Positions 1 to 64,000 of a stretch of DNA of 64,000 nt are shown here, one piece after another. The stretch is from the NCBI GenBank assembly GCA_000381585.1, contig KB906734.1, positions 806,001 to 870,000 on the forward strand. Direction: 5' to 3'. The notes under the pieces are model-generated. The model was not told where the DNA came from and searched no databases. It was given only the letters and a program-made list of their open reading frames with translations. This DNA is from Acidobacteriaceae bacterium KBS 83. Lineage in GTDB: Bacteria > Acidobacteriota > Terriglobia > Terriglobales > Acidobacteriaceae. The stretch's first letter is position 1. Each line of letters starts with the position of its first letter. The position numbers were made by a program, and so were the translations under genes.

Positions 1-598
1 CCTCGGGTGCGTAGGGTTCGCGTTCGATCACCTCTTCGACAACCAGGCCGGCCGCTTCTAGATCACGCTGAATGCTTTGTGGTTGAAAGAAGTGGAAGTC
101 GATATTGACCGGGCGATCCCACCACTCATCTCTATGAACTGTTTCCTCGCCGATGTGGTGGGAGAGCAGCAGCAAGCCGGCAGGCTTCATCACGCGCGCC
201 ATCTTATGGAAGGCCTGGGGCAGCGCTGCCCTGGGGAGATGGACGATGGCGTAGACGGCGACGATGCCCACGAGCGAGTTGTCGGGAAGATCGAGAGCCA
301 GCATGTTGCTCTGGCGAAATGCGATCTCCGGGTTGAGGCGGCGCGCCTCTTCGAGCATGCCCGGTGAAAGGTCCAGACCGAAGACATCCGCGCCCGCGTT
401 ATGCAGAAATCGTGCGATGTGACCTGGTCCACAACCAAGGTCACACACCTGTCCCTTGCCCTTGACTGCAGCAGCGAAACGGGTAAGCAGCTCGCGATCG
501 AACGGCTTGTTATCCAGTTCGGCGTAGAGGTGGCGTGCGTACTCGTCGGCGACGCGATCGTAGCCTTGCTGGATGGATTGGATTGTTTTGTCGGTCAC
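1..598 (-). CDS. SAM-dependent class I methyltransferase (C-terminus beyond window)
   Basis: The minus strand from a GTG at 598 reads without a stop to the window edge (199 codons). It shows the class I SAM-binding motif DLGCGPGHIARFL near residues 53-65. A second Rossmann strand ends in FGLDLSPGMLEEAR, and a later strand reads NSLVGIVAVYAIVHLP. This is the Methyltransf_11/25 fold, probably a small-molecule methyltransferase; the substrate cannot be told. The GTG is preceded by GAGGAG, unusually close to it, so the exact start is uncertain. The gene lies downstream of the Kdo hydroxylase gene on the same strand with a gap of about 70 bases, so co-transcription is possible. Confidence 0.8.
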   Translation of the reverse strand, partial: MTDKTIQSIQQGYDRVADEYARHLYAELDNKPFDRELLTRFAAAVKGKGQVCDLGCGPGHIARFLHNAGADVFGLDLSPGMLEEARRLNPEIAFRQSNMLALDLPDNSLVGIVAVYAIVHLPRAALPQAFHKMARVMKPAGLLLLSHHIGEETVHRDEWWDRPVNIDFHFFQPQSIQRDLEAAGLVVEEVIEREPYAPE

Positions 599-666
599 CG
601 GCTCCTCGACGCTGCGCTGTTGCGCCAGACTTCGAAGGATGACACCGTTCTTCGCGCGTGGTCGAA

Positions 667-1578
667 CTAGATCAACCTGGCACCGGTGAGTTCCTGAAGC
701 ACCGTGAGTGGCGCGTGTTGCGGCGCGACCATGGCCTGAGGCGCGACAAGATAGGTCTGCTCCAGTGCGTATTGGCCGCATAGGACGGCGTGAGGAACCA
801 TGTCGGTGTAGACCATCCAGCTTGATCCTGCAGGGAACTGGTAGTCGTACTTGCTGCAGGAGCTTTGGAAGGCGCGGTTCTCCTTGAGGAAGTTATGGAA
901 GCGCATCATGAAGTCGTCGTAGGGCGAGCGCTTGAGCGCGGGCGCGGCTGCGCCGAGGCCGATACCGGTCGCCAAGGACTTGAAGGCGCGGCCGATGCCG
1001 GAATCTGGCTGCGGCAGTGCGATTTCAGCGGGCGCGTACTTCGCGGCGACGGAGCGGAAGGGGTCACTGACGATCCAGTCGCGTGTACGGGTGGGATGAA
1101 TGTTATTGAAGAAGCGGAGAATGCGCGCACCATGGGTGGGACGCGTGGGAAAGGCGTCGGTGTGCAGCAGGTCGTTGCGGCGGCGCAGCGGCAAGTCGCG
1201 GCCCTCTTCCTCCTGCGGCCGGAAGCTCGCGTAGTCAAGCTGCCACTGACCGGCGTAGGGCGAGAGAAAGCCGGTGAGAAATGCCGTGACGGATTGCGAG
1301 TAGTTGCGCATGATCGCGCGCAGACGGTCGACGGCTGCGGGGTTGGCTGTTTTCGTGTCGACACCGGTGAGTTCGTTTGATTTCGGCTTATAGGCAATGT
1401 TCTTGTGCAGCGAGCTGTCGGTCTGCTGCTGGCCGCGCAGGAACTGGAGATCGGAATCAGCGAGCGCGATGGGGCTCTTAGGGAAGAAGAGAATTGAACC
1501 GGCTTCGAGGCTTTCGCACCACTGGCGATGTTGTTCGGCTGACCCGTTTTCTGTCGCAGTAATGGTGACGAGTGACAT
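667..1578 (-). CDS. kdoO: Kdo hydroxylase family protein (lipid A inner-core dioxygenase, KdoO-like)
   Basis: This 303-residue protein resembles the Kdo_hydroxy family, whose members are Fe(II)/2-oxoglutarate-dependent dioxygenases that hydroxylate the 3-deoxy-D-manno-octulosonic acid of Kdo2-lipid A to Ko. Visible features are the metal-binding HxD pair in RNDLLHTDAFPTRP (His139, Asp141), the following segment GARILRFFNNIHP, and a distal candidate ligand in DMVPHAVLCGQ (His263). The length fits the family. It starts six bases beyond the stop of the upstream small membrane protein gene, so the two are probably one transcript. Family assignment is firm; activity on Kdo in this organism is inferred. 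Confidence 0.85.
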   Translation of the reverse strand: MSLVTITATENGSAEQHRQWCESLEAGSILFFPKSPIALADSDLQFLRGQQQTDSSLHKNIAYKPKSNELTGVDTKTANPAAVDRLRAIMRNYSQSVTAFLTGFLSPYAGQWQLDYASFRPQEEEGRDLPLRRRNDLLHTDAFPTRPTHGARILRFFNNIHPTRTRDWIVSDPFRSVAAKYAPAEIALPQPDSGIGRAFKSLATGIGLGAAAPALKRSPYDDFMMRFHNFLKENRAFQSSCSKYDYQFPAGSSWMVYTDMVPHAVLCGQYALEQTYLVAPQAMVAPQHAPLTVLQELTGARLI

Positions 1579-1583
1579 GGGCG

Positions 1584-1910
1584 TCAGTGAGCAGTGAGCT
1601 TGCGGTGAAGCCAGATGCCGAGAAGCACGGCGAGGCTGACGATGAGCACGAAGATGCCGGCGGGCAAAGCGATGAATTTGTAGCCCGTGTCGAGCGTGAC
1701 GTGATGGTGGCCACCGCCGTTGTAGATCATCAGCCCGAAGATGCTCAGGAAGGTGACGCCGAAGAACGTCATGAAGCCGAGGGCGAGCGCGATGAGAGTG
1801 CTGGCGAGGAGGCCGAAGTCGCCAATAGGAATGCCGCAGACACGGGTAGTTCTGTGGGCGGGGGCTGGGTCGGGAAAAGGGCCGGAACTGCGGGCAGAGA
1901 TTGCGGTCAT
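1584..1910 (-). CDS. Small membrane protein, two predicted transmembrane helices
   Basis: This 108-residue protein has a proline-rich cytoplasmic N-terminus and two hydrophobic helices, about residues 30-62 (LLASTLIALALGFMTFFG and following) and 78-100 (FIALPAGIFVLIVSLAVLLG). They are joined by a short loop with a GGGHHH run that could bind metal. I do not recognise a characterised family. It is the first gene of the leftward set with the Kdo hydroxylase, and is divergent from the gene at 1944 with only 33 bases between the start codons. Confidence 0.7.
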   Translation of the reverse strand: MTAISARSSGPFPDPAPAHRTTRVCGIPIGDFGLLASTLIALALGFMTFFGVTFLSIFGLMIYNGGGHHHVTLDTGYKFIALPAGIFVLIVSLAVLLGIWLHRKLTAH

Positions 1911-1930
1911 ATGCGAAGAGCGCTCTCAGC

Positions 1931-1936
1931 TAGAAT
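1931..1936 (+). promoter_or_regulatory. Candidate -10 box for a leaderless transcript
   Basis: TAGAAT lies seven bases before the ATG at 1944, so transcription would begin at or within a base or two of the start codon. No clear -35 is seen at 16-18 bases upstream, and no ribosome-binding site precedes the ATG. Confidence 0.4.
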
Positions 1937-1943
1937 ACAAAAG

Positions 1944-2795
1944 ATGGGGCACACCGCACAGACAGAGCTGTTGCCGGCCGCCGAAGTAGCGAGGCAGACG
2001 CCGGTAACACAGGCGGAGAACGGCATCTGCTATGCCACCTTCGGTGACCACAAATTGCCACCGGGCGAGCTGGAACAGGTGATCGGAGCAGTGCCACGCA
2101 CCGTGGCCGCTGCGCTGAAGCATCGCGCGTATTATTTCGTGCCACTCACGATTCATGAGCAGGACGAAGACAGCATTCCTGACGACGCCCACTCCAGCGG
2201 CGAAACGCTGATTGCGCCACAGCACACGACGGAGTTGAGCGATCGCGCGATCTGTCATCGCAATGTGCATTTTGCCGGGGCGGACTACATATTCATCTCG
2301 ACGCGGCTGATGCAGGACAAGTTTGCGCTGGCGTTTGAGCTGTTCATCAACATCGGCCACCACTTTGTGGATGCCGCAGGCGTGCCTGCAAGTTTTGGCG
2401 AGCTGGTGGATCGGCAGGCCATGGCGCAGGTGCGCGGCGAAACCAGTCACGATGCCTGGGAGAGCCGGGCGCGGGCTTACGGCGATATCCGTACCGAGCC
2501 GGCGGAGCGCGGCCGCGGAGGGCGCGGTGAACGGATGACGGCCTACGAGGCGGCAGAGAATTCGTCAGCCCGCGTGGATGAAAAGGCAAAGACGGCATAC
2601 ATCCATGCAACGTTCGCAGACGCGCTGGCGATCTATCTGCTGTCGCTAACCCTGGACTTCGACTACGCGGATCTTCGGGAGCGGGAGTATCCGCTGCTGG
2701 CGCCGCCGGCGCTGGCGGACAGGCTGCGAGCGGTGGCCGCGCTGTTTCCACCGAATGCGGGATATCAGTTTCAGGTGCTCTACCGCAGACGATAG
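1944..2795 (+). CDS. Conserved hypothetical protein of unknown function
   Basis: The 283-residue protein has no signal peptide or transmembrane segment. It contains an N-terminal segment ending in HRAYYFVPLTI, a block with HFAGADYIFISTRLMQDKFA, and a C-terminal helical part (FADALAIYLLSLTLDFDY). I do not recognise the family. The ATG at 1944 is chosen although the frame is open further upstream. A TAGAAT box at 1931-1936 lies only seven bases before this ATG and no Shine-Dalgarno sequence is present, which fits a leaderless transcript. The upstream part of the frame is antisense to the gene at 1584-1910 and reads as low-complexity protein. Confidence 0.7.
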   Translation: MGHTAQTELLPAAEVARQTPVTQAENGICYATFGDHKLPPGELEQVIGAVPRTVAAALKHRAYYFVPLTIHEQDEDSIPDDAHSSGETLIAPQHTTELSDRAICHRNVHFAGADYIFISTRLMQDKFALAFELFINIGHHFVDAAGVPASFGELVDRQAMAQVRGETSHDAWESRARAYGDIRTEPAERGRGGRGERMTAYEAAENSSARVDEKAKTAYIHATFADALAIYLLSLTLDFDYADLREREYPLLAPPALADRLRAVAALFPPNAGYQFQVLYRRR

Positions 2796-2951
2796 GTGGT
2801 CGCAGCCGCTGCGGCGATCGGGCGTCGAACACAGCTGCTTAGCAGAACGGGGCAACCGTCTGGCGCAAACTTGGATCGCCAACTTGGTTTCGCCGTGATC
2901 GATTTCTGCGCCCCTTAACGAAGCTGCGAATCTGATGAAGCAGGAGGCATT

Positions 2952-4262
2952 TTGGCATCGCGCGAGTCGGTAGCGGAGCTGTTGCCGGAGACCAAATCTT
3001 CCGTGCGCAGCAGCGGCGAAACGTTGTTCACCATCCTGGCGGCGATCAGCGCCTGCCATCTGCTGAACGACCTGATCCAGGCGACGATTCCATCGCTCTA
3101 TCCGCTGTTCCAGCGCATTTTTGGTTTGTCGCTGGGACAGATTGGGATGATCACCTTTACGTATCAATTGACGGCATCGTTGTTTCAGCCGTTCGTGGGG
3201 CTCGCGACGGACAAAAGGCCGAAGCCGTATTCCCTCGCCCTGGGGATGAGCTTTTCGCTTGGCGGGCTGCTGATGATGGCGTGGGCGCCGAGTTATGGAT
3301 GGCTGCTGCTGGCAGGTTCGCTGGTGGGGCTCGGCTCGTCGGTCTTTCATCCTGAGTCATCGCGGGTGGCGCGGCTGGCCTCCGGCGGCCAGCATGGGTT
3401 GGCGCAGTCGCTGTTTCAACTGGGCGGAAATATGGGCTCCGCGTTGGGACCGCTGCTGGTGCTGTGGCTGGTGCTCTCCGCTCGCGGCGCGCACGCCGGA
3501 CAGCACCGCATCGCCTGGTTTTCTGTCGCAGCGCTGGTGGCGATTGCGATTTTGACGGCGATCGGCGGATGGTACAAAGGGCAGATCGCGCACGGAGCCT
3601 CTGGGAAGAAGCGCGTGGAGACGCATCCACATGCGCAGTTGTCACGCGGCAAGCTGACACAGGCGATGGTCGTGCTGATGACGCTGGTCTTCTCGAAGTA
3701 TTTCTATCTGGCCAGCATCACGAGTTACTACACGTTCTATCTCATGCAGCGCTTTCATGTGACCCTGCACGCGTCCGAGATGTATCTATTCATCTTCCTC
3801 GGCGCAGTGGCGCTGGGCACTATCCTCGGGGGGCCGATCGGCGACCGCTATGGGCGGCGGCTGGTGATCTGGGTGTCGATCGTCGGCGTGCTGCCGTTCA
3901 CGCTGGTGTTGCCATACGCGAACCTGGAGTGGACAGCGATCCTGAGCTTCATCATCGGCCTCGTGTTGTCGTCGGCGTTCTCGGCGATTCTGGTGTATGC
4001 ACAGGAGCTGGTGCCAGGCCGGGTGGGAATGATCTCCGGCTTGTTCTTCGGGCTGGCATTTGGCATGGGCGGACTGGGGGCCGCGCTGCTGGGCAAGTTG
4101 GCGGATATGACGAGTCTGAACCTTGTGTACCACCTCTGCGCCTATCTGCCAGCGCTGGGCTTATTGACCGGGCTGCTGCCGAAGATCGATGAGAACCTCC
4201 TGCCCAGCGGTGCAACGGATGCCGAGCCTGGCAGAATGAATATTCGGGGCGCGCGGCGATAG
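2952..4262 (+). CDS. MFS transporter, fosmidomycin-resistance (Fsr) type
   Basis: This 436-residue membrane protein has about twelve hydrophobic segments. The family's early block is clear: SACHLLNDLIQATIPSLYP, then GQIGMITFTYQLTASLFQPFVG, and later GSSVFHPESSRVARLASGG. These are hallmarks of the Fsr branch of the major facilitator superfamily, proton-driven drug or metabolite exporters of the inner membrane. A second-half MFS loop is visible as GDRYGRRLV. Translation probably starts at a TTG at 2952, four bases after AGGAGG (2942-2947). It is a single gene between unrelated neighbours. The natural substrate is unknown; the family name does not prove fosmidomycin export. Confidence 0.85.
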   Translation: MASRESVAELLPETKSSVRSSGETLFTILAAISACHLLNDLIQATIPSLYPLFQRIFGLSLGQIGMITFTYQLTASLFQPFVGLATDKRPKPYSLALGMSFSLGGLLMMAWAPSYGWLLLAGSLVGLGSSVFHPESSRVARLASGGQHGLAQSLFQLGGNMGSALGPLLVLWLVLSARGAHAGQHRIAWFSVAALVAIAILTAIGGWYKGQIAHGASGKKRVETHPHAQLSRGKLTQAMVVLMTLVFSKYFYLASITSYYTFYLMQRFHVTLHASEMYLFIFLGAVALGTILGGPIGDRYGRRLVIWVSIVGVLPFTLVLPYANLEWTAILSFIIGLVLSSAFSAILVYAQELVPGRVGMISGLFFGLAFGMGGLGAALLGKLADMTSLNLVYHLCAYLPALGLLTGLLPKIDENLLPSGATDAEPGRMNIRGARR

Positions 4263-4478
4263 CGCAAGATATTGCGGGACTCCGCTGACGCCCTGAGCCG
4301 GTCTACCTTCTTCCATTCTCGAGAGACTGTTAGTTCTGACAGTTGATCCGCCCCTTCTCAGATGGGATACCCGAAGTACGCCTATTTCTCCCCGCGATAC
4401 GGACGTGGGCAAGATTTTGAAATGTACATCGGTCTCCGATTTCTCCGGACGCCTTCGACTAGAGAAAGGACGATATCC

Positions 4479-6137
4479 ATGGTTAGGCAGGTCCGGTTGT
4501 CACGTCACCTCGAACGGCGCGGCTTTCTGCGGGTCCCGCATTTTTTCGGTTGTCTCTCCCTCCTCCTGCTCCTGCCGATGTCGGCTTTTGCAGCGGGATC
4601 GAAGCCCAATATTCTTGTGATCTTTGGCGATGACGTAGGCCAGACGGACATCAGCGCCTACAGCATCGGGGTCATGGGCTTCAAAACGCCTAACATCGAC
4701 CGCATCGCCAAAGAAGGCATGATGTTCACCGACTACTACGCGGAGAACAGCTGCACGGCAGGCCGTTCGTCATTCATCACCGGCCAAAGCCCATTTCGGA
4801 CGGGACTGTCCAAGGTAGGCGTTCCCGGCGCGCCGGTGGGACTACAGGCACGGGACATCACGATTGCGCAGGCGCTCAAGCCGCTCGGATACGCTACCGG
4901 ACAGTTCGGCAAGAACCACCTGGGTGACCGCGACGAATACCTGCCGACCAACCATGGATTCGACGAGTTCTACGGAAACCTGTACCACCTCAACGCGGAA
5001 GAGGAGCCGGAGCGTCCCTATTGGCCCAGCAACAATCCTGAATTTCTCAAGTCCTACAACCCGCGCGGCGTCATTCACTCTTTTGCAGATGGGAAGATCG
5101 AAGATACCGGGCCGCTGACGGTCAAGCGGATGCAAACGGTGGACGATGAGACAACGAAGGCCTGCATGGATTTCATAGCCAAGCAGGCCGGTGCGGGAAC
5201 GCCGTTCTTCACCTGGATGAATTTCACCCGCATGCACATCTTCACCCATGTCCGGCCCGAGTATGAAGGGAAGGCGGGTCTGGGTAAGGGTTACTTCTAT
5301 GCCGATGGCATGTGGGAGATGGACCAGAATGTCGGCAAGCTGCTGAAACAGCTCGACGAGCTTCACATTACCGACAACACGATCGTTGTCTTTACCACCG
5401 ACAATGGGCCCAATGCGTTTACCTGGCCTGATGCGGCAACCACTCCATTCCGCAGCGAGAAGGACTCGAACTGGGAAGGCGCCTTCCGTGTTCCGGCCAT
5501 GATCCGCTGGCCGGGCCACATCAAGGCTGGAGAGGTCTCGAACGAGCTATTCTCCGGGCTGGATTGGTTTCCCACACTGGTGGCAGCGGCCGGGGATACT
5601 GACATTAAGGCACGGCTGCTGAAAGGTGCTAGCGTCAGCGGCAAGACCTTCAAGGTCCATCTGGACGGTTACAATCAGCTTCCTTATCTCACCGGCCAGC
5701 AGTCACACGGTGCTCGCGACGAGTTCTACTACTTCGACGATGATGGAGATCTGGTCGCGGAGCGGTTTGACGCATTGCAACCGGGGGCAACCGAGAAAAC
5801 TGCCTGGAAGATCATCTTTTGCGAACAGCGTCAGCCCGGACAATTTGACATCTGGGCCAATCCGTTCACTTGCTTGCGCGTGCCGAGGATGTTCAATCTA
5901 CGCATGGATCCCTACGAACACGCGCAGATCTCCGGGGACAATTACGACTCGTGGAGGGTGGATAACGCGTATCTAGTCTTTGAAGGCACACGGAGGGCTG
6001 CATTGTTCCTGCAGACCTTCGTCGAATACCCACCCAGCCAACCCCCGGCGAGCTTCTCCATCGATCAGATTGAGGACGCCGTAAAGAAGAAGATCGCCCA
6101 GTTGGAACAGGCGAAACAGCACGCCGCTGAGCAATAA
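4479..6137 (+). CDS. Exported arylsulfatase, formylglycine type
   Basis: The 552-residue protein begins at an ATG preceded by AGAAAGGA and carries a long Sec-type signal peptide (hydrophobic core about residues 25-38, ending FAAGS). The sulfatase fold is clear: KPNILVIFGDDVGQTDISAY with the metal-binding Asp pair, then the CxAxR sulfatase signature SCTAGRSSFITGQ with Cys92 as the residue to be oxidised to formylglycine, and later VFTTDNGPNA. It would hydrolyse sulfate esters in the periplasm or outside the cell. Maturation needs a formylglycine-generating enzyme, which is not in this window. A strong terminator follows. No neighbour indicates the sulfated substrate. Confidence 0.9.
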   Translation: MVRQVRLSRHLERRGFLRVPHFFGCLSLLLLLPMSAFAAGSKPNILVIFGDDVGQTDISAYSIGVMGFKTPNIDRIAKEGMMFTDYYAENSCTAGRSSFITGQSPFRTGLSKVGVPGAPVGLQARDITIAQALKPLGYATGQFGKNHLGDRDEYLPTNHGFDEFYGNLYHLNAEEEPERPYWPSNNPEFLKSYNPRGVIHSFADGKIEDTGPLTVKRMQTVDDETTKACMDFIAKQAGAGTPFFTWMNFTRMHIFTHVRPEYEGKAGLGKGYFYADGMWEMDQNVGKLLKQLDELHITDNTIVVFTTDNGPNAFTWPDAATTPFRSEKDSNWEGAFRVPAMIRWPGHIKAGEVSNELFSGLDWFPTLVAAAGDTDIKARLLKGASVSGKTFKVHLDGYNQLPYLTGQQSHGARDEFYYFDDDGDLVAERFDALQPGATEKTAWKIIFCEQRQPGQFDIWANPFTCLRVPRMFNLRMDPYEHAQISGDNYDSWRVDNAYLVFEGTRRAALFLQTFVEYPPSQPPASFSIDQIEDAVKKKIAQLEQAKQHAAEQ

Positions 6138-6159
6138 CAACTAGCCGACAGGACCCTTT

Positions 6160-6200
6160 AAAACCGGGAATGTGAGTCCTCAGCATTCCCGGTTTTCTCT
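6160..6200 (+). terminator. Rho-independent terminator after the sulfatase gene
   Basis: A 13-base perfect stem has arms AAAACCGGGAATG at 6160-6172 and CATTCCCGGTTTT at 6184-6196, separated by 11 bases and followed by a pyrimidine-rich tract. It lies 22 bases after the sulfatase stop. Confidence 0.85.
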
Positions 6201-6295
6201 TGAGGAAACCGAGGAAACTCAAAGCCATATCCAAAATTTGTTTGCGACCGATGCAGTCTCTCTTCATACGAAAGCAACGGTGGTGCGGAGGAATT

Positions 6296-7768
6296 ATGCA
6301 GAAACAAACAGCGCCAGTCGCCGCAGTAGTCCTTGCCTGCCTCCTGGCTGGGTGCGAACAACAGAAACCACCGCAAGCAACGGCCAATAGCGAAGCTCGC
6401 TACACTTTCGAGCGCGGCTATCCGGCGGGCGACACGGCACAGAAAGCTTACGAGGACAACGACCTCAACCGAGCCATCGAGGCATACAGGTTCTTCTACC
6501 CCACCGTCTCGGGACACGCCATCTTCGTCGGCAACGAGAAGATCGGCATCGTGCCCAACAAAGTCTGGGGCACGCTTGAGGGCCTGCCGAAGCACGTCGG
6601 CTTTACCCTCAACTCCGACACGCCATACGCTCCCGGGCTCATCGATCTCTCCAACGGCCCCATGGTGGTTGAGCTTCCGCCCGGCCCGCTTATCTGCGTT
6701 GCCATGGACGTCAACCAGCTCTGGGTCGCCGACGCCGGCCTCCCTGGTCCTGCCGCTGGCAAGGGCGACAGGGTCGTCTTCCTCCCGCCCGGCTATAAAG
6801 ACAAGCCGCCCGCCGGATACCGCCCCGCTTACTCTCCCTCGAACATGATGCTGATTGGCATCCGTTCGCTTCCCGTTGGTGGCGATGTTCCCGGCGCGAT
6901 TGCACGCATGAAGACCGTCAAACTCCACCCTCTGAAGACCACGCCGGGTTGGCCTGATCTACAGTGGCTTGACCTCACGCCGAACCCGCAGGACACCACG
7001 CCTCTCGCCTGGGAGAACAACATCGAATTCTGGCGTCAGCTATCCGATGTCATCAACTCCGAACCACCCAACCCGCGCTTCCACATGATGTACGGCGAGC
7101 TAGCCCCCCTCGGCATCGAGCGCGGCAAGCCCTTCTCTCCCGACGCACGCATGACCGCCATCCTTGAGAAAGCCGCGAAGATCGCCAACGGACAGATGCG
7201 CGTCGAGTCCTTCGGCGACCGCCGTCCCGACCGCATCGTCTGGCCTGACCGCAAGTGGGAGTGGGCTGCGCTCCGCTATGAGGATGGCGACTTCAACACC
7301 GCCAACTACGCCGATCTTTACGCCCGCGACAAGTGGTTCTATCAGGCCATCGGGGCTTCGCCCGCGATGTTCAAGCGCGATCCCACCGCGGGCTCGCTCT
7401 ACTGGCTCGGCGTGCGCGACAGCAACGGCAATACGCTGGACGGCGGCAAGAACTACAAGCTCACCGTGCCGCAGCCCGTGCCCGGCAAGCTCTTCTGGTC
7501 GGTCACCGTCTACGACACCGACACCCGCAGCCAGGTCGCAACCGATCAGGGCAAAGCCGCGCTGCGTTCGCTCTTTGAGCTGAAGAACATCTCCACAACG
7601 CAGCCCACGGAACTCTACTTTGGCCCCACTGCTCCCGCCGGTCACGAGAACCAGTGGATCAAGACCATCCCCAACAAAGGCTGGTTCGTCTACTTCCGCG
7701 TTTACGGGCCTGAGCAGGCGGCCTTTGACGGAAGCTGGAAGCCGGCGGATTTTGAAGAAGTGAAGTAG
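6296..7768 (+). CDS. DUF1254/DUF1214 domain lipoprotein
   Basis: This 490-residue protein starts at the ATG at 6296, preceded by GGAGGA. It carries a lipoprotein signal peptide with a lipobox LLAGC (Cys at about residue 20). The N-terminal half matches the DUF1254 layout (AIEAYRFFYPTVSGHAIF, then GFTLNSDTPYAPGLIDLSNG, with Pro-rich strands). The C-terminal part matches DUF1214 (DRKWEWAALRYEDGDF, GKLFWSVTVYDTDTRSQV, FVYFRVYGPEQAAFDGSWK). Proteins with this pair are common and exported, and their biochemical role is not established. It stands alone after a terminator. Confidence 0.85.
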   Translation: MQKQTAPVAAVVLACLLAGCEQQKPPQATANSEARYTFERGYPAGDTAQKAYEDNDLNRAIEAYRFFYPTVSGHAIFVGNEKIGIVPNKVWGTLEGLPKHVGFTLNSDTPYAPGLIDLSNGPMVVELPPGPLICVAMDVNQLWVADAGLPGPAAGKGDRVVFLPPGYKDKPPAGYRPAYSPSNMMLIGIRSLPVGGDVPGAIARMKTVKLHPLKTTPGWPDLQWLDLTPNPQDTTPLAWENNIEFWRQLSDVINSEPPNPRFHMMYGELAPLGIERGKPFSPDARMTAILEKAAKIANGQMRVESFGDRRPDRIVWPDRKWEWAALRYEDGDFNTANYADLYARDKWFYQAIGASPAMFKRDPTAGSLYWLGVRDSNGNTLDGGKNYKLTVPQPVPGKLFWSVTVYDTDTRSQVATDQGKAALRSLFELKNISTTQPTELYFGPTAPAGHENQWIKTIPNKGWFVYFRVYGPEQAAFDGSWKPADFEEVK

Positions 7769-8009
7769 CGCGGCATGATCTGTCGCGCAGTTGTACCGTC
7801 GGGCCAAAGCGCGGCGCAGTCTTCTTGACTACGGAATTTTCTGCGCCTATCTTCGCGTCTGGAGCACTTCAGGGTGCCGCCAGCTCGCGGAAAGGGCCAA
7901 GCCCGCCTGAACATTGCGTTGTCCTGAGATGCGTTGACGACAGACCTTTCCGCCTGAAGGTGCGAGCAATCGGGCGCTGCCGGCCGTGTGGCCAGGAAAG
8001 GACGTCGTG

Positions 8010-9761
8010 ATGACTCGATCGCTCCCACTCCATCCATCGCTTGAAAACCTGAGGAAACGCGCCAAGGCATTGAAGCGTGCCTGGCAGAACGGCGACGCGC
8101 ATGCGCTTGAGCGCGTGCGCGCGGCGCATCCGAAGCTTGCCGCGGACAATGCATTCGAGCAGGCTGCTCCACGGCTGGCCGACTGCCAACTGGTGCTGGC
8201 GCGCGAGGCGGGCTTCGCGAGCTGGCCGCAGTTACGAATTGCGGTCGAGGCGGCCCAGCATGATCTGCCGGACGAGTTCGTGACGCTGGCGTGCCTGTGC
8301 TATGACGATCCGCATTATGACCATCGCCTGTTCCATGCGCGGGCAAGCGAGTTACTGCGCAGCCATCCCTGGGTGGCTTCGGCGAACATCTGGTGCGCGG
8401 CAGCGGCCGGAAACGCAACAGCGGTGGCGACAATCCTGGACGAGCATCCGCATGCGGTGAACCGTCCCGGGCCATACGGCTGGTCGCCGTTGCTGTGCGC
8501 GTGCTACTCGCGCGTGACACCGCTTGATCCACACCACTCCACGTATGACGCCGCGAAGCTGCTGCTGGATCGTGGGGCTGATCCCAATACCTACACGATG
8601 AAAGGCAATGCAGACGAACGGCTGGAGCAGACGCCTCGGCGATTCACGGCGCTGACCGGTTTAGTGGGAGGCGGGTCGACGGGGCTCGCCAATCAGCCGC
8701 CGCATCCTCGTTGGCGCGAACTTGCGGAGCTGCTATTGGAAGGCGGCGCGAATCCTGCGGATGAGTGGGCGCTGTGGATCCATCCGGCTGCGTCGCTGGA
8801 ATTGCTGCTGCGTCATGGGCTGACGCCGGAGGCGCGGACCGAAGATGGCGCCATCACGTTGATGGGGCGTGAGCTATCGCGCGCTGCGCTGGAGGGCCGC
8901 GTAGATCGTGTGAAGCTGCTGCTGGCGTCGCAGGGGCTTCGTATGGATGAAGCATTTCGCGGAAGAACGCCGTGGCAGCACGCCACGGACCGCGGCAACC
9001 TCGAGATTGCGCGCTTACTGAAGGAGGCCGGTGCTCCAGTATCGCAGTTGACCGATGTGGAGCAGTTCATGTCTCTGTGCCTTGCCGGCGCCGCCGCCGG
9101 CACTCGTGCGCTGCTGGATCGCGCGCCTGATCTGTTAGAACGCGCTCCGGGATTCATGGTGAATAAGGCGACTAGTACCAGACGCGTTGAAGCGGTTCGG
9201 CTGGCACTCGATCTCGGATTCGATCCGAACTTCATGGACGAAGTGGCGCCACTGCACATCGCAGCCGGCGGCGGCGGAGCCACCGGCGGACTGCGCGACT
9301 CCACAGTAGAGATCGTGGACCTGTTGCTGACGCGTGGCGGATCGCTGGAGGTGCGGGAGCCTTTTTATGACGGCACGCCGATTGGGTGGGCAGCGTTCTT
9401 CGATTGCGTAGAGTTGCGGGATTTTTTGCTGAACAAGGAGAAAATCAGCATCTTCGATGCGCTCGAATTCGATCGGCTGGACCGGATTGCCGACATACTC
9501 GCGCGCGATCCAGAGGCGTTGGAGCGTCCATTTGCCAAGTGCCTGACGCGTGAAGCGAGCCCCGAGGACTGGCAGACTCCGCTGACGCGCATGGTTAGTC
9601 GGGGGAAGACGGATGCGGTGCGGACGCTGCTGGCGCATGGCGCTGATGCAGCGGCGCGGTATCCGGATGGGCGCAGCATGATGGAGGTAGCGCACGAGAA
9701 GGGCTTCCCGGAGATCGCGCAGTTGCTGGAGGGTCACGCAACAAGGAGCCAAGTAAGATAG
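8010..9761 (+). CDS. Ankyrin-repeat protein
   Basis: The 583-residue cytoplasmic protein starts at the ATG at 8010 after GGAAAGGA. The N-terminal 80 residues are a helical cap (LHPSLENLRKRAKALKRAW and SWPQLRIAVEAAQHD), common to acidobacterial ankyrin proteins. Several ankyrin units follow: GPYGWSPLLCACYSR with DAAKLLLDRGADPN, GRTPWQHATDRGNLEIARLL, EAVRLALDLGFDPN, and near the C-terminus DAVRTLLAHGADAAARYPDG. Repeats are separated by degenerate units. A scaffold or protein-binding role is expected and the partner is unknown. It ends four bases before ruvA, so it may be transcribed with it. Confidence 0.85.
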   Translation: MTRSLPLHPSLENLRKRAKALKRAWQNGDAHALERVRAAHPKLAADNAFEQAAPRLADCQLVLAREAGFASWPQLRIAVEAAQHDLPDEFVTLACLCYDDPHYDHRLFHARASELLRSHPWVASANIWCAAAAGNATAVATILDEHPHAVNRPGPYGWSPLLCACYSRVTPLDPHHSTYDAAKLLLDRGADPNTYTMKGNADERLEQTPRRFTALTGLVGGGSTGLANQPPHPRWRELAELLLEGGANPADEWALWIHPAASLELLLRHGLTPEARTEDGAITLMGRELSRAALEGRVDRVKLLLASQGLRMDEAFRGRTPWQHATDRGNLEIARLLKEAGAPVSQLTDVEQFMSLCLAGAAAGTRALLDRAPDLLERAPGFMVNKATSTRRVEAVRLALDLGFDPNFMDEVAPLHIAAGGGGATGGLRDSTVEIVDLLLTRGGSLEVREPFYDGTPIGWAAFFDCVELRDFLLNKEKISIFDALEFDRLDRIADILARDPEALERPFAKCLTREASPEDWQTPLTRMVSRGKTDAVRTLLAHGADAAARYPDGRSMMEVAHEKGFPEIAQLLEGHATRSQVR

Positions 9762-9765
9762 CGCC

Positions 9766-10356
9766 ATGATTGCGCATCTTCGTGGACGTCTTTTGAGCAA
9801 GCAGCCGCAGCAGGTGATCGTGGAGGCGGCAGGCGTCGGCTACGACGTTGCCATCAGCGTGTCCACGTATACATCGCTGCCGACGGAGGGCGCGGAAGTG
9901 GCGCTGCACATCCACACGCAGGTGCGCGAGGACACACTGGCGTTGTACGGGTTTCTCGATCGAAACGAGAAGCGCATCTTCGAACGGCTGATCACCGTGA
10001 GCGGCGTGGGACCGAAGCTGGCAATCACGATCCAGAGCGGACTGCCGTCGGACCGGCTGGTGGCGGCGCTGCGCGCGCAGGACCACGCGACGCTGACACG
10101 GATTCCGGGTGTGGGCAAGAAGCTGGCGGAGCGGCTGGTGGTGGAACTGAAGGACAAGCTGGAGGACATGGCCGTGGCAGCGCCGGCGGTCGCAGCGGCC
10201 GGTCCGGCGGCGGAAGATGTGCTCTCCGCGCTGGTGAATCTGGGATATCAGCGGCCTTCGGCGCAGAAGGCGATTGAAGCGGCGGTAGCGAAGGACAAGA
10301 GCGTGGGCGAGCACTTCGACGCACTTTTCCGCGCCGCGCTGATGACCATCCGGTAA
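9766..10356 (+). CDS. ruvA: Holliday junction branch migration protein RuvA
   Basis: The 196-residue protein is full length for RuvA. It opens with the canonical MIAHLRGRLLSKQP and GVGYDVAISVSTY of the OB-fold domain. Two helix-hairpin-helix motifs follow: LITVSGVGPKLAITIQSG and LTRIPGVGKKLAERLVVELKDK. After a flexible alanine-rich linker comes domain III (DVLSALVNLGYQRPSAQKAIEAAV), which contacts RuvB. RuvA tetramers bind four-way DNA junctions and load the RuvB motor. Neither ruvB nor ruvC is adjacent; the upstream neighbour is an ankyrin gene. Confidence 0.97.
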   Translation: MIAHLRGRLLSKQPQQVIVEAAGVGYDVAISVSTYTSLPTEGAEVALHIHTQVREDTLALYGFLDRNEKRIFERLITVSGVGPKLAITIQSGLPSDRLVAALRAQDHATLTRIPGVGKKLAERLVVELKDKLEDMAVAAPAVAAAGPAAEDVLSALVNLGYQRPSAQKAIEAAVAKDKSVGEHFDALFRAALMTIR

Positions 10357-10467
10357 GCATGTGGGTCTGCCAGTACCGATTTGGATTCGGTGAATGGGCA
10401 TCATAGGCGGCGGCCTTGTGCATCTATTTTTAGCGAGAGTAAAGTTGCATCGTCCGGAGGTAGGTGT

Positions 10468-11010
10468 ATGCGCCATCCTCTTTCGCTCTCATCTCTCGTC
10501 CTGTCCCTTGCTGCTTTCACTGCGCCTGCATGCGTGGCGGCGCCCGCCAAGGTGGCCAATCCTTCCGCGTGCCCGGTTGAACTATCGGCCGAACAGCGCG
10601 GGGCGGGCACGCTTGTTGCGGTGGCACCGAATGCACCTGCCATCCCGCCGCCGAATGCGAACCACCCGCAGCAAGCGATCGATCTTTCGATGAAAAATAC
10701 GCGCCTGGAGCGGATTGTCGCCGCAGAGCTCGAGGTACACGGCACGTCGAATAAGAGCCGGGTAATCCCCGCGGATGGCGCGGTTCTTACCAATGAGCCA
10801 ACGGCCGATGCGATGCGGAATGTCCACATGGTGAGTTCAGTGCCGGCGGATCAGACGCGTACGCGTACCGTGTCGGTGAAGGACCTGACGTCGGTGGCGT
10901 GGATCTCGTTGATTGAACTGCGCTATGCAGATGGATCAACATGGCATGCCCGGCCGGGCGCGGAGTGCCGCGTAGTGCCGGACGGGATGATGCTGATCGC
11001 AGACAAGTAG
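10468..11010 (+). CDS. Small exported protein of unknown function
   Basis: The 180-residue protein starts at an ATG seven bases after GGAGG (10456-10460). It has a signal peptide (SLSSLVLSLAAFTAPACVAAP, split here as the hydrophobic core of residues 6-26, cleavage after about Ala25). The mature part shows a repeated beta-strand pattern with LERIVAAELEVHGTSNKSR and VAWISLIELRYADGSTW, followed by CRVVPDGMMLIADK at the end. I do not recognise a characterised family; the pattern suggests a small beta-rich periplasmic domain. Confidence 0.7.
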   Translation: MRHPLSLSSLVLSLAAFTAPACVAAPAKVANPSACPVELSAEQRGAGTLVAVAPNAPAIPPPNANHPQQAIDLSMKNTRLERIVAAELEVHGTSNKSRVIPADGAVLTNEPTADAMRNVHMVSSVPADQTRTRTVSVKDLTSVAWISLIELRYADGSTWHARPGAECRVVPDGMMLIADK

Positions 11011-11037
11011 CGGATCCGTTCACTCATTACAAGTCGA

Positions 11038-11388
11038 TCAGCTTGTTCTGGAGGGATCGATGGTGATCTCCGTCGAGCCGACGCGTCCGCTGGCATCGTC
11101 ACGCAGAATGAAGCGCACACGATTGGAATCGCGATACGGCATCTCGAAATTGACGCTGGTCTCGGTTGCCGGCGATGGAGTGACGCCATCCGGCAATGAG
11201 ACGGTGTAGACGTGGAGCGCGCCGGCCTGCCAGGCGCCGCGCTGGCCATGCTTGCCCCTTGTCCGCTGCAGCGGAGCCGTGTAGCCGTTGACTGGCGATT
11301 GCTGCGAAGATGTGGAATTGGGCGCCGGCGTTTGGGCGAGAAGCGCGATGGCCGTAAGCGGCAGACAAAAAACGTACAGGAGACGCAT
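11038..11388 (-). CDS. Small exported protein of unknown function
   Basis: The 116-residue protein has an N-terminal signal peptide (MRLLYVFCLPLTAIALLAQ), a Ser/Pro-rich linker, and a compact beta-rich domain (GALHVYTVSLPDGVTP, NRVRFILRDDASGRVGS). It ends with ITIDPSRTS and converges on the exported protein encoded at 10468-11010. No known family is recognised. Confidence 0.6.
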   Translation of the reverse strand: MRLLYVFCLPLTAIALLAQTPAPNSTSSQQSPVNGYTAPLQRTRGKHGQRGAWQAGALHVYTVSLPDGVTPSPATETSVNFEMPYRDSNRVRFILRDDASGRVGSTEITIDPSRTS

Positions 11389-11485
11389 GATGCCTCCAAG
11401 CGTTGCGCATCTGGTTCATGCTTCACAGCGCCACGTCCGTGCGATGGCGACATCCTGAGACGCGCGGGCGGGCAGGAAAGTCGCA

Positions 11486-12283
11486 ATGAGTATGAAAGGA
11501 CGATCCGGAATGGGAATGAGAGGCCTGATTTCGGCGAAGAAGAACGCGCCGGCCAGGGAAAGCGTGAACACTCAGCCGTATTTCACCCCGGAAGGGTTAC
11601 GTTTTCTGCGTGGACTGGCGCGAAACAACAACCGCGACTGGTTCAATGGGCGCAAACCAATCTATGAGGCGGAGATCAAGCGGCCGATGCTGGCGGTGAT
11701 CGACGCGGTGACCGGGGCAATGATGGACTTCGCTCCGGGGCACGTTCGTGCGCCCGAGTCGATCATGATGCGGATCTATCGGGATACGCGCTTCTCGAAG
11801 GAGAAGCTGCCCTACAAGACGCACGTTGCCGCGTGGTGGGTGCATGACGGGCTGGCGAAAACCTCGGGTGCGGGATTCTATCTGCACGTTTCGGCAAAAC
11901 AGGTGGAGATTGCCGCAGGCGCCTTCATGCCAAATGCGGAGCAGCTACTTGCTATTCGGCGCTATCTGATGGAGCATCATCAGGAGTATCGAAAGCTGGC
12001 CCAGGCGCGTGCGCTGCGGCGTCTGCTGAAAGATGAGGAGAGCGGCGAGCCGTTGAGCCGGTCGCCAAAGGGATTTCCGGCAGAGCATCCGGCGGCGGAG
12101 CTCTACCGGCAGAAGCGTTGGGGGTTCAGCGCATCGCTCGAACCTGAGATGGCAACGAAGCCGGAATTTGCCAAGATGGTGGCGACCTATTTTCGAGCGG
12201 CGGCGCCGTTGGTTGCGCTGCTGAACCGGCCATTGGTGATGAAGGCAGAGAGGCCGCGGAGGCCGCTGTTCCTGGCGATCTGA
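11486..12283 (+). CDS. DUF2461 (TIGR02453) family protein
   Basis: The 265-residue protein has the recognisable DUF2461 opening YFTPEGLRFLRGLARNNNRDWF, then MMRIYRDTRFSKEKLPYKTHV, a central GAGFYLHVSAKQVEIAAGAF, and RRYLMEHHQEYRKL. The family is widespread and cytoplasmic, with no proven function. Several in-frame ATGs lie within the first eleven codons, so the exact start is open; the upstream-most is used. Confidence 0.85.
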   Translation: MSMKGRSGMGMRGLISAKKNAPARESVNTQPYFTPEGLRFLRGLARNNNRDWFNGRKPIYEAEIKRPMLAVIDAVTGAMMDFAPGHVRAPESIMMRIYRDTRFSKEKLPYKTHVAAWWVHDGLAKTSGAGFYLHVSAKQVEIAAGAFMPNAEQLLAIRRYLMEHHQEYRKLAQARALRRLLKDEESGEPLSRSPKGFPAEHPAAELYRQKRWGFSASLEPEMATKPEFAKMVATYFRAAAPLVALLNRPLVMKAERPRRPLFLAI

Positions 12284-12301
12284 CCCTCGCTGATTACCAG
12301 C

Positions 12302-12377
12302 AAAACTGCCGCAAAAGTGGTAGAAATCCCCCAAAATCCCCGAAAAAACAGCAAAAACACAAAGAAAACTGTGGAAA
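12302..12377 (+). promoter_or_regulatory. Phased A-tracts: predicted intrinsically curved DNA
   Basis: Runs of A on the plus strand lie at 12302-12305, 12313-12316, 12324-12326, 12333-12336, 12343-12348, 12353-12357, 12361-12368 (one G inside) and 12375-12377. Their centres are spaced roughly 9.5 to 11.5 bases, close to one helical turn. Phased A-tracts are known to bend DNA. They sit just upstream of the TTGACA at 12392. Confidence 0.7.
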
Positions 12378-12391
12378 TGCCTGATTTGCCG

Positions 12392-12397
12392 TTGACA
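12392..12397 (+). promoter_or_regulatory. Candidate -35 box of the HU promoter
   Basis: A perfect TTGACA follows the phased A-tracts. At 17 bases downstream the sequence is GCATGG, a weak -10, so only the -35 is supported by eye. Confidence 0.35.
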
Positions 12398-12599
12398 AGA
12401 AGTGGCAAAAGGCCGCATGGTGATGCTCGGTAGGAGTTGCGGGAACCCGCATAAACACTGGCGAATCGCACCGCTGGATCGCCGGGGTCAAGGGCCAGAG
12501 ATGGTGCCGGTCACGCGGGTGCGGAGCTTCCCCCTGAAGGCGATCTTCCCGGTTCTTTCACGGGAAGGCCGCTACCAACGAGACAGAGGAGGAATTTCA

Positions 12600-12896
12600 A
12601 TGGCAGCAGGACTGACCAAGACACAGCTGGTTCGGCAGATGGCCGAGAAGCTGGAATTGACCAACAAGCAGGTAGGCGGGTTTTTCGATCTGCTGACTGA
12701 GACGGCAGTGAAGGAGACCAAGAAGAACGGCGTATTTGTGATCCCGGGACTGGGCCGGCTGGTGAAGGCAGAGCGCAAGGCGCGCATGGGCCGCAATCCG
12801 CAGACGGGCGAGCAGATCAAGATCAAGGCGAAGACCGTGGTGAAGTTCCGCGTGGCGAAGTCTGCCAAGGACACCATCGCGCCGCCGAAGAAGTAA
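12600..12896 (+). CDS. HU-family DNA-binding protein
   Basis: The 98-residue protein starts at an ATG seven bases after a perfect AGGAGG (12587-12592). It shows the HU layout: a helical N-terminus (LTKTQLVRQMAEKLELTNKQVGGFF, split by one turn), FVIPGLGRLVKAERKARMGRN with the RNP/T-type arm start (MGRNPQTGEQIKIKAKT), and a C-terminal VVKFRVAKSAKDTI. It would bind and bend DNA as a dimer and help compact the nucleoid. It is a single gene with a long leader. Confidence 0.95.
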   Translation: MAAGLTKTQLVRQMAEKLELTNKQVGGFFDLLTETAVKETKKNGVFVIPGLGRLVKAERKARMGRNPQTGEQIKIKAKTVVKFRVAKSAKDTIAPPKK

Positions 12897-12967
12897 TCGC
12901 GGTATCAAGATTCCGGGCGGCGTTGCCGTTTTCACGAAGGGGTTCAGGCGTCGAGGTAAATGCGGAC

Positions 12968-12993
12968 GCAGCTTTTCCGTTAAGAAAAGCTGC
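12968..12993 (+). other. Perfect hairpin downstream of the HU gene
   Basis: Arms GCAGCTTTTC (12968-12977) and GAAAAGCTGC (12984-12993) form a 10-base perfect stem with a six-base loop. No T-run follows, so it is not a standard terminator. It may protect the 3' end of the HU mRNA. Confidence 0.5.
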
Positions 12994-13097
12994 TCCTCCT
13001 GGCGCCGGGTGGAACAGAGTATTTGTGAAAACGGGTCGCCGCTGGCGCCTGACCCGGAGTGCAGTTTTGTGAGCGCCTCCTGTTTAAGAGACGCTCC

Positions 13098-13130
13098 GAT
13101 GGCGTGGCCTTCGGGCCACGCCATCTTTTC
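13098..13130 (+). terminator. Strong terminator with a UUCG tetraloop
   Basis: A 12-base perfect GC-rich stem (13098-13109 with 13114-13125) closes on the loop TTCG and is followed by TTTTC. It lies about 200 bases after the HU stop and 30 bases before the end of the opposing GNAT gene. Confidence 0.85.
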
Positions 13131-13161
13131 TGGTGGCGGTGTGCAGAAGGCTGCCACGCGC

Positions 13162-13452
13162 TTACTGGTTCGTTTGTTTGCCGATTAAGGATCGGTACTC
13201 GGGGTGCTTGGCAGCGAACTCTGCGGCAATTGGGCAGATCACATCGACGCGAAGATAGTTCTGCTTCGCATATTCGAATGCGGTTTGGGCGAGCTCCGCG
13301 GCGATTCCGTGACCTCTCATGTCGAGGGGCACTTCCGTATGCCAGATCGTCATCCAGCCCTGGCTATCTGTTTCAAATTCCAGGTACGCGACTTCGCCGC
13401 GCTCTTAGATTTCGAACCGGCTTCTTGTGACTTGGTTGGTCTCATTGCTCAT
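13162..13452 (-). pseudogene. GNAT acetyltransferase-like protein (YidJ/GCN5-related type), interrupted by an in-frame TAA
   Basis: The minus-strand frame from the ATG at 13452 reads MSNETNQVTRSRFEI, then TAA (13405-13407), then continues ERGEVAYLEFETDSQGWM and on to the natural stop at 13162. Both parts match one compact family of about 95 residues: the RFEI...GEVAYLEF strand pair precedes the stop-interrupted junction, and HTEVPLDMRGHGIAAELAQ with HPEYRSLIGKQTNQ follows. Downstream ATG-initiated translation would give only 63 residues lacking the first two strands. The simplest reading is a recent nonsense mutation in an otherwise intact gene; a sequencing error or internal initiation are alternatives. 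Confidence 0.7.
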
Positions 13453-13860
13453 GGATCGACCCTACTCTTCGCTTAGGATGTCATTCTCATGGCCGCTGTT
13501 TTTGGCAGCGGTGGACTTTCTGGGGAGCGATTCTCCGACGATTCGGGCGCGCCTGAATGCCGGCTCGATCAACTCCGCGCCGGAAAGCCCGTGCTCGCGC
13601 CACGCGCAATCGTAGTAACGATCTGACCGAAACTGGCACCATTACCACTAGATGGCCAATCGCCAGGGTGATAATGACGCGATATCATCAGCCGGCTGGT
13701 TACCTTCATCTTCTGACCGGATGGCTAGAAGCACGAAGGCGACATGCTGACCCCAGTGGATCCATCGCATGCTTCTTCAAACAAGAAATATGCATAACTC
13801 TAAGTTCGCATCACTTTGAGACAAGCGACCTCCCCCGCCAGATCGGAGGACAACTACACC
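13453..13860. other. Intergenic region with no supported gene
   Basis: About 400 bases between the broken GNAT gene and the pentapeptide-repeat gene. Short open frames exist but none resembles a protein family or has a convincing start. Composition becomes AT-richer toward 13800, where the next gene's promoter is expected. I see no repeat or clear terminator. Confidence 0.5.
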
Positions 13861-15960
13861 ATGGCAAATACGCAACAGCTCGCGAAGCTAAACGAGGGTT
13901 TCGCTGCCTGGAATACCTGGCGCGCAAGCACCAACCCTTCCATTGACCTAACCGATGCGTCGTTGGATGGTAAAAACTTCACCAACTTTGATCTGCACGA
14001 TGCCAACTTTGAGCGCGCCAGCCTGCGCCGTGCCAAGCTCAGCGTCGGCACAGAAGCTCGACGTGCCAACTTCAGTCTCGCCGACTTACACAGCGCGAAT
14101 CTTGACGGGAGCGACTTGTCTCACGCGACCTTTAATGGAGCTGACATAACGGACGCGAGCTTTCGGGAAGCCAGCCTCCGCTGCGCTGATTTGAGCAATG
14201 TTCGCGGTACACTGCAGCAGGTGCAATTGGCAGGTGCAGACCTCACGGCTGCCAAGCTACCTGAGTCCGTCAGTCGAACACTCACAGACCTCGAGACCCT
14301 CAATGCCTTATCGGTAAGTGCGCGCAATCTACTATTTGCTGTGCTCGCCGCCTGCCTCTACTGTTGGCTTACCATCGCCACCACTACGGATGGCAACCTC
14401 ATCACCAATCACACGTCCTCACCTCTGCCCGTCATTCAGGCCAGCATCCCCATTGTTGGCTTTTTTATAGTCGCACCGCTGCTTCTGGTGTGCAGTTCCT
14501 TGTATTTCCATTTTTATCTGCAGCGACTTTTGGAAGAAGTCGCGTCGCTTCCCGCCGTGTTCCCGGACGGCCGCCCGCTGGGGGCAAAAGTTGACGCCCA
14601 GCTCATAGATGCAAAAGTTGACACCTTAGTTGGCACCTTGCTCATGGCCGAGTTGGTGAATTCGCCGCCCACGTCAGGGAGAGATCGCCGCCCGCTTCTG
14701 TCCCATATTCAACTCTGGGTCTCCGTGCTGCTGGTGTGGTGGGCAGTGCCCATGACCATTTTTCTTTTTTGGGCACGATACCTTCGTCGGCACGAGTGGC
14801 ATGGGACAATTTTTCATATCGTCACATTAACAGTGACTTTTTTGAGCGCTTGGTGCCTCACCAAACTGGCCTTTGCAACACTTCGGCGGACAGAGCGGTC
14901 GCCATTTCGTTGGAAACTAATCCTCACCAACCCCCGCATGTACGTGATAAGTCTGGTAATACTGGCGGGTTTGTCCTTGTTGGGTGTTGTTTCGCTTGGG
15001 GCCATTCGCGGAAATTGCAATGAAGACAAACCTAACCATTGCCCCCTCGACGTCGATAAACTCAGCACTAGCACACTTATTCCCGCTCTGCTGTCGCTGA
15101 TTGGATATCATCCTTTCCCTGATTTGAGCGACCAGGACATTTCTGTCAAAGGAACAAATTGGACGGACAAACCAGACGATCCAGACGACGAATCCAGGTC
15201 TGTCAGGCCCGCTAAATTAAAGGGCTGGGACTTGCGAAATGCGCGTATGGAGAGTGTCTTTTTGGTAGGGGCCGACCTGAGCAACGCGAATTTAACTAAC
15301 GCAGTTCTCGTGAATGCCAATCTCAGGAGGGTCCAACTTTCAGACGCAAAACTAGCTGGGGCCAATTTCTTTGATGCTGATCTGCGTGGGGCCAACCTTG
15401 AACCTGTTAAGCCGAGCCGGGGCCCTAATCTGACGGGCGCCAATACTGAACGCGTTAAGCTGGGCCCCGGCCCCAATCTGACGGGCGCCAATCTCAGCCA
15501 GGCAAACCTAACTAAGGCGGTTCTCATGAATACCTGCCTATTCAACGCCCATCTCGTGGATGCACAACTCCCAGATGCCGATCTTACAGATAGTGATCTT
15601 ACTCAAGCTGATCTTAGTAGCGCGAATCTTAGTAGCGCGACACTTGAAAATGCGAATCTCACACACGCCGATCTTACAAAAGCCGATCTTGAAAATGCGA
15701 ATCTCACACACGCCGATCTTACAAAAGCCGATCTTACAGACGTTAGCCTGAAAGGTGCTGATCTTAAGTTCGCCGATCTGCGTCAGATAATTGGCCTGAC
15801 TCCTGGCCAGATACAATCTGCAAAGGCTTGGAACGACGCTTTTTACGATGCTGGGTTGTTAAGCTCCCTTGGATTGGAGACAAATCATAACGAAAAGTTG
15901 GAAGGACAGCTAAAGAAAGCGAAAGTACGCCAGCCGCCTTGCTATTTCAGCGGGCATTAG
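13861..15960 (+). CDS. Membrane-anchored pentapeptide-repeat protein
   Basis: The 699-residue protein starts at the ATG at 13861 (GGAGGA ten bases upstream). It has three parts: an N-terminal pentapeptide-repeat block (about residues 28-130, units such as ANFERASLRRAKL and ANLDGSDLSHATF), a central region with about five hydrophobic helices (near 155-175, 196-220, 283-304, 316-338, 360-381), and a longer C-terminal repeat block (about 450-665, A(D/N)LxxA units). Pentapeptide repeats fold as right-handed beta helices. An odd number of helices would put the two blocks on opposite sides of the membrane, an even number on the same side. Function is unknown. Base composition is clearly more AT-rich than the neighbours, which suggests transfer. 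Confidence 0.85.
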   Translation: MANTQQLAKLNEGFAAWNTWRASTNPSIDLTDASLDGKNFTNFDLHDANFERASLRRAKLSVGTEARRANFSLADLHSANLDGSDLSHATFNGADITDASFREASLRCADLSNVRGTLQQVQLAGADLTAAKLPESVSRTLTDLETLNALSVSARNLLFAVLAACLYCWLTIATTTDGNLITNHTSSPLPVIQASIPIVGFFIVAPLLLVCSSLYFHFYLQRLLEEVASLPAVFPDGRPLGAKVDAQLIDAKVDTLVGTLLMAELVNSPPTSGRDRRPLLSHIQLWVSVLLVWWAVPMTIFLFWARYLRRHEWHGTIFHIVTLTVTFLSAWCLTKLAFATLRRTERSPFRWKLILTNPRMYVISLVILAGLSLLGVVSLGAIRGNCNEDKPNHCPLDVDKLSTSTLIPALLSLIGYHPFPDLSDQDISVKGTNWTDKPDDPDDESRSVRPAKLKGWDLRNARMESVFLVGADLSNANLTNAVLVNANLRRVQLSDAKLAGANFFDADLRGANLEPVKPSRGPNLTGANTERVKLGPGPNLTGANLSQANLTKAVLMNTCLFNAHLVDAQLPDADLTDSDLTQADLSSANLSSATLENANLTHADLTKADLENANLTHADLTKADLTDVSLKGADLKFADLRQIIGLTPGQIQSAKAWNDAFYDAGLLSSLGLETNHNEKLEGQLKKAKVRQPPCYFSGH
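15643..15732 (+). repeat. 45-base perfect tandem duplication inside the pentapeptide gene
   Basis: The 45-base unit at 15643-15687 is repeated exactly at 15688-15732. It encodes three pentapeptide units (LENAN, LTHAD, LTKAD). Identity at the DNA level, including third positions, points to recent slippage or unequal recombination. Confidence 0.85.
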
Positions 15961-16159
15961 CGACCCAAGGCCTCCCAATGTGCGCGCTCCTGGGCGATTA
16001 TGGTAGACGGCTGGAAGCGAAGCACGTGCTCTTTGTAGGTGGATGCATGTTTCTCAGGGAGATGGCAAATGTCCGTTTGTGAATCTCTCCAAGACGGACG
16101 TCGGACAATGTGCATTCTGGATTCGCCGTAAGTTAGCCACGAGATTCCGCGTGCCCGAG

Positions 16160-16729
16160 CTACGAGATTGTCTGACGAGATGGTACGAGCGCCCGCGCGA
16201 CCAATGACAGGCCGAGCGCGATGATGAGCACTTTGATTAGCACCTGCGGATTATAGCGCCATGCAAGTATGGCGAAACCTGCAGCGTAGCCGAGGGGCCA
16301 TAGCTCACTGAGAAATGCAACCGGAACGGTAACATGTGCCATCGCAACAAAGCGCGCGCGCAGCGCAAGCAGCAACAGCAGTGCGCCGAGAAAGCCGATA
16401 GCAGTCCACACTGGCATCAGAATCGCAACCGAACAGCCGAAGAGAAATGCGCCCACAGCCCACAGCGTAGCTCTGCCACGCATGCGCGCTGCGATGGAGA
16501 GCAGCGCGCCGAGCGCCGCAGCAATCAATGCACAAATCGTCACCGTTATAGTTGCATATTCAAGATGAAAGCCGTGACGCGACAGGACGACCGGCAGCGC
16601 AAGCCAGATCATGTTGAGCGATGAGCTTGCTGCGTTCGCAGCGCGGTCCCACGGCGCCCACAGAAATAATGCGAAGACGAGGATGATGGCGATATCGAAG
16701 AAGACCGCCAGCCGCGCGGAACGCGTCAT
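16160..16729 (-). CDS. Multi-spanning membrane protein of unknown function, in the par operon
   Basis: The 189-residue protein is almost entirely hydrophobic, with about six predicted transmembrane helices (for example FFDIAIILVFALFLWAPWD and AIGFLGALLLLLALRARF). I do not recognise a family. Its start ATG overlaps the stop of parB (ATGA at 16726-16729), so translation is probably coupled and it is the last gene of the leftward folC-to-parB block. Confidence 0.75.
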   Translation of the reverse strand: MTRSARLAVFFDIAIILVFALFLWAPWDRAANAASSSLNMIWLALPVVLSRHGFHLEYATITVTICALIAAALGALLSIAARMRGRATLWAVGAFLFGCSVAILMPVWTAIGFLGALLLLLALRARFVAMAHVTVPVAFLSELWPLGYAAGFAILAWRYNPQVLIKVLIIALGLSLVARALVPSRQTIS

Positions 16730-17652
16730 GCCGGCGTCGCGCCGGTGATCCGCTCCATGAGCGAGTCGAAAGCTTCGAGGTTCGTGTACTCGATGATGAC
16801 CTTGCCTTTGCCGCCCTTGTCTTCGATTGCGACCTTCAAACCAAGTGCGCGCTGCATCTGATCGCGAGCTTCGCGGACGTTCGGATCGACAGGCTCTTTG
16901 GACTTCTCCTTCTTCTCAGCCTTCTCCGGGTTGAGCATGTTCTGCACGAAGCTTTCGGTCTGGCGCACGGACATGGACAGCGCGAGCACTTTTTGCGCCG
17001 CCTTCAAAATGGACTCCGGCGATTCCAGTGCAAGCAACGTGCGGGCGTGGCCAAAGGAGAGCTCGCCAGCTTCAACCTTGCCCTGGATCTCCGTCGGCAG
17101 GCGCAGCAGACGGAGGAAGTTGGCGACAGAGGCGCGGTCCTTGCCGGTGCGCTTGGCCATCTGCTCCTGGGTCATCTGGAACTCACGGCCGAGCCGATCA
17201 AAGGCGCGTGCCTGCTCCATGGGGTTGAGGTCCGCGCGCTGGAGATTTTCGATGATCGTCATCTCCATCGCCTGCTCGTCGGAAGCCTGACGGACGACGG
17301 CGGGGATGGTCGGCTTACCGGCCTTGCGCGAAGCCATGAGGCGGCGCTCGCCGGCGATCAGTTGGTAGCGGCCACCCGCGATAGGTCGCACAAGGATGGG
17401 CTGGACAACACCGGTGGCGGCAATGGATGTCGCGAGTTCCTGCAGCGCGGCCTCGTCGAACTGGCTGCGGGTCTGGAACGGGTTTCGGTCGATGAGGTCG
17501 ACGGCTAGTTCGAGCGGCGCGCCTGTAGAGGGTGCATTCGCGGCAGCAGTCTCAGCGGCAGCGTTGATCTGGATGGGTTGTGGAGCTGCACGGTGCGGTA
17601 GCAGGGCTTCCAGTCCCTTGCCTAACGCGCGTCGTTTATCGGATGTGCTCAT
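16726..17652 (-). CDS. parB: Chromosome-partition protein ParB (Spo0J-like)
   Basis: The 308-residue protein opens with the ParB leader RRALGKGLEALLPHR. The CTP-binding ParB/Srx domain follows (DLIDRNPFQTRSQFDEAALQELA, GVVQPILVRP, YQLIAGERRLMASRKAG with the GERR motif, ENLQRADLNPMEQARAF), then a helix-turn-helix (QEQMAKRTGKDRASVANFLRLL). The C-terminus is a dimerisation domain with VIIEYTNLEAFDSLMERI. It loads at parS and spreads as a CTP-dependent clamp to segregate origins. It lies 34 bases downstream of parA, with two parS sites about 1 kb away. Confidence 0.97.
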   Translation of the reverse strand: MSTSDKRRALGKGLEALLPHRAAPQPIQINAAAETAAANAPSTGAPLELAVDLIDRNPFQTRSQFDEAALQELATSIAATGVVQPILVRPIAGGRYQLIAGERRLMASRKAGKPTIPAVVRQASDEQAMEMTIIENLQRADLNPMEQARAFDRLGREFQMTQEQMAKRTGKDRASVANFLRLLRLPTEIQGKVEAGELSFGHARTLLALESPESILKAAQKVLALSMSVRQTESFVQNMLNPEKAEKKEKSKEPVDPNVREARDQMQRALGLKVAIEDKGGKGKVIIEYTNLEAFDSLMERITGATPA

Positions 17653-17686
17653 GGTAGGTCTCTCAGTCTAAAGTGGCTCGGAGCCA

Positions 17687-18538
17687 TCAGGCATAGGGCC
17701 AGAATCGTATCTTGCTGTTTTTACGTGCTTTAGCGCTGGCTTCGCGCTGCTTTGCGGCAGGGCTGACGATCTTGTGATTAGCGAGCAGCTCGTCCGCAAG
17801 GTCCCGGTACGCCTCCGACCCGCGGGAGCGCGCGTCGTATAACTGGACGGGCTTGCCGTGGCTGGGCGCTTCCGCGAGCCGGATGTTGCGGGGCACCGCT
17901 GTCTTGTAAAGCTTGTCGCCGAAAAATCCCTTGAGGTTTTCGGTGACCTGCTGAGCCAAGTTTGTGCGCTCGTCGTACATAGTGAGCACGACGCCTTCGA
18001 GTTCCAGTTTGGGATTAAAGGCCTGCTGAACACGGCCGATCGTGCCTAGGAGCTCACTGACGCCTTCGAGGGCAAAATACTCCGCCTGCATGGGAACGAG
18101 CAGGCGGTCGGCGGCAACGAGAGCGTTCAGCGTGAGCAGGTCGAGGGCTGGCGGACAATCGAGAATGATGAAGTCATATGCGATGCGTAGTTCTTTCAGG
18201 GAATCGCGTAGTCGGGTCTCGCGATCTTTGCTGTCGACAAGCTCGAGATTGGCCCCGATGAGATTGCGGCTGCCCGGGATAATCTTGAGGGTCTCAATTG
18301 GGGTGGATTGAAGAAGGGTGTCCACTGAAGCGCCGTTGGTGAGCAGGTCGTAGACGGAGCCATGATCCCCGTCGCGGGCAACGCCGAGGCCGCTGGAGCT
18401 ATTGGCCTGCGGATCGCAATCGATAAGGACGCATTGCAGGCCTTCCAGAGCGAGGGCAGCGCTGAGATTGATTGCGGTCGTGGTCTTGCCGACGCCACCT
18501 TTTTGGTTGGCGATGGCAAGGCAAATAGCTTCAGACAT
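17687..18538 (-). CDS. parA: Chromosome-partition ATPase ParA (Soj-like)
   Basis: The 283-residue protein has the deviant Walker A motif KGGVGKTT (residues 13-20), LIDCDPQANSSSGLG, and the Walker B-like strand FIILDCPPALDLLTLNAL. An upstream TTG in frame exists, but the ATG at 18538 gives the usual ParA start (MSEAICLAIANQKGG). The length is slightly above average because of a basic tail (KQREASAKARKNSKIRF). It works with ParB and parS on the nucleoid. Confidence 0.97.
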   Translation of the reverse strand: MSEAICLAIANQKGGVGKTTTAINLSAALALEGLQCVLIDCDPQANSSSGLGVARDGDHGSVYDLLTNGASVDTLLQSTPIETLKIIPGSRNLIGANLELVDSKDRETRLRDSLKELRIAYDFIILDCPPALDLLTLNALVAADRLLVPMQAEYFALEGVSELLGTIGRVQQAFNPKLELEGVVLTMYDERTNLAQQVTENLKGFFGDKLYKTAVPRNIRLAEAPSHGKPVQLYDARSRGSEAYRDLADELLANHKIVSPAAKQREASAKARKNSKIRFWPYA

Positions 18539-18632
18539 TGCAAACAAAGCTACGGCGAAGCTGCAAGCGATGCAAACAGGACGAGCAGAGGGAGTTGTGG
18601 AAGACGCTGTGGAACGCGGGGACCCTCACGAG

Positions 18633-18648
18633 TGTTCCACGTGGAACA
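18633..18648. promoter_or_regulatory. parS site 1
   Basis: TGTTCCACGTGGAACA is a perfect 16-base palindrome matching the parS consensus TGTTNCACGTGAAACA apart from one symmetrical change. It lies between rsmG and parA. Confidence 0.9.
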
Positions 18649-18670
18649 TCAGAAGTTCCATAGACTTATC

Positions 18671-18686
18671 TGTTCCACGTGGAACA
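18671..18686. promoter_or_regulatory. parS site 2
   Basis: An identical copy of the 16-base palindrome begins 38 bases after the first and ends one base before the rsmG stop codon. Confidence 0.9.
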
Positions 18687-19292
18687 CTAAATTCTTCGGC
18701 TGATGTGCAAAACGCGGTCTTTTGCACCCGGAAGAGACCGGGTCTTCCACCGCCAGCCACTCAACGCCTCAGCCGGAGGATCCGAGGTGCCGAGCAGGCA
18801 GAGCGCGCCTGCCGATGCGACAAGGCTCGCGGCGATGGGAAGCATTGTGATGCTCTTATCTACGGCACGCATCCAGACAACGTCAAAGCTTCCCGCGGGA
18901 AGAAGCTCCGCCCGGGAGGCGTGAACAGTTGCGCCGAGCTGAAGGGTTCGGAGCGCTTCCTGAAGGAATGCCGCCTTCTTCCGCTGAGACTCGGCCAGAG
19001 TCACGTGAATCGAGCTGCGGCAAAGAGCGATAGGGATTCCGGGAATGCCGGCCCCGGAGCCAAAATCGAGCGCAGTCGCGGCTTCAGGGTGGTCCGCGGC
19101 AGCAAAAACGCCTTCCATCAGGTGACGCTCGATGAGTTCTGCCGGATTCCGGATCGCCGTTAGCGAGAGTCGAGTATTCCAGCGCAGAAGAAGATTGCCA
19201 TATGCCGCGAGACGATCCGCGACCGGAGCCGCAATCTCTGCTAACCCCCAGCGCGTGGCAGCATCCTCCACCTGGGCTGGTGTAATCGTCAT
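18687..19292 (-). CDS. rsmG: 16S rRNA (guanine527-N7) methyltransferase RsmG (GidB)
   Basis: The 201-residue protein has the RsmG layout: YGNLLLRWNTRLSLTAIRNP, then RHLMEGVFAA, the SAM motif ALDFGSGAGIPGIPIAL, then VTLAESQRKKAAFLQEAL and FDVVWMRAVDKS. The ATG at 19292 is chosen because it overlaps the stop of the upstream peptidase gene (ATGA) and gives a normal length. RsmG methylates G527 of 16S rRNA. The neighbourhood rsmG-parA-parB is the common arrangement near the replication origin in many bacteria. Confidence 0.93.
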   Translation of the reverse strand: MTITPAQVEDAATRWGLAEIAAPVADRLAAYGNLLLRWNTRLSLTAIRNPAELIERHLMEGVFAAADHPEAATALDFGSGAGIPGIPIALCRSSIHVTLAESQRKKAAFLQEALRTLQLGATVHASRAELLPAGSFDVVWMRAVDKSITMLPIAASLVASAGALCLLGTSDPPAEALSGWRWKTRSLPGAKDRVLHISRRI

Positions 19293-20035
19293 TCGTCGCC
19301 GGGGCCGTTCGGCTGGGGCTTCCAGGCGGCCGCCGCCTCGACGAAGGCCCGAAACAGTTCTCGGGAGAGTGGGCTCGAATCGAAAGTTCGCTCGGGGTGC
19401 CACTGCACGCCCAGGACAAAAGGCGCGCTGCCCTCTATCGCTTCGATGGTGCCATCCGCGGCGCTGATTGCCACGGGCTGCAACTGGTCCCCAACCCGCG
19501 CAACCGCCTGATGATGGCTTGAGTTCACCAGTACAGGAGAGGCCGCCGACTCTACACTCTCAGCGAAGTGCGCGAGCAGGCTGCCGGGCGTAACTTCGAT
19601 GGAGTGGGCCTCGGCGATGTGGCGTCCCGGGGTGTGGTTCACGGATGTCTCGAGATGCTGGATCAGTGAGCCGCCGCGCCAGACGTTCATCGACTGCATG
19701 CCGTAGCAGATTCCGAAGAGCGGCTTCTGCAGATTGAACGCGTCCTGCAGCAGCAGTTCGTCAGCGGCCTCGCGGAGAGGGTCAGCGGGAGCCGATTTCG
19801 GGTTAAACGGTTCATTCCACTTCTCGGGATTGACATCGGCGTGGCTTCCTGGAAGCAGCACGCCCTGCGCCCCGGCAATCAGTCGGGCCTGCTCCTCCTG
19901 ACTCGCATGGAGCGGTACAGGTACAGGGATGCCGCCGGATTGCTCCACAGCCGCAGCGTATTGCTGCCAGCCGCGCTGGTTGTACTCCGGGTCGTTGGAG
20001 GTCGGCTCCGGAATAAGGATGCGAGGTTTGGACAT
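19289..20035 (-). CDS. Class I glutamine amidotransferase-like hydrolase (peptidase C26, gamma-glutamyl-GABA hydrolase family)
   Basis: The 248-residue protein contains the nucleophile elbow FGICYG (Cys110) and the C-terminal His/Glu pair in LGVQWHPERT (His213, Glu215). The family's QGVLLPGSHADVNP loop is also present. Relatives such as PuuD cleave gamma-glutamyl amide bonds. No putrescine pathway gene is adjacent, so the substrate is unknown. It overlaps rsmG by four bases and is 12 bases downstream of the acyltransferase gene, so it belongs to one leftward operon. Confidence 0.9.
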   Translation of the reverse strand: MSKPRILIPEPTSNDPEYNQRGWQQYAAAVEQSGGIPVPVPLHASQEEQARLIAGAQGVLLPGSHADVNPEKWNEPFNPKSAPADPLREAADELLLQDAFNLQKPLFGICYGMQSMNVWRGGSLIQHLETSVNHTPGRHIAEAHSIEVTPGSLLAHFAESVESAASPVLVNSSHHQAVARVGDQLQPVAISAADGTIEAIEGSAPFVLGVQWHPERTFDSSPLSRELFRAFVEAAAAWKPQPNGPGDE

Positions 20036-20047
20036 AGATCGATTCCT

Positions 20048-20827
20048 TCAGCGGCTGCGCGGAGGCGCGATGCGCAGTTCTTCGATAGCCTGTCGCAACT
20101 GCGCGGTCAGCGCTTCGGACTGACGTGTTGTGAGGTCTGCAGTGGGAATGGGGGCGCCGATGCGCAGTTCCAGCGGCCGCGGACTGAAATGGCGGGTGTG
20201 GATGGGTAGCAATTCGTACGTGCCCGCCAACGCCATGGGAATGAGCGGGACGCCCGCTCGGATCGCCATATAGGCCGGGCCGCTCATGAATGGACCGAGC
20301 TGGCCGTCGCGTGAGCGGCCACCTTCGGGAAAGACGAAGAGCGGCATGCCGGCCTTGAGGGCACGTACACCATTGGTGAGGCTGGCGATCGAAGCACGCG
20401 GATTGTCGACGGCAACAGCGATCTGGCCGGAGCGATTCAGGTGCCAACCGATAAACGGCAGCTTCCAGAGATCGCTGCGCGCCAGGATGCGAAATGGAAA
20501 GGGCAACGCGGCGAATACTGCGGGCGTGTCCATATACGAAAGGTGATTGCAGGCATAGACAGCGACGGGATGGTTGTGCACAACATCAAGGCCAGTGACG
20601 TGAATGGGCGAGCCTGCAATGGCGAGTGAGCACTTCGCCCACGCCCGTGCGATCCGATGCTGACGGCGGCCGTCCGTTTCTGTAAGAGAGGCCAGCAGTG
20701 AGACTGTGCCGAAGGCCGCGGTGGCGCCAAAGAAAAGCGGCGCCTGGATCAGATTCGAGACCAGCGTTTCCTTGATGCCGATGCGGCGCGGCGGCATAGC
20801 CGGAACCGCTGCGGTCTCAGCCGGCAT
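20048..20827 (-). CDS. 1-acyl-sn-glycerol-3-phosphate acyltransferase (PlsC family)
   Basis: The 259-residue protein shows the acyltransferase motifs: NHLSYMD (HX4D, His95 and Asp100), FRILARSDLWKLPFIGWHL, the glycerolphosphate-binding FPEGGRSRDG, and VPLIPMALAG. A hydrophobic stretch near residues 25-45 anchors it in the inner membrane. It would transfer an acyl group to lysophosphatidic acid to make phosphatidic acid. Its start overlaps the end of folC by 11 bases. Confidence 0.92.
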   Translation of the reverse strand: MPAETAAVPAMPPRRIGIKETLVSNLIQAPLFFGATAAFGTVSLLASLTETDGRRQHRIARAWAKCSLAIAGSPIHVTGLDVVHNHPVAVYACNHLSYMDTPAVFAALPFPFRILARSDLWKLPFIGWHLNRSGQIAVAVDNPRASIASLTNGVRALKAGMPLFVFPEGGRSRDGQLGPFMSGPAYMAIRAGVPLIPMALAGTYELLPIHTRHFSPRPLELRIGAPIPTADLTTRQSEALTAQLRQAIEELRIAPPRSR

Positions 20828-22199
20828 GGGAGGTCCATCCTTCGGAGATCAGAAGACCGCGAGCCTCGCCTACCAGGTAGACCGAGCCCGTAATGACGGC
20901 ATCCTGATCTGCCGGCAGCGACTGCAGGGCGGTCAGGATATTCGGCTGAAGCGTAGCGGGGGTGCCGACCGACTGCGCAGCCGCAAGCAGACGGCTGCCT
21001 GAGGCGGCTCGCGGCGAAGGAACCGGGACCAGTAGGACGCGATCGAAGAGCGGAAAAAGGATCTGAGCAAGCTCTTCGACCGGCTTGTCATCGAGGCAGC
21101 CGAAGATCAGATTGCGGGGCGGCTGGCTCTCGGCGGCGAGAGCAGCGCGGAGGGTCCAGGCCCCGGCAGGATTGTGGCCCACGTCGAGCAGGATGGAACG
21201 GCCGTTGTGCGTCAGCTTTTCGAGGCGGCCCAGCCAGTGGGTCTGTCGAATGCCGGCGGCAATAGATGCAGCGTCGATATTGTAACTATTTATGTTACTT
21301 AATTCGAGCGCTGCAGTGATGGCAAGAGCGATATTGCGCTGCTGATGCTGGCCGGCGAGAGGCGAGTCGACTTCAATATGCCGGCCATCGATATCTAACG
21401 AGTAGCGGTTGCGCATATTCGTAACTGTATGTGTGTCATATGGCATGGCCGCGGTTGCGTCCACGCCGCGGACGTTGAGCGCCACGGCGGCTTCGCCGAT
21501 GGCCTGATTGGCTTCTGGGTGCTGCGGCAGAGTGACGAGCACGCCGTTGCTTCGCAGGATGCCGGCCTTTTCGTGCGCGATCTCGGCGACGGTGTGGCCG
21601 AGCCATTCCGTGTGATCGAGTGAGATATCGGTGATGATGGAGAGGCTCGGCTCGACGATGTTGGTGGCGTCGAGTCGCCCGCCGAGGCCGACTTCGAGCA
21701 CAGCAATATCGACCTTGGCCGCACACTTTTCCTGCAATCCAGAAAAATGCAGGAAGGCCATCGCAGTGACGGTTTCGAAGAAACTGGGGGGTCCTGGCAG
21801 ATTGCCTTCGGAAACGAGGCGTTCCGCGACGTGAATGACGGCCTCAAGGTGCTGGCTGAAGTCATCGTCCGGGATGAGAACGTCGCTGACGTCGTGCGCT
21901 GTCCCGGGCGTACGCGACAAAACCCTAATCCGCTCGTTGACTCGGACCAGGTGCGGCGAAGTGTAGAGGCCGGCGGAGAGCCCGGAGGCGGCCAGGATCG
22001 ACGCAAGTGTCGAGGCGGTCGAGCCTTTGCCGTTGGTGCCGGCGATCAGGATTGAGCGGAATTGCTGCTGAGGATCGCCGAGGGCCCCCATGAGCGTGCG
22101 CATCTGCGCGAGCTCGAACTTGCGCCGGGCATGGCCCGGGGCGGTGTGCAGCTCAGCGCCCAGTGCCTGCAGGCGGTCGACTGCCTCGGTGTAGAGCAT
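20817..22199 (-). CDS. folC: Bifunctional folylpolyglutamate/dihydrofolate synthase
   Basis: The 460-residue protein has the Mur-ligase-type ATP loop ILIAGTNGKGSTASTLASIL (from about residue 50) and the family motifs LYTSPHLVRVNERIRV, LEVGLGGRLDATNIV, DISLDHTEWLG with KAGILR, and LLDVGHNPAGAW. It adds glutamate to folates and may also make dihydrofolate from dihydropteroate. The ATG at 22199 gives the usual N-terminus (YTEAVDRLQALG). It heads the leftward operon ending in parB. Confidence 0.94.
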   Translation of the reverse strand: MLYTEAVDRLQALGAELHTAPGHARRKFELAQMRTLMGALGDPQQQFRSILIAGTNGKGSTASTLASILAASGLSAGLYTSPHLVRVNERIRVLSRTPGTAHDVSDVLIPDDDFSQHLEAVIHVAERLVSEGNLPGPPSFFETVTAMAFLHFSGLQEKCAAKVDIAVLEVGLGGRLDATNIVEPSLSIITDISLDHTEWLGHTVAEIAHEKAGILRSNGVLVTLPQHPEANQAIGEAAVALNVRGVDATAAMPYDTHTVTNMRNRYSLDIDGRHIEVDSPLAGQHQQRNIALAITAALELSNINSYNIDAASIAAGIRQTHWLGRLEKLTHNGRSILLDVGHNPAGAWTLRAALAAESQPPRNLIFGCLDDKPVEELAQILFPLFDRVLLVPVPSPRAASGSRLLAAAQSVGTPATLQPNILTALQSLPADQDAVITGSVYLVGEARGLLISEGWTSHAG

Positions 22200-22365
22200 A
22201 TATTTCAGTTTACGGGACTCGCCGTCCGGGCAAGGCGCTTTGGCACGCAAGGCTGGGTTCCGCTCGTAGCTTCGGATCAACAGGTAGCGTCGCCTGCCAT
22301 GAGAGCATATGTGCCAAGTGATGATGGCCCGATCCTCGTCCAGCACCGCTGAATCCCAGCTGCCT

Positions 22366-23529
22366 ATGACATCCGATCCGCTGCTCGCATGGCGCGACGA
22401 GTTCCCCATCCTCGCCAGCACCACCTATATGGTCAGCCACTCGCTCGGCGCCATGCCCCGCCGCACTGCCGATTCGCTCTCCGAGTTCACCGCGACCTGG
22501 GCCAGCCGCGGCGTCCGAGCCTGGCATGAGGGCTGGTGGGAGATGTCCGTCACCATTGGCGATCTCATCGGCTCTATCATCGGCGCGGTCCCCGCCGAAG
22601 TCGTCATGAACCAGAACGCCTCCACCGGCCAGTGGGTCGTCGCCTCCTGCTTCAATTGGCAGGAGCGTCGCAACAAGATCGTCACCGAAGGCCTCAACTT
22701 CCCCTCGAACGACTACATCTACCATGGCCTCGCGCGACAGGGAGCCCGCATCGTCACGGTTCCATCGCCCGACGGCATGACTCTGCCACTGGAACCGTTG
22801 CTCGACGCCATCGACGATGAGACCCGACTGGTCAGCATCTCGCACGTCGCCTTCCGCTCCTCCTACGTGCAGGACCTCTCCGCCATCATCCAGCGCGCAC
22901 ACGCAGTCGGTGCATACGTGATCGCGGACCTCTATCAGTCCGCCGGCATCCTGCCCGTTGACGTCCGCGCGCTCAATCTCGATTTCGCCGTCGGCGGCTC
23001 GGTCAAGTGGCTGCTCGGCGGTCCCGGCGCAGGCTACCTATATGTCCGTCGCGACCTGTGGCCGCTTCTCGAACCCGCCGCTACCGGCTGGCAGGCGCAC
23101 CGCGCTCCATTTGACTTCGAAGGCGGCCCCATCGAATATGCCCCGGACGCCTTCCGATTTCTCGGCGGCACGCCCAACATTCCCGGCCTCTACGCCGCAC
23201 GCTCCGGCTTCCAGATCATCAACGAAATCGGGGTCGATGCCATCCGCGCCAAGTCCATTCGTCAGACCACACGCCTCGTCCAACTCGCCGATGAGGCCGG
23301 CATCGCCGTCCGCAGCCAGCGCGACTCCGCGCGGCGTGGCGGCGTCGTCATTCTCGACGTGCCGGAAGGCGACCGCGTCACCGCCGAGCTACTCCGCCGC
23401 CAGGTAATCGTCGATCATCGCCCTGGCGCTGGCATCCGCATCTCGCCCCACTTCTACACCGCGGACCACGAGCTCGAGCACACCATCCACGAGCTCAGTG
23501 CTATCATCCACTCCACCCCTGTACCCTGA
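22366..23529 (+). CDS. Class V aminotransferase-fold PLP enzyme, kynureninase-like
   Basis: The 387-residue protein shows the kynureninase-like pattern: FPILASTTYMVSHSLGAMP, NQNASTGQWVVASCF, VSISHVAFRSSYVQDL, DLYQSAGILPVDV, and the PLP lysine in GGSVKWLLGGPGAGYLYV. It lacks other tryptophan-catabolism genes nearby, so a kynureninase activity is not established; a desulfurase-like or other beta-lyase role is possible. A start 19 codons upstream is also open. It is followed after 21 bases by an amino-acid permease, which supports a role in amino-acid breakdown. Confidence 0.85.
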   Translation: MTSDPLLAWRDEFPILASTTYMVSHSLGAMPRRTADSLSEFTATWASRGVRAWHEGWWEMSVTIGDLIGSIIGAVPAEVVMNQNASTGQWVVASCFNWQERRNKIVTEGLNFPSNDYIYHGLARQGARIVTVPSPDGMTLPLEPLLDAIDDETRLVSISHVAFRSSYVQDLSAIIQRAHAVGAYVIADLYQSAGILPVDVRALNLDFAVGGSVKWLLGGPGAGYLYVRRDLWPLLEPAATGWQAHRAPFDFEGGPIEYAPDAFRFLGGTPNIPGLYAARSGFQIINEIGVDAIRAKSIRQTTRLVQLADEAGIAVRSQRDSARRGGVVILDVPEGDRVTAELLRRQVIVDHRPGAGIRISPHFYTADHELEHTIHELSAIIHSTPVP

Positions 23530-23550
23530 CACCCCTTCATCGCGGAGCTT

Positions 23551-24942
23551 ATGTCCACTCCAGTGACGTCGACGGAAGTTGCCGCGCGGCATCTTCAGCG
23601 GTCGCTTACCTCCGGCCAGCTCTCCATGATTGCGATCGGCGGAGCCATCGGCACCGGCCTCTTCCTCGGCAGCGCCTTCGCCATCCGCCTCGCCGGACCA
23701 TCCGTGCTGCTCAGCTACGTCATCGCCGCCGTCATCGCCCTGCTGCTCATGGGCTGTCTCGCAGAGATGATCATCGCGCATCCCATCTCCGGATCCTTCG
23801 GCGCCTTCGCCGGTCATTATCTCGGCCCACTCGCCGGCTTTCTTGTCCGCTACTGCTACTGGTCCGGAACCGTTCTCGGTGTCGGCACAGAGGTCACTGC
23901 CGTCGCCGTCTACATGCGGTTATGGTTCCCGTCGATTCCGGGCCTGCTCTGGATTCTGCTCTTCGCCTGCGCGCTCGTCGCCATGAATGCCCTGCAAGTC
24001 GGCGTCTACGGCTCGCTGGAGTACGCCTTCTCCCTGCTCAAGATCCTGGCTATCGTCGGCTTTCTTCTTCTCGCCGGCAGCATTCTTCTCTTCAGCTCGC
24101 GCGCCGCAGGCATGGGCCTCCATCTCTACACCGCAGACGGAGGCTTCTTCCCCCTCGGTGTACGCGGCATGTGGGCAGCCGTCCTGGTTGCCATCTTCAG
24201 CTATTTTGGCGTGGAGATGATCGCCGTCGCCGCGGGGGAAGCGCGTGACCCACGCCGCGCCATCACGCGCGCCTTCCGCTCCACCGCTATCCGGCTCATC
24301 CTCTTCTATCTGCTCACGCTCGCTGTCATGCTCGCCATCGTGCCCTGGAACCTCGCCGGCACTTCGACCAGCCCCTTCGTTCGCGTCATGCAGGTCTCGC
24401 ACATCCGCTATGCCGCCGGCATCCTCAACCTGGTCGTGCTCATCGCGGCGCTCTCCGCCATGAACAGCCAGCTCTACATCACCAGCCGCATGATGTTCTC
24501 ACTCGCTCGCGCCGGCTATGCTCCACCGCTTCTTGGACGACTCACCCGCGCAGGCGTGCCCGTCCCGGCGCTCCTCGCGTCCTCTGCCGGCATTGCCGTC
24601 GCCGCAGTGCTCTACACGCTCTACTCCACGGCCGCTTTCACTCTCATCTTCTCCATTGCTACTTTCGGCGCGTTGTTCGCCTGGCTCATGATCTTCATCA
24701 CCCATCTCGCCTTCCGCCGCCGTCATGTTTTCGCCAAGGGAGATTTCAAAATGCCCGGCCCGCCCTGGACCACTCTGTTCGGCGCCGTGCTGTTGATCGG
24801 CGTCATGATCACCTCCGTTTTCACGCCCGGCTTCCGCTCCATGCTTCTCTACGGCATCCCCTTCCTCGCGCTGCTCACACTGCTCTACTGGCTCCGCGCA
24901 CCGAAAAATCGCCCGGACGCCGTTCTATCCATAGAAGACTGA
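23551..24942 (+). CDS. APC-family amino acid permease
   Basis: The 463-residue membrane protein has about twelve helices and the AAT-type opening LTSGQLSMIAIGGAIGTGLF with GSAFAIRLAGPSVLLSYVIA. It also carries the consensus loop FSYFGVEMIAVAAGEARDPRRAI. Members are proton-coupled amino-acid importers of the inner membrane. It lies between a PLP enzyme and an exported M28 peptidase, so it plausibly imports the amino acids these release or use. Confidence 0.93.
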   Translation: MSTPVTSTEVAARHLQRSLTSGQLSMIAIGGAIGTGLFLGSAFAIRLAGPSVLLSYVIAAVIALLLMGCLAEMIIAHPISGSFGAFAGHYLGPLAGFLVRYCYWSGTVLGVGTEVTAVAVYMRLWFPSIPGLLWILLFACALVAMNALQVGVYGSLEYAFSLLKILAIVGFLLLAGSILLFSSRAAGMGLHLYTADGGFFPLGVRGMWAAVLVAIFSYFGVEMIAVAAGEARDPRRAITRAFRSTAIRLILFYLLTLAVMLAIVPWNLAGTSTSPFVRVMQVSHIRYAAGILNLVVLIAALSAMNSQLYITSRMMFSLARAGYAPPLLGRLTRAGVPVPALLASSAGIAVAAVLYTLYSTAAFTLIFSIATFGALFAWLMIFITHLAFRRRHVFAKGDFKMPGPPWTTLFGAVLLIGVMITSVFTPGFRSMLLYGIPFLALLTLLYWLRAPKNRPDAVLSIED

Positions 24943-25031
24943 ACGCCGCGCCTTTGCCTGGACGGCTTAGTCCCGGCCAACACCTGATATTCTTCGTCCC
25001 GACTGTCATTCTTCCTGGAGGCCCCATCTCT

Positions 25032-26813
25032 ATGCACACCGCTCGCTCGGCCGCGCTCCTCGCGCTGGCCGGCGCTATCCTCACCTTCCCCACCTCACCG
25101 CTCTCCGCAGCAGACAAACCGCAAAAGAAATCCCACGCCGCCGCGCCCGCGCCCGAAGCCAATCCGTGGGAAGCGCCGCAACCCGCCGTCGAAAAACTCG
25201 ACCTCAACGCCTACGCCCGAATCCGTGAAGAAGGCCTCACTCACTCGCACGTCATGGAGCTCGCCTCCGCGCTCGATGATGACATCGGCGGCCGCCTCAC
25301 CGGCTCCCCCAACATGCAGAAGGCCAACGACTGGACGCGTGATGAGCTCACACGCCTCGGCCTCGTCAACGCGCATCTGGAAGACTGGGGCGAGTTTGGC
25401 ATGGGCTGGCAGCAGCTCAACACCTGGGTCCGCATGACCGCACCCGACACTGCGCCCTTCATCGCGCAGGCCACTCCATGGTCGCCGGCCACCAACGGCG
25501 CCGTCTCTGGCGAAGCCATTAACGTCGTCATCGACGACGAAAAGGACATCGATAAGTACAAGGGCAAGCTCGGCGGCAAGATCGTCCTGCTCGGCGAGAT
25601 GCGCGACGTCCCACCCGTCGACAAGCCACTGTTTGTGCGCTACACCGACAAGGACCTCGAAGAGATCGCGCAGTACGATATCGCCCCCAACCGTGACCTC
25701 GAGAAGCGCATCCAGCAGTACCTCAAGCGCGCCGCCCTGCGCGAGAAAATCGCCGCCTTCCTCGCAGACGAGAAGGTCGTCGGCGTCATCCTGCCCAGCC
25801 GCGACGGCAAAAACTCCGGCGGCTCAGGCGGAACATTCTTTGACGACAACGGCGCGGCCCTCGGCACGCAGCCCTATAAAGCAGACAAAGCGGTCAAGGT
25901 ACCGGTCGTCGTCACCGCCATTGAGAACTACGGCCGCGCCTATCGCCTGCTCAAGCAGCATGTGCCGGTCACGCTCGAGATGAACGTCGAAACCAAATTC
26001 ACCGGCGATCACCAGCACGGCTTCGACACCGTCGCGGAAATTCCCGGCACCGATCCCACTCTCAAGGATCAGATCGTCATGGTCGGCGGCCACCTCGACT
26101 CATGGGCCTCCGGCACCGGCGCCACCGATAACGGTGCCGGCTCGGTCGTCGCCATGGAGGCTGTCCGCATCCTCAAGGCGCTCGATATTCATCCGCGCCG
26201 CACTATCCGCATCGCTTTGTGGAGCGGCGAAGAGCAAGGCCTCTTCGGTTCCAAGGGCTACGTGAAGGAGCACTTCGGCTCTTATCCGCTCGCCACCGAT
26301 CCCGAATCGATGAAGCTGCCAGAGTTTATCCGCAAGGCCGCCGGGCCCGTCGAAACCAAGCCCGAGTGGAAGAACCTCGATGTCTACATCAACATCGACA
26401 ACGGCACCGGAAAAATTCGCGGCATCTATCTGCAGGGCAACACCGCGGTCGAGCCGATCTTCCGCCAGTGGATGCAACCGCTCAAGGATCTCGGCATGAC
26501 CACCATCACCATGCAGAACACCGGCGGCACCGATCACCTCTCCTACGACGCGGTCGGTCTGCCCGGCTTCCAGTTCATCCAGGACCCGGCAGACTACGAG
26601 AGTCGCACTCATCACTCCAACATGGATACGTACGAGCGCCTGCAGCCTGCCGACCTCCCACAGATCGCCACCATCGAGGCCATCTTTCTCTACAACGCCG
26701 CTCAGCGCGACGAGATGATCCCTCGCAAACCCATGCCCCACCCCGAATTGCGCGAACAGCAAATTGCCCCGCTGAAGGACGTCTTCCTCGGAGCGGTGCC
26801 CGAACAGAAATAA
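25032..26813 (+). CDS. Exported M28 family metallopeptidase with PA domain
   Basis: The 593-residue protein starts at the ATG after CTGGAGG and has a Sec signal peptide (cleavage near SAA-DKP, residue 26). A protease-associated insert spans about residues 160-320. The catalytic domain shows zinc ligands in VGGHLDSWASGTGATDNGAG, the general base in LWSGEEQGLFGS, and later GTDHLSYDAVGLPGFQF with a final His in RTHHSNMDTY. Such enzymes are aminopeptidases or carboxypeptidases in the periplasm. It is probably transcribed with the permease upstream (gap 89 bases) and is followed by a terminator. Confidence 0.92.
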   Translation: MHTARSAALLALAGAILTFPTSPLSAADKPQKKSHAAAPAPEANPWEAPQPAVEKLDLNAYARIREEGLTHSHVMELASALDDDIGGRLTGSPNMQKANDWTRDELTRLGLVNAHLEDWGEFGMGWQQLNTWVRMTAPDTAPFIAQATPWSPATNGAVSGEAINVVIDDEKDIDKYKGKLGGKIVLLGEMRDVPPVDKPLFVRYTDKDLEEIAQYDIAPNRDLEKRIQQYLKRAALREKIAAFLADEKVVGVILPSRDGKNSGGSGGTFFDDNGAALGTQPYKADKAVKVPVVVTAIENYGRAYRLLKQHVPVTLEMNVETKFTGDHQHGFDTVAEIPGTDPTLKDQIVMVGGHLDSWASGTGATDNGAGSVVAMEAVRILKALDIHPRRTIRIALWSGEEQGLFGSKGYVKEHFGSYPLATDPESMKLPEFIRKAAGPVETKPEWKNLDVYINIDNGTGKIRGIYLQGNTAVEPIFRQWMQPLKDLGMTTITMQNTGGTDHLSYDAVGLPGFQFIQDPADYESRTHHSNMDTYERLQPADLPQIATIEAIFLYNAAQRDEMIPRKPMPHPELREQQIAPLKDVFLGAVPEQK

Positions 26814-26840
26814 TCTGTTATCGGAACCGTGTCAGTGACA

Positions 26841-26870
26841 GAAGGCCCGCGCAAGCGGGCCTTCTTATTC
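26841..26870 (+). terminator. Terminator after the M28 peptidase gene
   Basis: A 10-base perfect stem GAAGGCCCGC/GCGGGCCTTC (26841-26850, 26855-26864) closes on GCAA and is followed by TTATTC. It lies between converging genes. Confidence 0.85.
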
Positions 26871-26904
26871 TCGCACCGCGGTGGTACTACTCGCATTCAG
26901 ATCT

Positions 26905-29583
26905 TCACTCCGCCCGCAAAGCAACCATCGGATCAGCCTTCGTAGCCTTCTGCGCCGGAATGTAACAGGCCACAATCGCAATCACGAGTACGGCAAACCC
27001 GATTGCCGTGAACGTCAGCGGATCAGCCGGGCTCACCTCATAGATCAGGCTCTTCAATCCGCGAGCCAATATCAGCGCGAGCAGGACGCCGGTCGCCGTC
27101 CCAGCCAAAATCAGCTTGCCCGCTTGCAGAAGAACCAGCCGCAGAACATCGAAGCGTCGCGCCCCCAGCGCCATACGCAATCCAAATTCAGATGTCCGCT
27201 GGGTCACCGAGTAAGCGATCACGCCATACGTCCCAATCGCTGCAAGAACAATGGCAAGCGCACCAAACAAGCCGACCAGAAGAAAGGCGAACCGCGGCGT
27301 AGATACTGACGCGGTGACGATTTTGTCCATCGACCGGATATCCGCAACCGCCAGGGCCGGATCGAGCTTCGCGACCTGGTTCCGCATCGCATCCACCAGC
27401 AACTGCGGATCGGCGTCGGCGCGAACCACTACCAACGCGTCTGGAAAAGGATCCGTCACCTGATACGCGGACCACCAGAACGCCGGCTCTGCCCCGCGGC
27501 TGTTCGGCTGGTCCTTTACATCTCCGACAACGCCCACCACTCTCAGCCAGTCCTTGTCGTTTTTCGGATGGTCTTCAAACGTGATTCGCTTCCCCACCGC
27601 ATCTTCGCCCGGCCAATAGCGTTCCGCCATCGCGTGATTAATGAGGATCACATGCGGCGCATCCTTCTTGTCGGCATCTGTGAAGAATCGTCCACGCAGC
27701 AGCGGAGTGCCCAGCGCGCGAAAATAATCCGGCCCCGCCATGTGATAGCGGGCATGGAAATCCTCATGTGGCGGAGGCTGTTTACCCTCAATTGAGAAGC
27801 TGGAGTTATCGTCGTAGCCTGTCCACGGCAAATCGCTCCCAACCCCCGTGCTCTGCACGCCGGGCAGCGCCTGCAAGCCAGCAACAAGTTGTCCGAAAAA
27901 CTGCGCTCTACTCTCGTCCGTCTTATATTGATCGCGTGGCAGGGAGAGCTTCGCTGTCAGGACATGCTCTTCAAAGCCGCGATCCAGATGCATCAGGTTC
28001 AGCAGACTGCGCAGCATCAGTCCGGCGCCAATCAGCAGTACGCACGCCAACCCTACTTCGGATACCACCAGCGCATTGCGCAGCCTGCTTTGATGTCCGC
28101 CGCCTGTCGCAGCTCTCCCGCCTTTGTGCAGACCCTCTCGCGGATCGGTACGCGATGCCTGCAGCGCCGGCGCAAGTCCGAAGAGAACCCCCGTCGCCAC
28201 GCTGACCAGCAGAGTGAACAGGAACACAGGAGCACTCACATGAATGTCATGCGCCCGGGGAAAATTGGCCGGTAAGAGCGAGACCAGCGCTTTTGCGCCG
28301 GCCAGCGCCATCGCCAATCCCAGCGCGCCTCCCACGCACGCGATCAGCAGGCTCTCCGTCAGCAACTGCCGGACCACGCGCGAACGCTGCGCGCCCAGCG
28401 CAACCCGCACCGCAATTTCCCTCTGCCGCGCCGCGGCGCGCGTCAGCATCAGGTTGGCTGCATTCGCGCACGCAATCAGCAGCACCATGCCCACCGCTCC
28501 CAGCAGCACCAGCAGCAACTGCCGGCTCGCGCCTACCACTTCGTCATTGAGCGAAATCAGCAGCAGCCTCCAGCTGCCATACCCGCCATACTCGCGGCCG
28601 ATTTGCGTCAGCAGCGTGTTCATCTCTGCATTGGCCTCTGCGAGCGTAACGTCCTTCTTGAGCCGCCCGATGCCTTCAATGAAGTGAGACCCGCGCCTTG
28701 CCGGATCGCCGCCGAATGCAAACGGCCACCACACATCCACGTCCTCGCCATAAGCCAGCGGTTGATATTCGTTGCCCGGATGCGCCGTGCCTGCCGGCAT
28801 CACGCCCACCACCGTAAACGGCTGCGCATTCAGCGTGACCTTCCGCCCAATGATGTCCGGCGATGCGCCGAAGCGGTCGCGCCACACCCGGTCGCTCAGG
28901 ATCACCCGCAGGCTATTGCCCGGAATCTCCGCCTTCGCGTCGAACTCCCGACCCAGCTCCGGAGCGAGCCCGAGCACGCGGAAATACCCCGATGTGATGC
29001 CCATCCCATTTAGCCGCACCGGCACGCCCGAACCCGAGAGCTGCACATCCCCACGCGTGAACGCAGCCATGCCGTCAAATGATTTGCTACGCGCCCGGAA
29101 GTCTCGAAAATCAAATGGATTCAGCGGAAACTTGGGAAACACTTCATTGGTGAAAAATATGCGGACAAGCTTATCCGGCTGCCGGTAGGGCAGCGGCTTC
29201 AGCAGCACCCCCTCAATCACGCTGAAGATCGCGCTGTTCGCCCCAATACTCAACGCCAGCGTCAGCACAATCACAACCGCAAACGTAGGATTCGCCCGCA
29301 ACTGCCGCAATGCATAGCGCACATCCTGCCGCGCGTTCTCGACAAAGCTCGTTCCCCGCGCCTCACGGCAGTCTTCCTTCACCTGTTCGTGCCCGCCGAA
29401 CAGCAGCCGCGCCCGGCGTCGCGCCTCTTCCTCAGTGAGGCCGGCCAGCCTGTACTTTTCCACCTGCTGCTCAAAATGAAAGCGAAGCTCCTCGTTCAGT
29501 TCCGTCTCTTCAGCACTCCGCCGAAGCAGCGCCCGCAGGCGAAAACCCAGCGCCCGCAGGGGAGAATTCAGATCGTTCCACAT
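26905..29583 (-). CDS. ABC transporter permease of the acidobacterial duplicated orphan permease (ADOP) type
   Basis: The 892-residue protein starts with a cytoplasmic domain typical of the group (EETELNEELRFHFEQQVEKY, then EEEARRRARLLFGG). Two MacB-like permease units follow: FAVVIVLTLALSIGANSAIF with VLLKPLPYRQPDKLVRIF, then FtsX-type helices around RQLLLVLLGAVGMVLLIACANAANL, a second periplasmic domain, and a final FtsX set (EFGLRMALGARRFDVLRLVL). No ATPase gene is next to it, as is usual for this class. The upstream PadR gene (20 bases away) is the normal partner. The substrate is unknown. Confidence 0.93.
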   Translation of the reverse strand: MWNDLNSPLRALGFRLRALLRRSAEETELNEELRFHFEQQVEKYRLAGLTEEEARRRARLLFGGHEQVKEDCREARGTSFVENARQDVRYALRQLRANPTFAVVIVLTLALSIGANSAIFSVIEGVLLKPLPYRQPDKLVRIFFTNEVFPKFPLNPFDFRDFRARSKSFDGMAAFTRGDVQLSGSGVPVRLNGMGITSGYFRVLGLAPELGREFDAKAEIPGNSLRVILSDRVWRDRFGASPDIIGRKVTLNAQPFTVVGVMPAGTAHPGNEYQPLAYGEDVDVWWPFAFGGDPARRGSHFIEGIGRLKKDVTLAEANAEMNTLLTQIGREYGGYGSWRLLLISLNDEVVGASRQLLLVLLGAVGMVLLIACANAANLMLTRAAARQREIAVRVALGAQRSRVVRQLLTESLLIACVGGALGLAMALAGAKALVSLLPANFPRAHDIHVSAPVFLFTLLVSVATGVLFGLAPALQASRTDPREGLHKGGRAATGGGHQSRLRNALVVSEVGLACVLLIGAGLMLRSLLNLMHLDRGFEEHVLTAKLSLPRDQYKTDESRAQFFGQLVAGLQALPGVQSTGVGSDLPWTGYDDNSSFSIEGKQPPPHEDFHARYHMAGPDYFRALGTPLLRGRFFTDADKKDAPHVILINHAMAERYWPGEDAVGKRITFEDHPKNDKDWLRVVGVVGDVKDQPNSRGAEPAFWWSAYQVTDPFPDALVVVRADADPQLLVDAMRNQVAKLDPALAVADIRSMDKIVTASVSTPRFAFLLVGLFGALAIVLAAIGTYGVIAYSVTQRTSEFGLRMALGARRFDVLRLVLLQAGKLILAGTATGVLLALILARGLKSLIYEVSPADPLTFTAIGFAVLVIAIVACYIPAQKATKADPMVALRAE

Positions 29584-29603
29584 GGACGCACCTCACACGT
29601 TTC

Positions 29604-29936
29604 TCAGATACTCTCCAGGACCTGCGCCACCGCCGCCGTCAACTTGCGCCAGCTGTCAGTCTCCGCTTCCAACTGCTTCCGCCCCATCCGTGTCAGCTCG
29701 TAGTACTTCGCGCGGCGATTGTTTTCCGACGTGCCCCATTTGGACTTGATCCACCCCCGCCGTTCCAGCCGGTGTAGCGCCGGATACAGTGAGCCTTGTT
29801 GAATCCTAAGCACATCGCTCGACACCTGCTGCACGCGCTCGGAGATCGCCCATCCATGCTGCGGTTCAAGCGACAGTGTCCGCAAAATAAGCAGGTCTAA
29901 TGTGCCCTGCGGCAGATCAATGCGTTCCGGTGACAA
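29604..29936 (-). CDS. PadR family transcriptional regulator
   Basis: The 110-residue protein is a winged helix of the PadR type: [24 protein letters not shown], then [22 protein letters not shown], and [20 protein letters not shown]. It is the first gene of the leftward pair with the ADOP permease and probably represses it. A 30-base inverted repeat lies 18 bases upstream of its start codon (separate entry). Confidence 0.95.
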
Positions 29937-29954
29937 TAGCTACCCCTTTCGCTC

Positions 29955-29984
29955 CTACAAGAAGGTGTAACGCGTCTCTTGTAG
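29955..29984. promoter_or_regulatory. Inverted repeat upstream of padR, candidate PadR operator
   Basis: Arms CTACAAGA (29955-29962) and TCTTGTAG (29977-29984) are perfect inverted copies with a 14-base spacer. They lie between padR and the divergent thrS, where the autoregulatory site of a PadR repressor is expected. Confidence 0.5.
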
Positions 29985-30065
29985 AAGCGCAAGGGAAAGA
30001 TCGACAATCCGGCAGCCCGCTCCGCCTCGACGCGTCCCCGCGCCTCCCCTATCCTTATAAGGACC

Positions 30066-32129
30066 ATGTCCGAATGCCAGATCCAGATCCACCTCCCCGA
30101 CGGCTCCATCAAGCATCTCCCCGCCGGCTCCACCGCGCACGATGTCGCGCTGTCCATCTCGCCGCGCCTTGCAGCCGCGGCCATCGTCGCCCGCATCAAG
30201 CCCGCAAACATCGCTTCGCGCACGCCCGCAAACGCCTCCGCCCCAGCACCCGGCGATGAAAAATCCGAGCCCGGCGAACAGGCCATGTATGCCGCCCCCA
30301 ACGCCGACGCCGAGCGCCTCATCGATCTCCGCGCCCCACTCAACGAAGACGTCCACCTCCAGCTCCTCACCGAAAAGGATGCCGACGCGCTCCAGGTCGT
30401 GCGCCACTCTGCCGCCCACGTCATGGCCACCGCCGTCCTCGAGCTCTTCCCCGAAGCCAGGCTCGGCCACGGCCCCGCCACCGACTCCGGCTTCTTCTAC
30501 GACTTCTATCGCCCCACGCCTTTCACCACCGACGATCTCTCCGCCATCGAGCTCAAGATGGCCGAAGTCGTCGGCCGTGACGAGCCCTTCGTCCGCGAAT
30601 TCGAGCGGCGCGACCAGGGCCTCGCCGACTACCGCGCCGAGGGCGACTTCATGAAGGTCCACTTCATCGAGCGCTTCACCAAGCCCGGCGACGAGATCTC
30701 CCTCTATCGCAACGGCACCTTCGTCGACTTCTGCCGGGGCCCCCACGTGCCCTCCACCGGCCGCGTCAAGGCCTTCAAGATCATGAGCCTTTCCGGCGCC
30801 TACTGGCTCGGCGACGAGAAGAATCCGCAGCTTCAGCGCATCTACGGCACCGCTTTCTTCTCCAGAAAAGATCTGGACGAATACCTCGCTCTGCTCGAAG
30901 AAGCGAAGCGTCGCGACCATCGCCGCCTTGGAAAAGAGCTTGAGCTCTTCCACAACAATGAGGATGTGGGTGCCGGCCTGCCGCTCTGGCTTCCGAAAGG
31001 CGCCACCATTCGCCGCCTGCTCGAGGAATACATCCTTCAGCTTGAGCGCGAGACTGGCTACGAGCACGTCTATACGCCGGCAATGGCGAAGGTCGACCTG
31101 TATGTCCGCTCCGGACACTGGGCGCATTACCACGAAGACATGTTTCCTCCCATGGATCTGAAGACCGAGCAGCTCGTTCTAAGGCCCATGAACTGCCCGC
31201 ATCACATCCTGATCTACGAATCGAAGCTCCGCAGCTATCGCGATCTCCCACTCCGCCTCGCGGAACTTGGCACCATGTATCGCTATGAGCGCTCCGGCGC
31301 GCTCAGCGGCCTCAGCCGCGTTCGCTGCATGACGCTCAACGACGCGCACATCTTCTGCACCCCCGATCAGATCAAAGAGGAATTCTCCAACGTGATGCGG
31401 CTCGTCGAGCGCGCCTATCGCGATCTCGGCATCACGCGATACAGCTATCGCCTTTCGTTGCGCGATCCCGCAAACAGGGAGAAGTACGTCGACAACGATG
31501 ACATGTGGGAGCTCGGCGAGCGCGTCCTCCGCGAAGCTCTCGACTCGCTCGGTCTGCCCTACCGCGAGAGCCGCGGCGACGCCGCTTTTTACGGCCCCAA
31601 ACTCGACATCCAGCTCGCCGATGTCATGGGTCACGAGGAGACCTACTCCACCATTCAGGTCGACTTCCACCTGCCCAACCAGTTCGGGCTCGTCTACACC
31701 GCCGCCGATGGAAAGCAGCACCAGCCAGTCATGATCCATCGCGCCGTCGTCAGCACCATGGAGCGCATGGTCTCCTATCTCATCGAGCACTACGCCGGAA
31801 ACTTCCCCCTCTGGCTCGCCCCGGTACAGGTCGGCCTCGTCCCCATCGCAGAACGTCACAATGACTATGGCAAACAGGTCGAGCAGCAGCTCCGCGCCGC
31901 CGGCTTTCGCACCGAGCTCGACAGCCGCAACGAAAAGATGAACGCCAAAATCCGCGATTTAACCATGCAGAAATTCCCCTACATACTCGTCTTCGGCGAC
32001 AAGGAACAGGAAGCGAGCGCGGTGAGCGTAAGGGTCAGAGGCAAAGGCGATCAGGGTTCGATGCCGTTAGTGGATTTTGTTGCGAAGGCCAAAGGGCTCG
32101 TGGAGAGCAAAGCGATGGAGTTGATCTAA
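30066..32129 (+). CDS. thrS: Threonine-tRNA ligase
   Basis: The 687-residue enzyme has the standard order: TGS domain (IHLPDGSIKHLPAGSTAHDVA), tRNA-SAD editing domain (VVRHSAAHVMATAVLELFP with HxxxH, and FVDFCRGPHVPSTGRVK), the class II catalytic core (GATIRRLLEEYILQLE, the zinc Cys in RPMNCPHHILIY, RYERSGALSGLSRVR, and MIHRAVVSTMERM), and the anticodon-binding domain (LVPIAERHNDYGKQVEQQLR). It charges tRNA-Thr. The length is above the usual 640 because of an Ala/Pro/Glu-rich insertion of about 38 residues inside the TGS domain (roughly residues 47-84). Confidence 0.97.
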   Translation: MSECQIQIHLPDGSIKHLPAGSTAHDVALSISPRLAAAAIVARIKPANIASRTPANASAPAPGDEKSEPGEQAMYAAPNADAERLIDLRAPLNEDVHLQLLTEKDADALQVVRHSAAHVMATAVLELFPEARLGHGPATDSGFFYDFYRPTPFTTDDLSAIELKMAEVVGRDEPFVREFERRDQGLADYRAEGDFMKVHFIERFTKPGDEISLYRNGTFVDFCRGPHVPSTGRVKAFKIMSLSGAYWLGDEKNPQLQRIYGTAFFSRKDLDEYLALLEEAKRRDHRRLGKELELFHNNEDVGAGLPLWLPKGATIRRLLEEYILQLERETGYEHVYTPAMAKVDLYVRSGHWAHYHEDMFPPMDLKTEQLVLRPMNCPHHILIYESKLRSYRDLPLRLAELGTMYRYERSGALSGLSRVRCMTLNDAHIFCTPDQIKEEFSNVMRLVERAYRDLGITRYSYRLSLRDPANREKYVDNDDMWELGERVLREALDSLGLPYRESRGDAAFYGPKLDIQLADVMGHEETYSTIQVDFHLPNQFGLVYTAADGKQHQPVMIHRAVVSTMERMVSYLIEHYAGNFPLWLAPVQVGLVPIAERHNDYGKQVEQQLRAAGFRTELDSRNEKMNAKIRDLTMQKFPYILVFGDKEQEASAVSVRVRGKGDQGSMPLVDFVAKAKGLVESKAMELI

Positions 32130-32163
32130 GTATCTGCTCCGCTAATCGACCTGCCTTCTTTAG

Positions 32164-32631
32164 TTACTTACATTCCACGCGATTATCCTGCGACGCGATG
32201 ATCTGCCACGTACCGCTGCGTTTCAGCCACGTATCAGTCCAAACCTGACACACCTTCATGCTCGGCTGGGAGTTATCTTTACCGACAGCATGTTCCCGGC
32301 CGTAGACGACGGCGACGCTGTCTCCGAAGAAGTGCACCTTGGCCTCATCGAGTCCGCAATCGTGAGCGGTGCGTGCGCCCTTCTCATCCTTCAGTTCCTC
32401 GGCTTTGGTAAAGCGTGTGCCTTTCGGTGACGTGCCTTGGAAATCGTCCGCAAGCAGGCTGGCGACTACGCCGTTATCAACGCATACGCCCTCAGCCCAC
32501 TTGCGTTCCATGTCGATGATGTACTTCGCGGTCTTGTCATCGGCCGACGCCAAGTGGCTTTGCTGTGTGTGCCCCGCCGGGACGAGCAACAACGTCACCC
32601 CAGTTGCCACCGCGAAGATTCGCAAGTTCAT
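32164..32631 (-). CDS. Exported NTF2-like protein (DUF4440 type)
   Basis: The 155-residue protein has a signal peptide (RIFAVATGVTLLLVPAGHTQ) and a single NTF2-like domain: YIIDMERKWAEGVCVDNGVV, then LLADDFQGTSPKGTRFTK, and VWTDTWLKRSGTWQIIASQD. Such domains form cone-shaped pockets; the ligand or activity is unknown. It is convergent with thrS. Confidence 0.85.
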   Translation of the reverse strand: MNLRIFAVATGVTLLLVPAGHTQQSHLASADDKTAKYIIDMERKWAEGVCVDNGVVASLLADDFQGTSPKGTRFTKAEELKDEKGARTAHDCGLDEAKVHFFGDSVAVVYGREHAVGKDNSQPSMKVCQVWTDTWLKRSGTWQIIASQDNRVECK

Positions 32632-32655
32632 GTCTCCCTCGTTTCTAAAAGCGTT

Positions 32656-32689
32656 GGGTGCCCTATCCTAGCGCAGCTAGGGCAGGATT
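32656..32689. repeat. REP-like palindromic element, copy 1
   Basis: The element begins GGGTGCCC and contains the perfect small hairpin CCTAGC-GCA-GCTAGG. It shares GGGTGCCC, ATCCTAGCGCAGCT and a GATG/GCAGG-like closing arm with the copy at 34306. The outer arms have decayed here. It lies between divergent genes. Confidence 0.7.
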
Positions 32690-32770
32690 ATTTGCTTACG
32701 ACCAACATCCATGCGTAATTTCCCGCCCCTCCTCCGTATACCCCCTCGTATGCTCGAATACGACGGGATA

Positions 32771-33382
32771 ATGGCCGTGGCCGGGAACACCGATACGCAG
32801 AGAATTGCACGCGGCCTTCGTCAGCGAGACGTAGCCCTCCTGCACGCCCTCGTCGTCGAGTATCAGTTCCGTCTCGTCCGTTACCTCATCTATCTGCTTG
32901 GGCGTCGCGACTCCGTCGATGACCTCGTCCAGGAGACATGGCTACGCGTCCTCGAACGCGGCCGTTCCTACGATGGCCATTCCCGCTTCGAGCCCTGGCT
33001 CTTCGCCATCGCCCGCAATCTCACCATCGACCATCTGCGCCAGCGGCGCATCTTCAGTCTCGATTCAAGCAGCGATGACTCCGGCAACCCTCATTCCCGC
33101 CACTCTCTGGAACAGGATGGCAAACCGCTAACCCTTGCTTCGCATGACCCGTCACCCTTTGAGCTGGCCGCACGGACAGAGGACGCGCAACGCCTCGCAC
33201 ACACGCTCGAAACTCTGGAGCCGATCTATCGCGAGGCGCTCGTCCTCCGTTTTCAGGAAGACCTGTCTCTTCAGGAAATAGCCACCGTCGTCGGAGTTCC
33301 GCTCACCACCGTCTCTTCAAGGATCTACAGGGGCCTCGCCGCGCTGCGGGCGCAACTGGAGGAAGCACAGCATGCAAACTGA
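32771..33382 (+). CDS. ECF-type RNA polymerase sigma factor
   Basis: The 203-residue protein has sigma region 2 (HALVVEYQFRLVRYLIYLLG, then DSVDDLVQETWLRVLERG and FEPWLFAIARNLTIDHLRQR) and region 4 (LEPIYREALVLRFQEDLSLQ, then EIATVVGVPLTTVSSRIYRG). In-frame ATGs at 32711 and 32750 would extend it; 32771 gives the usual short N-terminus before TQRIARGL. It overlaps an anti-sigma gene by 11 bases, so the pair is co-expressed and presumably responds to an envelope signal. Confidence 0.9.
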   Translation: MAVAGNTDTQRIARGLRQRDVALLHALVVEYQFRLVRYLIYLLGRRDSVDDLVQETWLRVLERGRSYDGHSRFEPWLFAIARNLTIDHLRQRRIFSLDSSSDDSGNPHSRHSLEQDGKPLTLASHDPSPFELAARTEDAQRLAHTLETLEPIYREALVLRFQEDLSLQEIATVVGVPLTTVSSRIYRGLAALRAQLEEAQHAN

Positions 33383-33860
33383 CCTTCATCAACCCATGCG
33401 CCGCCTCGTCGACAGATCGCTCGCCGGTGAGCTCTCGTCCTCGGAGCATCATTCTCTCCGCGACCACCTGCACGCGTGTGCTGCGTGCCAGAAGTACGCT
33501 GACGACAGCCGTCGCGTCATTGCCGGCCTCGGCGGATTTTCCTTCCCGGCAAATGCGGACCTCCAGGCAAAAGTCTTTGCAGCACTTGCGCAACGCGCGC
33601 AGCAACTCGAAGCCGCGCAGCCAGCCCGTCGACGTATCGTGCACACCTGCATCGCCGCGCTTCTCCTCACCATCGTCGGTTCCCTTGCCGCATTGCATCT
33701 CGGCAACCCGCTCGCTGGTCTTCTTCACTTGGAGCCCGCGAAAACTCAGACCGGGGTCCTCGCTTTATGGGTTCTTCCTTCGCTGTGCTTCTGCCTCTTC
33801 CTGCCGGCTTTGCTCCTGCTTCCTGCCCGATCGATGAACAAGAAAGGAAGTGTCCTATGA
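33372..33860 (+). CDS. Zinc-binding transmembrane anti-sigma factor
   Basis: The 162-residue protein has the ZAS/zf-HC2 motif HLHACAAC (His32, Cys36, Cys39), which binds the cognate ECF sigma. A helical linker (LQAKVFAALAQRAQQLEAA) follows, then two transmembrane segments, around residues 88-110 and 126-150. It overlaps both the sigma gene and the next gene, so stoichiometry is probably set by coupled translation. Confidence 0.85.
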   Translation: MQTDLHQPMRRLVDRSLAGELSSSEHHSLRDHLHACAACQKYADDSRRVIAGLGGFSFPANADLQAKVFAALAQRAQQLEAAQPARRRIVHTCIAALLLTIVGSLAALHLGNPLAGLLHLEPAKTQTGVLALWVLPSLCFCLFLPALLLLPARSMNKKGSVL

Positions 33861-34321
33861 AACTCCGGCAATTTCTGAGTGTTGTGCCGAAGCCGGTTCG
33901 CATCGCCGCCTGCGCCGTCTTCTGCTGTGCTGTGCTCATCGGGCTGGTCGCTGGAGCCGTCCATGGTCGGCTCGTCGGCAATAACGTCGCATTGCCGGTG
34001 CTGGAATCCCTCGTCGGCAAGGGGATCGGTCTGTTCTTCGGCTCTTTGGCCGCCATCTGGCTTCTCTGTCTCGGGTACGTCTATGGAGACGCTCAAAGCC
34101 GCGGCATGCAGCCCGTCCTCTGGATGCTGGTCGCTCTCCTGGTCCCGAACCTGCTCGGATTTCTCCTCTACTTCGCGCTACGCCGGCCAATCACCATACC
34201 GTGTCCGCAGTGCGGCCACGCCATCGCGACCGACCAACGTTTCTGCGCATGGTGCGGCTGCGAAAGAATCTCGCCACCGTCCACCCAAACGCTATCTCAG
34301 GCGCCGGGTGCCCCATCCTAG
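33857..34321 (+). CDS. Membrane protein with C-terminal zinc ribbon, third gene of the ECF operon
   Basis: The 154-residue protein starts at ATGA overlapping the anti-sigma stop. It has three hydrophobic segments (about 17-38, 54-76, 84-108) and a cytoplasmic double-CxxC zinc ribbon (CPQCGHAIATDQRFCAWCG). I do not recognise a named family. The operon position suggests that it acts with or is controlled by the sigma/anti-sigma pair. Its last codons and stop lie inside a REP-like element. Confidence 0.8.
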   Translation: MKLRQFLSVVPKPVRIAACAVFCCAVLIGLVAGAVHGRLVGNNVALPVLESLVGKGIGLFFGSLAAIWLLCLGYVYGDAQSRGMQPVLWMLVALLVPNLLGFLLYFALRRPITIPCPQCGHAIATDQRFCAWCGCERISPPSTQTLSQAPGAPS

Positions 34322-34341
34322 CGCAGCTGGGATGGGTTCTT
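34306..34341. repeat. REP-like palindromic element, copy 2
   Basis: GGGTGCC is followed by an 11-base stem, CCCATCCTAGC (34312-34322) against GCTGGGATGGG (34326-34336), with one T/G pair and a three-base loop. The stop codon TAG (34319-34321) of the upstream gene is inside the element. Confidence 0.75.
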
Positions 34342-34428
34342 TCCAGGAAATCAGACAAGCTCCCGGTATCTTCCCATCCAGCGATCGAACTCGAGTCTGC
34401 ATGGAAGGCAGACTCGTAGGAGGTTGAC

Positions 34429-34881
34429 ATGCACGACACAAAAGAGCGGTTGTCTTTACTGTGGATCTTCGCGTTACTCAACTACCTGTATGCGGACGTT
34501 GTTGCCCTGTTCGCTATTGTTGGCTCGCGAAATCCATTCGAGCCACTCTCCCCATGGGCGTTAATGGGTTCAGCGGTCTTGATGGAAATACCCATCGCCA
34601 TGATTCTGGCGTGTCGACTGCTTCCGTTTAGAGCGAACCGGTTGGCGAATATCATCGCGGGTGGCATTGTGACCCTTGTAAATGGTTTCCTGACCTTCGT
34701 TCCGCCTCTGGCCGGATGGGGGAAGCCGCCCGCTTTTCCTGAGTACCTGTTCTTCGCAACGATCGAAACTGTAGCCACCTCGGTCATCATCTGGCATGCG
34801 TGGACTTGGTCAGAGATGAAGCCAGCAGTTAGTTCGGAGCGGATCGTCCGCCAACCGGAAGCTGGGATCACTTCTTCTTAG
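34429..34881 (+). CDS. Small membrane protein (DUF6326-like)
   Basis: The 150-residue protein starts at an ATG six bases after AGGAGG. It has four hydrophobic helices, with the opening LSLLWIFALLNYLYADVVAL typical of the DUF6326 group, and LMEIPIAMILACRLLPF. The family has no established function. Family name is from pattern memory and is tentative. Confidence 0.7.
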   Translation: MHDTKERLSLLWIFALLNYLYADVVALFAIVGSRNPFEPLSPWALMGSAVLMEIPIAMILACRLLPFRANRLANIIAGGIVTLVNGFLTFVPPLAGWGKPPAFPEYLFFATIETVATSVIIWHAWTWSEMKPAVSSERIVRQPEAGITSS

Positions 34882-34954
34882 CTACCGGATTTCTCAAAAA
34901 TCCTCTGCCAGAGCCGCTGCTGTTCGCGACAAGATTCGCTCAAATGAGGTCAAT

Positions 34955-35347
34955 ATGAAAAGAGAACGCCTGACACAAATCGTCTTGGTGATCGTGGGGC
35001 TGTTGAATCTGGCCCAACTTTATTTTCTATATATGGATCTGCTGCATTCCAGCTGGCTCTTGGAGCGAAAGCCCGAAGTCGGGCCGATGTTTCTGAGCTT
35101 CTTTATTCCAGTCGGAGTCTTTCTACTCATGGCCGCAAGGAGACCATCTGAGCATCGCTCGATGATCGCTCTAGTAGCTTGGTGGAACATCTCCCATGCC
35201 GTGGTGATGGCTATTCAAACCGTGGAAGCCTGGACTCACGGCGTCCACAGGAACTTCGCTGATGTGATCGTAATCCTTGTGATCGGAGCCGTCCTGTTAG
35301 CGCTTCTGCCAGCAAGACGAGAGGCAGTCGCGCCAAGCGTTGCATGA
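34955..35347 (+). CDS. Small membrane protein (DUF6632-like)
   Basis: The 130-residue protein has four hydrophobic helices: IVLVIVGLLNLAQLYFLYMD, MFLSFFIPVGVFLLMAAR, MIALVAWWNISHAVVMAI and VIVILVIGAVLLALLPARR. The layout resembles the DUF6632 group of small membrane proteins, of unknown function. It follows another four-helix protein gene on the same strand after 73 bases. Confidence 0.7.
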   Translation: MKRERLTQIVLVIVGLLNLAQLYFLYMDLLHSSWLLERKPEVGPMFLSFFIPVGVFLLMAARRPSEHRSMIALVAWWNISHAVVMAIQTVEAWTHGVHRNFADVIVILVIGAVLLALLPARREAVAPSVA

Positions 35348-35637
35348 ACGAGCGCAGAAACCCCACACTTTTCGCGATAACGTTTTTACGTATTTTCAGG
35401 TTTTTTCGCGAGGGACGACAGTGGAGCGCAGCGGCTCTGGGCAGATTGGCGTAAATCGCGATGACCACCGCACAACCCTCCCTCCTATGTGGACGGTTTG
35501 TCGGCAATACGGATGTAATTCTGCATCTTGTACTTTGACCAGTGACGTTTTCCTCCGGCTTTCTTCGTCGAATCTCCACGTACTATTGCCCCCGATGGAC
35601 GCTTCCGGAGGCTCGCGCGTGGCCTCCGCAACCCCGA
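35348..35637. other. Intergenic region between converging genes
   Basis: About 290 bases with no supported gene. It is AT-rich at its start (a run of T-rich sequence near 35370-35410) and contains copy A of a 20-base repeat at 35494-35513. Confidence 0.5.
35494..35513. repeat. Dispersed repeat, copy A
   Basis: CGGTTTGTCGGCAATACGGA occurs here and again exactly at 37127-37146. Similarity continues for several bases (GTAA, then TC) past the identical block in both copies. Confidence 0.7.
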
Positions 35638-36345
35638 TCACCAGCCCATTTGGCGCATCCGCTCAAGGATGATCGAGCTGTAGTGGTTCACGCGGTCGGG
35701 GCGTCGCTTCAGAGGAGCCGGCAGAATCGCAGCGAGATGTGCCGACTGTTCCCGGCCAAGATTCCTGGCAGAGATTCGGTAGTAGAAACGACCCGCCGGC
35801 TCTGCCCCGAAAATGCCTGGCCCCCATTCGACGACGTTGAGGTAGAGCTCCAGAATGCGCCGCTTGCCGAGGACAAATTCGGCAACCGGTACCAGTGTGG
35901 ACTCCGCACCCTTGCGCAGGATCGAGCGGCCCGTTCCAAAGAACAGGTTTTTTACCAGCTGTTGTGTGAGGGTGGAGCCTCCGCGAAGGCGGCCGCCTCC
36001 CATATCGTCTTCAGCAGCGAGCTGGATCGCATGCCAGTCGAAACCATGGTGCTGGTAAAAGCGCGCGTCCTCTGCGGCGATGACAGCGTGCTGGAGATCA
36101 GGCGATATTTGACTGAGCGGTACGAATTTGTATCGTTTCTGATACGGCTTGGGCTGATTCCAGCCCTGCATCCGGCGCTGCATCTGCACCGCGGTTGTCG
36201 GTGGGTCGACCCACCGGAGCACCACAAGAACCAGTGCGGCCAACAACCAAAGAAACGCCGCACCGAGGCCAAACCATCGAGCATAGAAGCCGAGAGACCG
36301 CTTTCGACGTGTGGTCTTTGAGGGTCCGGCTGAACTTTTGATCAC
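35638..36345 (-). CDS. mtgA: Monofunctional biosynthetic peptidoglycan transglycosylase
   Basis: The 235-residue protein has a short basic cytoplasmic tail, one membrane anchor (about residues 25-45), and the GT51 domain. GT51 motifs are AAEDARFYQHHGFDW with catalytic Glu92, RLRGGSTLTQQLVKNLFF, and KRRILELYLNVVEWGPGIFG. No transpeptidase domain is present, as expected for MtgA. It polymerises lipid II into glycan strands at the periplasmic face. Confidence 0.95.
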   Translation of the reverse strand: MIKSSAGPSKTTRRKRSLGFYARWFGLGAAFLWLLAALVLVVLRWVDPPTTAVQMQRRMQGWNQPKPYQKRYKFVPLSQISPDLQHAVIAAEDARFYQHHGFDWHAIQLAAEDDMGGGRLRGGSTLTQQLVKNLFFGTGRSILRKGAESTLVPVAEFVLGKRRILELYLNVVEWGPGIFGAEPAGRFYYRISARNLGREQSAHLAAILPAPLKRRPDRVNHYSSIILERMRQMGW

Positions 36346-36585
36346 GTTTCAGAATAAATTGCCCGACGCGCTTAACGCCGACTAGCTCATGTGTGCCGGT
36401 GCATGTGTGTCGATGTTAGATAACGAGATTCACAGGCCGGGTGCAACGCTAGGGTGGAGTAGATTTCATCGGCCATTGCCGAGCGACTAGAACCTATCCC
36501 ATAAATCAGCAAGCCGCGTTTGCTCGCTTCGGCATAACTTCCGGATTGCCGGTCACTCGGGCGAAATTCGGCCTAACCTCAGCGC

Positions 36586-37071
36586 TCAATTCGCTGTCGG
36601 AGACGTTGGGGCTGTCTGCCGATGTTGATCGCCAGAACCAATCGTGATTGAGTTATCAGTTTTTGCGGTCGAAGAAACAAATGAGTTGTCCAATGCAGCA
36701 AAGAATCTCTTCGCAATGTCCCGACCTGCCCACGACAACTCAAGAGGGTCAATTTTCTCGGAGGTCAGCGTGACCTTTGTATGGCTTTCGTCCACCTTAC
36801 CCACGGTGACGCGAACATTCATTCCCCATGAGTTGGTCTTAAACGAGGTTCCCTGACGGAACTTCAATATCCCGTTGGCTTGGTCTGTATGAGTAACCTT
36901 CCACTTCTCATTTGCCGTTTGGACGCAAACTGTCCAAACCTTTTCGAACGGTGCGTTGTACATCCGTTCGTTGGGCTTGCCAGCGGACGCCCAGACCGAC
37001 AAAGGCCAAAGCAGGGGTACAGCACACAGCGAAAAGGCACAAATGAAGAAGACCCAGTTTCTAAAGTGCAT
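36586..37071 (-). CDS. Small exported protein of unknown function
   Basis: The 161-residue protein starts at an ATG at 37071, giving a signal peptide (WVFFICAFSLCAVPLLWPLS, cleavage after WASA). The mature domain has alternating strands: FEKVWTVCVQTANEKWKVTH, ILKFRQGTSFKTNSWGMNVR and TKVTLTSEKIDPLELSWAGR. This pattern recalls small lipoprotein-like SH3 or DUF3568-type domains, but I cannot assign a family. Confidence 0.65.
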   Translation of the reverse strand: MHFRNWVFFICAFSLCAVPLLWPLSVWASAGKPNERMYNAPFEKVWTVCVQTANEKWKVTHTDQANGILKFRQGTSFKTNSWGMNVRVTVGKVDESHTKVTLTSEKIDPLELSWAGRDIAKRFFAALDNSFVSSTAKTDNSITIGSGDQHRQTAPTSPTAN

Positions 37072-37126
37072 GGCCAATACTATTAACAGATTCTGAGTAG
37101 AACCACGCCCATTTCTCAGTTCTGAC

Positions 37127-37146
37127 CGGTTTGTCGGCAATACGGA
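37127..37146. repeat. Dispersed repeat, copy B
   Basis: An exact second copy of the 20-base sequence at 35494-35513. It lies between the divergent genes at 36586-37071 and 37212-37430. Confidence 0.7.
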
Positions 37147-37211
37147 AGTAACTCAGGGAGAATAAGACCGATTCGCATATTTCTCGGCGATGCGATTCGA
37201 TGAGGTGAGCG

Positions 37212-37430
37212 ATGCGTCGTATGTTCAACGTGGTAATGCGAGTGATAAGCAGCCTTATCGGTGTCTTGATCGTTCTGATGGGAGGAATCTGGATCCTACA
37301 GGGACTGAATCTTGCGTGGGGATCTCTCAGCCGCAGCTTCATGCAAGGCGACCAACATTGGGCATTCTATGGCGCAATCATGCTAATTGTTGGAGTGTGT
37401 GAGATCGTTTGGAGCAACACTCGTCAATAG
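37212..37430 (+). CDS. Small two-helix membrane protein
   Basis: The 72-residue protein has two helices (IGVLIVLMGGIWILQGLNLA and WAFYGAIMLIVGVCEIVW) joined by a short loop (GSLSRSFMQGDQH). Short proteins with this pattern recur in Acidobacteriota and Proteobacteria without a known role. The start is preceded by GATGAGGTGAG, a weak ribosome-binding site. Confidence 0.65.
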   Translation: MRRMFNVVMRVISSLIGVLIVLMGGIWILQGLNLAWGSLSRSFMQGDQHWAFYGAIMLIVGVCEIVWSNTRQ

Positions 37431-37714
37431 GATTGAGAATCCGACCTGATCCTTGAATGGAGGAGCCCACACTTCGCAAGCGAAGCAAAGGAGCACTATG
37501 CCGATTCGTTGGATTCATTATCTAGCAGTCACCAACGGAAAGCGCCAGGTAGTTGGGTGGCAGCAGTTACTATCGCAAACGATCCCAAATCGACGACCGC
37601 ATTGTTTACGGTGGCTAACATATTCGGCTTCGGAGTAGCGCTTTGAGCGCATTGTAGTAGTGCTTAGACTTACGTTGCTCGGCCCGACTCTGAAGCCAGA
37701 GAAGGTGGGACCCG

Positions 37715-38158
37715 ATGATAGTCGCAAGAAACATTGGCCTATGGTTCCTGTCCGTACTGCTTGCCGTCGGCCTTTTCAGTTGGGTCTTTGCAGGCTTCCA
37801 TTGGGGAGCAGTCGCTGTGTCTGATTTTCGCATCACGATGAAATTCGCGCTGCCCGTCGCATGCTTGTATCTGCCCATCGTGATCATGCAGAGAGATGCT
37901 GAGAAAAGGAGGATACTCATCATCGCAGGCAGCGGGATAGTGATTGGGCCTGCGTTTATCTTGCTTTTGGCACTGATTGCGGCACTACGAGGCCAGCCTA
38001 ATGTTATAAAAGGCGATCCACTTGGATTCGGACTAGAGGCCTGTCTCATCTTCGCCTTCACTGTGGGGTCGCTAACGACGATCCTGTATATAACGGCGCT
38101 CGAGTTGGTCCATCGCCTGACGCGCCGTCTCAAATTCCCTCGCTCACAACACAACTAA
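37715..38158 (+). CDS. Small membrane protein of unknown function
   Basis: The 147-residue protein has four hydrophobic segments: LWFLSVLLAVGLFSWVFAGF, MKFALPVACLYLPIVIMQ, LIIAGSGIVIGPAFILLLAL and ACLIFAFTVGSLTTILYI. A ribosome-binding site is visible (AGAAGGTGGGA). No family is recognised. The 284 bases upstream (37431-37714) contain only short frames without support. Confidence 0.6.
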   Translation: MIVARNIGLWFLSVLLAVGLFSWVFAGFHWGAVAVSDFRITMKFALPVACLYLPIVIMQRDAEKRRILIIAGSGIVIGPAFILLLALIAALRGQPNVIKGDPLGFGLEACLIFAFTVGSLTTILYITALELVHRLTRRLKFPRSQHN

Positions 38159-38170
38159 CATCCCAACACC

Positions 38171-38479
38171 ATGACCCTCGACGAGCTCCGCGTATCTCTC
38201 GATCAACGTGACCCGCCGCCAAGCCTCCAACCTCTCCTCACCGCCCTCTGGTGGGAAGCAAAAGGCGACTGGAATCAGGCACACGAAATCGCACAAGTCG
38301 ACAACGGAGCAGATGCCGCGTGGGTCCACGCCTATCTCCACCGCAAAGAAGGCGACGCATCAAACGCCGCCTACTGGTACAGCCGCGCTCACCAACCGCG
38401 TTGCACGCTGTCACTCGAAGCCGAGTGGGAGCAGATCGCTTCCGCACTGCTGAACAGCTCCACTGCCGATCGCGCATAA
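38171..38479 (+). CDS. Conserved hypothetical protein
   Basis: The 102-residue cytoplasmic protein has the recurring pattern LLTALWWEAKGDWNQAHEIA and WVHAYLHRKEGDASNAAYWY, which looks like one and a half TPR- or Sel1-like helical hairpins. Close relatives of this size are common in bacteria and are uncharacterised. It begins 12 bases after the preceding membrane protein gene, so may share its transcript. Confidence 0.75.
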   Translation: MTLDELRVSLDQRDPPPSLQPLLTALWWEAKGDWNQAHEIAQVDNGADAAWVHAYLHRKEGDASNAAYWYSRAHQPRCTLSLEAEWEQIASALLNSSTADRA

Positions 38480-38777
38480 TCCAAAAATCAATTTGGGAAT
38501 CGGGCGCAGAAATCACGCGAAAACCTGCCAGTTAATTCCACCCAATTCGCTAGACTGGAAATAAGGGGCAAAAAGATTCACGGCTAAGCGTCGACAAGCG
38601 AACCCGCTGACTTGACAGTTCTGCTCACCGCTAAGTCCTTTCGCAGGACATATTTACGTATAAGTCCTTTCCTTGGACATTTTTAGCCCCCGGAAGACAC
38701 CTCAACTTATTGTATCTGCATGAGTTACGTACAGGCCTCCCGCACCGGAGAGGGGGGAGGGGGCAGGTAACAGTACC
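38480..38777. other. Intergenic region with short tandem repeats
   Basis: Nearly 300 bases without a gene. It contains the two 25-base repeats at 38632-38685 and a G-rich run near 38750-38767. Confidence 0.5.
38632..38685. repeat. Two 25-base direct repeats with small inverted arms
   Basis: The sequence TAAGTCCTTTC, four to five variable bases, GGACAT.TTTA occurs at 38632-38656 and 38661-38685. Each unit can pair GTCC with GGAC. The period is 29 bases. Confidence 0.7.
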
Positions 38778-39917
38778 CTACTGCAGGCCGCAGTCGCGTA
38801 CTGGAAGCACTCGCTCTGCGCCATCGTCGGAATGATCGCCGCGAAGCTCTCGGCCATGGATGCTGCCATCGCGCTCGCGCAGCGCCCCGCCGCTCCGATG
38901 GGCAAACGTAGCCTGCACCTCGCTCAAAACCGAGAGCGCAATCTGCTCCGGCGTCTCCGCCCCGATGTCCAGCCCGGCCGGCGCATGTAACTCCGCCGGC
39001 ATGGCATCGCGACCCAGTCGCGCCAGCAGGTCCAGCGTACGCCGCCGCGCACCCAGCACCCCCAGGTACCCCAGCGGCTGCCGCAGCAGCAATTCAAGAA
39101 AGAAAGTGTCCTGCGCAAAGCTGTGGCTCATCACAACCGCCGCGGTCCTGCTATCGAATCGCACACTATCAAGCGCTGCAGCGTCCTTCGCCACGGTCAC
39201 CAGCCCCGCCTCGGGAAAGCGCGCCGCCCGGGCAAAGTCAGCACGTTGGTCCAGCACCACGACGCTCCAGCCCAGCGCTGCGGCTTGCGCCACCATCGGC
39301 TGCGCGTCAGTGCCCGCACCGCACACCAGCATCTGCACCGGCGGGCTCAGCGACTCGAAGAACAGTCGGCAACCAGTCAGCGCGCCCTGACGTAACTCCG
39401 CACTGAACGAATACCCTGTCTCCACGGCACGCTCGCGCAGTCCCGCCACTTCCGGATACTGCTGCGCATTCTCCCGCGCAAACCGCTGACCCACCTGAAG
39501 CCCGGACGACGTGGTCGCCTCGAGCACCATCGCCAGGGCCCCAGCCTCGCGGCTCTCGGTCACGCGCTCTTGCGCCAGAAGCGGATGTGTCGCCGTCGCC
39601 TCGGACGGAAGGCGCTCCAGCAGTAGATCGATCCCGCCGCCGCAGCCTAATCCGAAGCCCTCATTGTCTTCCTGCGTCGAGGTATCGAAGGTCTTCAGCA
39701 CCGCCGGCGATTCGGACGTCCACCAGTGCGCCCGACGGCACAGCTCGCCTTCCAGGCATCCGCCACTGACCGCGCCGATCCGCGAGCCATCTGGCAGGAT
39801 CAGCATTCGCGCCCCTGGCGAACGATACGATGAGCCGCGCGTGCCCACCACCGTCGCCAGCACGCACACACCGCCCGCATCCCTCCAGGCAGCCATCATG
39901 CGGGCATGCTCCTGCAT
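38778..39917 (-). CDS. XdhC/CoxI family molybdenum-enzyme maturation protein
   Basis: The 379-residue protein has the N-terminal XdhC_CoxI domain (GVCVLATVVGTRGSSYRSPG, RIGAVSGGCLEGELCRR, and the Cys motif GFGLGCGGGIDLLLERLP). The C-terminal Rossmann domain follows (LVCGAGTDAQPMVAQAAAL, then GWSVVVLDQRADFARAARFP, and LGVLGARRRTLDLLARLG). XdhC binds molybdenum cofactor and helps insert it, with its sulfur, into xanthine dehydrogenase-type enzymes. The nucleotidyltransferase at 39957 is divergent with 39 bases between starts. No oxidoreductase subunit is in the window. Confidence 0.93.
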   Translation of the reverse strand: MQEHARMMAAWRDAGGVCVLATVVGTRGSSYRSPGARMLILPDGSRIGAVSGGCLEGELCRRAHWWTSESPAVLKTFDTSTQEDNEGFGLGCGGGIDLLLERLPSEATATHPLLAQERVTESREAGALAMVLEATTSSGLQVGQRFARENAQQYPEVAGLRERAVETGYSFSAELRQGALTGCRLFFESLSPPVQMLVCGAGTDAQPMVAQAAALGWSVVVLDQRADFARAARFPEAGLVTVAKDAAALDSVRFDSRTAAVVMSHSFAQDTFFLELLLRQPLGYLGVLGARRRTLDLLARLGRDAMPAELHAPAGLDIGAETPEQIALSVLSEVQATFAHRSGGALRERDGSIHGRELRGDHSDDGAERVLPVRDCGLQ

Positions 39918-39956
39918 AGCAATAGTCTACTCACTTCGACCTGCTACTGTTGCCTC

Positions 39957-40562
39957 ATGACGGCCAATGTGGACACGACCAATATGGACCGCGTCGCCGG
40001 CATCCTTCTTGCCGCAGGCAGCAGCCGGCGCTTCGGGACAGACAAACAATCCACCCTCGTCGGCGGGGTCCCGATGCTGCCTCGCGCCGCCCGCCTGCTG
40101 CTCGATGCTGGCTTCGTCATGCCGATCGTCGTGCTCGGTCCTCGCGCGTCCGAGCACCGCCCGCTGCTCGCCGGTCTGCCGCTGCAACTGGTTGACAACC
40201 CTGACGCAGAATCCGGAATGGCCAGCTCGCTGGTCGCCGCGCTCGAGGTGGCAGCCGACTCCGACGCCATCGTCATCACCGTCTGTGACCAGCCAGCCGT
40301 CACGGCCGACCACCTTCGCGCGCTCGTGGCCACGTGGCGCTCTACCGGCAGCAGCATCGTAGCCTCCAGCTACGCCGGCACCCGCGGTGTCCCAACCCTC
40401 TTCGCGGCCACCCACTTCCCGGAGCTGCGCCAGCTAAGCGGTGACCGCGGCGCGGGCCCGCTGTTCGCCCGCCACCCCGAGTCGGTCCACCTGATCCCCC
40501 TGCCCGGGGGCGAATTGGACATAGACACCCCCGCCGACCTCACTCGACCGCTTCCGAGGTAA
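39957..40562 (+). CDS. MobA/MocA-like nucleotidyltransferase
   Basis: The 201-residue protein has the nucleotide-binding loop GILLAAGSSRRFGTDKQ, the metal-binding Asp in VITVCDQPAVTADHLRALVA, and the acceptor-side segments GTRGVPTLFAATHFPEL and GDRGAGPLF. This matches molybdenum cofactor cytidylyltransferase (MocA) and relatives. It would make the dinucleotide form of the cofactor used by xanthine dehydrogenase-like enzymes, which fits the divergent XdhC gene. A start nine codons further in is possible. Confidence 0.88.
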   Translation: MTANVDTTNMDRVAGILLAAGSSRRFGTDKQSTLVGGVPMLPRAARLLLDAGFVMPIVVLGPRASEHRPLLAGLPLQLVDNPDAESGMASSLVAALEVAADSDAIVITVCDQPAVTADHLRALVATWRSTGSSIVASSYAGTRGVPTLFAATHFPELRQLSGDRGAGPLFARHPESVHLIPLPGGELDIDTPADLTRPLPR

Positions 40563-40616
40563 CGCAGGCAGCCGAATTCATCGCCCCGTAACCAAACGCT
40601 CCTTACACTCAACGCC

Positions 40617-40967
40617 ATGCGCGATGAACCGCTAACCGTAACCGTTGCACAAGGAAGAGGCGAGGGCGTCACCATACTCCTGCTCAAAGGCCCCCTGACC
40701 CTGCAGAACACCTTCGAATTCCAGCAGGACCTCGCGCAGCACAAGCCTGCGGTGCTCATCATTGACCTGACCGAGTCACCCTACATGGACTCGGCGGGTC
40801 TCGGCCTGCTCATGAACTGCTACGTCTCGGCCGAGAAGAATGGCCGCAAACTGCTGCTTGCCGGCGTGAACGAGCGCATCAACGCCCTGCTCCAGACGAC
40901 GAAGGTGCACCTCATCCTCAAGAACTACCCCACTGCAGTAGAGGCCGAAGCCAGCGCCCGCGCCTGA
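40617..40967 (+). CDS. STAS-domain protein, anti-sigma factor antagonist type
   Basis: The 116-residue protein is a single STAS domain: GVTILLLKGPLTLQNTFEFQ, AVLIIDLTESPYMDSAGLGL with the phosphorylatable Ser59, and LLLAGVNERINALLQTTKVH. Such proteins switch an anti-sigma kinase through phosphorylation of this serine. No kinase or phosphatase partner is adjacent. The gene converges with the glycosidase gene, with ten bases between stops. Confidence 0.92.
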   Translation: MRDEPLTVTVAQGRGEGVTILLLKGPLTLQNTFEFQQDLAQHKPAVLIIDLTESPYMDSAGLGLLMNCYVSAEKNGRKLLLAGVNERINALLQTTKVHLILKNYPTAVEAEASARA

Positions 40968-40977
40968 TTCACTTGGC

Positions 40978-43314
40978 TTAGACCTGTTCGGCCGGGGCTG
41001 CCTTCAGCGTGAACTGCACTTCCTTCGTTCCGTGCCGTGGATCCTTGGCACGGAGCGTCAGCGAACCCGGCTGCTCTCCCGCCCGCACCCATACCGCCAC
41101 GGCGCCGCCAATAAGGGTGGCAGGGTTATCGCCAATCAACGTCCCCGGCCCCTCGAGCTCCAGCACAATCCCATCGCTGGCAAACGGCCGGATGGCGCCG
41201 TATCTATCGTTCATCCGCAACACTACGCGGGTTGTATCGGCCCCGTCCGCAATCAGCTCGGTATCGTCCGGTTGCAACACGAACTCATGATCCACCCCAT
41301 CGCCGGAGTAGCGCCTCGAGATCACCTGCTTGCCGCCGATGTAGCCGTCGATCCGGAAGTCTCCCCAGTTCTCGCGGATCTGGTCACCGAAGTCCACATA
41401 GAACGGCGCGTACTTCAGATGCGGGAACTGTGTGCGGTCCGGATCGGCTTCGGCCAGGAGGTGCTCGCCTGAGCCGGTGATCGTGTAGATCTTCACGTGA
41501 TCGCAGTTCGAGCAGATAAGTCCTTTGGTGAAGCCCACCGACTCATCGTTGCGCGCCCAGTGAAATGCCGGTTCCAGTACGATCTCTTCCGCAGGATCGC
41601 ATTGTGATTTGTAAAAGAACGCCGCGGGCTTCGGCTCGCGGAAGATGTCGGCAACGCCGTGGTAGCAGATGCGATCGCCGGAACCGAAGTTCGCGTGCGT
41701 GTTGTAGTCGAAGGCGCACCATCCAATGCCTCCCGCATACTGGGGATCAGAGGCCAGCGTGTCATGCACACGCGCGTGACGGATGGTGTGCTCTTGCAGG
41801 CGCTCCATGCTGTCGAAGGTCTTGCAGGGATAGGTGTGTCCCACAAACTCCGTGTTCAGATACCGCGAATGATTTGGCTTCTTCAGCGGCCAGCCGAAGT
41901 CATTCATCGTGAACACATCTTCCAGGAACTCCGACTCCTGGAAGTAGCGAATACCGCCCGTCTGCCGCGTCGGATCGAGCTGATGTGCCAATGCGTTGGT
42001 GCGCGTGTAGAAGTCGTGATTGTCGCGCGACTCGTTGATACGCACGCCCCACAGCACTATGGACGGATGGTTCCAGTCGCGGCGGATCATGCGGCCCACA
42101 TTGTCGACTGAAATGTCCTGCCACGCCTTATCGCCAATATGCTGCCAGCCCGGAATCTCCTCCAGTACGAGGAGTCCAATCTCATCGCACCGATCGAGGA
42201 AGTACCGCGACTGCGGATAGTGCGAGGTGCGTACGATGTTGCAGTGGAAATTCGTGCGCAGGATATCCGCATCGCGGCGCTGCACTCGTCCCGGCATTGC
42301 CTGTCCGACATACGGAAATGTCTGGTGACGATCGAGTCCGCGCAGCTTCACGATCTTCCCGTTGAGCGAGAAGCCCTGATCTGTGAACGTCGCCTCGCGA
42401 AAACCGAAGCGGCGGGTTTGCTCATCCACTATCTGGCGGCCGCGCATCAAGCGAACGCGCACGCGATACAGCTGCGGATGATCCAAGCCCCACAGCTCGA
42501 CCTTCTCGAGGTGCGGAATCTCCACCGTGTATTGCAGTTCGCCATGCGCCAGGCTTGCTGCGGGTATCTCTTTGGTTCCTGTACCTAGCACGCGGTCACC
42601 GTCCAACACTTCAGCCGTCAGGGAGTAGTGCTCGTGGCTGGCAGTTGCGGGATGTTCGAGATAACACTTCACATCAACAGCAGGTTGCGTCATCACATTC
42701 TTCGGCGCCGCGAACACATTCTCGATGAAGGTGTCCGGCACCACCCGCAATGAAACCTCGCGGTAGATACCGCCAAAGGTGAGGTAGTCCACTTCATAGC
42801 CGAAGGGCGGAATGTCAGGGCGTTCCGTCGAGTCCACTTCCACGGCCAACACGTTTTCTCCCGTTGCATCCAGATGCGGAGTCAACTCGAAGGAGAACGG
42901 CGTGTAGCCGCCCTTGTACTCCCCAAGCCGCTGCCCGTTCAGCCACACCGTTGAGGCCGTCATCACGCCTTCAAAGTCGACAAACACGCGGTGCCCCGCC
43001 GTAGACTGCGGCAGTCTGAAGTGCCTGCGGTACGTGGAAATAAACGTGTAGTCCTGCTCAGTGAAGCCGTGCCACGGAAGCTTGACGTTCGTGTGCGGCA
43101 CGACCACGCGTTCGAAGTTCGCGTCGTTGAACTCGCGAGATGTCGCGCCAGCTTCAGCAGTCCGGCTGTACAGCCAGCCGCGGTTCATTGGCAATTCCAT
43201 ACGTCCGCCGACTCCATCGTCGGATGCATTGCGATCTGCAGCAAGCGCACCAGGCGCCAGTGTCGCACCCGCAATCAACGTGCCGGTAGTCTTGATGAAC
43301 CCTCTGCGGTCCAT
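40978..43314 (-). CDS. Tat-exported glycoside hydrolase family 2 enzyme (beta-galactosidase type)
   Basis: The 778-residue protein starts at the ATG after TTAGGAG. It has a Tat signal (MDRRGFIKTT and a hydrophobic core to ALAAD). GH2 domains follow in order: sugar-binding jelly roll (about 40-195, VFVDFEGVMTASTVWLNGQR), immunoglobulin-like (200-305), TIM barrel (310-590), and two C-terminal beta domains (about 610-775, ELIADGADTTRVVLRMND). The acid/base is Glu428 in LWGVRINESRD and the likely nucleophile is Glu489 in YLNTEFVGH. It would cleave beta-galactosides, beta-glucuronides or related bonds; specificity is not clear. A LacI-type operator lies 53 bases before the start. Confidence 0.92.
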   Translation of the reverse strand: MDRRGFIKTTGTLIAGATLAPGALAADRNASDDGVGGRMELPMNRGWLYSRTAEAGATSREFNDANFERVVVPHTNVKLPWHGFTEQDYTFISTYRRHFRLPQSTAGHRVFVDFEGVMTASTVWLNGQRLGEYKGGYTPFSFELTPHLDATGENVLAVEVDSTERPDIPPFGYEVDYLTFGGIYREVSLRVVPDTFIENVFAAPKNVMTQPAVDVKCYLEHPATASHEHYSLTAEVLDGDRVLGTGTKEIPAASLAHGELQYTVEIPHLEKVELWGLDHPQLYRVRVRLMRGRQIVDEQTRRFGFREATFTDQGFSLNGKIVKLRGLDRHQTFPYVGQAMPGRVQRRDADILRTNFHCNIVRTSHYPQSRYFLDRCDEIGLLVLEEIPGWQHIGDKAWQDISVDNVGRMIRRDWNHPSIVLWGVRINESRDNHDFYTRTNALAHQLDPTRQTGGIRYFQESEFLEDVFTMNDFGWPLKKPNHSRYLNTEFVGHTYPCKTFDSMERLQEHTIRHARVHDTLASDPQYAGGIGWCAFDYNTHANFGSGDRICYHGVADIFREPKPAAFFYKSQCDPAEEIVLEPAFHWARNDESVGFTKGLICSNCDHVKIYTITGSGEHLLAEADPDRTQFPHLKYAPFYVDFGDQIRENWGDFRIDGYIGGKQVISRRYSGDGVDHEFVLQPDDTELIADGADTTRVVLRMNDRYGAIRPFASDGIVLELEGPGTLIGDNPATLIGGAVAVWVRAGEQPGSLTLRAKDPRHGTKEVQFTLKAAPAEQV

Positions 43315-43366
43315 GAAATCTCCTAACCTGCTCCAAGCGAGCCACGACAACCGGCTCCAGCATACA

Positions 43367-43380
43367 TGCAAGCGCTTTCT
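43367..43380. promoter_or_regulatory. LacI/CcpA-type operator between the GH2 and TPR genes
   Basis: TGCAAGCGCTTTCT fits the pattern TGNAANCGNTTNCW at every fixed position. It lies 53 bases upstream of the GH2 start and about 60 bases upstream of the divergent TPR gene, whose probable -10 (TAGAAT) is at 43410-43415. Confidence 0.6.
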
Positions 43381-43440
43381 TGAAGCGCGTACCTTAATAC
43401 GCCGACAGGTAGAATCTCGAGTAGCAAAACCAATCCAATT

Positions 43441-45123
43441 GTGAATAATTCGGACATGTCGCGGTTCGCCATCGACACCAGAACTCTTCGCTGTCTGCGC
43501 GCAGCGCTGGTTGCCATCGCGGCATTGCTCTTCGCGATCCCTACCGCAATTGCACAGCAAGCTTCCTCGCAAGATTCGACCGGAGCTATCATCCAGGGCA
43601 GCGTCAACGACTCGGGCGGCAACCCGGTTGCGAATGCATCGGTGCAACTGGAAGAGACCGCCGCACGAAATCCTCTCGAAACGAAAACCAGCGCAGCAGG
43701 TGCGTTCGAGTTTTCAGCTCTTCCAACAGGAACCTATAAGCTGACAGCGGATAAGTCAGGACTCCGCAGCGCTGCCGCAACCATCGTTATAGGTTCGAAT
43801 GTCGATCGAAGGCATATCGATCTGGTTCTTGAATCAAACGCCGCCACCCGGCCGCTCTCTCCGACCCAGTCCATGGGTTTTTCTGATTCGCCCAACTTCA
43901 CCGTTGCCGGGGTTACAGATTGGACTGCCGTGGGCGGTCACGGATCGGACTCTATCCTGCGGACCAGCGAGGATCTCGCGAGAGAAACCGTCGCCCTTAA
44001 ACCGAAGGACGCGGAACCAGGTACCTCAGATCGCGCCGGCAGCGCGAAAGAAGGAGAATCGGAAGGCACCTTGCGCACAGCGCTCGCCGGCGCTCCTGGA
44101 AGCTTCGAGGCCAACCATCAGCTCGGTGAGTACTACCTTAATGCCGGAAGATATCGCGAGTCGCTACCATTACTCGAGGCCGCATACCGGCTCGATCCCG
44201 CGAACGAGAACAACGAAGGCGACCTCGCCTTGGCGTATGAACAAATCGGCGATTTCAAACAGGCTCGCGAGCACGTCGACAACCTCCTGAAGCGAAAGAA
44301 CGATGCCGACCTTCATCGCATGGCCGCTGAACTCGACGAGAAGCTCGGGGACCCACTTGGCGCAGTTCAGGAGTACCAGCTAGCCGTTGCTCTCAATCCG
44401 AGCGAGCAAAACTACTTCGCATGGGGCTCGGAATTGCTCTTGCATCGCGCCGTGTGGCAAGCCGCAGACGTCTTTCGAAACGGCGTCAAAGCACATCCAC
44501 ACTCGGTCAGACTGCTGACGGGTTTGGGGACTGCCCTCTTCGCCGGGGCCGCGTACGATGAGGCCGCTCGTAACCTTTGCGCTGCTTCCGACCTCGATCC
44601 CTCGAACCCAGAACCCTACATTTTCATGGGAAAGGTCGCTATGGCAGCACCCACGCCATCGCCTTGCATTGGGGCGAAGTTGGCGCGGTTTGCGAAAGAC
44701 CAGCGTGACAGCTCCATCGCGAATTACCTCTACGCGATGGCGATGTGGAAACAGCAGCAATCGTCATCAAGCAGTCCTGCCATGCAAGACGTGGAAAGGC
44801 TGCTCACAAAAGCAGTGACCATCGATCCCAGATGCTCCGACGGGTTCTTGCAACTCGGTATCCTGGCGGCTTCCCAGCACAATTACAAGAAGGCGATCCA
44901 GCTTTACACGAAGGCCAGCGAGGTCAATCCGCAGTTAGCGGAGGCTCACTATCGGCTAGGCGTCGCCTATGAACACCTTGGCGAGCACGACAAGGCGCAG
45001 CAGGAGTTTCAGCTTCATGATCAGATCGAGAAACGCCAGGCAGATGCCGTAGAGCGAGAGCGTCGAGAGCTCAAACAATTTGTCGTCGTACAAGGACAGC
45101 CGGCGACTTCTGTGCCCCAATGA
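43441..45123 (+). CDS. Exported TPR protein with N-terminal carboxypeptidase-regulatory domain (TPR paralogue 1)
   Basis: The 560-residue protein has a signal peptide (LRAALVAIAALLFAIPTAIA), then a CarboxypepD_reg-like domain (about 45-135: IIQGSVNDSGGNPVANASVQ, AGAFEFSALPTGTYKLTA). A Ser/Asp/Glu-rich linker follows, then about nine TPR units from residue 220 (ANHQLGEYYLNAGRYRESLP) to the end. It shares with the proteins at 55010 and 56555 the segment PSEQNYFAWGSELLLHR and the C-terminal AHYRLGVAYEHLGEHDKAQQ plus charged coil. Start may be the GTG at 43441 or the ATG at 43456. It is divergent from the GH2 gene. Confidence 0.85.
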   Translation: MNNSDMSRFAIDTRTLRCLRAALVAIAALLFAIPTAIAQQASSQDSTGAIIQGSVNDSGGNPVANASVQLEETAARNPLETKTSAAGAFEFSALPTGTYKLTADKSGLRSAAATIVIGSNVDRRHIDLVLESNAATRPLSPTQSMGFSDSPNFTVAGVTDWTAVGGHGSDSILRTSEDLARETVALKPKDAEPGTSDRAGSAKEGESEGTLRTALAGAPGSFEANHQLGEYYLNAGRYRESLPLLEAAYRLDPANENNEGDLALAYEQIGDFKQAREHVDNLLKRKNDADLHRMAAELDEKLGDPLGAVQEYQLAVALNPSEQNYFAWGSELLLHRAVWQAADVFRNGVKAHPHSVRLLTGLGTALFAGAAYDEAARNLCAASDLDPSNPEPYIFMGKVAMAAPTPSPCIGAKLARFAKDQRDSSIANYLYAMAMWKQQQSSSSSPAMQDVERLLTKAVTIDPRCSDGFLQLGILAASQHNYKKAIQLYTKASEVNPQLAEAHYRLGVAYEHLGEHDKAQQEFQLHDQIEKRQADAVERERRELKQFVVVQGQPATSVPQ

Positions 45124-45128
45124 GCTCG

Positions 45129-46910
45129 CTACTTCTGTTTCGGCCTGAACGTTGCGATGATGCCATCGCCTTCGCGAATGGTGAGTATCTGGTTCGCCTT
45201 CACTTTCAAAAATCGTTCAATTTTTTGCGTTGTCGGCCATTTCACTTCGATGGAATCCACCGTCTCGATCGCGCCCAAACCGAAGTGGAGCCGAAGATCG
45301 CTCTGCGACATCACACTTGCACCGCTGTGCACCTCATCCATCTGAATGTGCTTGCCGGTAAAGACACGCACCCTCGCGCCAATCGCCGTGCGATTGCATT
45401 TGGTCCCTACCAGTTTGATCTTGATCCAGTTCTGCTTGTTGCCGCCATCGTTGCGTAAGAGCGACGGCAGATCATTCATGTTGAGAACCAGCGCGTCCAT
45501 ATCGCCATCATTGTCATAGTCGCCGAAGGCAGCGCCCCTGCTGGAATAGTGCTCGTTGATGCCTGGTCCCATCTCTGAAGAGACATCCTTGAAATGGCCG
45601 TTGCCGAGGTTTTTGTAGACCAGTCGTGGATTCTTGAACTTCTGATCGAAATCGTACTTGTCTATCTCTGGATAGACATGCCCATTCGCTTGAAGAATGT
45701 CCGGCCAGCCATCGTTGTCGTAGTCAATAAAACCGCATCCCCAGGCCACGTAGCGGCTGTTCACCCCGACGCCTGCGGGAAACGTGACGTCGGTAAATGT
45801 CCCATCGCCATTGTTGTGATACAGGTTGCATGTATCATCCGCGAAGTTGGTTTTGAAAATGTCGAACCAGCCATCGCAATCGTAGTCCGCAACGGCAATT
45901 CCCATGCCCGCCTGTTCATGACCGCTGTCGCTGTAAGCGCAATTCGCCATCACAGCGACATCCGTAAACGTGCCGTCATGATTGTTCTGAAACAGGATGC
46001 TGGGCTCGGAATCCACCGCAACATAAATGTCCGGCCAGCCATCGTTGTTGAAGTCATACGAGACTGCGGTAATGGAATATCGCGGACCGGCTTTTAAAAT
46101 GCCCGCCTTTTCCGACACGTCGGTAAACGTCCCGTCTCCATTGTTGTGATACAGGATGTTCGTGTCCGCGGGAAGACCACGGGGGCCGCACATGATGGGA
46201 ACGCCCTTCCACTGGCAGTAGTGTGTCACATCCGCAGAGGGAATCTTGTCCGGATCCAGCTTGATGTAATTGCAGACGAAAAGGTCGAGATAGCCGTCCC
46301 TGTTGTAGTCAAGGAAAGTGCATCCAGCGCCCCAGCGGACTTCTTTCTGTTGCAGGCCGGCCTTCTGAGTGACATCGGTAAAGGTGCCGTCTCCATTGTT
46401 ATGGAACAGGGCGTTATGTCCCCAGAAGCAGCAGAACAGATCATCCCATCCATCGTTGTTGTAGTCGCCCACGCACACCCCGGTCTGCCAGCCGGTCCGC
46501 GACAATCCTGATTTGGCTGTCACATCCGTGAATGTGCCGTCGCGATTGTTTTTGTACAGTCGCGACGTTGGCGCTTTGCCGGCCGGCCATTGCGTGTCGA
46601 GCCGATCGCCATTGGTGAGATAGATATCCAGCCAGCCATCGTGATCGTAGTCAAAGAACGCCAACCCGCTTCCCTTGGCTTCGATGATGGACCGTTTGTG
46701 ATCAATGCCGCCCCACACGTTGGGCGTATTTAGCCCGGCCTGTTGGCCCACATCCACAAACTGAATTGGAGGTGCCGAAGGCTTCGACGTCGCGGCCAGG
46801 AGCAACTCGGAGTCTTTCCATCGCCAGAGTGGAGTGGCAAGCGCCTCCAGCAATGTGCCGCTAAGCATAAACAAAGAGGTACCGAGAAAACGCCGGCGGG
46901 GCCAACTCAT
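45129..46910 (-). CDS. Tat-exported CRTAC1 family protein (FG-GAP repeats plus ASPIC/UnbV)
   Basis: The 593-residue protein has a Tat signal (MSWPRRRFLGTSLFMLSG). About seven FG-GAP/VCBS units follow with the calcium-loop pattern DYDHDGWLDIYLTNGDR, DYNNDGWDDLF, DYNRDGYLDLF, DFNNDGWPDIY, DYDCDGWFDIF and DYDNDGWPDIL, each tied to an NNGDGTFTDVT turn. It ends in an ASPIC/UnbV domain (RTAIGARVRVFTGKHIQMDE, HFGLGAIETVDSIEVKWPT). This builds a calcium-binding beta-propeller. Its job is not established; adhesion or glycan binding is usually proposed. It begins 23 bases after the stop of the larger CRTAC1 gene, so the two form an operon. Confidence 0.93.
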   Translation of the reverse strand: MSWPRRRFLGTSLFMLSGTLLEALATPLWRWKDSELLLAATSKPSAPPIQFVDVGQQAGLNTPNVWGGIDHKRSIIEAKGSGLAFFDYDHDGWLDIYLTNGDRLDTQWPAGKAPTSRLYKNNRDGTFTDVTAKSGLSRTGWQTGVCVGDYNNDGWDDLFCCFWGHNALFHNNGDGTFTDVTQKAGLQQKEVRWGAGCTFLDYNRDGYLDLFVCNYIKLDPDKIPSADVTHYCQWKGVPIMCGPRGLPADTNILYHNNGDGTFTDVSEKAGILKAGPRYSITAVSYDFNNDGWPDIYVAVDSEPSILFQNNHDGTFTDVAVMANCAYSDSGHEQAGMGIAVADYDCDGWFDIFKTNFADDTCNLYHNNGDGTFTDVTFPAGVGVNSRYVAWGCGFIDYDNDGWPDILQANGHVYPEIDKYDFDQKFKNPRLVYKNLGNGHFKDVSSEMGPGINEHYSSRGAAFGDYDNDGDMDALVLNMNDLPSLLRNDGGNKQNWIKIKLVGTKCNRTAIGARVRVFTGKHIQMDEVHSGASVMSQSDLRLHFGLGAIETVDSIEVKWPTTQKIERFLKVKANQILTIREGDGIIATFRPKQK

Positions 46911-46933
46911 AAACTGCGATTATAAAGACCAGT

Positions 46934-49900
46934 TCAGGGCAGAGAGTTCAATACGTCGATCGCCTGTTTGGCGTTTGGGTTGTCGGGCTGCACGCGTAGC
47001 AGATCCGCCAACGCCTCTCTCGCTTTCTCCTTATCGTTCTGCATCACGTAGAGGCGGGCCAGATTGAGATAGGACTGGTCGAACTTAGGACTCATCCGAA
47101 TACAGCTCTTGAACTGCGCCTCTGCTCTCGCATAGTCCTGTTCCCGGACGTAGAGGACACCGAGGTTGTTCAATGCTTCGGGATAGTCGGGACGCAGCTC
47201 AGCGGCTTTCTGCAAATATTGCTCGGCGCGCGGCAATTGGTTTTGCTGCGCATAGAGCATACCGAGGCTATAGTTTGCTTCCGGATCGTCAGGTTGTAGC
47301 TCAAGGGCACGGGTCAGGCAGTCCTGCGCCTTTTCAGAATCTCCATGCCGTCGATACACATTCCCCAGATTCAGCAGTGCGGTGGCATAGCCGGGGCGCA
47401 ACAAGAGTGATTGACGGAAATTCTGGACAGCTTCGTCCATGTGACCTTCTTGAGCGGCCATCATTCCAAGGTTGTTCCAAGCCTCCGGATAGTTCGGTCG
47501 CAGCTTTAATGCTTCTTCAAGATATTGGCGCGCCTGCGAATAGTCATGCCGCTGAAGGCTGAGAGTGCCCAGGTTGTAGTAGCCTTCGGGGTTGTTCGGC
47601 TTTGCCGCAACCACCTGTTGAAAAGACGCTGCCGCTTCATCTAGATAGCCATGTTGAAGCATCGCCACGCCGTAGGTGAAATCGTTGCGCACAAATTCGT
47701 TTAGGTACGCTGTTCCAGCAAATGGAAGTGCTCTGCGCATGCGCTCCGTCGCCGTTGCCGGGACCGATCGCACATCCTTGAGCAGATCCGCTAGCTCGAG
47801 CGCCCCCTGATACACCTTCACGATCATGCCCCCCCTGTCCACCAGGAAGGCGGTCGGGATCGCAAGATTCCTGCGCCGGTCGAAGAGGTATCGATAGACG
47901 ATGTTGTAGATTCCTGCAACATCCTCGGTTGCAAAAAGAACCGGGAAGGAAAGCGCTTCAAGTCCGGCGGCCGATCGTGCCTCCCTGGCGTCACCCGCAT
48001 CATTAGCCGCACTATCCACATTGATCGCTACGACTTTCAGACCGCTCCCGGCTAGCGATAACCGGCCCCGATCAAGAAGCTTCAATTGCTCGCTCGAAAT
48101 CGGAGCCGTCTTAGCCCAGAAAATGAGAAGCACGAAGTGATCCCGAAATTCCTGAAGCGACCGCGTATTTCCCGAGAGATCAGGCAACGTGAACTCGGGT
48201 GCCTTCAAAGGCTCCATGAGCCAGGTAGCTACTCGAGATGGCAGCTGCTCCGGAACAGTCGGCTGCGCCGGTTGCGCATAGGCTGAAGGCGGCGCCGCAA
48301 AAGCTGTGGCCGAAAATGTGTCGGAGCCTTCCTCGATTTCAATGCGACGGTTTATCGGCAGAGCATTCCATTCCTGAGAGAGCCCGCTCGGCCACCGGAT
48401 CATGGCCCGAACTGTTCCTTCCTCCTTCCCCAGTCCAAAGAAGATCTCTTTTGAATGCTGGGCAAGAAACCCGGAGCCCGCCTGCAGATACTTCGTCTGG
48501 CGTAGCGCTCCGGACTCCACCACGACAGCAGCACCGATCGCATCGCGATTGCTTTTCTTCCCTCTCAAACGAAACGCTATGGAATGGCCAATATCCTTCA
48601 TCGCATTGTGCATGATCCGAAGTTGCGGCGCGTTGCGGTTTTTCAAAATAACCTCGAGCCGTCCGTCATGATCGATATCGGCCAGAACAAACGAGCGTCC
48701 ATCCTCAGGGAAGTCGAGCCCCACTACACCTGAAACCTCAGAGAATGTCCCGTCTCGATTGTTAGCGAACATTACATTTCTTTCGTAGCCGTTCCAGGAG
48801 CGGTCAGAACGAATCAATTCGTTGATCGCCTGCCATCCGCGCTCATACGCCTGCGCCGGCGTAGCGTCATCGGGAGAATTCCCCACCACCTGCCGCCAGA
48901 AGAAACTCGCAAGATCGTTCCGCTCCGGCGCCGAAATATAGCCATTGGCAACATAAAGGTCGGGATAGCCATCATGATCGAAGTCCCAGAAATCCGAGCA
49001 CCAGGACCAGCGCCCCATCTCCACTCCGGCCTGCCCGCTCACGTTGTCGAACTGCCCATTCCCCTTGTTCCTATAGAGTGAATTGCCTCTGGCATGCCTG
49101 CGGTAGAGCGCGCGAATGTCCTCCGGAGCCTTCTCGTGAAAGAGCTTCTGATCTGAAACTCTCTGGCCCGCCGCTGACCACATGTTCGCTGCGTAGATGT
49201 CCTGCTTGCCGTCATTGTCGCAATCGGACCAGCACGCGCTCATCCCGGCGCCTGCGTCGTCAACGTGGGCTGTACCTGAGATCGCACTGAATGTGCCATC
49301 GCCGTTGTTGCGATATAAATTACTGCGGCCGAAATCGTTGGCTACATAAAGATCGGCAAAGCCACTCGAGCCTGACTCGCCCCACGCGCAGGCAAAGCTG
49401 TAGCGATCGTTCTCCGCGTTTAAGCCTGCCGCTGCAGTCCGGTCCACAAAGACTGCATTTCCCTCGTTATGCAGAAGAAAATTTGCTGGGCCATTTCGTG
49501 CATCGAAGTAAGGCGCCGGATAGTGATACTGGTCGAGTCCGAGGTAGTAGCTATAGAGGCAGAAATAGATATCCAGACGACCATCACCGTCATAGTCCGC
49601 GATGGCTGCATGCGTGAATGTGCCCTCAGGCGGATGCGCAAACTGAAATGCATCCCGCTTGATCGCGAATGTGCCGTCGCCTTGATTGAGGAACAGGAGA
49701 GGACCACCACCGCAAACCACTAGTAGATCCTGAAATCCCCTGTTCTGAAAGTCGGCGAAAAGCGCGCATGCGGTGTTGTCCAACACGCCGACTCCGGATT
49801 TCTCTGTGACATCTTCAAACGTTCCGTCGCCACGATTGCGGTAAAGCCGATTTGGCAATCCCGCCGGCTGGCAGACATAAAGATCGTCTAGTCCATCGTT

Positions 49901-50791
49901 GTCGAAATCGCCCGCAGCCACACCGTTGTTGCCATACACATCGATGCCGCACGCGCCATCCAGAACAGTGCGCCAGTAATCTGAGCCCCGGAGCATCTGG
50001 TTCTTGTATGAGTCCGCTCCGCCGAGCGCCTGAGAAGTGATGTCGATGAACACAGGCCCGTTGATGCGGCAGAGAGTTTCTTCTCGAGCCTGCCATTTTG
50101 CGGCCTTCCACTCCGCTGTTCCGTCCCGCCGCCACTCGGTGCCCCAGGTTCCCACACGCTCGTCGCGCTCCTGGCCAGTCCGCTGCGCGACGATGTCATA
50201 GCGGATCTCCAATCGAACCGCCAGCGGAGCACTCGCTATTTCTTCTATAGAAGTAATTTCGAATTCCGCTACATCGATTCTCGAGACCGGTCCCAGCCAG
50301 GTCCGGATCTCCTGGAGGAATCCCTCACTCCCGTGCACAATTTCAGTGGGAAAGCGTCTCCTTACAACCTCGATCCCACCTCCCGCGCGAAGCGTGGTCT
50401 CCGTGGGGTCACTAAACGAGCTGCCTTCGATCGAGGCATTCAGGAACTTTGCGATTTCCGAAATGCCGCGTGCAGATCTCCTGATAGCCGCGCTCCACTG
50501 TTCCAGCAGGGACCCGATCTCGTAGGCATACTTTTCCGTAACGAATTCGTCCGCGCCCGGTTCGACAAGTCGCAACACGTCTTCCAGGGGAGATTTCGCC
50601 GGGTAGTGCGGTGCCAGACGAATGTCACTGAAGGGAAAGGAAGGATCCTGATGATGGAGAACATCTCCAAACAAGAGCGAATAGCCATGAAGCGGCGACG
50701 GGCGCAGCAGAAGCGGCGCAAACCCCAGGCCCTTCAGGATCGTTCGTCGGGAAACGCCGTGATTTTCTGTTGAATGACGCGGCATCCTCAC
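46934..50791 (-). CDS. Tat-exported CRTAC1-redoxin-TPR fusion protein
   Basis: The 1285-residue protein has a Tat signal (VSRRTILKGLGFAPLLLR), an N-terminal helical and NTF2-like region (about 60-240), FG-GAP units (DFDNDGLDDLYVCQP, DYDGDGRLDIYFC, DCDNDGKQDIYAAN, DFDHDGYPDLYVANGY, DIDHDGRLEVIL), ASPIC/UnbV (NRDAIGAAVVVESGALRQ, FGLGKEEGTVRAMIRWPSG), a thioredoxin-fold redoxin domain (about 865-1000), and seven or so TPRs to the end. The redoxin active site reads FWAKTAPISSEQ where TlpA-like proteins have WCxxC, so both cysteines are missing. The start may be the GTG at 50791 or the ATG at 50785. Confidence 0.9.
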   Translation of the reverse strand: MRMPRHSTENHGVSRRTILKGLGFAPLLLRPSPLHGYSLLFGDVLHHQDPSFPFSDIRLAPHYPAKSPLEDVLRLVEPGADEFVTEKYAYEIGSLLEQWSAAIRRSARGISEIAKFLNASIEGSSFSDPTETTLRAGGGIEVVRRRFPTEIVHGSEGFLQEIRTWLGPVSRIDVAEFEITSIEEIASAPLAVRLEIRYDIVAQRTGQERDERVGTWGTEWRRDGTAEWKAAKWQAREETLCRINGPVFIDITSQALGGADSYKNQMLRGSDYWRTVLDGACGIDVYGNNGVAAGDFDNDGLDDLYVCQPAGLPNRLYRNRGDGTFEDVTEKSGVGVLDNTACALFADFQNRGFQDLLVVCGGGPLLFLNQGDGTFAIKRDAFQFAHPPEGTFTHAAIADYDGDGRLDIYFCLYSYYLGLDQYHYPAPYFDARNGPANFLLHNEGNAVFVDRTAAAGLNAENDRYSFACAWGESGSSGFADLYVANDFGRSNLYRNNGDGTFSAISGTAHVDDAGAGMSACWSDCDNDGKQDIYAANMWSAAGQRVSDQKLFHEKAPEDIRALYRRHARGNSLYRNKGNGQFDNVSGQAGVEMGRWSWCSDFWDFDHDGYPDLYVANGYISAPERNDLASFFWRQVVGNSPDDATPAQAYERGWQAINELIRSDRSWNGYERNVMFANNRDGTFSEVSGVVGLDFPEDGRSFVLADIDHDGRLEVILKNRNAPQLRIMHNAMKDIGHSIAFRLRGKKSNRDAIGAAVVVESGALRQTKYLQAGSGFLAQHSKEIFFGLGKEEGTVRAMIRWPSGLSQEWNALPINRRIEIEEGSDTFSATAFAAPPSAYAQPAQPTVPEQLPSRVATWLMEPLKAPEFTLPDLSGNTRSLQEFRDHFVLLIFWAKTAPISSEQLKLLDRGRLSLAGSGLKVVAINVDSAANDAGDAREARSAAGLEALSFPVLFATEDVAGIYNIVYRYLFDRRRNLAIPTAFLVDRGGMIVKVYQGALELADLLKDVRSVPATATERMRRALPFAGTAYLNEFVRNDFTYGVAMLQHGYLDEAAASFQQVVAAKPNNPEGYYNLGTLSLQRHDYSQARQYLEEALKLRPNYPEAWNNLGMMAAQEGHMDEAVQNFRQSLLLRPGYATALLNLGNVYRRHGDSEKAQDCLTRALELQPDDPEANYSLGMLYAQQNQLPRAEQYLQKAAELRPDYPEALNNLGVLYVREQDYARAEAQFKSCIRMSPKFDQSYLNLARLYVMQNDKEKAREALADLLRVQPDNPNAKQAIDVLNSLP

Positions 50792-50937
50792 GGGTCCCGT
50801 GCAGACGGAATGCTAACACTAATCCCGGCAGTGGACCGAAGCGCCAATCTCTGCACGGATTTGCACCGGCCAACTATCCTCATGAGGCGTTGTTGACGCC
50901 CTGGTTGCCGTAAACCACACTACCCTCCACCTTTTGG

Positions 50938-50967
50938 TTGACAACGGTTGAGAGATTGGAATATGTT
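50938..50967 (+). promoter_or_regulatory. Candidate promoter of the TonB-dependent receptor gene
   Basis: TTGACA (50938-50943) and TATGTT (50962-50967) are 18 bases apart. The predicted start of transcription near 50975 lies just before two LacI-type operators. Confidence 0.5.
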
Positions 50968-50981
50968 CCTGCCGACTGGCG

Positions 50982-50995
50982 TGTAACCGGTTACT
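50982..50995. promoter_or_regulatory. LacI/CcpA-type operator 1 of the receptor gene
   Basis: TGTAACCGGTTACT contains the perfect 12-base palindrome GTAACCGGTTAC and fits TGNAANCGNTTNCW. It lies just downstream of the predicted transcription start. Confidence 0.7.
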
Positions 50996-51018
50996 TCCTC
51001 GTGTCGGTGAAAGCAGGA

Positions 51019-51032
51019 TGTAATCGGTTACT
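51019..51032. promoter_or_regulatory. LacI/CcpA-type operator 2 of the receptor gene
   Basis: TGTAATCGGTTACT fits the same pattern and starts 37 bases after operator 1, about three and a half helical turns. Confidence 0.7.
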
Positions 51033-51107
51033 TAGACCGGGCTGAATGACAGAGCGTGGCTGCTTCAAGCGCAGAATTGGGCCTCATCGAGGGAGAGAGG
51101 TAACTTT

Positions 51108-54100
51108 ATGGCCATTGATCGCAACGTTTCCCAGTGGTTCAGACGTGTCGCCTATATAGCCTTTGCATGCTTGATTGTGCTGGCTCAGCCGCAACATCTC
51201 TTCGCCCAGGTGGATGCAGGCGTCATCAACGGAGTGGTTCAGGACTCCTCTGGCGCCGCGGTGCCCAACGCACACGTAACCCTCTTGAACACCGATCAGG
51301 GCATAACCCTTGAGACCACTACGGGCAGCGCCGGCGAATATGTCTTCTCGCCGGTCAGAATCGGCCATTACACCGTCACCGTGGCCGCCCCGGGATTCTC
51401 TACAACCACACAGCAAAACCTGACTGTGACTGTCGGGCAGCACCTGCTCGTCGACGTCAAGCTGAGTCTGGGCGCCGCCTCGCAAACTGTCCAAGTCACC
51501 GCTGCGCCGCCTCAGTTGCAGACGGATGAAGCGTCGGTCGGACAAGTCGTCAATCAGCACACCCTCAACAGTCTGCCTTTGAATGGACGCAACTTTACAT
51601 TTCTTGCGCAGTCTGTCGCGGGCGTAAACACGCCCCAGGCGGACACCCGCGGCAACGCCGCCTCTGGCGCCTTTTCAGCCAATGGCTTGCGCCCCGCGCA
51701 GAACAACTACCTGCTGGACGGCATTGACAACAACTCCAACGCCGTCGACTTCCTGAACGGAACCAACTTCGTCATCCTTCCTCCGCTGGACGCCATCCAG
51801 GAGTTCAAGGTGCAGACGGCAGATTTCAGCGCTGAGCTTGGCCGTTCGGCGGGCGCCGTTCTGAATGCCACCATCAAGTCCGGAACCAACAGCATTCACG
51901 GCGCGGCATGGGAATTTTTCCGCAATGACGTCCTCGACGCGGCCGACTGGTTTGAAAACAACTCCAACACCAAAAAGGGCGAGCTGCGACAGAACCAGTT
52001 CGGTGCCTCCATCGGCGGCCCGATAATCAAAGACAAGCTCTTCTACTTCGGCGACTATGAAGGCTTCCGCCGCGTGCAGGGCACTGTCCTTAACGGCAGC
52101 GTGCCGACACTCACCGAGCGAAATAGCGGTTTCACCAACCTCTCCGACCTCATCACCCAACAGACAGGTCCGGCGAGAACGGATGCACTGGGTAGAACCG
52201 TTCCCTACGGAACGGTTCTTGACCCGGCCACAACACGTGCAGTCACCGCGGGCGCAATCGATCCTGTCTCCGGCCGCGCAGCGACGCAGTCAGGCTTTGT
52301 TCGCGACCCGTTCGGATCCTGCGGACCAAGCACGTCCGTTTACTCGCTCACTGCTTGCGGCCTGAATCAGCTCCCTGCAGGCCGTCTGGATCCGAACGCC
52401 GTAAAGCTGCTGAATCTGTACCCCGTCCCCACAACCGGTAGTTTTACCAACAACTACACCAACAGCCCCAGCCTTTTCGAACACAAGAACGCCTTTGACG
52501 TTCGTGTCGATTTCAACCCATCCGCGAAGGACCAGGTCTTCGGCCGCTTCAGCTGGGCGGATGATCCCCAATTCATCCCCGGCATCTTCGGTGGGATAGC
52601 GGACGGTGGCGGCTTCCAGCAGGGCGATCAAACCTACAGATCCTACCAGTCGGTCCTCGGATATACCCACGTCTTTACCCCGACCACCATCAATGTGGTG
52701 CGCGTCGGATTCAACCACCTGCATACCACTCGGACCGGTCCGGAAGGGAACACGCTGGGTATCCCGGCGCAATTCGGAATTCAGGGCATCCCCCAGGTTC
52801 CATTGAATGGTGGACTCCCCGCGATCCAGATCGCGGGTCTGAATGAACTCGGCAGCAATGACTTTCTGCCCTCCGACGAAATCAGCCAGACCCTTCAGGT
52901 CACGGATGACTTCACCAAGATCTACGGCAAGAACAGCTTCAAAATGGGCATGGAGTACCAGGACGTACACTTCAATACCCTGCAGCCGGCCTTCTCACGA
53001 GGTCAGTTCAACTTCGACGGCAACTACGCAGGCGTTCCGAGCCAGACCGGAGATCAGACCGGTCGCGCCGCAATGCTGCTGACTCCAACACTCTCGACCG
53101 TCGGCGGCCCTAACGGTATAGGCGGCGCGAACCAGGTGCAAGCGTCCAATATCGCCAAGACCTACGACCAGAGAATCTATCTGGCGTTCTACTTCCAGGA
53201 CGACCTCAAGGTCACCCCCACCTTGACTCTCAACCTGGGCCTCCGTTGGGATTACTTCAGCCCCATCTCAGAGACCAATGGCGCCCAGGCTAATTTTGTA
53301 CAGAGCGGTCCCCCGGGTGGGCCGGTTTACCTCATCCCGGCAACAGGGAAGGCCAACAGACAGCTGTCTTCGACTGCCAATAATCCCTCTCTGAATGGGC
53401 AAGGGTTCCTCGACCTGCTGGCGAAGGATGGCATTGCGCTCGGCTCTACCAACCAATACGGAAACGCTCTCGTACAAACTCAGAAAAATAACATCGCTCC
53501 ACGATTCGGCTTTGCCTTCCAGGCGACTCCGAAGCTTGTACTCCGCGGCGGATTGGGTCTCTTCTACAACGCATTTGAAAACCAGGGTTATGGCCCGAAC
53601 ATAGGCGAAAACTATCCCTTCGTTTACAACTTCAACTTCCAGACAAATGGCTCTGACAGTGCGCCCTTCGGTGCTGGCCCCAACCCGTACGGCACATGTC
53701 CAACGGCTGGTGTGGGGGGCAGTGCACCGATCGGCACTGGTCTCACCTGCGCCGCCTTTACTCCTCTGGCGGTCAACGCCTCAGGTTTGAGCCTGCAGGG
53801 GCTTCAGTTCGACTATAAAACGCCTCGTACTTTGAGCACGAATCTCACTCTCCAATATGCGTTGACGAACACGTTGACCGCGCAAGCGGCATACGTCTTC
53901 ACCGACGGCAGCAACCTCCAGACTGGCGCGCCTGGCAACAATAGACCGTCTCAACTTCTCCCCGCCAACACAAGCACAACTCCTTTTGTTCCTTTCCAGG
54001 ATTTCGCCCAGGGCGGTAGCTACCAGCGGACCATTGGAAACAGCAATTACAGCGGCCTGCAAACCAAACTTGAACAGCAGCTTGCGAATGGTTTGAGCTA

Positions 54101-54911
54101 TCTCCTCACCTACACCTGGTCCAAGACGATGTCTAACGCGGGTGATCTCCTGAATGGCAGCCCCAACGAAAGATATCGGGCGCCATATGTTCCGGGCGCG
54201 GGTCCCAAATTTGATTGGGGTCCGGCAGACTTCGATATCCGCAACGTATTCCACCTAAGCGGCACCTACGAGCTTCCGTTTGGTAAGAACAAAAAGTACA
54301 TGGCTAACGCCGGCAAGCTCGGGAACAGCGTCTTCGGAGGCTGGAGCGTCAATGCCCTCGCGGTTATCCAGGGTGGTCAGCCCATCTACCTCAGTTGTCC
54401 AAGCGGAACGACCTCTGGGACAAGCTGCAATGACTTGAAGGTTCCCGGCCAGAGCCAGAAGCTTGGCATTAAAACCAAGACAGATCCCACCACTGGAAAG
54501 ATCAACCTCTTCTGGTTCGGGAATCCGGCCGCCTTCAATCAGCCCTGTCTGCTTGGGGATAATGGCCAACTGGTGACTCCCCTCACACCAACCGGATGCG
54601 TGCCTCTGAACGGTTTGGCAATCCTGGGTGACCGGCCTGGATCAGCCCCCGGTCCGGGCATCCGCCGCTTCGACTTCTCAGCCTTCAAGGGCTTCCAGAT
54701 CAGCGATCGTATCTCGATGCAGTTCCGGGCTGAGTTCTTCAACATCCTCAATCATCCGAACTTCAACGCTCCAAACTTCGGCGGCAACGGCGTCTCCGCC
54801 ATCGGAGGCTCAGGCGACTTCACCAACTCTGCCTTCGGTCAAATCGGATCCACTCGATTTGCTCCATACGATCCAAGGCAGATCCAGTTCGCTCTAAAGC
54901 TTTATTACTGA
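51108..54911 (+). CDS. Oar-like TonB-dependent receptor with N-terminal carboxypeptidase-regulatory domain
   Basis: The 1267-residue protein starts after GAGAGAGAGG. It has a signal peptide (YIAFACLIVLAQPQHLFAQ), a CarboxypepD_reg domain (about 38-125: AGVINGVVQDSSGAAVPNAH, YVFSPVRIGHYTVTVAAPGF), a plug (SLPLNGRNFTFLAQSVAGVN, NNYLLDGIDNNSNAVDFLNG, IQEFKVQTADFSAELGRSAG, GAVLNATIKSGTNSIHGAAW), and a long 22-strand-type barrel ending with the outer-membrane sorting pattern QIQFALKLYY. This is the common acidobacterial type, expected to import large ligands such as oligosaccharides with TonB energy. Two exported TPR genes follow, and divergent CRTAC1 genes precede it. Confidence 0.95.
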   Translation: MAIDRNVSQWFRRVAYIAFACLIVLAQPQHLFAQVDAGVINGVVQDSSGAAVPNAHVTLLNTDQGITLETTTGSAGEYVFSPVRIGHYTVTVAAPGFSTTTQQNLTVTVGQHLLVDVKLSLGAASQTVQVTAAPPQLQTDEASVGQVVNQHTLNSLPLNGRNFTFLAQSVAGVNTPQADTRGNAASGAFSANGLRPAQNNYLLDGIDNNSNAVDFLNGTNFVILPPLDAIQEFKVQTADFSAELGRSAGAVLNATIKSGTNSIHGAAWEFFRNDVLDAADWFENNSNTKKGELRQNQFGASIGGPIIKDKLFYFGDYEGFRRVQGTVLNGSVPTLTERNSGFTNLSDLITQQTGPARTDALGRTVPYGTVLDPATTRAVTAGAIDPVSGRAATQSGFVRDPFGSCGPSTSVYSLTACGLNQLPAGRLDPNAVKLLNLYPVPTTGSFTNNYTNSPSLFEHKNAFDVRVDFNPSAKDQVFGRFSWADDPQFIPGIFGGIADGGGFQQGDQTYRSYQSVLGYTHVFTPTTINVVRVGFNHLHTTRTGPEGNTLGIPAQFGIQGIPQVPLNGGLPAIQIAGLNELGSNDFLPSDEISQTLQVTDDFTKIYGKNSFKMGMEYQDVHFNTLQPAFSRGQFNFDGNYAGVPSQTGDQTGRAAMLLTPTLSTVGGPNGIGGANQVQASNIAKTYDQRIYLAFYFQDDLKVTPTLTLNLGLRWDYFSPISETNGAQANFVQSGPPGGPVYLIPATGKANRQLSSTANNPSLNGQGFLDLLAKDGIALGSTNQYGNALVQTQKNNIAPRFGFAFQATPKLVLRGGLGLFYNAFENQGYGPNIGENYPFVYNFNFQTNGSDSAPFGAGPNPYGTCPTAGVGGSAPIGTGLTCAAFTPLAVNASGLSLQGLQFDYKTPRTLSTNLTLQYALTNTLTAQAAYVFTDGSNLQTGAPGNNRPSQLLPANTSTTPFVPFQDFAQGGSYQRTIGNSNYSGLQTKLEQQLANGLSYLLTYTWSKTMSNAGDLLNGSPNERYRAPYVPGAGPKFDWGPADFDIRNVFHLSGTYELPFGKNKKYMANAGKLGNSVFGGWSVNALAVIQGGQPIYLSCPSGTTSGTSCNDLKVPGQSQKLGIKTKTDPTTGKINLFWFGNPAAFNQPCLLGDNGQLVTPLTPTGCVPLNGLAILGDRPGSAPGPGIRRFDFSAFKGFQISDRISMQFRAEFFNILNHPNFNAPNFGGNGVSAIGGSGDFTNSAFGQIGSTRFAPYDPRQIQFALKLYY

Positions 54912-54935
54912 CGCTATACTCGTAGCAAAGATGAG

Positions 54936-54970
54936 CACCCCGGGAACCACTCTCCGGGGTGTCTCTTTTT
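54936..54970 (+). terminator. Terminator after the receptor gene
   Basis: Stem CACCCCGG/CCGGGGTG (54936-54943, 54954-54961) with a ten-base loop is followed by TCTCTTTTT. It lies between the receptor and TPR paralogue 2, so some transcription into the TPR genes would have to read through or start anew. Confidence 0.8.
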
Positions 54971-55009
54971 GCGCAGCGTATGCTCACGCGACAATCGCCG
55001 AGGTGTGTA

Positions 55010-56425
55010 GTGAACAAGGGGTCTCTGCTGCGGCTTGTCCTTCTTTGTTCGCTGGTCGTCAATGCATCGTTTGCACCGGCCCAACAGAACCAGGGCAATC
55101 TTCTCGATCAGGAGTTTCAGTCCGCAGTCGCGCAATACCACGCGGGCAACTTCGCCGCGGCCGCCACTCAACTCGAAAAACTCTCAGCCACCGCCCCGAA
55201 GAGCTTTGAAGTTCACGAGCTCCTAGGTCTGGTCTATGCCGTACAGTCAAAACACGAGCAGTCCGTAGAACAGCTGCAAATTGCTGTTCAGCTGAAACCG
55301 GATTCGGCCGCAGCAAGAACAAATCTGGCAACGAGCCTTCTTCATGCCGGGAAGGCAGACTCGGCGGAAGAGCAGTTTCGTCAAGCGCTCACCCTGGAGC
55401 CGGATGATTTTCAGGCGAATCACAATCTGGCTGAGTTTTACATCCAATCAGGAAAGCTCCCGCAGGCGATACCGCTCCTCGAAAAGGCGCAGCAGATCCA
55501 TCCGACTTCCTATGACAACGGCTACAACCTGGCGCTTGCCTACTTCCTCACTGGGCGGCTCACCGAATCAAGACAGCTTGTTGAGAGCATCGCGCAACAG
55601 AAAGATACCGGTGAGCTTCACAATCTTCTCGGTAAGATCGATGAGAAAGACGGAAAGTTTGTGGAGGCGGCGAATGAATTCGAGACAGCCACGCGCATGG
55701 ACCCGAGTGAGGACAATCTCTTCGCTTGGGGAAGCGAGCTTCTCCTTCACCGGACATATGAGCCAGCCATCCAGGTCTTCCAGCAGGCAACGCAGCGCTT
55801 TCCGAACTCGCCGCGATTGTGGATCGGGCTTGGAATGGCCCTCTATTCGCGGGGTAGGTACGAGGAGTCAATTAAGGCGCTCCTCAGCGCAGCGGACCTG
55901 AATCCAACCGACCCCCGCTGTTACCTCTTCCTGTCCAAGGCCTACCTCAGTTCGCCAAGTCAGGCGGACGATGTAATTCAGAGATTCCGGCGTTATGCGG
56001 AGCTTCAACCTAACAACGCGTTGGCCCAGTATTACTATGCGGTGAGTTTGTGGAAGGGAAAGCGATCGGAAGCGTCCAGCATTAACTACCAGCAGGTAGA
56101 GTCCCTGCTGCAAAAATCGATAGCACTGGATGACAAACTCGCGGAAGCGCATTTGCAGTTAGGCATCCTCTACGCCGACCAGCACGAATATGCTAAGTCG
56201 CTCCCCGAGTACACGCGAGCAGTGACGCTCAACCCCAATCTCCCGGACGCTCACTACCGTCTAGGCCAATACTATGTGCGCTCCGGGGATAAGGAACGCG
56301 CGCAGCGCGAGTTCCAAACCTTCCAGCAACTCCAGGCACAACACCAGTCCGAGGTCGATAAGGAGCGCGCTGAAGTCCGCCAGTTCGTCTACTCATCCAA
56401 TTCCGCCCCTGCCACCGGGCCTTAA
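55010..56425 (+). CDS. Exported TPR protein (TPR paralogue 2)
   Basis: The 471-residue protein probably starts at the GTG at 55010, seven bases after GAGG, giving the signal peptide LLRLVLLCSLVVNASFAPAQ; in-frame starts upstream would fuse the terminator into the coding region. Eleven or so TPR units fill the rest (EVHELLGLVYAVQSKHEQSV, NHNLAEFYIQSGKLPQAIPL, PDAHYRLGQYYVRSGDKERA). The block PSEDNLFAWGSELLLHR and the C-terminal charged coil are shared with paralogues 1 and 3. It is a periplasmic or surface scaffold and a candidate partner of the receptor. Confidence 0.88.
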   Translation: MNKGSLLRLVLLCSLVVNASFAPAQQNQGNLLDQEFQSAVAQYHAGNFAAAATQLEKLSATAPKSFEVHELLGLVYAVQSKHEQSVEQLQIAVQLKPDSAAARTNLATSLLHAGKADSAEEQFRQALTLEPDDFQANHNLAEFYIQSGKLPQAIPLLEKAQQIHPTSYDNGYNLALAYFLTGRLTESRQLVESIAQQKDTGELHNLLGKIDEKDGKFVEAANEFETATRMDPSEDNLFAWGSELLLHRTYEPAIQVFQQATQRFPNSPRLWIGLGMALYSRGRYEESIKALLSAADLNPTDPRCYLFLSKAYLSSPSQADDVIQRFRRYAELQPNNALAQYYYAVSLWKGKRSEASSINYQQVESLLQKSIALDDKLAEAHLQLGILYADQHEYAKSLPEYTRAVTLNPNLPDAHYRLGQYYVRSGDKERAQREFQTFQQLQAQHQSEVDKERAEVRQFVYSSNSAPATGP

Positions 56426-56554
56426 TCCTTGCTGCTATCACATGTGGACCTGAGTGTCTTGCCTGCGTCTATCCGCCTTGCGGACCCTTCTCCGAGCACT
56501 ACAATTCTTCCGAGAGGCGCCGATACTTACTTGCCGCCGGAGATTCCTTTACTC

Positions 56555-58006
56555 ATGAGTTCAATCTTCCTCGCACAGTGCCGGCCACTTAGCTGGCATT
56601 GGTTACGGGCGTCAACCTTGTTTGCGGCGGTCATGTTGTGGGGGCTGGCAGTATCTTCGCCTGCAACCTTCGGCCAAGCGCGCGGAAGAGCAGCAGAAGC
56701 GATGACAACCACCGACGCGGCGAAACTCCGCGAAGCTCTCGCCGACTATGACCAGGGCCGGTCGGAGCAGGCGAAGCCCATACTTCAGGATCTGCTCGTC
56801 CACTATCCGGCCAACTTCGACATCAACGAGACCCTTGGACTTATCTACGCCGAAGCTGGCGATTTCACTGCCGCCCTGCCGCTGCTTGAACGCGCCGCAC
56901 ATCTCCAGCCCGGTGCAGCCATCGCTCGAGCCAACTTGGGCACCGCCTATCTCAAACTCAATCAGCCACAGAAGGCGCTACCGGAACTCGAAGCCGCCGC
57001 GCGATTTCAGCCTCGCGACCAACAGACCCAGACAAATCTGGCACACGCTTACCTGGAAACGAACGAGCCTGCAAAAGCCGCGCACGCCTTTTCATCTGCC
57101 GCCGCGCTGGGTCCTCTCGATGCAGACACTATGCACGACCGCGCTCTCGCACTCCTAGAAAGCGGCGATGCCGCCGGCGCAAAGCGAGTGCTCGACGCGA
57201 TCCCGCAAAGCGGCCGCAGCGACGCAACAGAGGAGATCGCTGGCGAGACGGAAGAGCGCTTGGGCAATTACCGCCAAGCCGAGGAGCACTTCTCTGAGGC
57301 AGCGCGCCTGAACCCCACGGAGCCCAACATCTATGCCTGGGTAGTCGAGTTGTTGCGCCACTTCTCATGGCAGCCCGCCGTCAAAGTCGCCGATTACGGC
57401 ATCCAGCAGTTTCCTTCGAGCACCCGCCTCAAAGCTGCACGCGGCATCGCGTTCTATGCCGACAACAGGTATAAGGAGGCGGCCGCTGTGTTTTCCGACC
57501 TGCTGACTGCCAATCCCGGCAACGCCACTTGGGCCAATTTGCTCGGCCGCAACTGCGCGCTCATCGCGGACACCACCGTCACCGGGTGCGATAGCCTGCA
57601 ACGCTTCGCCGATCAGCACCCCCGCAACGCGGAGGCCGCCACCTACGCCGCTACCGCGCTCCTGCACCAACCTGCCGAGAAGCGCGACAACGCCAGAGCC
57701 CGCGCTCTGTTGCAGCAGGCCGCCGCGGCCGACCCCTCGCTCGCCGACACCTACTATCAGCTTGGCGTGCTCGATCAGGAAGAAAGCCACTGGCGGGACA
57801 GCACCACGCCTCTGGAAAAGGCAATCGCGCTCAACCCTGCTTTCGCTGAAGCCCACTACCGTCTCGCTCGCGCCTATTCTCACCTCGGCCGCCGCGAAGA
57901 TGCCGCCAGGGAAATCGCGCTGCAGCAGCGCTATGCGAAACAGCAGAAGGACAGCGTCGACGCGCGGCTGAAGGAAGTCACCACCTTCCTCACCTCAACG
58001 CCTTAA
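56555..58006 (+). CDS. Exported TPR protein (TPR paralogue 3)
   Basis: The 483-residue protein starts at the ATG at 56555. Its signal peptide (RASTLFAAVMLWGLAVSSPA) ends near TFGQA. About ten TPR units follow (NETLGLIYAEAGDFTAALPL, ARANLGTAYLKLNQPQKALP, EAHYRLARAYSHLGRREDAA). The conserved block here reads PTEPNIYAWVVELLRHF, and the C-terminal coil is kept (KQQKDSVDARLKEVTTFLTS). It lies 129 bases after paralogue 2 on the same strand. Confidence 0.88.
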   Translation: MSSIFLAQCRPLSWHWLRASTLFAAVMLWGLAVSSPATFGQARGRAAEAMTTTDAAKLREALADYDQGRSEQAKPILQDLLVHYPANFDINETLGLIYAEAGDFTAALPLLERAAHLQPGAAIARANLGTAYLKLNQPQKALPELEAAARFQPRDQQTQTNLAHAYLETNEPAKAAHAFSSAAALGPLDADTMHDRALALLESGDAAGAKRVLDAIPQSGRSDATEEIAGETEERLGNYRQAEEHFSEAARLNPTEPNIYAWVVELLRHFSWQPAVKVADYGIQQFPSSTRLKAARGIAFYADNRYKEAAAVFSDLLTANPGNATWANLLGRNCALIADTTVTGCDSLQRFADQHPRNAEAATYAATALLHQPAEKRDNARARALLQQAAAADPSLADTYYQLGVLDQEESHWRDSTTPLEKAIALNPAFAEAHYRLARAYSHLGRREDAAREIALQQRYAKQQKDSVDARLKEVTTFLTSTP

Positions 58007-58133
58007 GGGGGGAAGAAGAGCCAACGATCCGACGTGACTTCCAACAGAAGAAAGCCGTTCTGGGTCGACCCGAACACATCACACTATTGTCGTTTTTGAT
58101 CAACAGGCGCACTCTTCAGGAGGTTCTCTACAC

Positions 58134-59777
58134 ATGTCCTCCGCGCCCTCCAACTTGATCCGGTACCTCTTCGGTTCCACTCCGGACGCGAAGCAGGGCG
58201 CGTCGAACCGTCTGATTGCCCGCTGGCTCTTCCTTCGTGCCCTCGGCCTTATCTATTTCTCCGCATTCTTCTCACTCGCCTTCCAGATCCGCGGACTCAT
58301 TGGCCCGGACGGCGTTTTGCCGGCAAATGAATATCTCGATCACGTCCGGCGTGGCCTAGGTCTTCTTCGCATCTGGTACGCGCCCACCATTTTCTGGCTC
58401 TCCGCCGGCAACCATATGCTCATCGCACTGTGCGTTGTGGGTATGCTCGCGTCGCTGCTCCTGGTTGCGAACATCTGGCCACGCGCCATGCTGTTTATCT
58501 GCTTCGTTGGCTTTCTCTCGTTCGTCGGCGCGGCGCAGGATTTCGCAAACTATCAGTCAGACGGCATGCTCCTCGAGGCCGGCTTCATCAGCCTCTTCCT
58601 GGCACCCGACGGCATGCTCCCCGGCTGGGGCGCCACTTCGCCACCGCCGCGCGCCAGCGTTCTGCTTTTACTGTGGGAGTGGTTCCGCATCTACTTCGAA
58701 TCCGGAGCCGTTAAGCTGCTCAGCGGCGATCCTACGTGGCGCAACTTCACCGCCATGGATGAGTACTACCAGAACGGCCCGCTTCCCACCTGGATCGGCT
58801 GGTACGTTCAGCACCTGCCGGAGTGGTTCCACAAAGCGACCGCGGTCACCACCCTGTTCATGGAGCTGGTGCTTGTCCTTATGGCCTTTCTGCCGCGGCG
58901 CTGGCGCATCGTCTGTTTCTGCATTGTCACCGGATGGCAGATCGGCGTCATCCTCACCGCCAACTACACCTTCCTCAACTATCTGGTGCTCGTCCTCGGT
59001 GTGTTTTTGCTCGACGACCGCCTGCTGCGCCGCTTCGTCCCCATCCGCTTCCGCAACACCTTTCCCCAGCTACCCGAGCCCCCATCTCTTGAGGACGAGC
59101 TCACCCCCGACGACAATGACCCGGCCCAAACCACGCACTCTCGCACCGGCCTGCGCCGCCACACCGCGGCACTGCGCGTCGCCGTCATCGCCGTCATGCT
59201 CACCTGGGTCTTCTATGACACCTCGCTACTGCTGCTTCATATGGTCTGGCGGACACAGCCCCTGCCGGGTGAGCCCATCGTTGCGCTTGAGCCATTCCGC
59301 ATCGCCAATCAATACGGCCTCTTCGCCGTTATGACTCCGCACCGTTACGAGATCGAGTTCCAAGGCTCCAACGACGGCACCACCTGGGTCGCTTATCCTT
59401 TCCGCTACAAGCCGCAGGACCTGTCCACGCCCCCTGGTCTCTACGCCCCCTATCAGCCCCGCTTCGACTGGAACCTCTGGTTTGCCTCACTCGGTGCATG
59501 GCCGGAATATCCCATCGTCCCGCGCACCGAGGAACTGCTGCTCACGAACGATCGGGACGTGCTCCATCTCTTTGCCGGAAATCCGTTTCCTGACACCCCG
59601 CCACGGTATGTTCGCGCCGTCCTCTGGCAATACTGGTTCACGTCGATGGCGGAAAAGCGCACTACGAGCACGTGGTGGCGGCGTCAACTCCTCGGCACCT
59701 ATGCGCCGACCATCCAGCACCTTCCCAACGGACACTTCGTCATCCTTGAAGACGCCACGCTATCCGGCCCTCGGTGA
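58134..59777 (+). CDS. Lipase maturation factor (LMF1-like) family membrane protein
   Basis: The 547-residue protein has about eight transmembrane helices and the family motifs ARWLFLRALGLIYFSAFFSL, GPDGVLPANEYL, FANYQSDGMLLEAGFISLFL, LLWEWFRIYFESGAVKLLSG, DPTWRNFTAMDEYYQNGPLP and FLNYLVLVLGVFLLDD, then a soluble C-terminal domain with LEPFRIANQYGLFAVMTPHR. Vertebrate LMF1 helps lipoprotein lipase fold in the ER; the bacterial proteins have no settled role. AGGAGG-like AGGAGGTT precedes the start. No lipase gene is in the window. Confidence 0.9.
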   Translation: MSSAPSNLIRYLFGSTPDAKQGASNRLIARWLFLRALGLIYFSAFFSLAFQIRGLIGPDGVLPANEYLDHVRRGLGLLRIWYAPTIFWLSAGNHMLIALCVVGMLASLLLVANIWPRAMLFICFVGFLSFVGAAQDFANYQSDGMLLEAGFISLFLAPDGMLPGWGATSPPPRASVLLLLWEWFRIYFESGAVKLLSGDPTWRNFTAMDEYYQNGPLPTWIGWYVQHLPEWFHKATAVTTLFMELVLVLMAFLPRRWRIVCFCIVTGWQIGVILTANYTFLNYLVLVLGVFLLDDRLLRRFVPIRFRNTFPQLPEPPSLEDELTPDDNDPAQTTHSRTGLRRHTAALRVAVIAVMLTWVFYDTSLLLLHMVWRTQPLPGEPIVALEPFRIANQYGLFAVMTPHRYEIEFQGSNDGTTWVAYPFRYKPQDLSTPPGLYAPYQPRFDWNLWFASLGAWPEYPIVPRTEELLLTNDRDVLHLFAGNPFPDTPPRYVRAVLWQYWFTSMAEKRTTSTWWRRQLLGTYAPTIQHLPNGHFVILEDATLSGPR

Positions 59778-60058
59778 TGTAGCAAATCGAGCCGACGTCG
59801 ATCGTCATATGGAATTAGCGCCAGCAGCAGGATTCAAATTCGTAGATGTTGCTAACCACACGACCTGGCCTCTTCTCCATATCGCCGCTCCCGCGGTGTC
59901 GGCTGGTCCCGTTGAAGTGCTGGTCCTAGGGTTGCATGCCCGAACAACAGTAATTGTGAAAAATTGTGAAAACTGCCTGCGATAAGGCGCAACAATTATT
60001 GGTCGTTTATGCGTATGAAGTACTGACAGGCGTATTCTGAGCGCACAAGGAGTTATCT
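59778..60058. other. Intergenic region before the aldo/keto reductase gene
   Basis: About 280 bases. A repeated ATTGTGAAAA pattern occurs near 59950-59970. I see no supported gene or strong terminator. Confidence 0.4.
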
Positions 60059-60931
60059 ATGCTCCGCAGAGACTTTCTTCGCCGCACCGCCTCTGGATTG
60101 GCTGCTGGCTGGATCGCCGGCAAGACCGCTCACACCGCCTTCGCGCTTCCTGCAATCTCCGGCAAGTACCGCGCCCACGATGACGTCGTGCTCGGCCGCA
60201 CCGGTATCCGCACCAGCCGCCTAGCAATGGGCACCGGCACCATCGGTGGCGGCGGCGAATCAAACCAGACCCGCCTCGGCACCAGCCCGTTTGTCACGCT
60301 GCTGCTCGATGGCTACCACGAGAACGGCCTTCGCTTCTTCGATACGGCTGACTCGTACGGCAGCCATCCCTATGTGGCATCCGCGGTCAAGCAACTTCCG
60401 CGCGACAAGATCACCATACTCACCAAGACGGACCATCGCGATCCCAAGGAAGTACGCGACGATCTCGATCGCTTCCGCCGCGAGCTCGGCACTGACTACA
60501 TCGATATCGTGCTGATTCATTGCATCACGGCAGGCGACTGGACCACGCAGTATCGCGGCATCATGGATGTGCTCTCTGAGGCCAAGCAAAAGGGCGTCAT
60601 CCGCGCCCACGGTGTTTCCTGCCACTCCATCGAAGCCCTGCGCGCGGCTGCTGAAGCATCAGACTGGGTTGATATCGACCTTGTCCGCCTCAATCCCGTC
60701 GGAGCCCACATGGACGCGAACGCGGACACGGTCATCAGTGTCGTCAAGCAGATGCGCAAGGCCGGGACCGGCATTGTCGGCATGAAGATCCTCGGCCAGG
60801 GCGCGATGCGCGATCGTCCGTCGGATGCAGTCCGCTTTGCACTCGGCAGCGGTGTGCTCGATGCCTTCACCATCGGCGCAGAATCGCGGCGCGAACAGGA
60901 CGATCTCACCCGACGTATCGCCGCCGCATAG
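60059..60931 (+). CDS. Tat-exported aldo/keto reductase
   Basis: The 290-residue protein starts with a twin-arginine leader (MLRRDFLRRTASGLAAGWIA) followed by an aldo/keto reductase barrel. The catalytic tetrad is visible: Asp95 and Tyr100 in RFFDTADSYGS, Lys123 in ILTKTDHRD, and His154 in VLIHC. Later segments KGVIRAHGVSCHSIEALRAA and DIDLVRLNPVGAHM fit the fold. Export of a nicotinamide-dependent enzyme in folded form explains the Tat leader; its periplasmic substrate is unknown. Confidence 0.9.
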   Translation: MLRRDFLRRTASGLAAGWIAGKTAHTAFALPAISGKYRAHDDVVLGRTGIRTSRLAMGTGTIGGGGESNQTRLGTSPFVTLLLDGYHENGLRFFDTADSYGSHPYVASAVKQLPRDKITILTKTDHRDPKEVRDDLDRFRRELGTDYIDIVLIHCITAGDWTTQYRGIMDVLSEAKQKGVIRAHGVSCHSIEALRAAAEASDWVDIDLVRLNPVGAHMDANADTVISVVKQMRKAGTGIVGMKILGQGAMRDRPSDAVRFALGSGVLDAFTIGAESRREQDDLTRRIAAA

Positions 60932-61053
60932 AGCCCGACTTCTCGCTGCTCCTGATTGCGCGCGGCAGGCGACTGTCTGCGTCCCCCGCGTACAAATACA
61001 TATAATTGTGCTCTGACTGACCTTTATCCTTGGAGCCGATCGGTGCTGCACGA

Positions 61054-62847
61054 GTGAAATTATCGGATTACGTATTTAGCAGGTTGAAAGAGTGGGGCGC
61101 GCGTCACGTTTTTCTGGTCACTGGCGGCGGCGCCATGCACCTCAACGACTCCGTCGGCACTTCGGGCCTCCACTACATCTGCACGCATCATGAGCAGGCC
61201 GCCGCTATGGCTGCGGAAGGCTATGCACGTATCGCGAATGCTCCCGGCGTCCTCAATGTTACGACAGGCCCCGGCGGTATCAATGCGTTGAACGGTGTCT
61301 TCGGCGCTTGGACTGACTCCATTCCGATGCTGATCCTCTCCGGCCAGGTGAAGCGTGAAACCTGCATGGCCACCTATGGCCTGACCGATCTGCGCCAACT
61401 CGGCGACCAGGAGGTCGACATCATCCGCATGGTGAAGGGCATCACCAAGTACTCCGTCTTCGTCAGCGATCCGGATTCCATCGCCTATCACCTCGAACGC
61501 GCCTGGTACCTCGCACAAAACGGCAGACCGGGTCCCTGCTGGCTGGATATCCCGGTCGACGTGCAATCGGCACAGGTAGATCCCGACTCACTTCGCCACT
61601 ATGACCCACGCGAAGACGAGCTCCAATTCGACCCTTCCACTATCTCCGCTCAGGTGAAGGACGTTCTCGATCGCATCGCCAAAGCAGAGCGACCCGTTCT
61701 CTTTGCCGGAAGTGGCGTGCGCCTCGGCTGTGCGCTCAATGAATTCGAATCCGTCATTCGCCTGCTCCGCGTCCCCGTTGTCACTGCGTGGACACACGAT
61801 CTCATCGCATCCGACGATGAGCTCTTCTGCGGCCGTCCCGGCACCATTGGGGAGCGCGCCGGAAACTTCACTGTGCAGAACTCGGATGTCCTCCTCGTCC
61901 TGGGCTCGCGGCTCAACATCCGCCAGACCAGCTATAACTGGCCTTCCTTCGCCCGCTTCGCAACCAAAATTCAAGTCGATGTAGACGCCGCCGAATTGCG
62001 CAAGCCGCTCCACCAGCCGGATGTGCCGATCCATTGCGACGTAAAGCTCTTCCTCGGCGAAATGGCGCGTCAACTTGAGAATGGATACAGACCGAAGCAC
62101 GAGAAGTGGCTTGCGTTCGCGAAGCAGTGGAAGACGAAATATCCCGTCGTTCAGGAAAAGCATCGCGTCCCCGGCCCCCCACTGAATTCCTACGATTTCA
62201 TCGACAAGCTCTTCGATATGCTCACCGGCGATGATGCCGTCGTCTGCGGAAATGCCACCGCCTGCATCGTCCCTTATCAGGCAGCGAAATTGAAGAAGGG
62301 CGAGCGCCTCATCTCGAACTCCGGCTCCGCTTCCATGGGATACGACCTTCCCGCTGCCATCGGCGTCGCTGTAGCCAGCGGCAAGCGCGCCATCTGCCTA
62401 GCCGGAGATGGTTCTCTCCAGATGAATGTGCAGGAACTGGCGACCGTTGTCGGAAACAATCTCCCGGTCAAAATCTTTGTATTGAACAACAACGGTTACC
62501 TTTCCATTCGCCAGACGCAGACCGGCTTCTTCCAGGGCCGCAAAATCGGCGAAAGCAAAGACAGTGGTGTCACCATTCCCTGCATGTTCAAGGTAAGCCA
62601 AGCCTACGGGCTGCCTGCATTCCGGGTCGCAACTGTTGCGGATCTCGAGACCGTGCGCCGCGAGTTGGACACTCCGGGTCCGGTTTTGTTTGACGTTCAC
62701 CTCGACCCGGCCCAGGAGTTCGAGCCGCGCCTTCGCTCAAAGATCCTGTCCGACGGAAAAATCATGACTCCCAATCTCGAAGATATGTACCCTTTCCTCT
62801 CACCCGAGGAATTGGCGGAAAACATGCTCGTCAGGGAGGAAAACTGA
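61054..62847 (+). CDS. Thiamine-diphosphate-dependent enzyme (acetolactate-synthase-like fold) of a surface-sugar operon
   Basis: The GTG at 61054 gives the usual N-terminus (KLSDYVFSRLKEWGARHVFL) and 597 residues; a TTG eight codons earlier is also possible. Three ThDP-enzyme domains are visible: the pyrimidine-binding part with the catalytic Glu in YICTHHEQAAAMAAEGYAR and NVTTGPGGINALNGVFGAWT, a central Rossmann domain (RPVLFAGSGVRLG), and the pyrophosphate-binding motif LAGDGSLQMNVQELATVVGN ending NNNG. The group differs from true acetolactate synthases and occurs in polysaccharide clusters. It is followed immediately by a HAD gene and a NeuB-type gene. Confidence 0.88.
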   Translation: MKLSDYVFSRLKEWGARHVFLVTGGGAMHLNDSVGTSGLHYICTHHEQAAAMAAEGYARIANAPGVLNVTTGPGGINALNGVFGAWTDSIPMLILSGQVKRETCMATYGLTDLRQLGDQEVDIIRMVKGITKYSVFVSDPDSIAYHLERAWYLAQNGRPGPCWLDIPVDVQSAQVDPDSLRHYDPREDELQFDPSTISAQVKDVLDRIAKAERPVLFAGSGVRLGCALNEFESVIRLLRVPVVTAWTHDLIASDDELFCGRPGTIGERAGNFTVQNSDVLLVLGSRLNIRQTSYNWPSFARFATKIQVDVDAAELRKPLHQPDVPIHCDVKLFLGEMARQLENGYRPKHEKWLAFAKQWKTKYPVVQEKHRVPGPPLNSYDFIDKLFDMLTGDDAVVCGNATACIVPYQAAKLKKGERLISNSGSASMGYDLPAAIGVAVASGKRAICLAGDGSLQMNVQELATVVGNNLPVKIFVLNNNGYLSIRQTQTGFFQGRKIGESKDSGVTIPCMFKVSQAYGLPAFRVATVADLETVRRELDTPGPVLFDVHLDPAQEFEPRLRSKILSDGKIMTPNLEDMYPFLSPEELAENMLVREEN

Positions 62848-63510
62848 GTGATCAAGCTTCCGCAATGCGTGCTCTTCGATCTGGATGGCACACTCCTGGA
62901 CTCCATTCCCGGCATCGCCTACTCGATCAAGGCGGCATTTGATGCGGCGGGGTTGCCGGCACCTGCCTTCGATCTTCGCCGGATCATTGGGCCGCCGGTG
63001 CGAACCATCTTGTCGCGGGCAGCAGCTACAAACGATACTGCTCTCCTGGACGAGTTGGAACGGCACTTTCGCGCGAGCTACGATACCGAAGGCTGGCGAC
63101 TAACAGTCTGCTTTCCCGGCACGTCGGAACTGCTCGCAGCCATGAAAGCGGCCGGCCACAGGCTCTTCATTATTTCCAACAAGCCCCGACACATCGCTGC
63201 GACATGCCTCGAAGCCTTGGGCATAGCAGCTTATTTTGAACAGATGTATACGCGTGATTCGGTTGAGCCGCCATACGCCTCCAAGGGCGATATGCTGCGG
63301 GCCCTCCTCGCTGACCAGCCGCTGAGAGCCGTAGACTGCGTTATGGTCGGCGATACAATGGAAGATGCCAGCGCCGCCGCGCTGCACAAGATCAGTTTCA
63401 TCTTTATGGAGCACGGCTACGGAGATCTCTCTCTTGCTGAACCCGTCCTGCTCAAACTCGGCAACTTTTCTGAATTCATGCCATTTCTGGCAGTGGAGAA
63501 TGTCCAGTGA
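62848..63510 (+). CDS. HAD family phosphatase
   Basis: The 220-residue protein starts at a GTG directly after the preceding stop. HAD motifs are LFDLDGTLLDS (motif I), LFIISNKPRH (motif II) and a Lys in YASKGDMLRA with VMVGDTMEDASAA (motif IV). A helical cap of the phosphoglycolate-phosphatase type lies between. In this operon it may remove phosphate from a nonulosonate or related sugar phosphate made by the NeuB-type enzyme. It overlaps the next gene by four bases (GTGA). Confidence 0.9.
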   Translation: MIKLPQCVLFDLDGTLLDSIPGIAYSIKAAFDAAGLPAPAFDLRRIIGPPVRTILSRAAATNDTALLDELERHFRASYDTEGWRLTVCFPGTSELLAAMKAAGHRLFIISNKPRHIAATCLEALGIAAYFEQMYTRDSVEPPYASKGDMLRALLADQPLRAVDCVMVGDTMEDASAAALHKISFIFMEHGYGDLSLAEPVLLKLGNFSEFMPFLAVENVQ

Positions 63511-64000
63511 TCGATAAAGACATCTTTGAAGACCTGTTTGTTCTCGAACTCGCGAACAATCACCTGGGCCGTGTCGAGCGCGGCCTCAGGATCATTCATG
63601 AGTTCGCTCAGGTCGTCCGTTTCAATAACGTGCGCGCCACCATCAAACTGCAGTTCCGGGATGTCGGCAGCTTCGTCCATAAGGACTACCTGCAGTCCAG
63701 CGAGCGCTACATCGCCAAGACACTCCGCACTGCTTTGACCGATGAGGAATATGCCGCGCTCGTGAAGGCCATTCGCCAGGCTGGGTGCATCCCGACCGCG
63801 ACCCCATTTGATGAGCGTTCCGTGGATCTATGCGTCGAGCTTGGATTGCCCATCATCAAGGTCGCCAGCTCTGACTTGAACGATTGGATCCTCCTCGAAA
63901 AGATCGCCAAGACGAAGAAGCCCGTCGTCATTTCCACCGGCGGCTCCTCGCTGAAGGACATGGACGATGTCGTCACCTTCTTCGCCAACCGCAACATTCC
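63507..64000 (+). CDS. neuB: N-acetylneuraminate synthase (NeuB) family protein, C-terminus beyond window
   Basis: From the GTG at 63507, which overlaps the HAD stop, 164 codons are open to the window edge. The NeuB barrel motifs are clear: VLELANNHLGRVERGLRIIH, ATIKLQFRD, CIPTATPFDERSVDLCVELG, IIKVASSDLNDWILLEKIAK and PVVISTGGSS. Family members condense phosphoenolpyruvate with a hexosamine-type aldose to give sialic, legionaminic or pseudaminic acids or relatives. The exact sugar cannot be told from this portion. Confidence 0.9.
   Translation, partial: MIDKDIFEDLFVLELANNHLGRVERGLRIIHEFAQVVRFNNVRATIKLQFRDVGSFVHKDYLQSSERYIAKTLRTALTDEEYAALVKAIRQAGCIPTATPFDERSVDLCVELGLPIIKVASSDLNDWILLEKIAKTKKPVVISTGGSSLKDMDDVVTFFANRNI

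Follow-up and report, generated by a model that had tools for sequence, protein, structure and literature searches.

A CRTAC1-redoxin-TPR fusion protein with a cysteine-free thiol site in an Acidobacteriaceae bacterium, and its relation to a candidate selenoprotein family

The fusion gene and its domains

The window analysed here is the whole stretch of 64,000 nucleotides taken from contig KB906734.1 of Acidobacteriaceae bacterium KBS 83, and all of the features described below lie on its reverse strand. The gene at 46934..50791 has a GTG start and encodes a protein of 1285 amino acids, in which an N-terminal domain, a CRTAC1-type propeller, an UnbV domain, a dead redoxin domain and a TPR array follow one another. 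The N-terminus (50672..50791) carries the twin-arginine motif SRRTILK from residue 14. By general motif rules this is probably a Tat signal, and the protein would then be exported as originally predicted. An alpha+beta domain follows (residues 41-285; 49937..50671), in which the window sequence has no Pfam match; Pfam matches to this domain were weak and scattered, two PDB sequence matches were weak (E 0.12-0.13), and its predicted strands may be NTF2-like. The FG-GAP propeller (residues 286-745; 48557..49936) was identified by Pfam FG-GAP_3 and by a match to murine CRTAC1 (9etn, E 1.2e-26), and the UnbV/ASPIC domain (residues 751-817; 48341..48541) by Pfam UnbV_ASPIC, so that both of the domains which define the CRTAC1/ASPIC-UnbV proteins are present. 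The ResA/TlpA-like domain with the thioredoxin fold (residues 854-1008; 47768..48232) was recognised by Pfam AhpC-TSA (863-992, E 3.2e-13), by the structural model and by PDB matching, and the TPR array (residues ~1042-1280; 46952..47668) by Pfam. The domain order given by Pfam confirms the predicted position of the redoxin between the propeller and the TPRs.

The adjoining downstream gene (45129..46910) encodes, according to the ORF list and Pfam, a second CRTAC1-type protein with FG-GAP and UnbV domains and no redoxin. Many of the 49 homologous loci match over 5.3-5.7 kb rather than 3.8 kb, which suggests that they have the same neighbour. No second copy of the fusion was found among 105 matches within the same genome.

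The redoxin domain without cysteines

The thiol site of the redoxin reads FWAKTAPISSEQL. As predicted, TAPIS (residues 895-899; 48095..48109) stands in place of WCxxC, both by sequence and by alignment of close homologues, and both cysteine places are replaced (Ala896, Ser899). Like the ResA/TlpA-type thiol-disulfide oxidoreductases (PF00578), the domain has a thioredoxin fold, an FW before the site and a cis-proline (Pro979); unlike them, it lacks both cysteines of the redox-active CxxC and is fused behind a CRTAC1 propeller. The structure prediction gave a well-formed thioredoxin fold with confidence (model mean pLDDT 90.9), and ResA was among the best PDB matches of this model. In an alignment of the window protein with 47 homologues (48 rows), both cysteines were kept in none of the rows. 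The first place is Cys in one row (L053) and the second in 18, while the flanking residues were retained, as had been noted for the window copy, with F891 being Phe in 45 and W892 Trp in 46 of the 48 rows. In the cis-proline column, 47 of 50 rows have Pro and three have a gap. Since no close row has both cysteines, and since the flanking F/W and the cis-proline are conserved, the loss is neither local nor due to chance. No close homologue carries both cysteines, which rules out that the domain is active in general and was mutated locally.

The dead redoxin domain is maintained under purifying selection, with a median dN/dS of 0.143 over 58 pairs of the group to which the window protein belongs, similar to the 0.161 of the TGA-bearing group described below. 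A structural or binding role is therefore plausible, and to this extent the proposal that the fold now serves as a binding module stands; it had missed, however, a second candidate redox centre, a propeller selenocysteine (Sec) at the place of Ala628. It is very improbable that the gene is becoming a pseudogene with its redoxin part decaying as junk, given these dN/dS values and the confident predicted fold; moreover, 41 of 49 loci can be read at nearly full length, and eight are cut or frame-broken. In favour of decay, the N-terminal half of the redoxin showed the lowest conservation among the measured stretches (mean identity 0.45). It also seems improbable that the window protein still acts as a redox enzyme by means of other cysteines, for example Cys598 of the propeller. 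Twelve cysteines are left in the protein and Cys598 lies near the candidate-Sec site, but none is found in the redoxin domain or anywhere between residues 599 and 1157, and in alignment A3, which has 11 rows, nine carry Ser and two carry Cys at position 598.

In-frame TGA codons and a downstream hairpin in relatives

The fusion was originally described as a domain combination that matched no known system; it in fact occurs in many Acidobacteriota. Ala628 of the window protein is encoded by GCG (48908..48910). In relatives from other families of the phylum an in-frame TGA, in the context D[L/T]-TGA-SxFWR[QH]V, stands at this one fixed place in the propeller. It was found in 51 of 117 distinct sequences, each of which has an intact [WY]CxxC in the redoxin. 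In the other 66 sequences the place is occupied by Ala, Gly, Asn, Ser, Asp, Glu or Gln; of these, 35 lack both redoxin cysteines, 26 have just the second and 2 just the first, 2 have both, and 1 has no aligned redoxin. Each matched stretch contains one TGA, except for L172, which has a second, and in G334 there is an additional TAG upstream, at a frame break. When 12 short ORFs were traced backwards, the upstream FG-GAP frame proved intact in 10 of them, and downstream of the TGA Trp and Arg are each conserved in 43 of 43 sequences, with Arg in four synonymous codons. Coding therefore continues across the TGA, and these relatives have the conserved in-frame TGA, flanked by coding sequence on both sides, that is expected of a selenoprotein gene. 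In L118, L100 and L101 TGA serves as a terminal stop too, and there a genome-wide reassignment of this codon was ruled out.

A scan of 392 Acidobacteriota genomes with the exact pattern gave 42 matches with TGA and none with the reversed-pattern control; the 2 matches with TGC were both in unrelated sequence outside the family. Cys was found at the TGA place in none of the 117 sequences. Selenoproteins usually have homologues with Cys at the Sec place, although this is not required, and the absence of Cys forms is thus unusual for a selenoprotein family and counts against this reading. No selenoprotein-specific CRTAC/UnbV model of NCBIfam was found for three TGA forms, among the best 25 matches for two of them and all 22 for the third.

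A hairpin follows the TGA, and its loop holds an invariant GU, with both the G and the U present in 36 of 36 distinct TGA sequences. PMC1088965 gives an apical-loop G as a criterion for the bacterial SECIS. All six pairs are formed in 28 of the 36 TGA sequences versus 2 of 66 non-TGA sequences, the remaining 8 TGA sequences having four pairs, and the inner four pairs are formed in 36 of 36 versus 11 of 66. The cells of the hairpin were paired in 92.6%, and in 20-71% when it was slid. The covariation score was reached in 0 of 500 shuffles, but 2 of 5 covariation measures were unexceptional (both-side pair changes in 46/500 shuffles, further pair types in 115/500), and much of the covariation represents the separation between two subfamilies. 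Hairpin remnants persist in L112 and L113 (all six pairs, with Asp at the site) and in L161 (five of six). Since five of six pairs also occur in the non-TGA sequences L032, L047, L048, L053 and L193, part of the pairing is due to the conserved peptide. In the window copy the hairpin place, the 36 nt after the Ala628 codon (SFFWRQVVGNSP; 48872..48907), is broken, with fewer than five of the six pairs; this gene, with its GCG codon, is not itself that of a selenoprotein.

SelB scored over the cut-off in 41 of the 44 TGA-bearing genomes (3 were without), and a strong tRNA-Sec match (E <= 1e-10) was found in 39, leaving 5 without a strict match; one genome, G110, has neither. The window genome retains selD-selA-selB and tRNA-Sec. 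A tRNA-Sec over the Rfam cut-off was present in 302 of 396 genomes of the phylum, and because the Sec trait is so common the machinery only permits the selenoprotein reading. From the sequence evidence as a whole we infer that selenium is incorporated in the TGA-bearing relatives.

Probable loss of the candidate selenocysteine and of the redoxin thiols

A tree was built with the candidate-Sec site and the CxxC masked. It requires 3 changes for the TGA and 2 for the CxxC, and breakage of the CxxC is confined to branches without TGA; L125 and L161 lack the TGA and retain the CxxC. The two CxxC changes could alternatively be one early loss followed by a regain in L125. There are few independent events, with only 2 such pairs and a sign-test p of 1. 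In the predicted structure the candidate-Sec site is residue 1 of helix 381-391 and the first redoxin Cys lies directly before helix 661-672, the candidate Sec being placed in the propeller about 280 residues ahead of the all-Cys CxxC. Judged from these sequences, loss of the cysteines accompanies loss of the candidate propeller Sec at the Ala628 place.

Two further explanations bear on this association. An ordinary TlpA/ResA fusion might have lost its cysteines by drift in one lineage, with the TGA of distant relatives having no connection to the loss. The small number of independent pairs and the fact that the CxxC-less sequences belong mainly to one large clade are in favour of this, but the CxxC is present in 51 of 51 TGA members against 2 of 66 non-TGA members, and the restriction of CxxC breakage on the tree argues in the same direction, so that we regard drift as unlikely. 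Alternatively, the TGA could really terminate translation, the gene being split in two in the relatives and its halves translationally coupled. A GTG codon does follow the TGA at +7 (10/43) or +8 (40/43), with a Shine-Dalgarno-like string nearby in 13 of 43 sequences. However, the codons between TGA and GTG are conserved as protein, including the Trp and the Arg mentioned above, non-TGA members read through the same peptide, an intact hairpin accompanies the TGA, and the TGA place is identical in two subfamilies. A split gene is accordingly an improbable explanation.

In our judgement the window protein quite likely descends, as a non-catalytic form, from a family of exported selenoproteins; its lineage would have lost Sec and then the hairpin and the cysteines. 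The ancestral form would have carried one Sec at a helix start on the CRTAC1-type propeller, specified by an in-frame TGA and a hairpin of the bacterial SECIS type, and this Sec would have been served by a fused redoxin of the ResA/TlpA type that bears WCxxC, with TPRs behind the redoxin in the long forms. The likeliest chemistry is that Sec would attack an oxidised or disulfide-type substrate and that the fused CxxC would return it to the reduced state, as a Sec-thiol relay. In the window lineage Sec would have been replaced by a non-redox residue (Ala in the window copy), after which, in the order suggested by the tree, the hairpin and both cysteines may have decayed; the protein was probably kept as a surface or periplasmic scaffold that binds calcium and proteins. 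On balance, though with less assurance, we favour the more general view that Acidobacteriota possess uncatalogued exported selenoenzymes, with or without a TPR tail, in which a Sec on the calcium-binding CRTAC1 propeller would be recharged in cis by an all-cysteine redoxin, and that the window branch lost Sec without replacement by Cys, and then the partner thiols, leaving a selected non-catalytic scaffold.

If this is true, the TGA-bearing proteins represent a new selenoprotein family with Sec outside the thioredoxin fold, and their genes are likely to appear in annotations as two truncated ORFs, divided at this codon, the TGA. A redox function would be suggested for the CRTAC1-type propeller, the function of which is poorly understood. 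The forms with Sec and CxxC, without Sec but with CxxC, with one Cys and with none would make up a natural series for studying the loss of a redox relay with its scaffold kept, and it could be predicted which of the Acidobacteriota copies are active.

The Acidobacteriota proteins share the FG-GAP propeller and UnbV domain of CRTAC1 (cartilage acidic protein 1; murine 9etn), to which a TGA form aligned with a VIA-align Z of 35.8 (rmsd 2.4, 453 aligned); beyond CRTAC1 they have the DL-U/x-SFFWRQVV helix site and the fused redoxin, with TPRs in the long forms. A 2026 inventory of prokaryotic selenoproteins lists 119 families, including a UGC-containing TlpA family and a Redoxin family protein UxxC (PMC13188914, Table 1). 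The TGA forms resemble these entries in pairing selenium with a TlpA- or redoxin-type domain; the motifs listed for them have Sec inside the redoxin motif, whereas in the TGA forms it would be in the propeller. No CRTAC, ASPIC, VCBS, TPR, FG-GAP or propeller entry was found in the parts of the inventory covered. No paper combining UnbV with selenocysteine was found in the main texts of the open-licence PMC literature, and the open-licence papers combining CRTAC and selenoprotein were human or animal by title. Wider searches of this literature likewise listed no relevant paper. Selenoproteins converted to Cys forms, with Sec lost, Sec decoding retained and a remnant SECIS, are described in the available text of PMC1794560. 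The window family resembles these cases in its proposed loss of Sec in Sec-decoding organisms and in its hairpin remnants, and differs from those available descriptions in that Sec would have given way to Ala, Gly, Asn, Ser, Asp, Glu or Gln instead of Cys and that the partner CxxC was lost too.

Across six family loci no common partner gene hinting at a substrate was found, the neighbours being varied: FG-GAP proteins, a molybdopterin oxidoreductase, DUF1553/DUF1501 proteins, a porin, and an outer-membrane barrel with a TPR protein. One neighbouring FG-GAP protein was seen by eye to have a CxxCH motif.

The window gene and its close homologues

The window ORF (46934-50791, minus strand) encodes 1285 residues, in which Pfam places an FG-GAP propeller, UnbV (residues 751-817), AhpC-TSA (residues 863-992) and TPRs. 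The redoxin had been predicted to lack both active-site cysteines, and alignment with WCxxC bore this out: in the thiol site starting at residue 891 (FWAKTAPISSEQL) the two places are occupied by Ala896 and Ser899. The cis-proline is Pro979. The family also conserves an N-terminal domain (window 49937-50671, residues 41-285), predicted to be alpha+beta with long strands; Pfam gave no match for it in the window sequence. A search of the window genome found no second copy of the fusion among 105 matches, and the redoxin part additionally matched two small stand-alone proteins, of 246 and 262 aa. The divergent neighbours at 51108-58006 comprise a carboxypeptidase-regulatory/outer-membrane barrel protein and, after it, two TPR proteins; a similar barrel and TPR protein adjoin the family member at locus L120 (genome G188).

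A genome scan for close homologues gave 49 loci, 41 of which read through nearly full length; their records are titled Acidobacteria or carry genera that we assign to this group. The window protein and 47 homologues were aligned, the other two loci ending before the redoxin. Cysteine occupies the first place in one of the 48 rows, the second in 18, and both in none. The original prediction had asked for this alignment to see whether cysteine loss is general in homologous fusions; on the aligned sequences it is a family trait among close homologues.

Relatives with a candidate selenocysteine and an intact CxxC

A redoxin-domain profile search of 396 Acidobacteriota genomes yielded relatives with an intact WCxPC in apparently short ORFs. 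Twelve short forms were walked back; in 10 of them the reading frame before an in-frame TGA runs on into the missing propeller, and the surrounding sequence is NGxxTxxxxDL-TGA-SFFWRQVV. In L101 the upstream frame is open for about 65 codons and then broken, and the short ORF of L114 is caused by a frame break, not by this TGA. The TGA, a candidate Sec codon, falls on the identical propeller codon in both subfamilies; the window gene has GCG (Ala628) there.

A profile spanning propeller, UnbV and redoxin (E <= 1e-70) matched 65 of the 396 genomes in 77 rows, 52 of them with TGA. States were read on the fetched loci for 117 sequences that differ from one another across a 260-residue stretch: TGA 51, Ala 29, Gly 13, Asn 11, Ser 8, Asp 2, Glu 2 and Gln 1. 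The 52nd TGA row (L188, G215) has its TGA elsewhere and Glu at the site, with no redoxin aligned after it; here the whole redoxin has possibly been lost along with Sec. Both redoxin cysteines are present in all 51 TGA sequences, preceded by Trp (47) or Tyr (4). Among the 66 non-TGA sequences, both are kept in two (L125, L161), only the first in two (L053, L095), only the second in 26 and neither in 35, including L060 with a deletion there; L188 is the one without an aligned redoxin. L172 has a second TGA downstream of the first, and L049 a frame broken downstream.

Matches of less than 320 residues were excluded from this count: L052 and L056 stop short of the redoxin, L097 has Asp at the site and FWATWAPAS in the redoxin, and L114/L087 have a redoxin without Cys and a site not read in frame. 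The remaining loci without a row repeat kept rows. L195, found later and outside the counts, has TGA and WCVPC. Its genome (G319) holds four relatives (L161, L162, L191, L195). Three carry TGA; the fourth has Ser at the site but keeps CxxC and five of six hairpin pairs, apparently a recent loss.

Long forms carry TPRs. Seven scanned TGA forms (956-1020 aa) matched FG-GAP, UnbV and AhpC-TSA/Redoxin, and TPR in none; two of these, L162 and L164, cluster with long forms in the tree.

Codons, hairpin and selenocysteine machinery

The codons 3' of the TGA behave as coding sequence: of 43 sequences, 41 have Ser (AGC, AGT or TCG) and all 43 have Trp and Arg, the last by four different codons. TGA also serves as the normal terminal stop in some of these genes. 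When 392 genomes were scanned with the exact pattern TGH-S-x-F-W-R-[QH]-V, 44 sites matched (42 TGA, 2 TGC); the reversed pattern, used as a control, gave none. Both TGC matches were rejected as Cys homologues, lying in unrelated sequence.

A hairpin starts at nucleotide 12 after the TGA, with six pairs and a five-base loop, [G/C/A]GU[C/G/U][G/U]; bacterial SECIS elements are described as having a G within a small apical loop (PMC1088965). Of 36 distinct TGA sequences, 28 form all six pairs and eight form four; among the 66 non-TGA sequences, which encode nearly the same peptide, two form all six. For the inner four pairs the counts are 36/36 versus 11/66. The two six-pair exceptions, L112 and L113, both have Asp and belong to one clade; five of six pairs are found in non-TGA L161, L032, L047, L048, L053 and L193. 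Paired cells amount to 92.6%, versus 20-71% when slid by 1-3 columns. In 500 shuffles, the paired percentage, the covariation score and the count of cells with both sides changed were never attained, whereas the number of pairs with changes on both sides was attained in 46 and that of pair types in 115. One pair occurs as CG 21, GC 7, GU 5, UA 2 and AU 1, and the covariation represents few events because much of it separates the two subfamilies.

The Rfam cut-off for tRNA-Sec was passed by 302/396 genomes, and weaker matches occur in nearly all genomes; a threshold of E <= 1e-10 was chosen here. By this threshold tRNA-Sec is present in 39 of the 44 TGA-bearing genomes, and SelB above cut-off in 41. 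TGA-bearing G110 has neither by these thresholds, and in G266, a genome 72% complete, a SelB-like fragment fell short of the cut-off. The 21 other matched genomes have tRNA-Sec in 9 and SelB in 10. Outside the window, the window genome carries adjoining tRNA-SeC (tca), selD, selA and selB (L197:7961-12601, G000:C3); therefore Sec was lost from the window protein, not from the organism. A 2026 inventory (PMC13188914) lists 119 families of prokaryotic selenoproteins; no CRTAC, UnbV, FG-GAP or propeller entry was seen in the part of its Table 1 that was covered.

Order of loss, structure and proposed role

The 117 sequences were placed on a maximum-likelihood tree (site and CxxC masked; quick search, SH-aLRT support only), rooted between the two subfamilies, which requires three changes for TGA and two for CxxC. 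We read the latter as two probable breakages, one in the L112/L113/L193 clade and the other in the clade beyond L125; a single early loss with regain in L125 would be equally short. L125 and L161 lack TGA and keep CxxC. The association of TGA with CxxC comprises only two independent pairs (sign test p = 1), and is thus a strong pattern built on few independent events.

A TGA form modelled with U entered as C (mean pLDDT 90.3, pTM 0.91) had as best PDB matches murine CRTAC1 (E 7.5e-29; VIA-align Z 35.8, rmsd 2.4, 453 aligned) and ResA (1.0e-11; Z 19.2, rmsd 1.8, 134 aligned). In this model the candidate Sec is residue 381, predicted to open helix 381-391, and the first redoxin Cys, residue 660, is predicted to precede helix 661-672. 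The window model (residues 41-1040, pLDDT 90.9) likewise matches CRTAC1 and ResA. By a simple counting method on overlapping pairs with dS 0.1-2 only, median dN/dS of the redoxin was 0.143 (58 non-TGA pairs) versus 0.161 (101 TGA pairs), and of the propeller 0.053 versus 0.068. The dead redoxin is thus under roughly the same constraint as its intact counterpart.

Most likely, the propeller Sec and the fused redoxin would form one relay, and replacement of Sec would leave the thiols without a task. Our best guess for the remaining window protein is that it acts as a scaffold, because it retains propeller, fold and TPRs and, by motif rules, is presumably exported.

Adjoining a TGA form, L108:9697-11289 encodes a protein in which FG-GAP repeats and a haem-like CxxCH motif were recognized by eye, a possible electron partner. 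At L118:1897-8440 (G343), TGA forms of both subfamilies lie on one strand within 7 kb.
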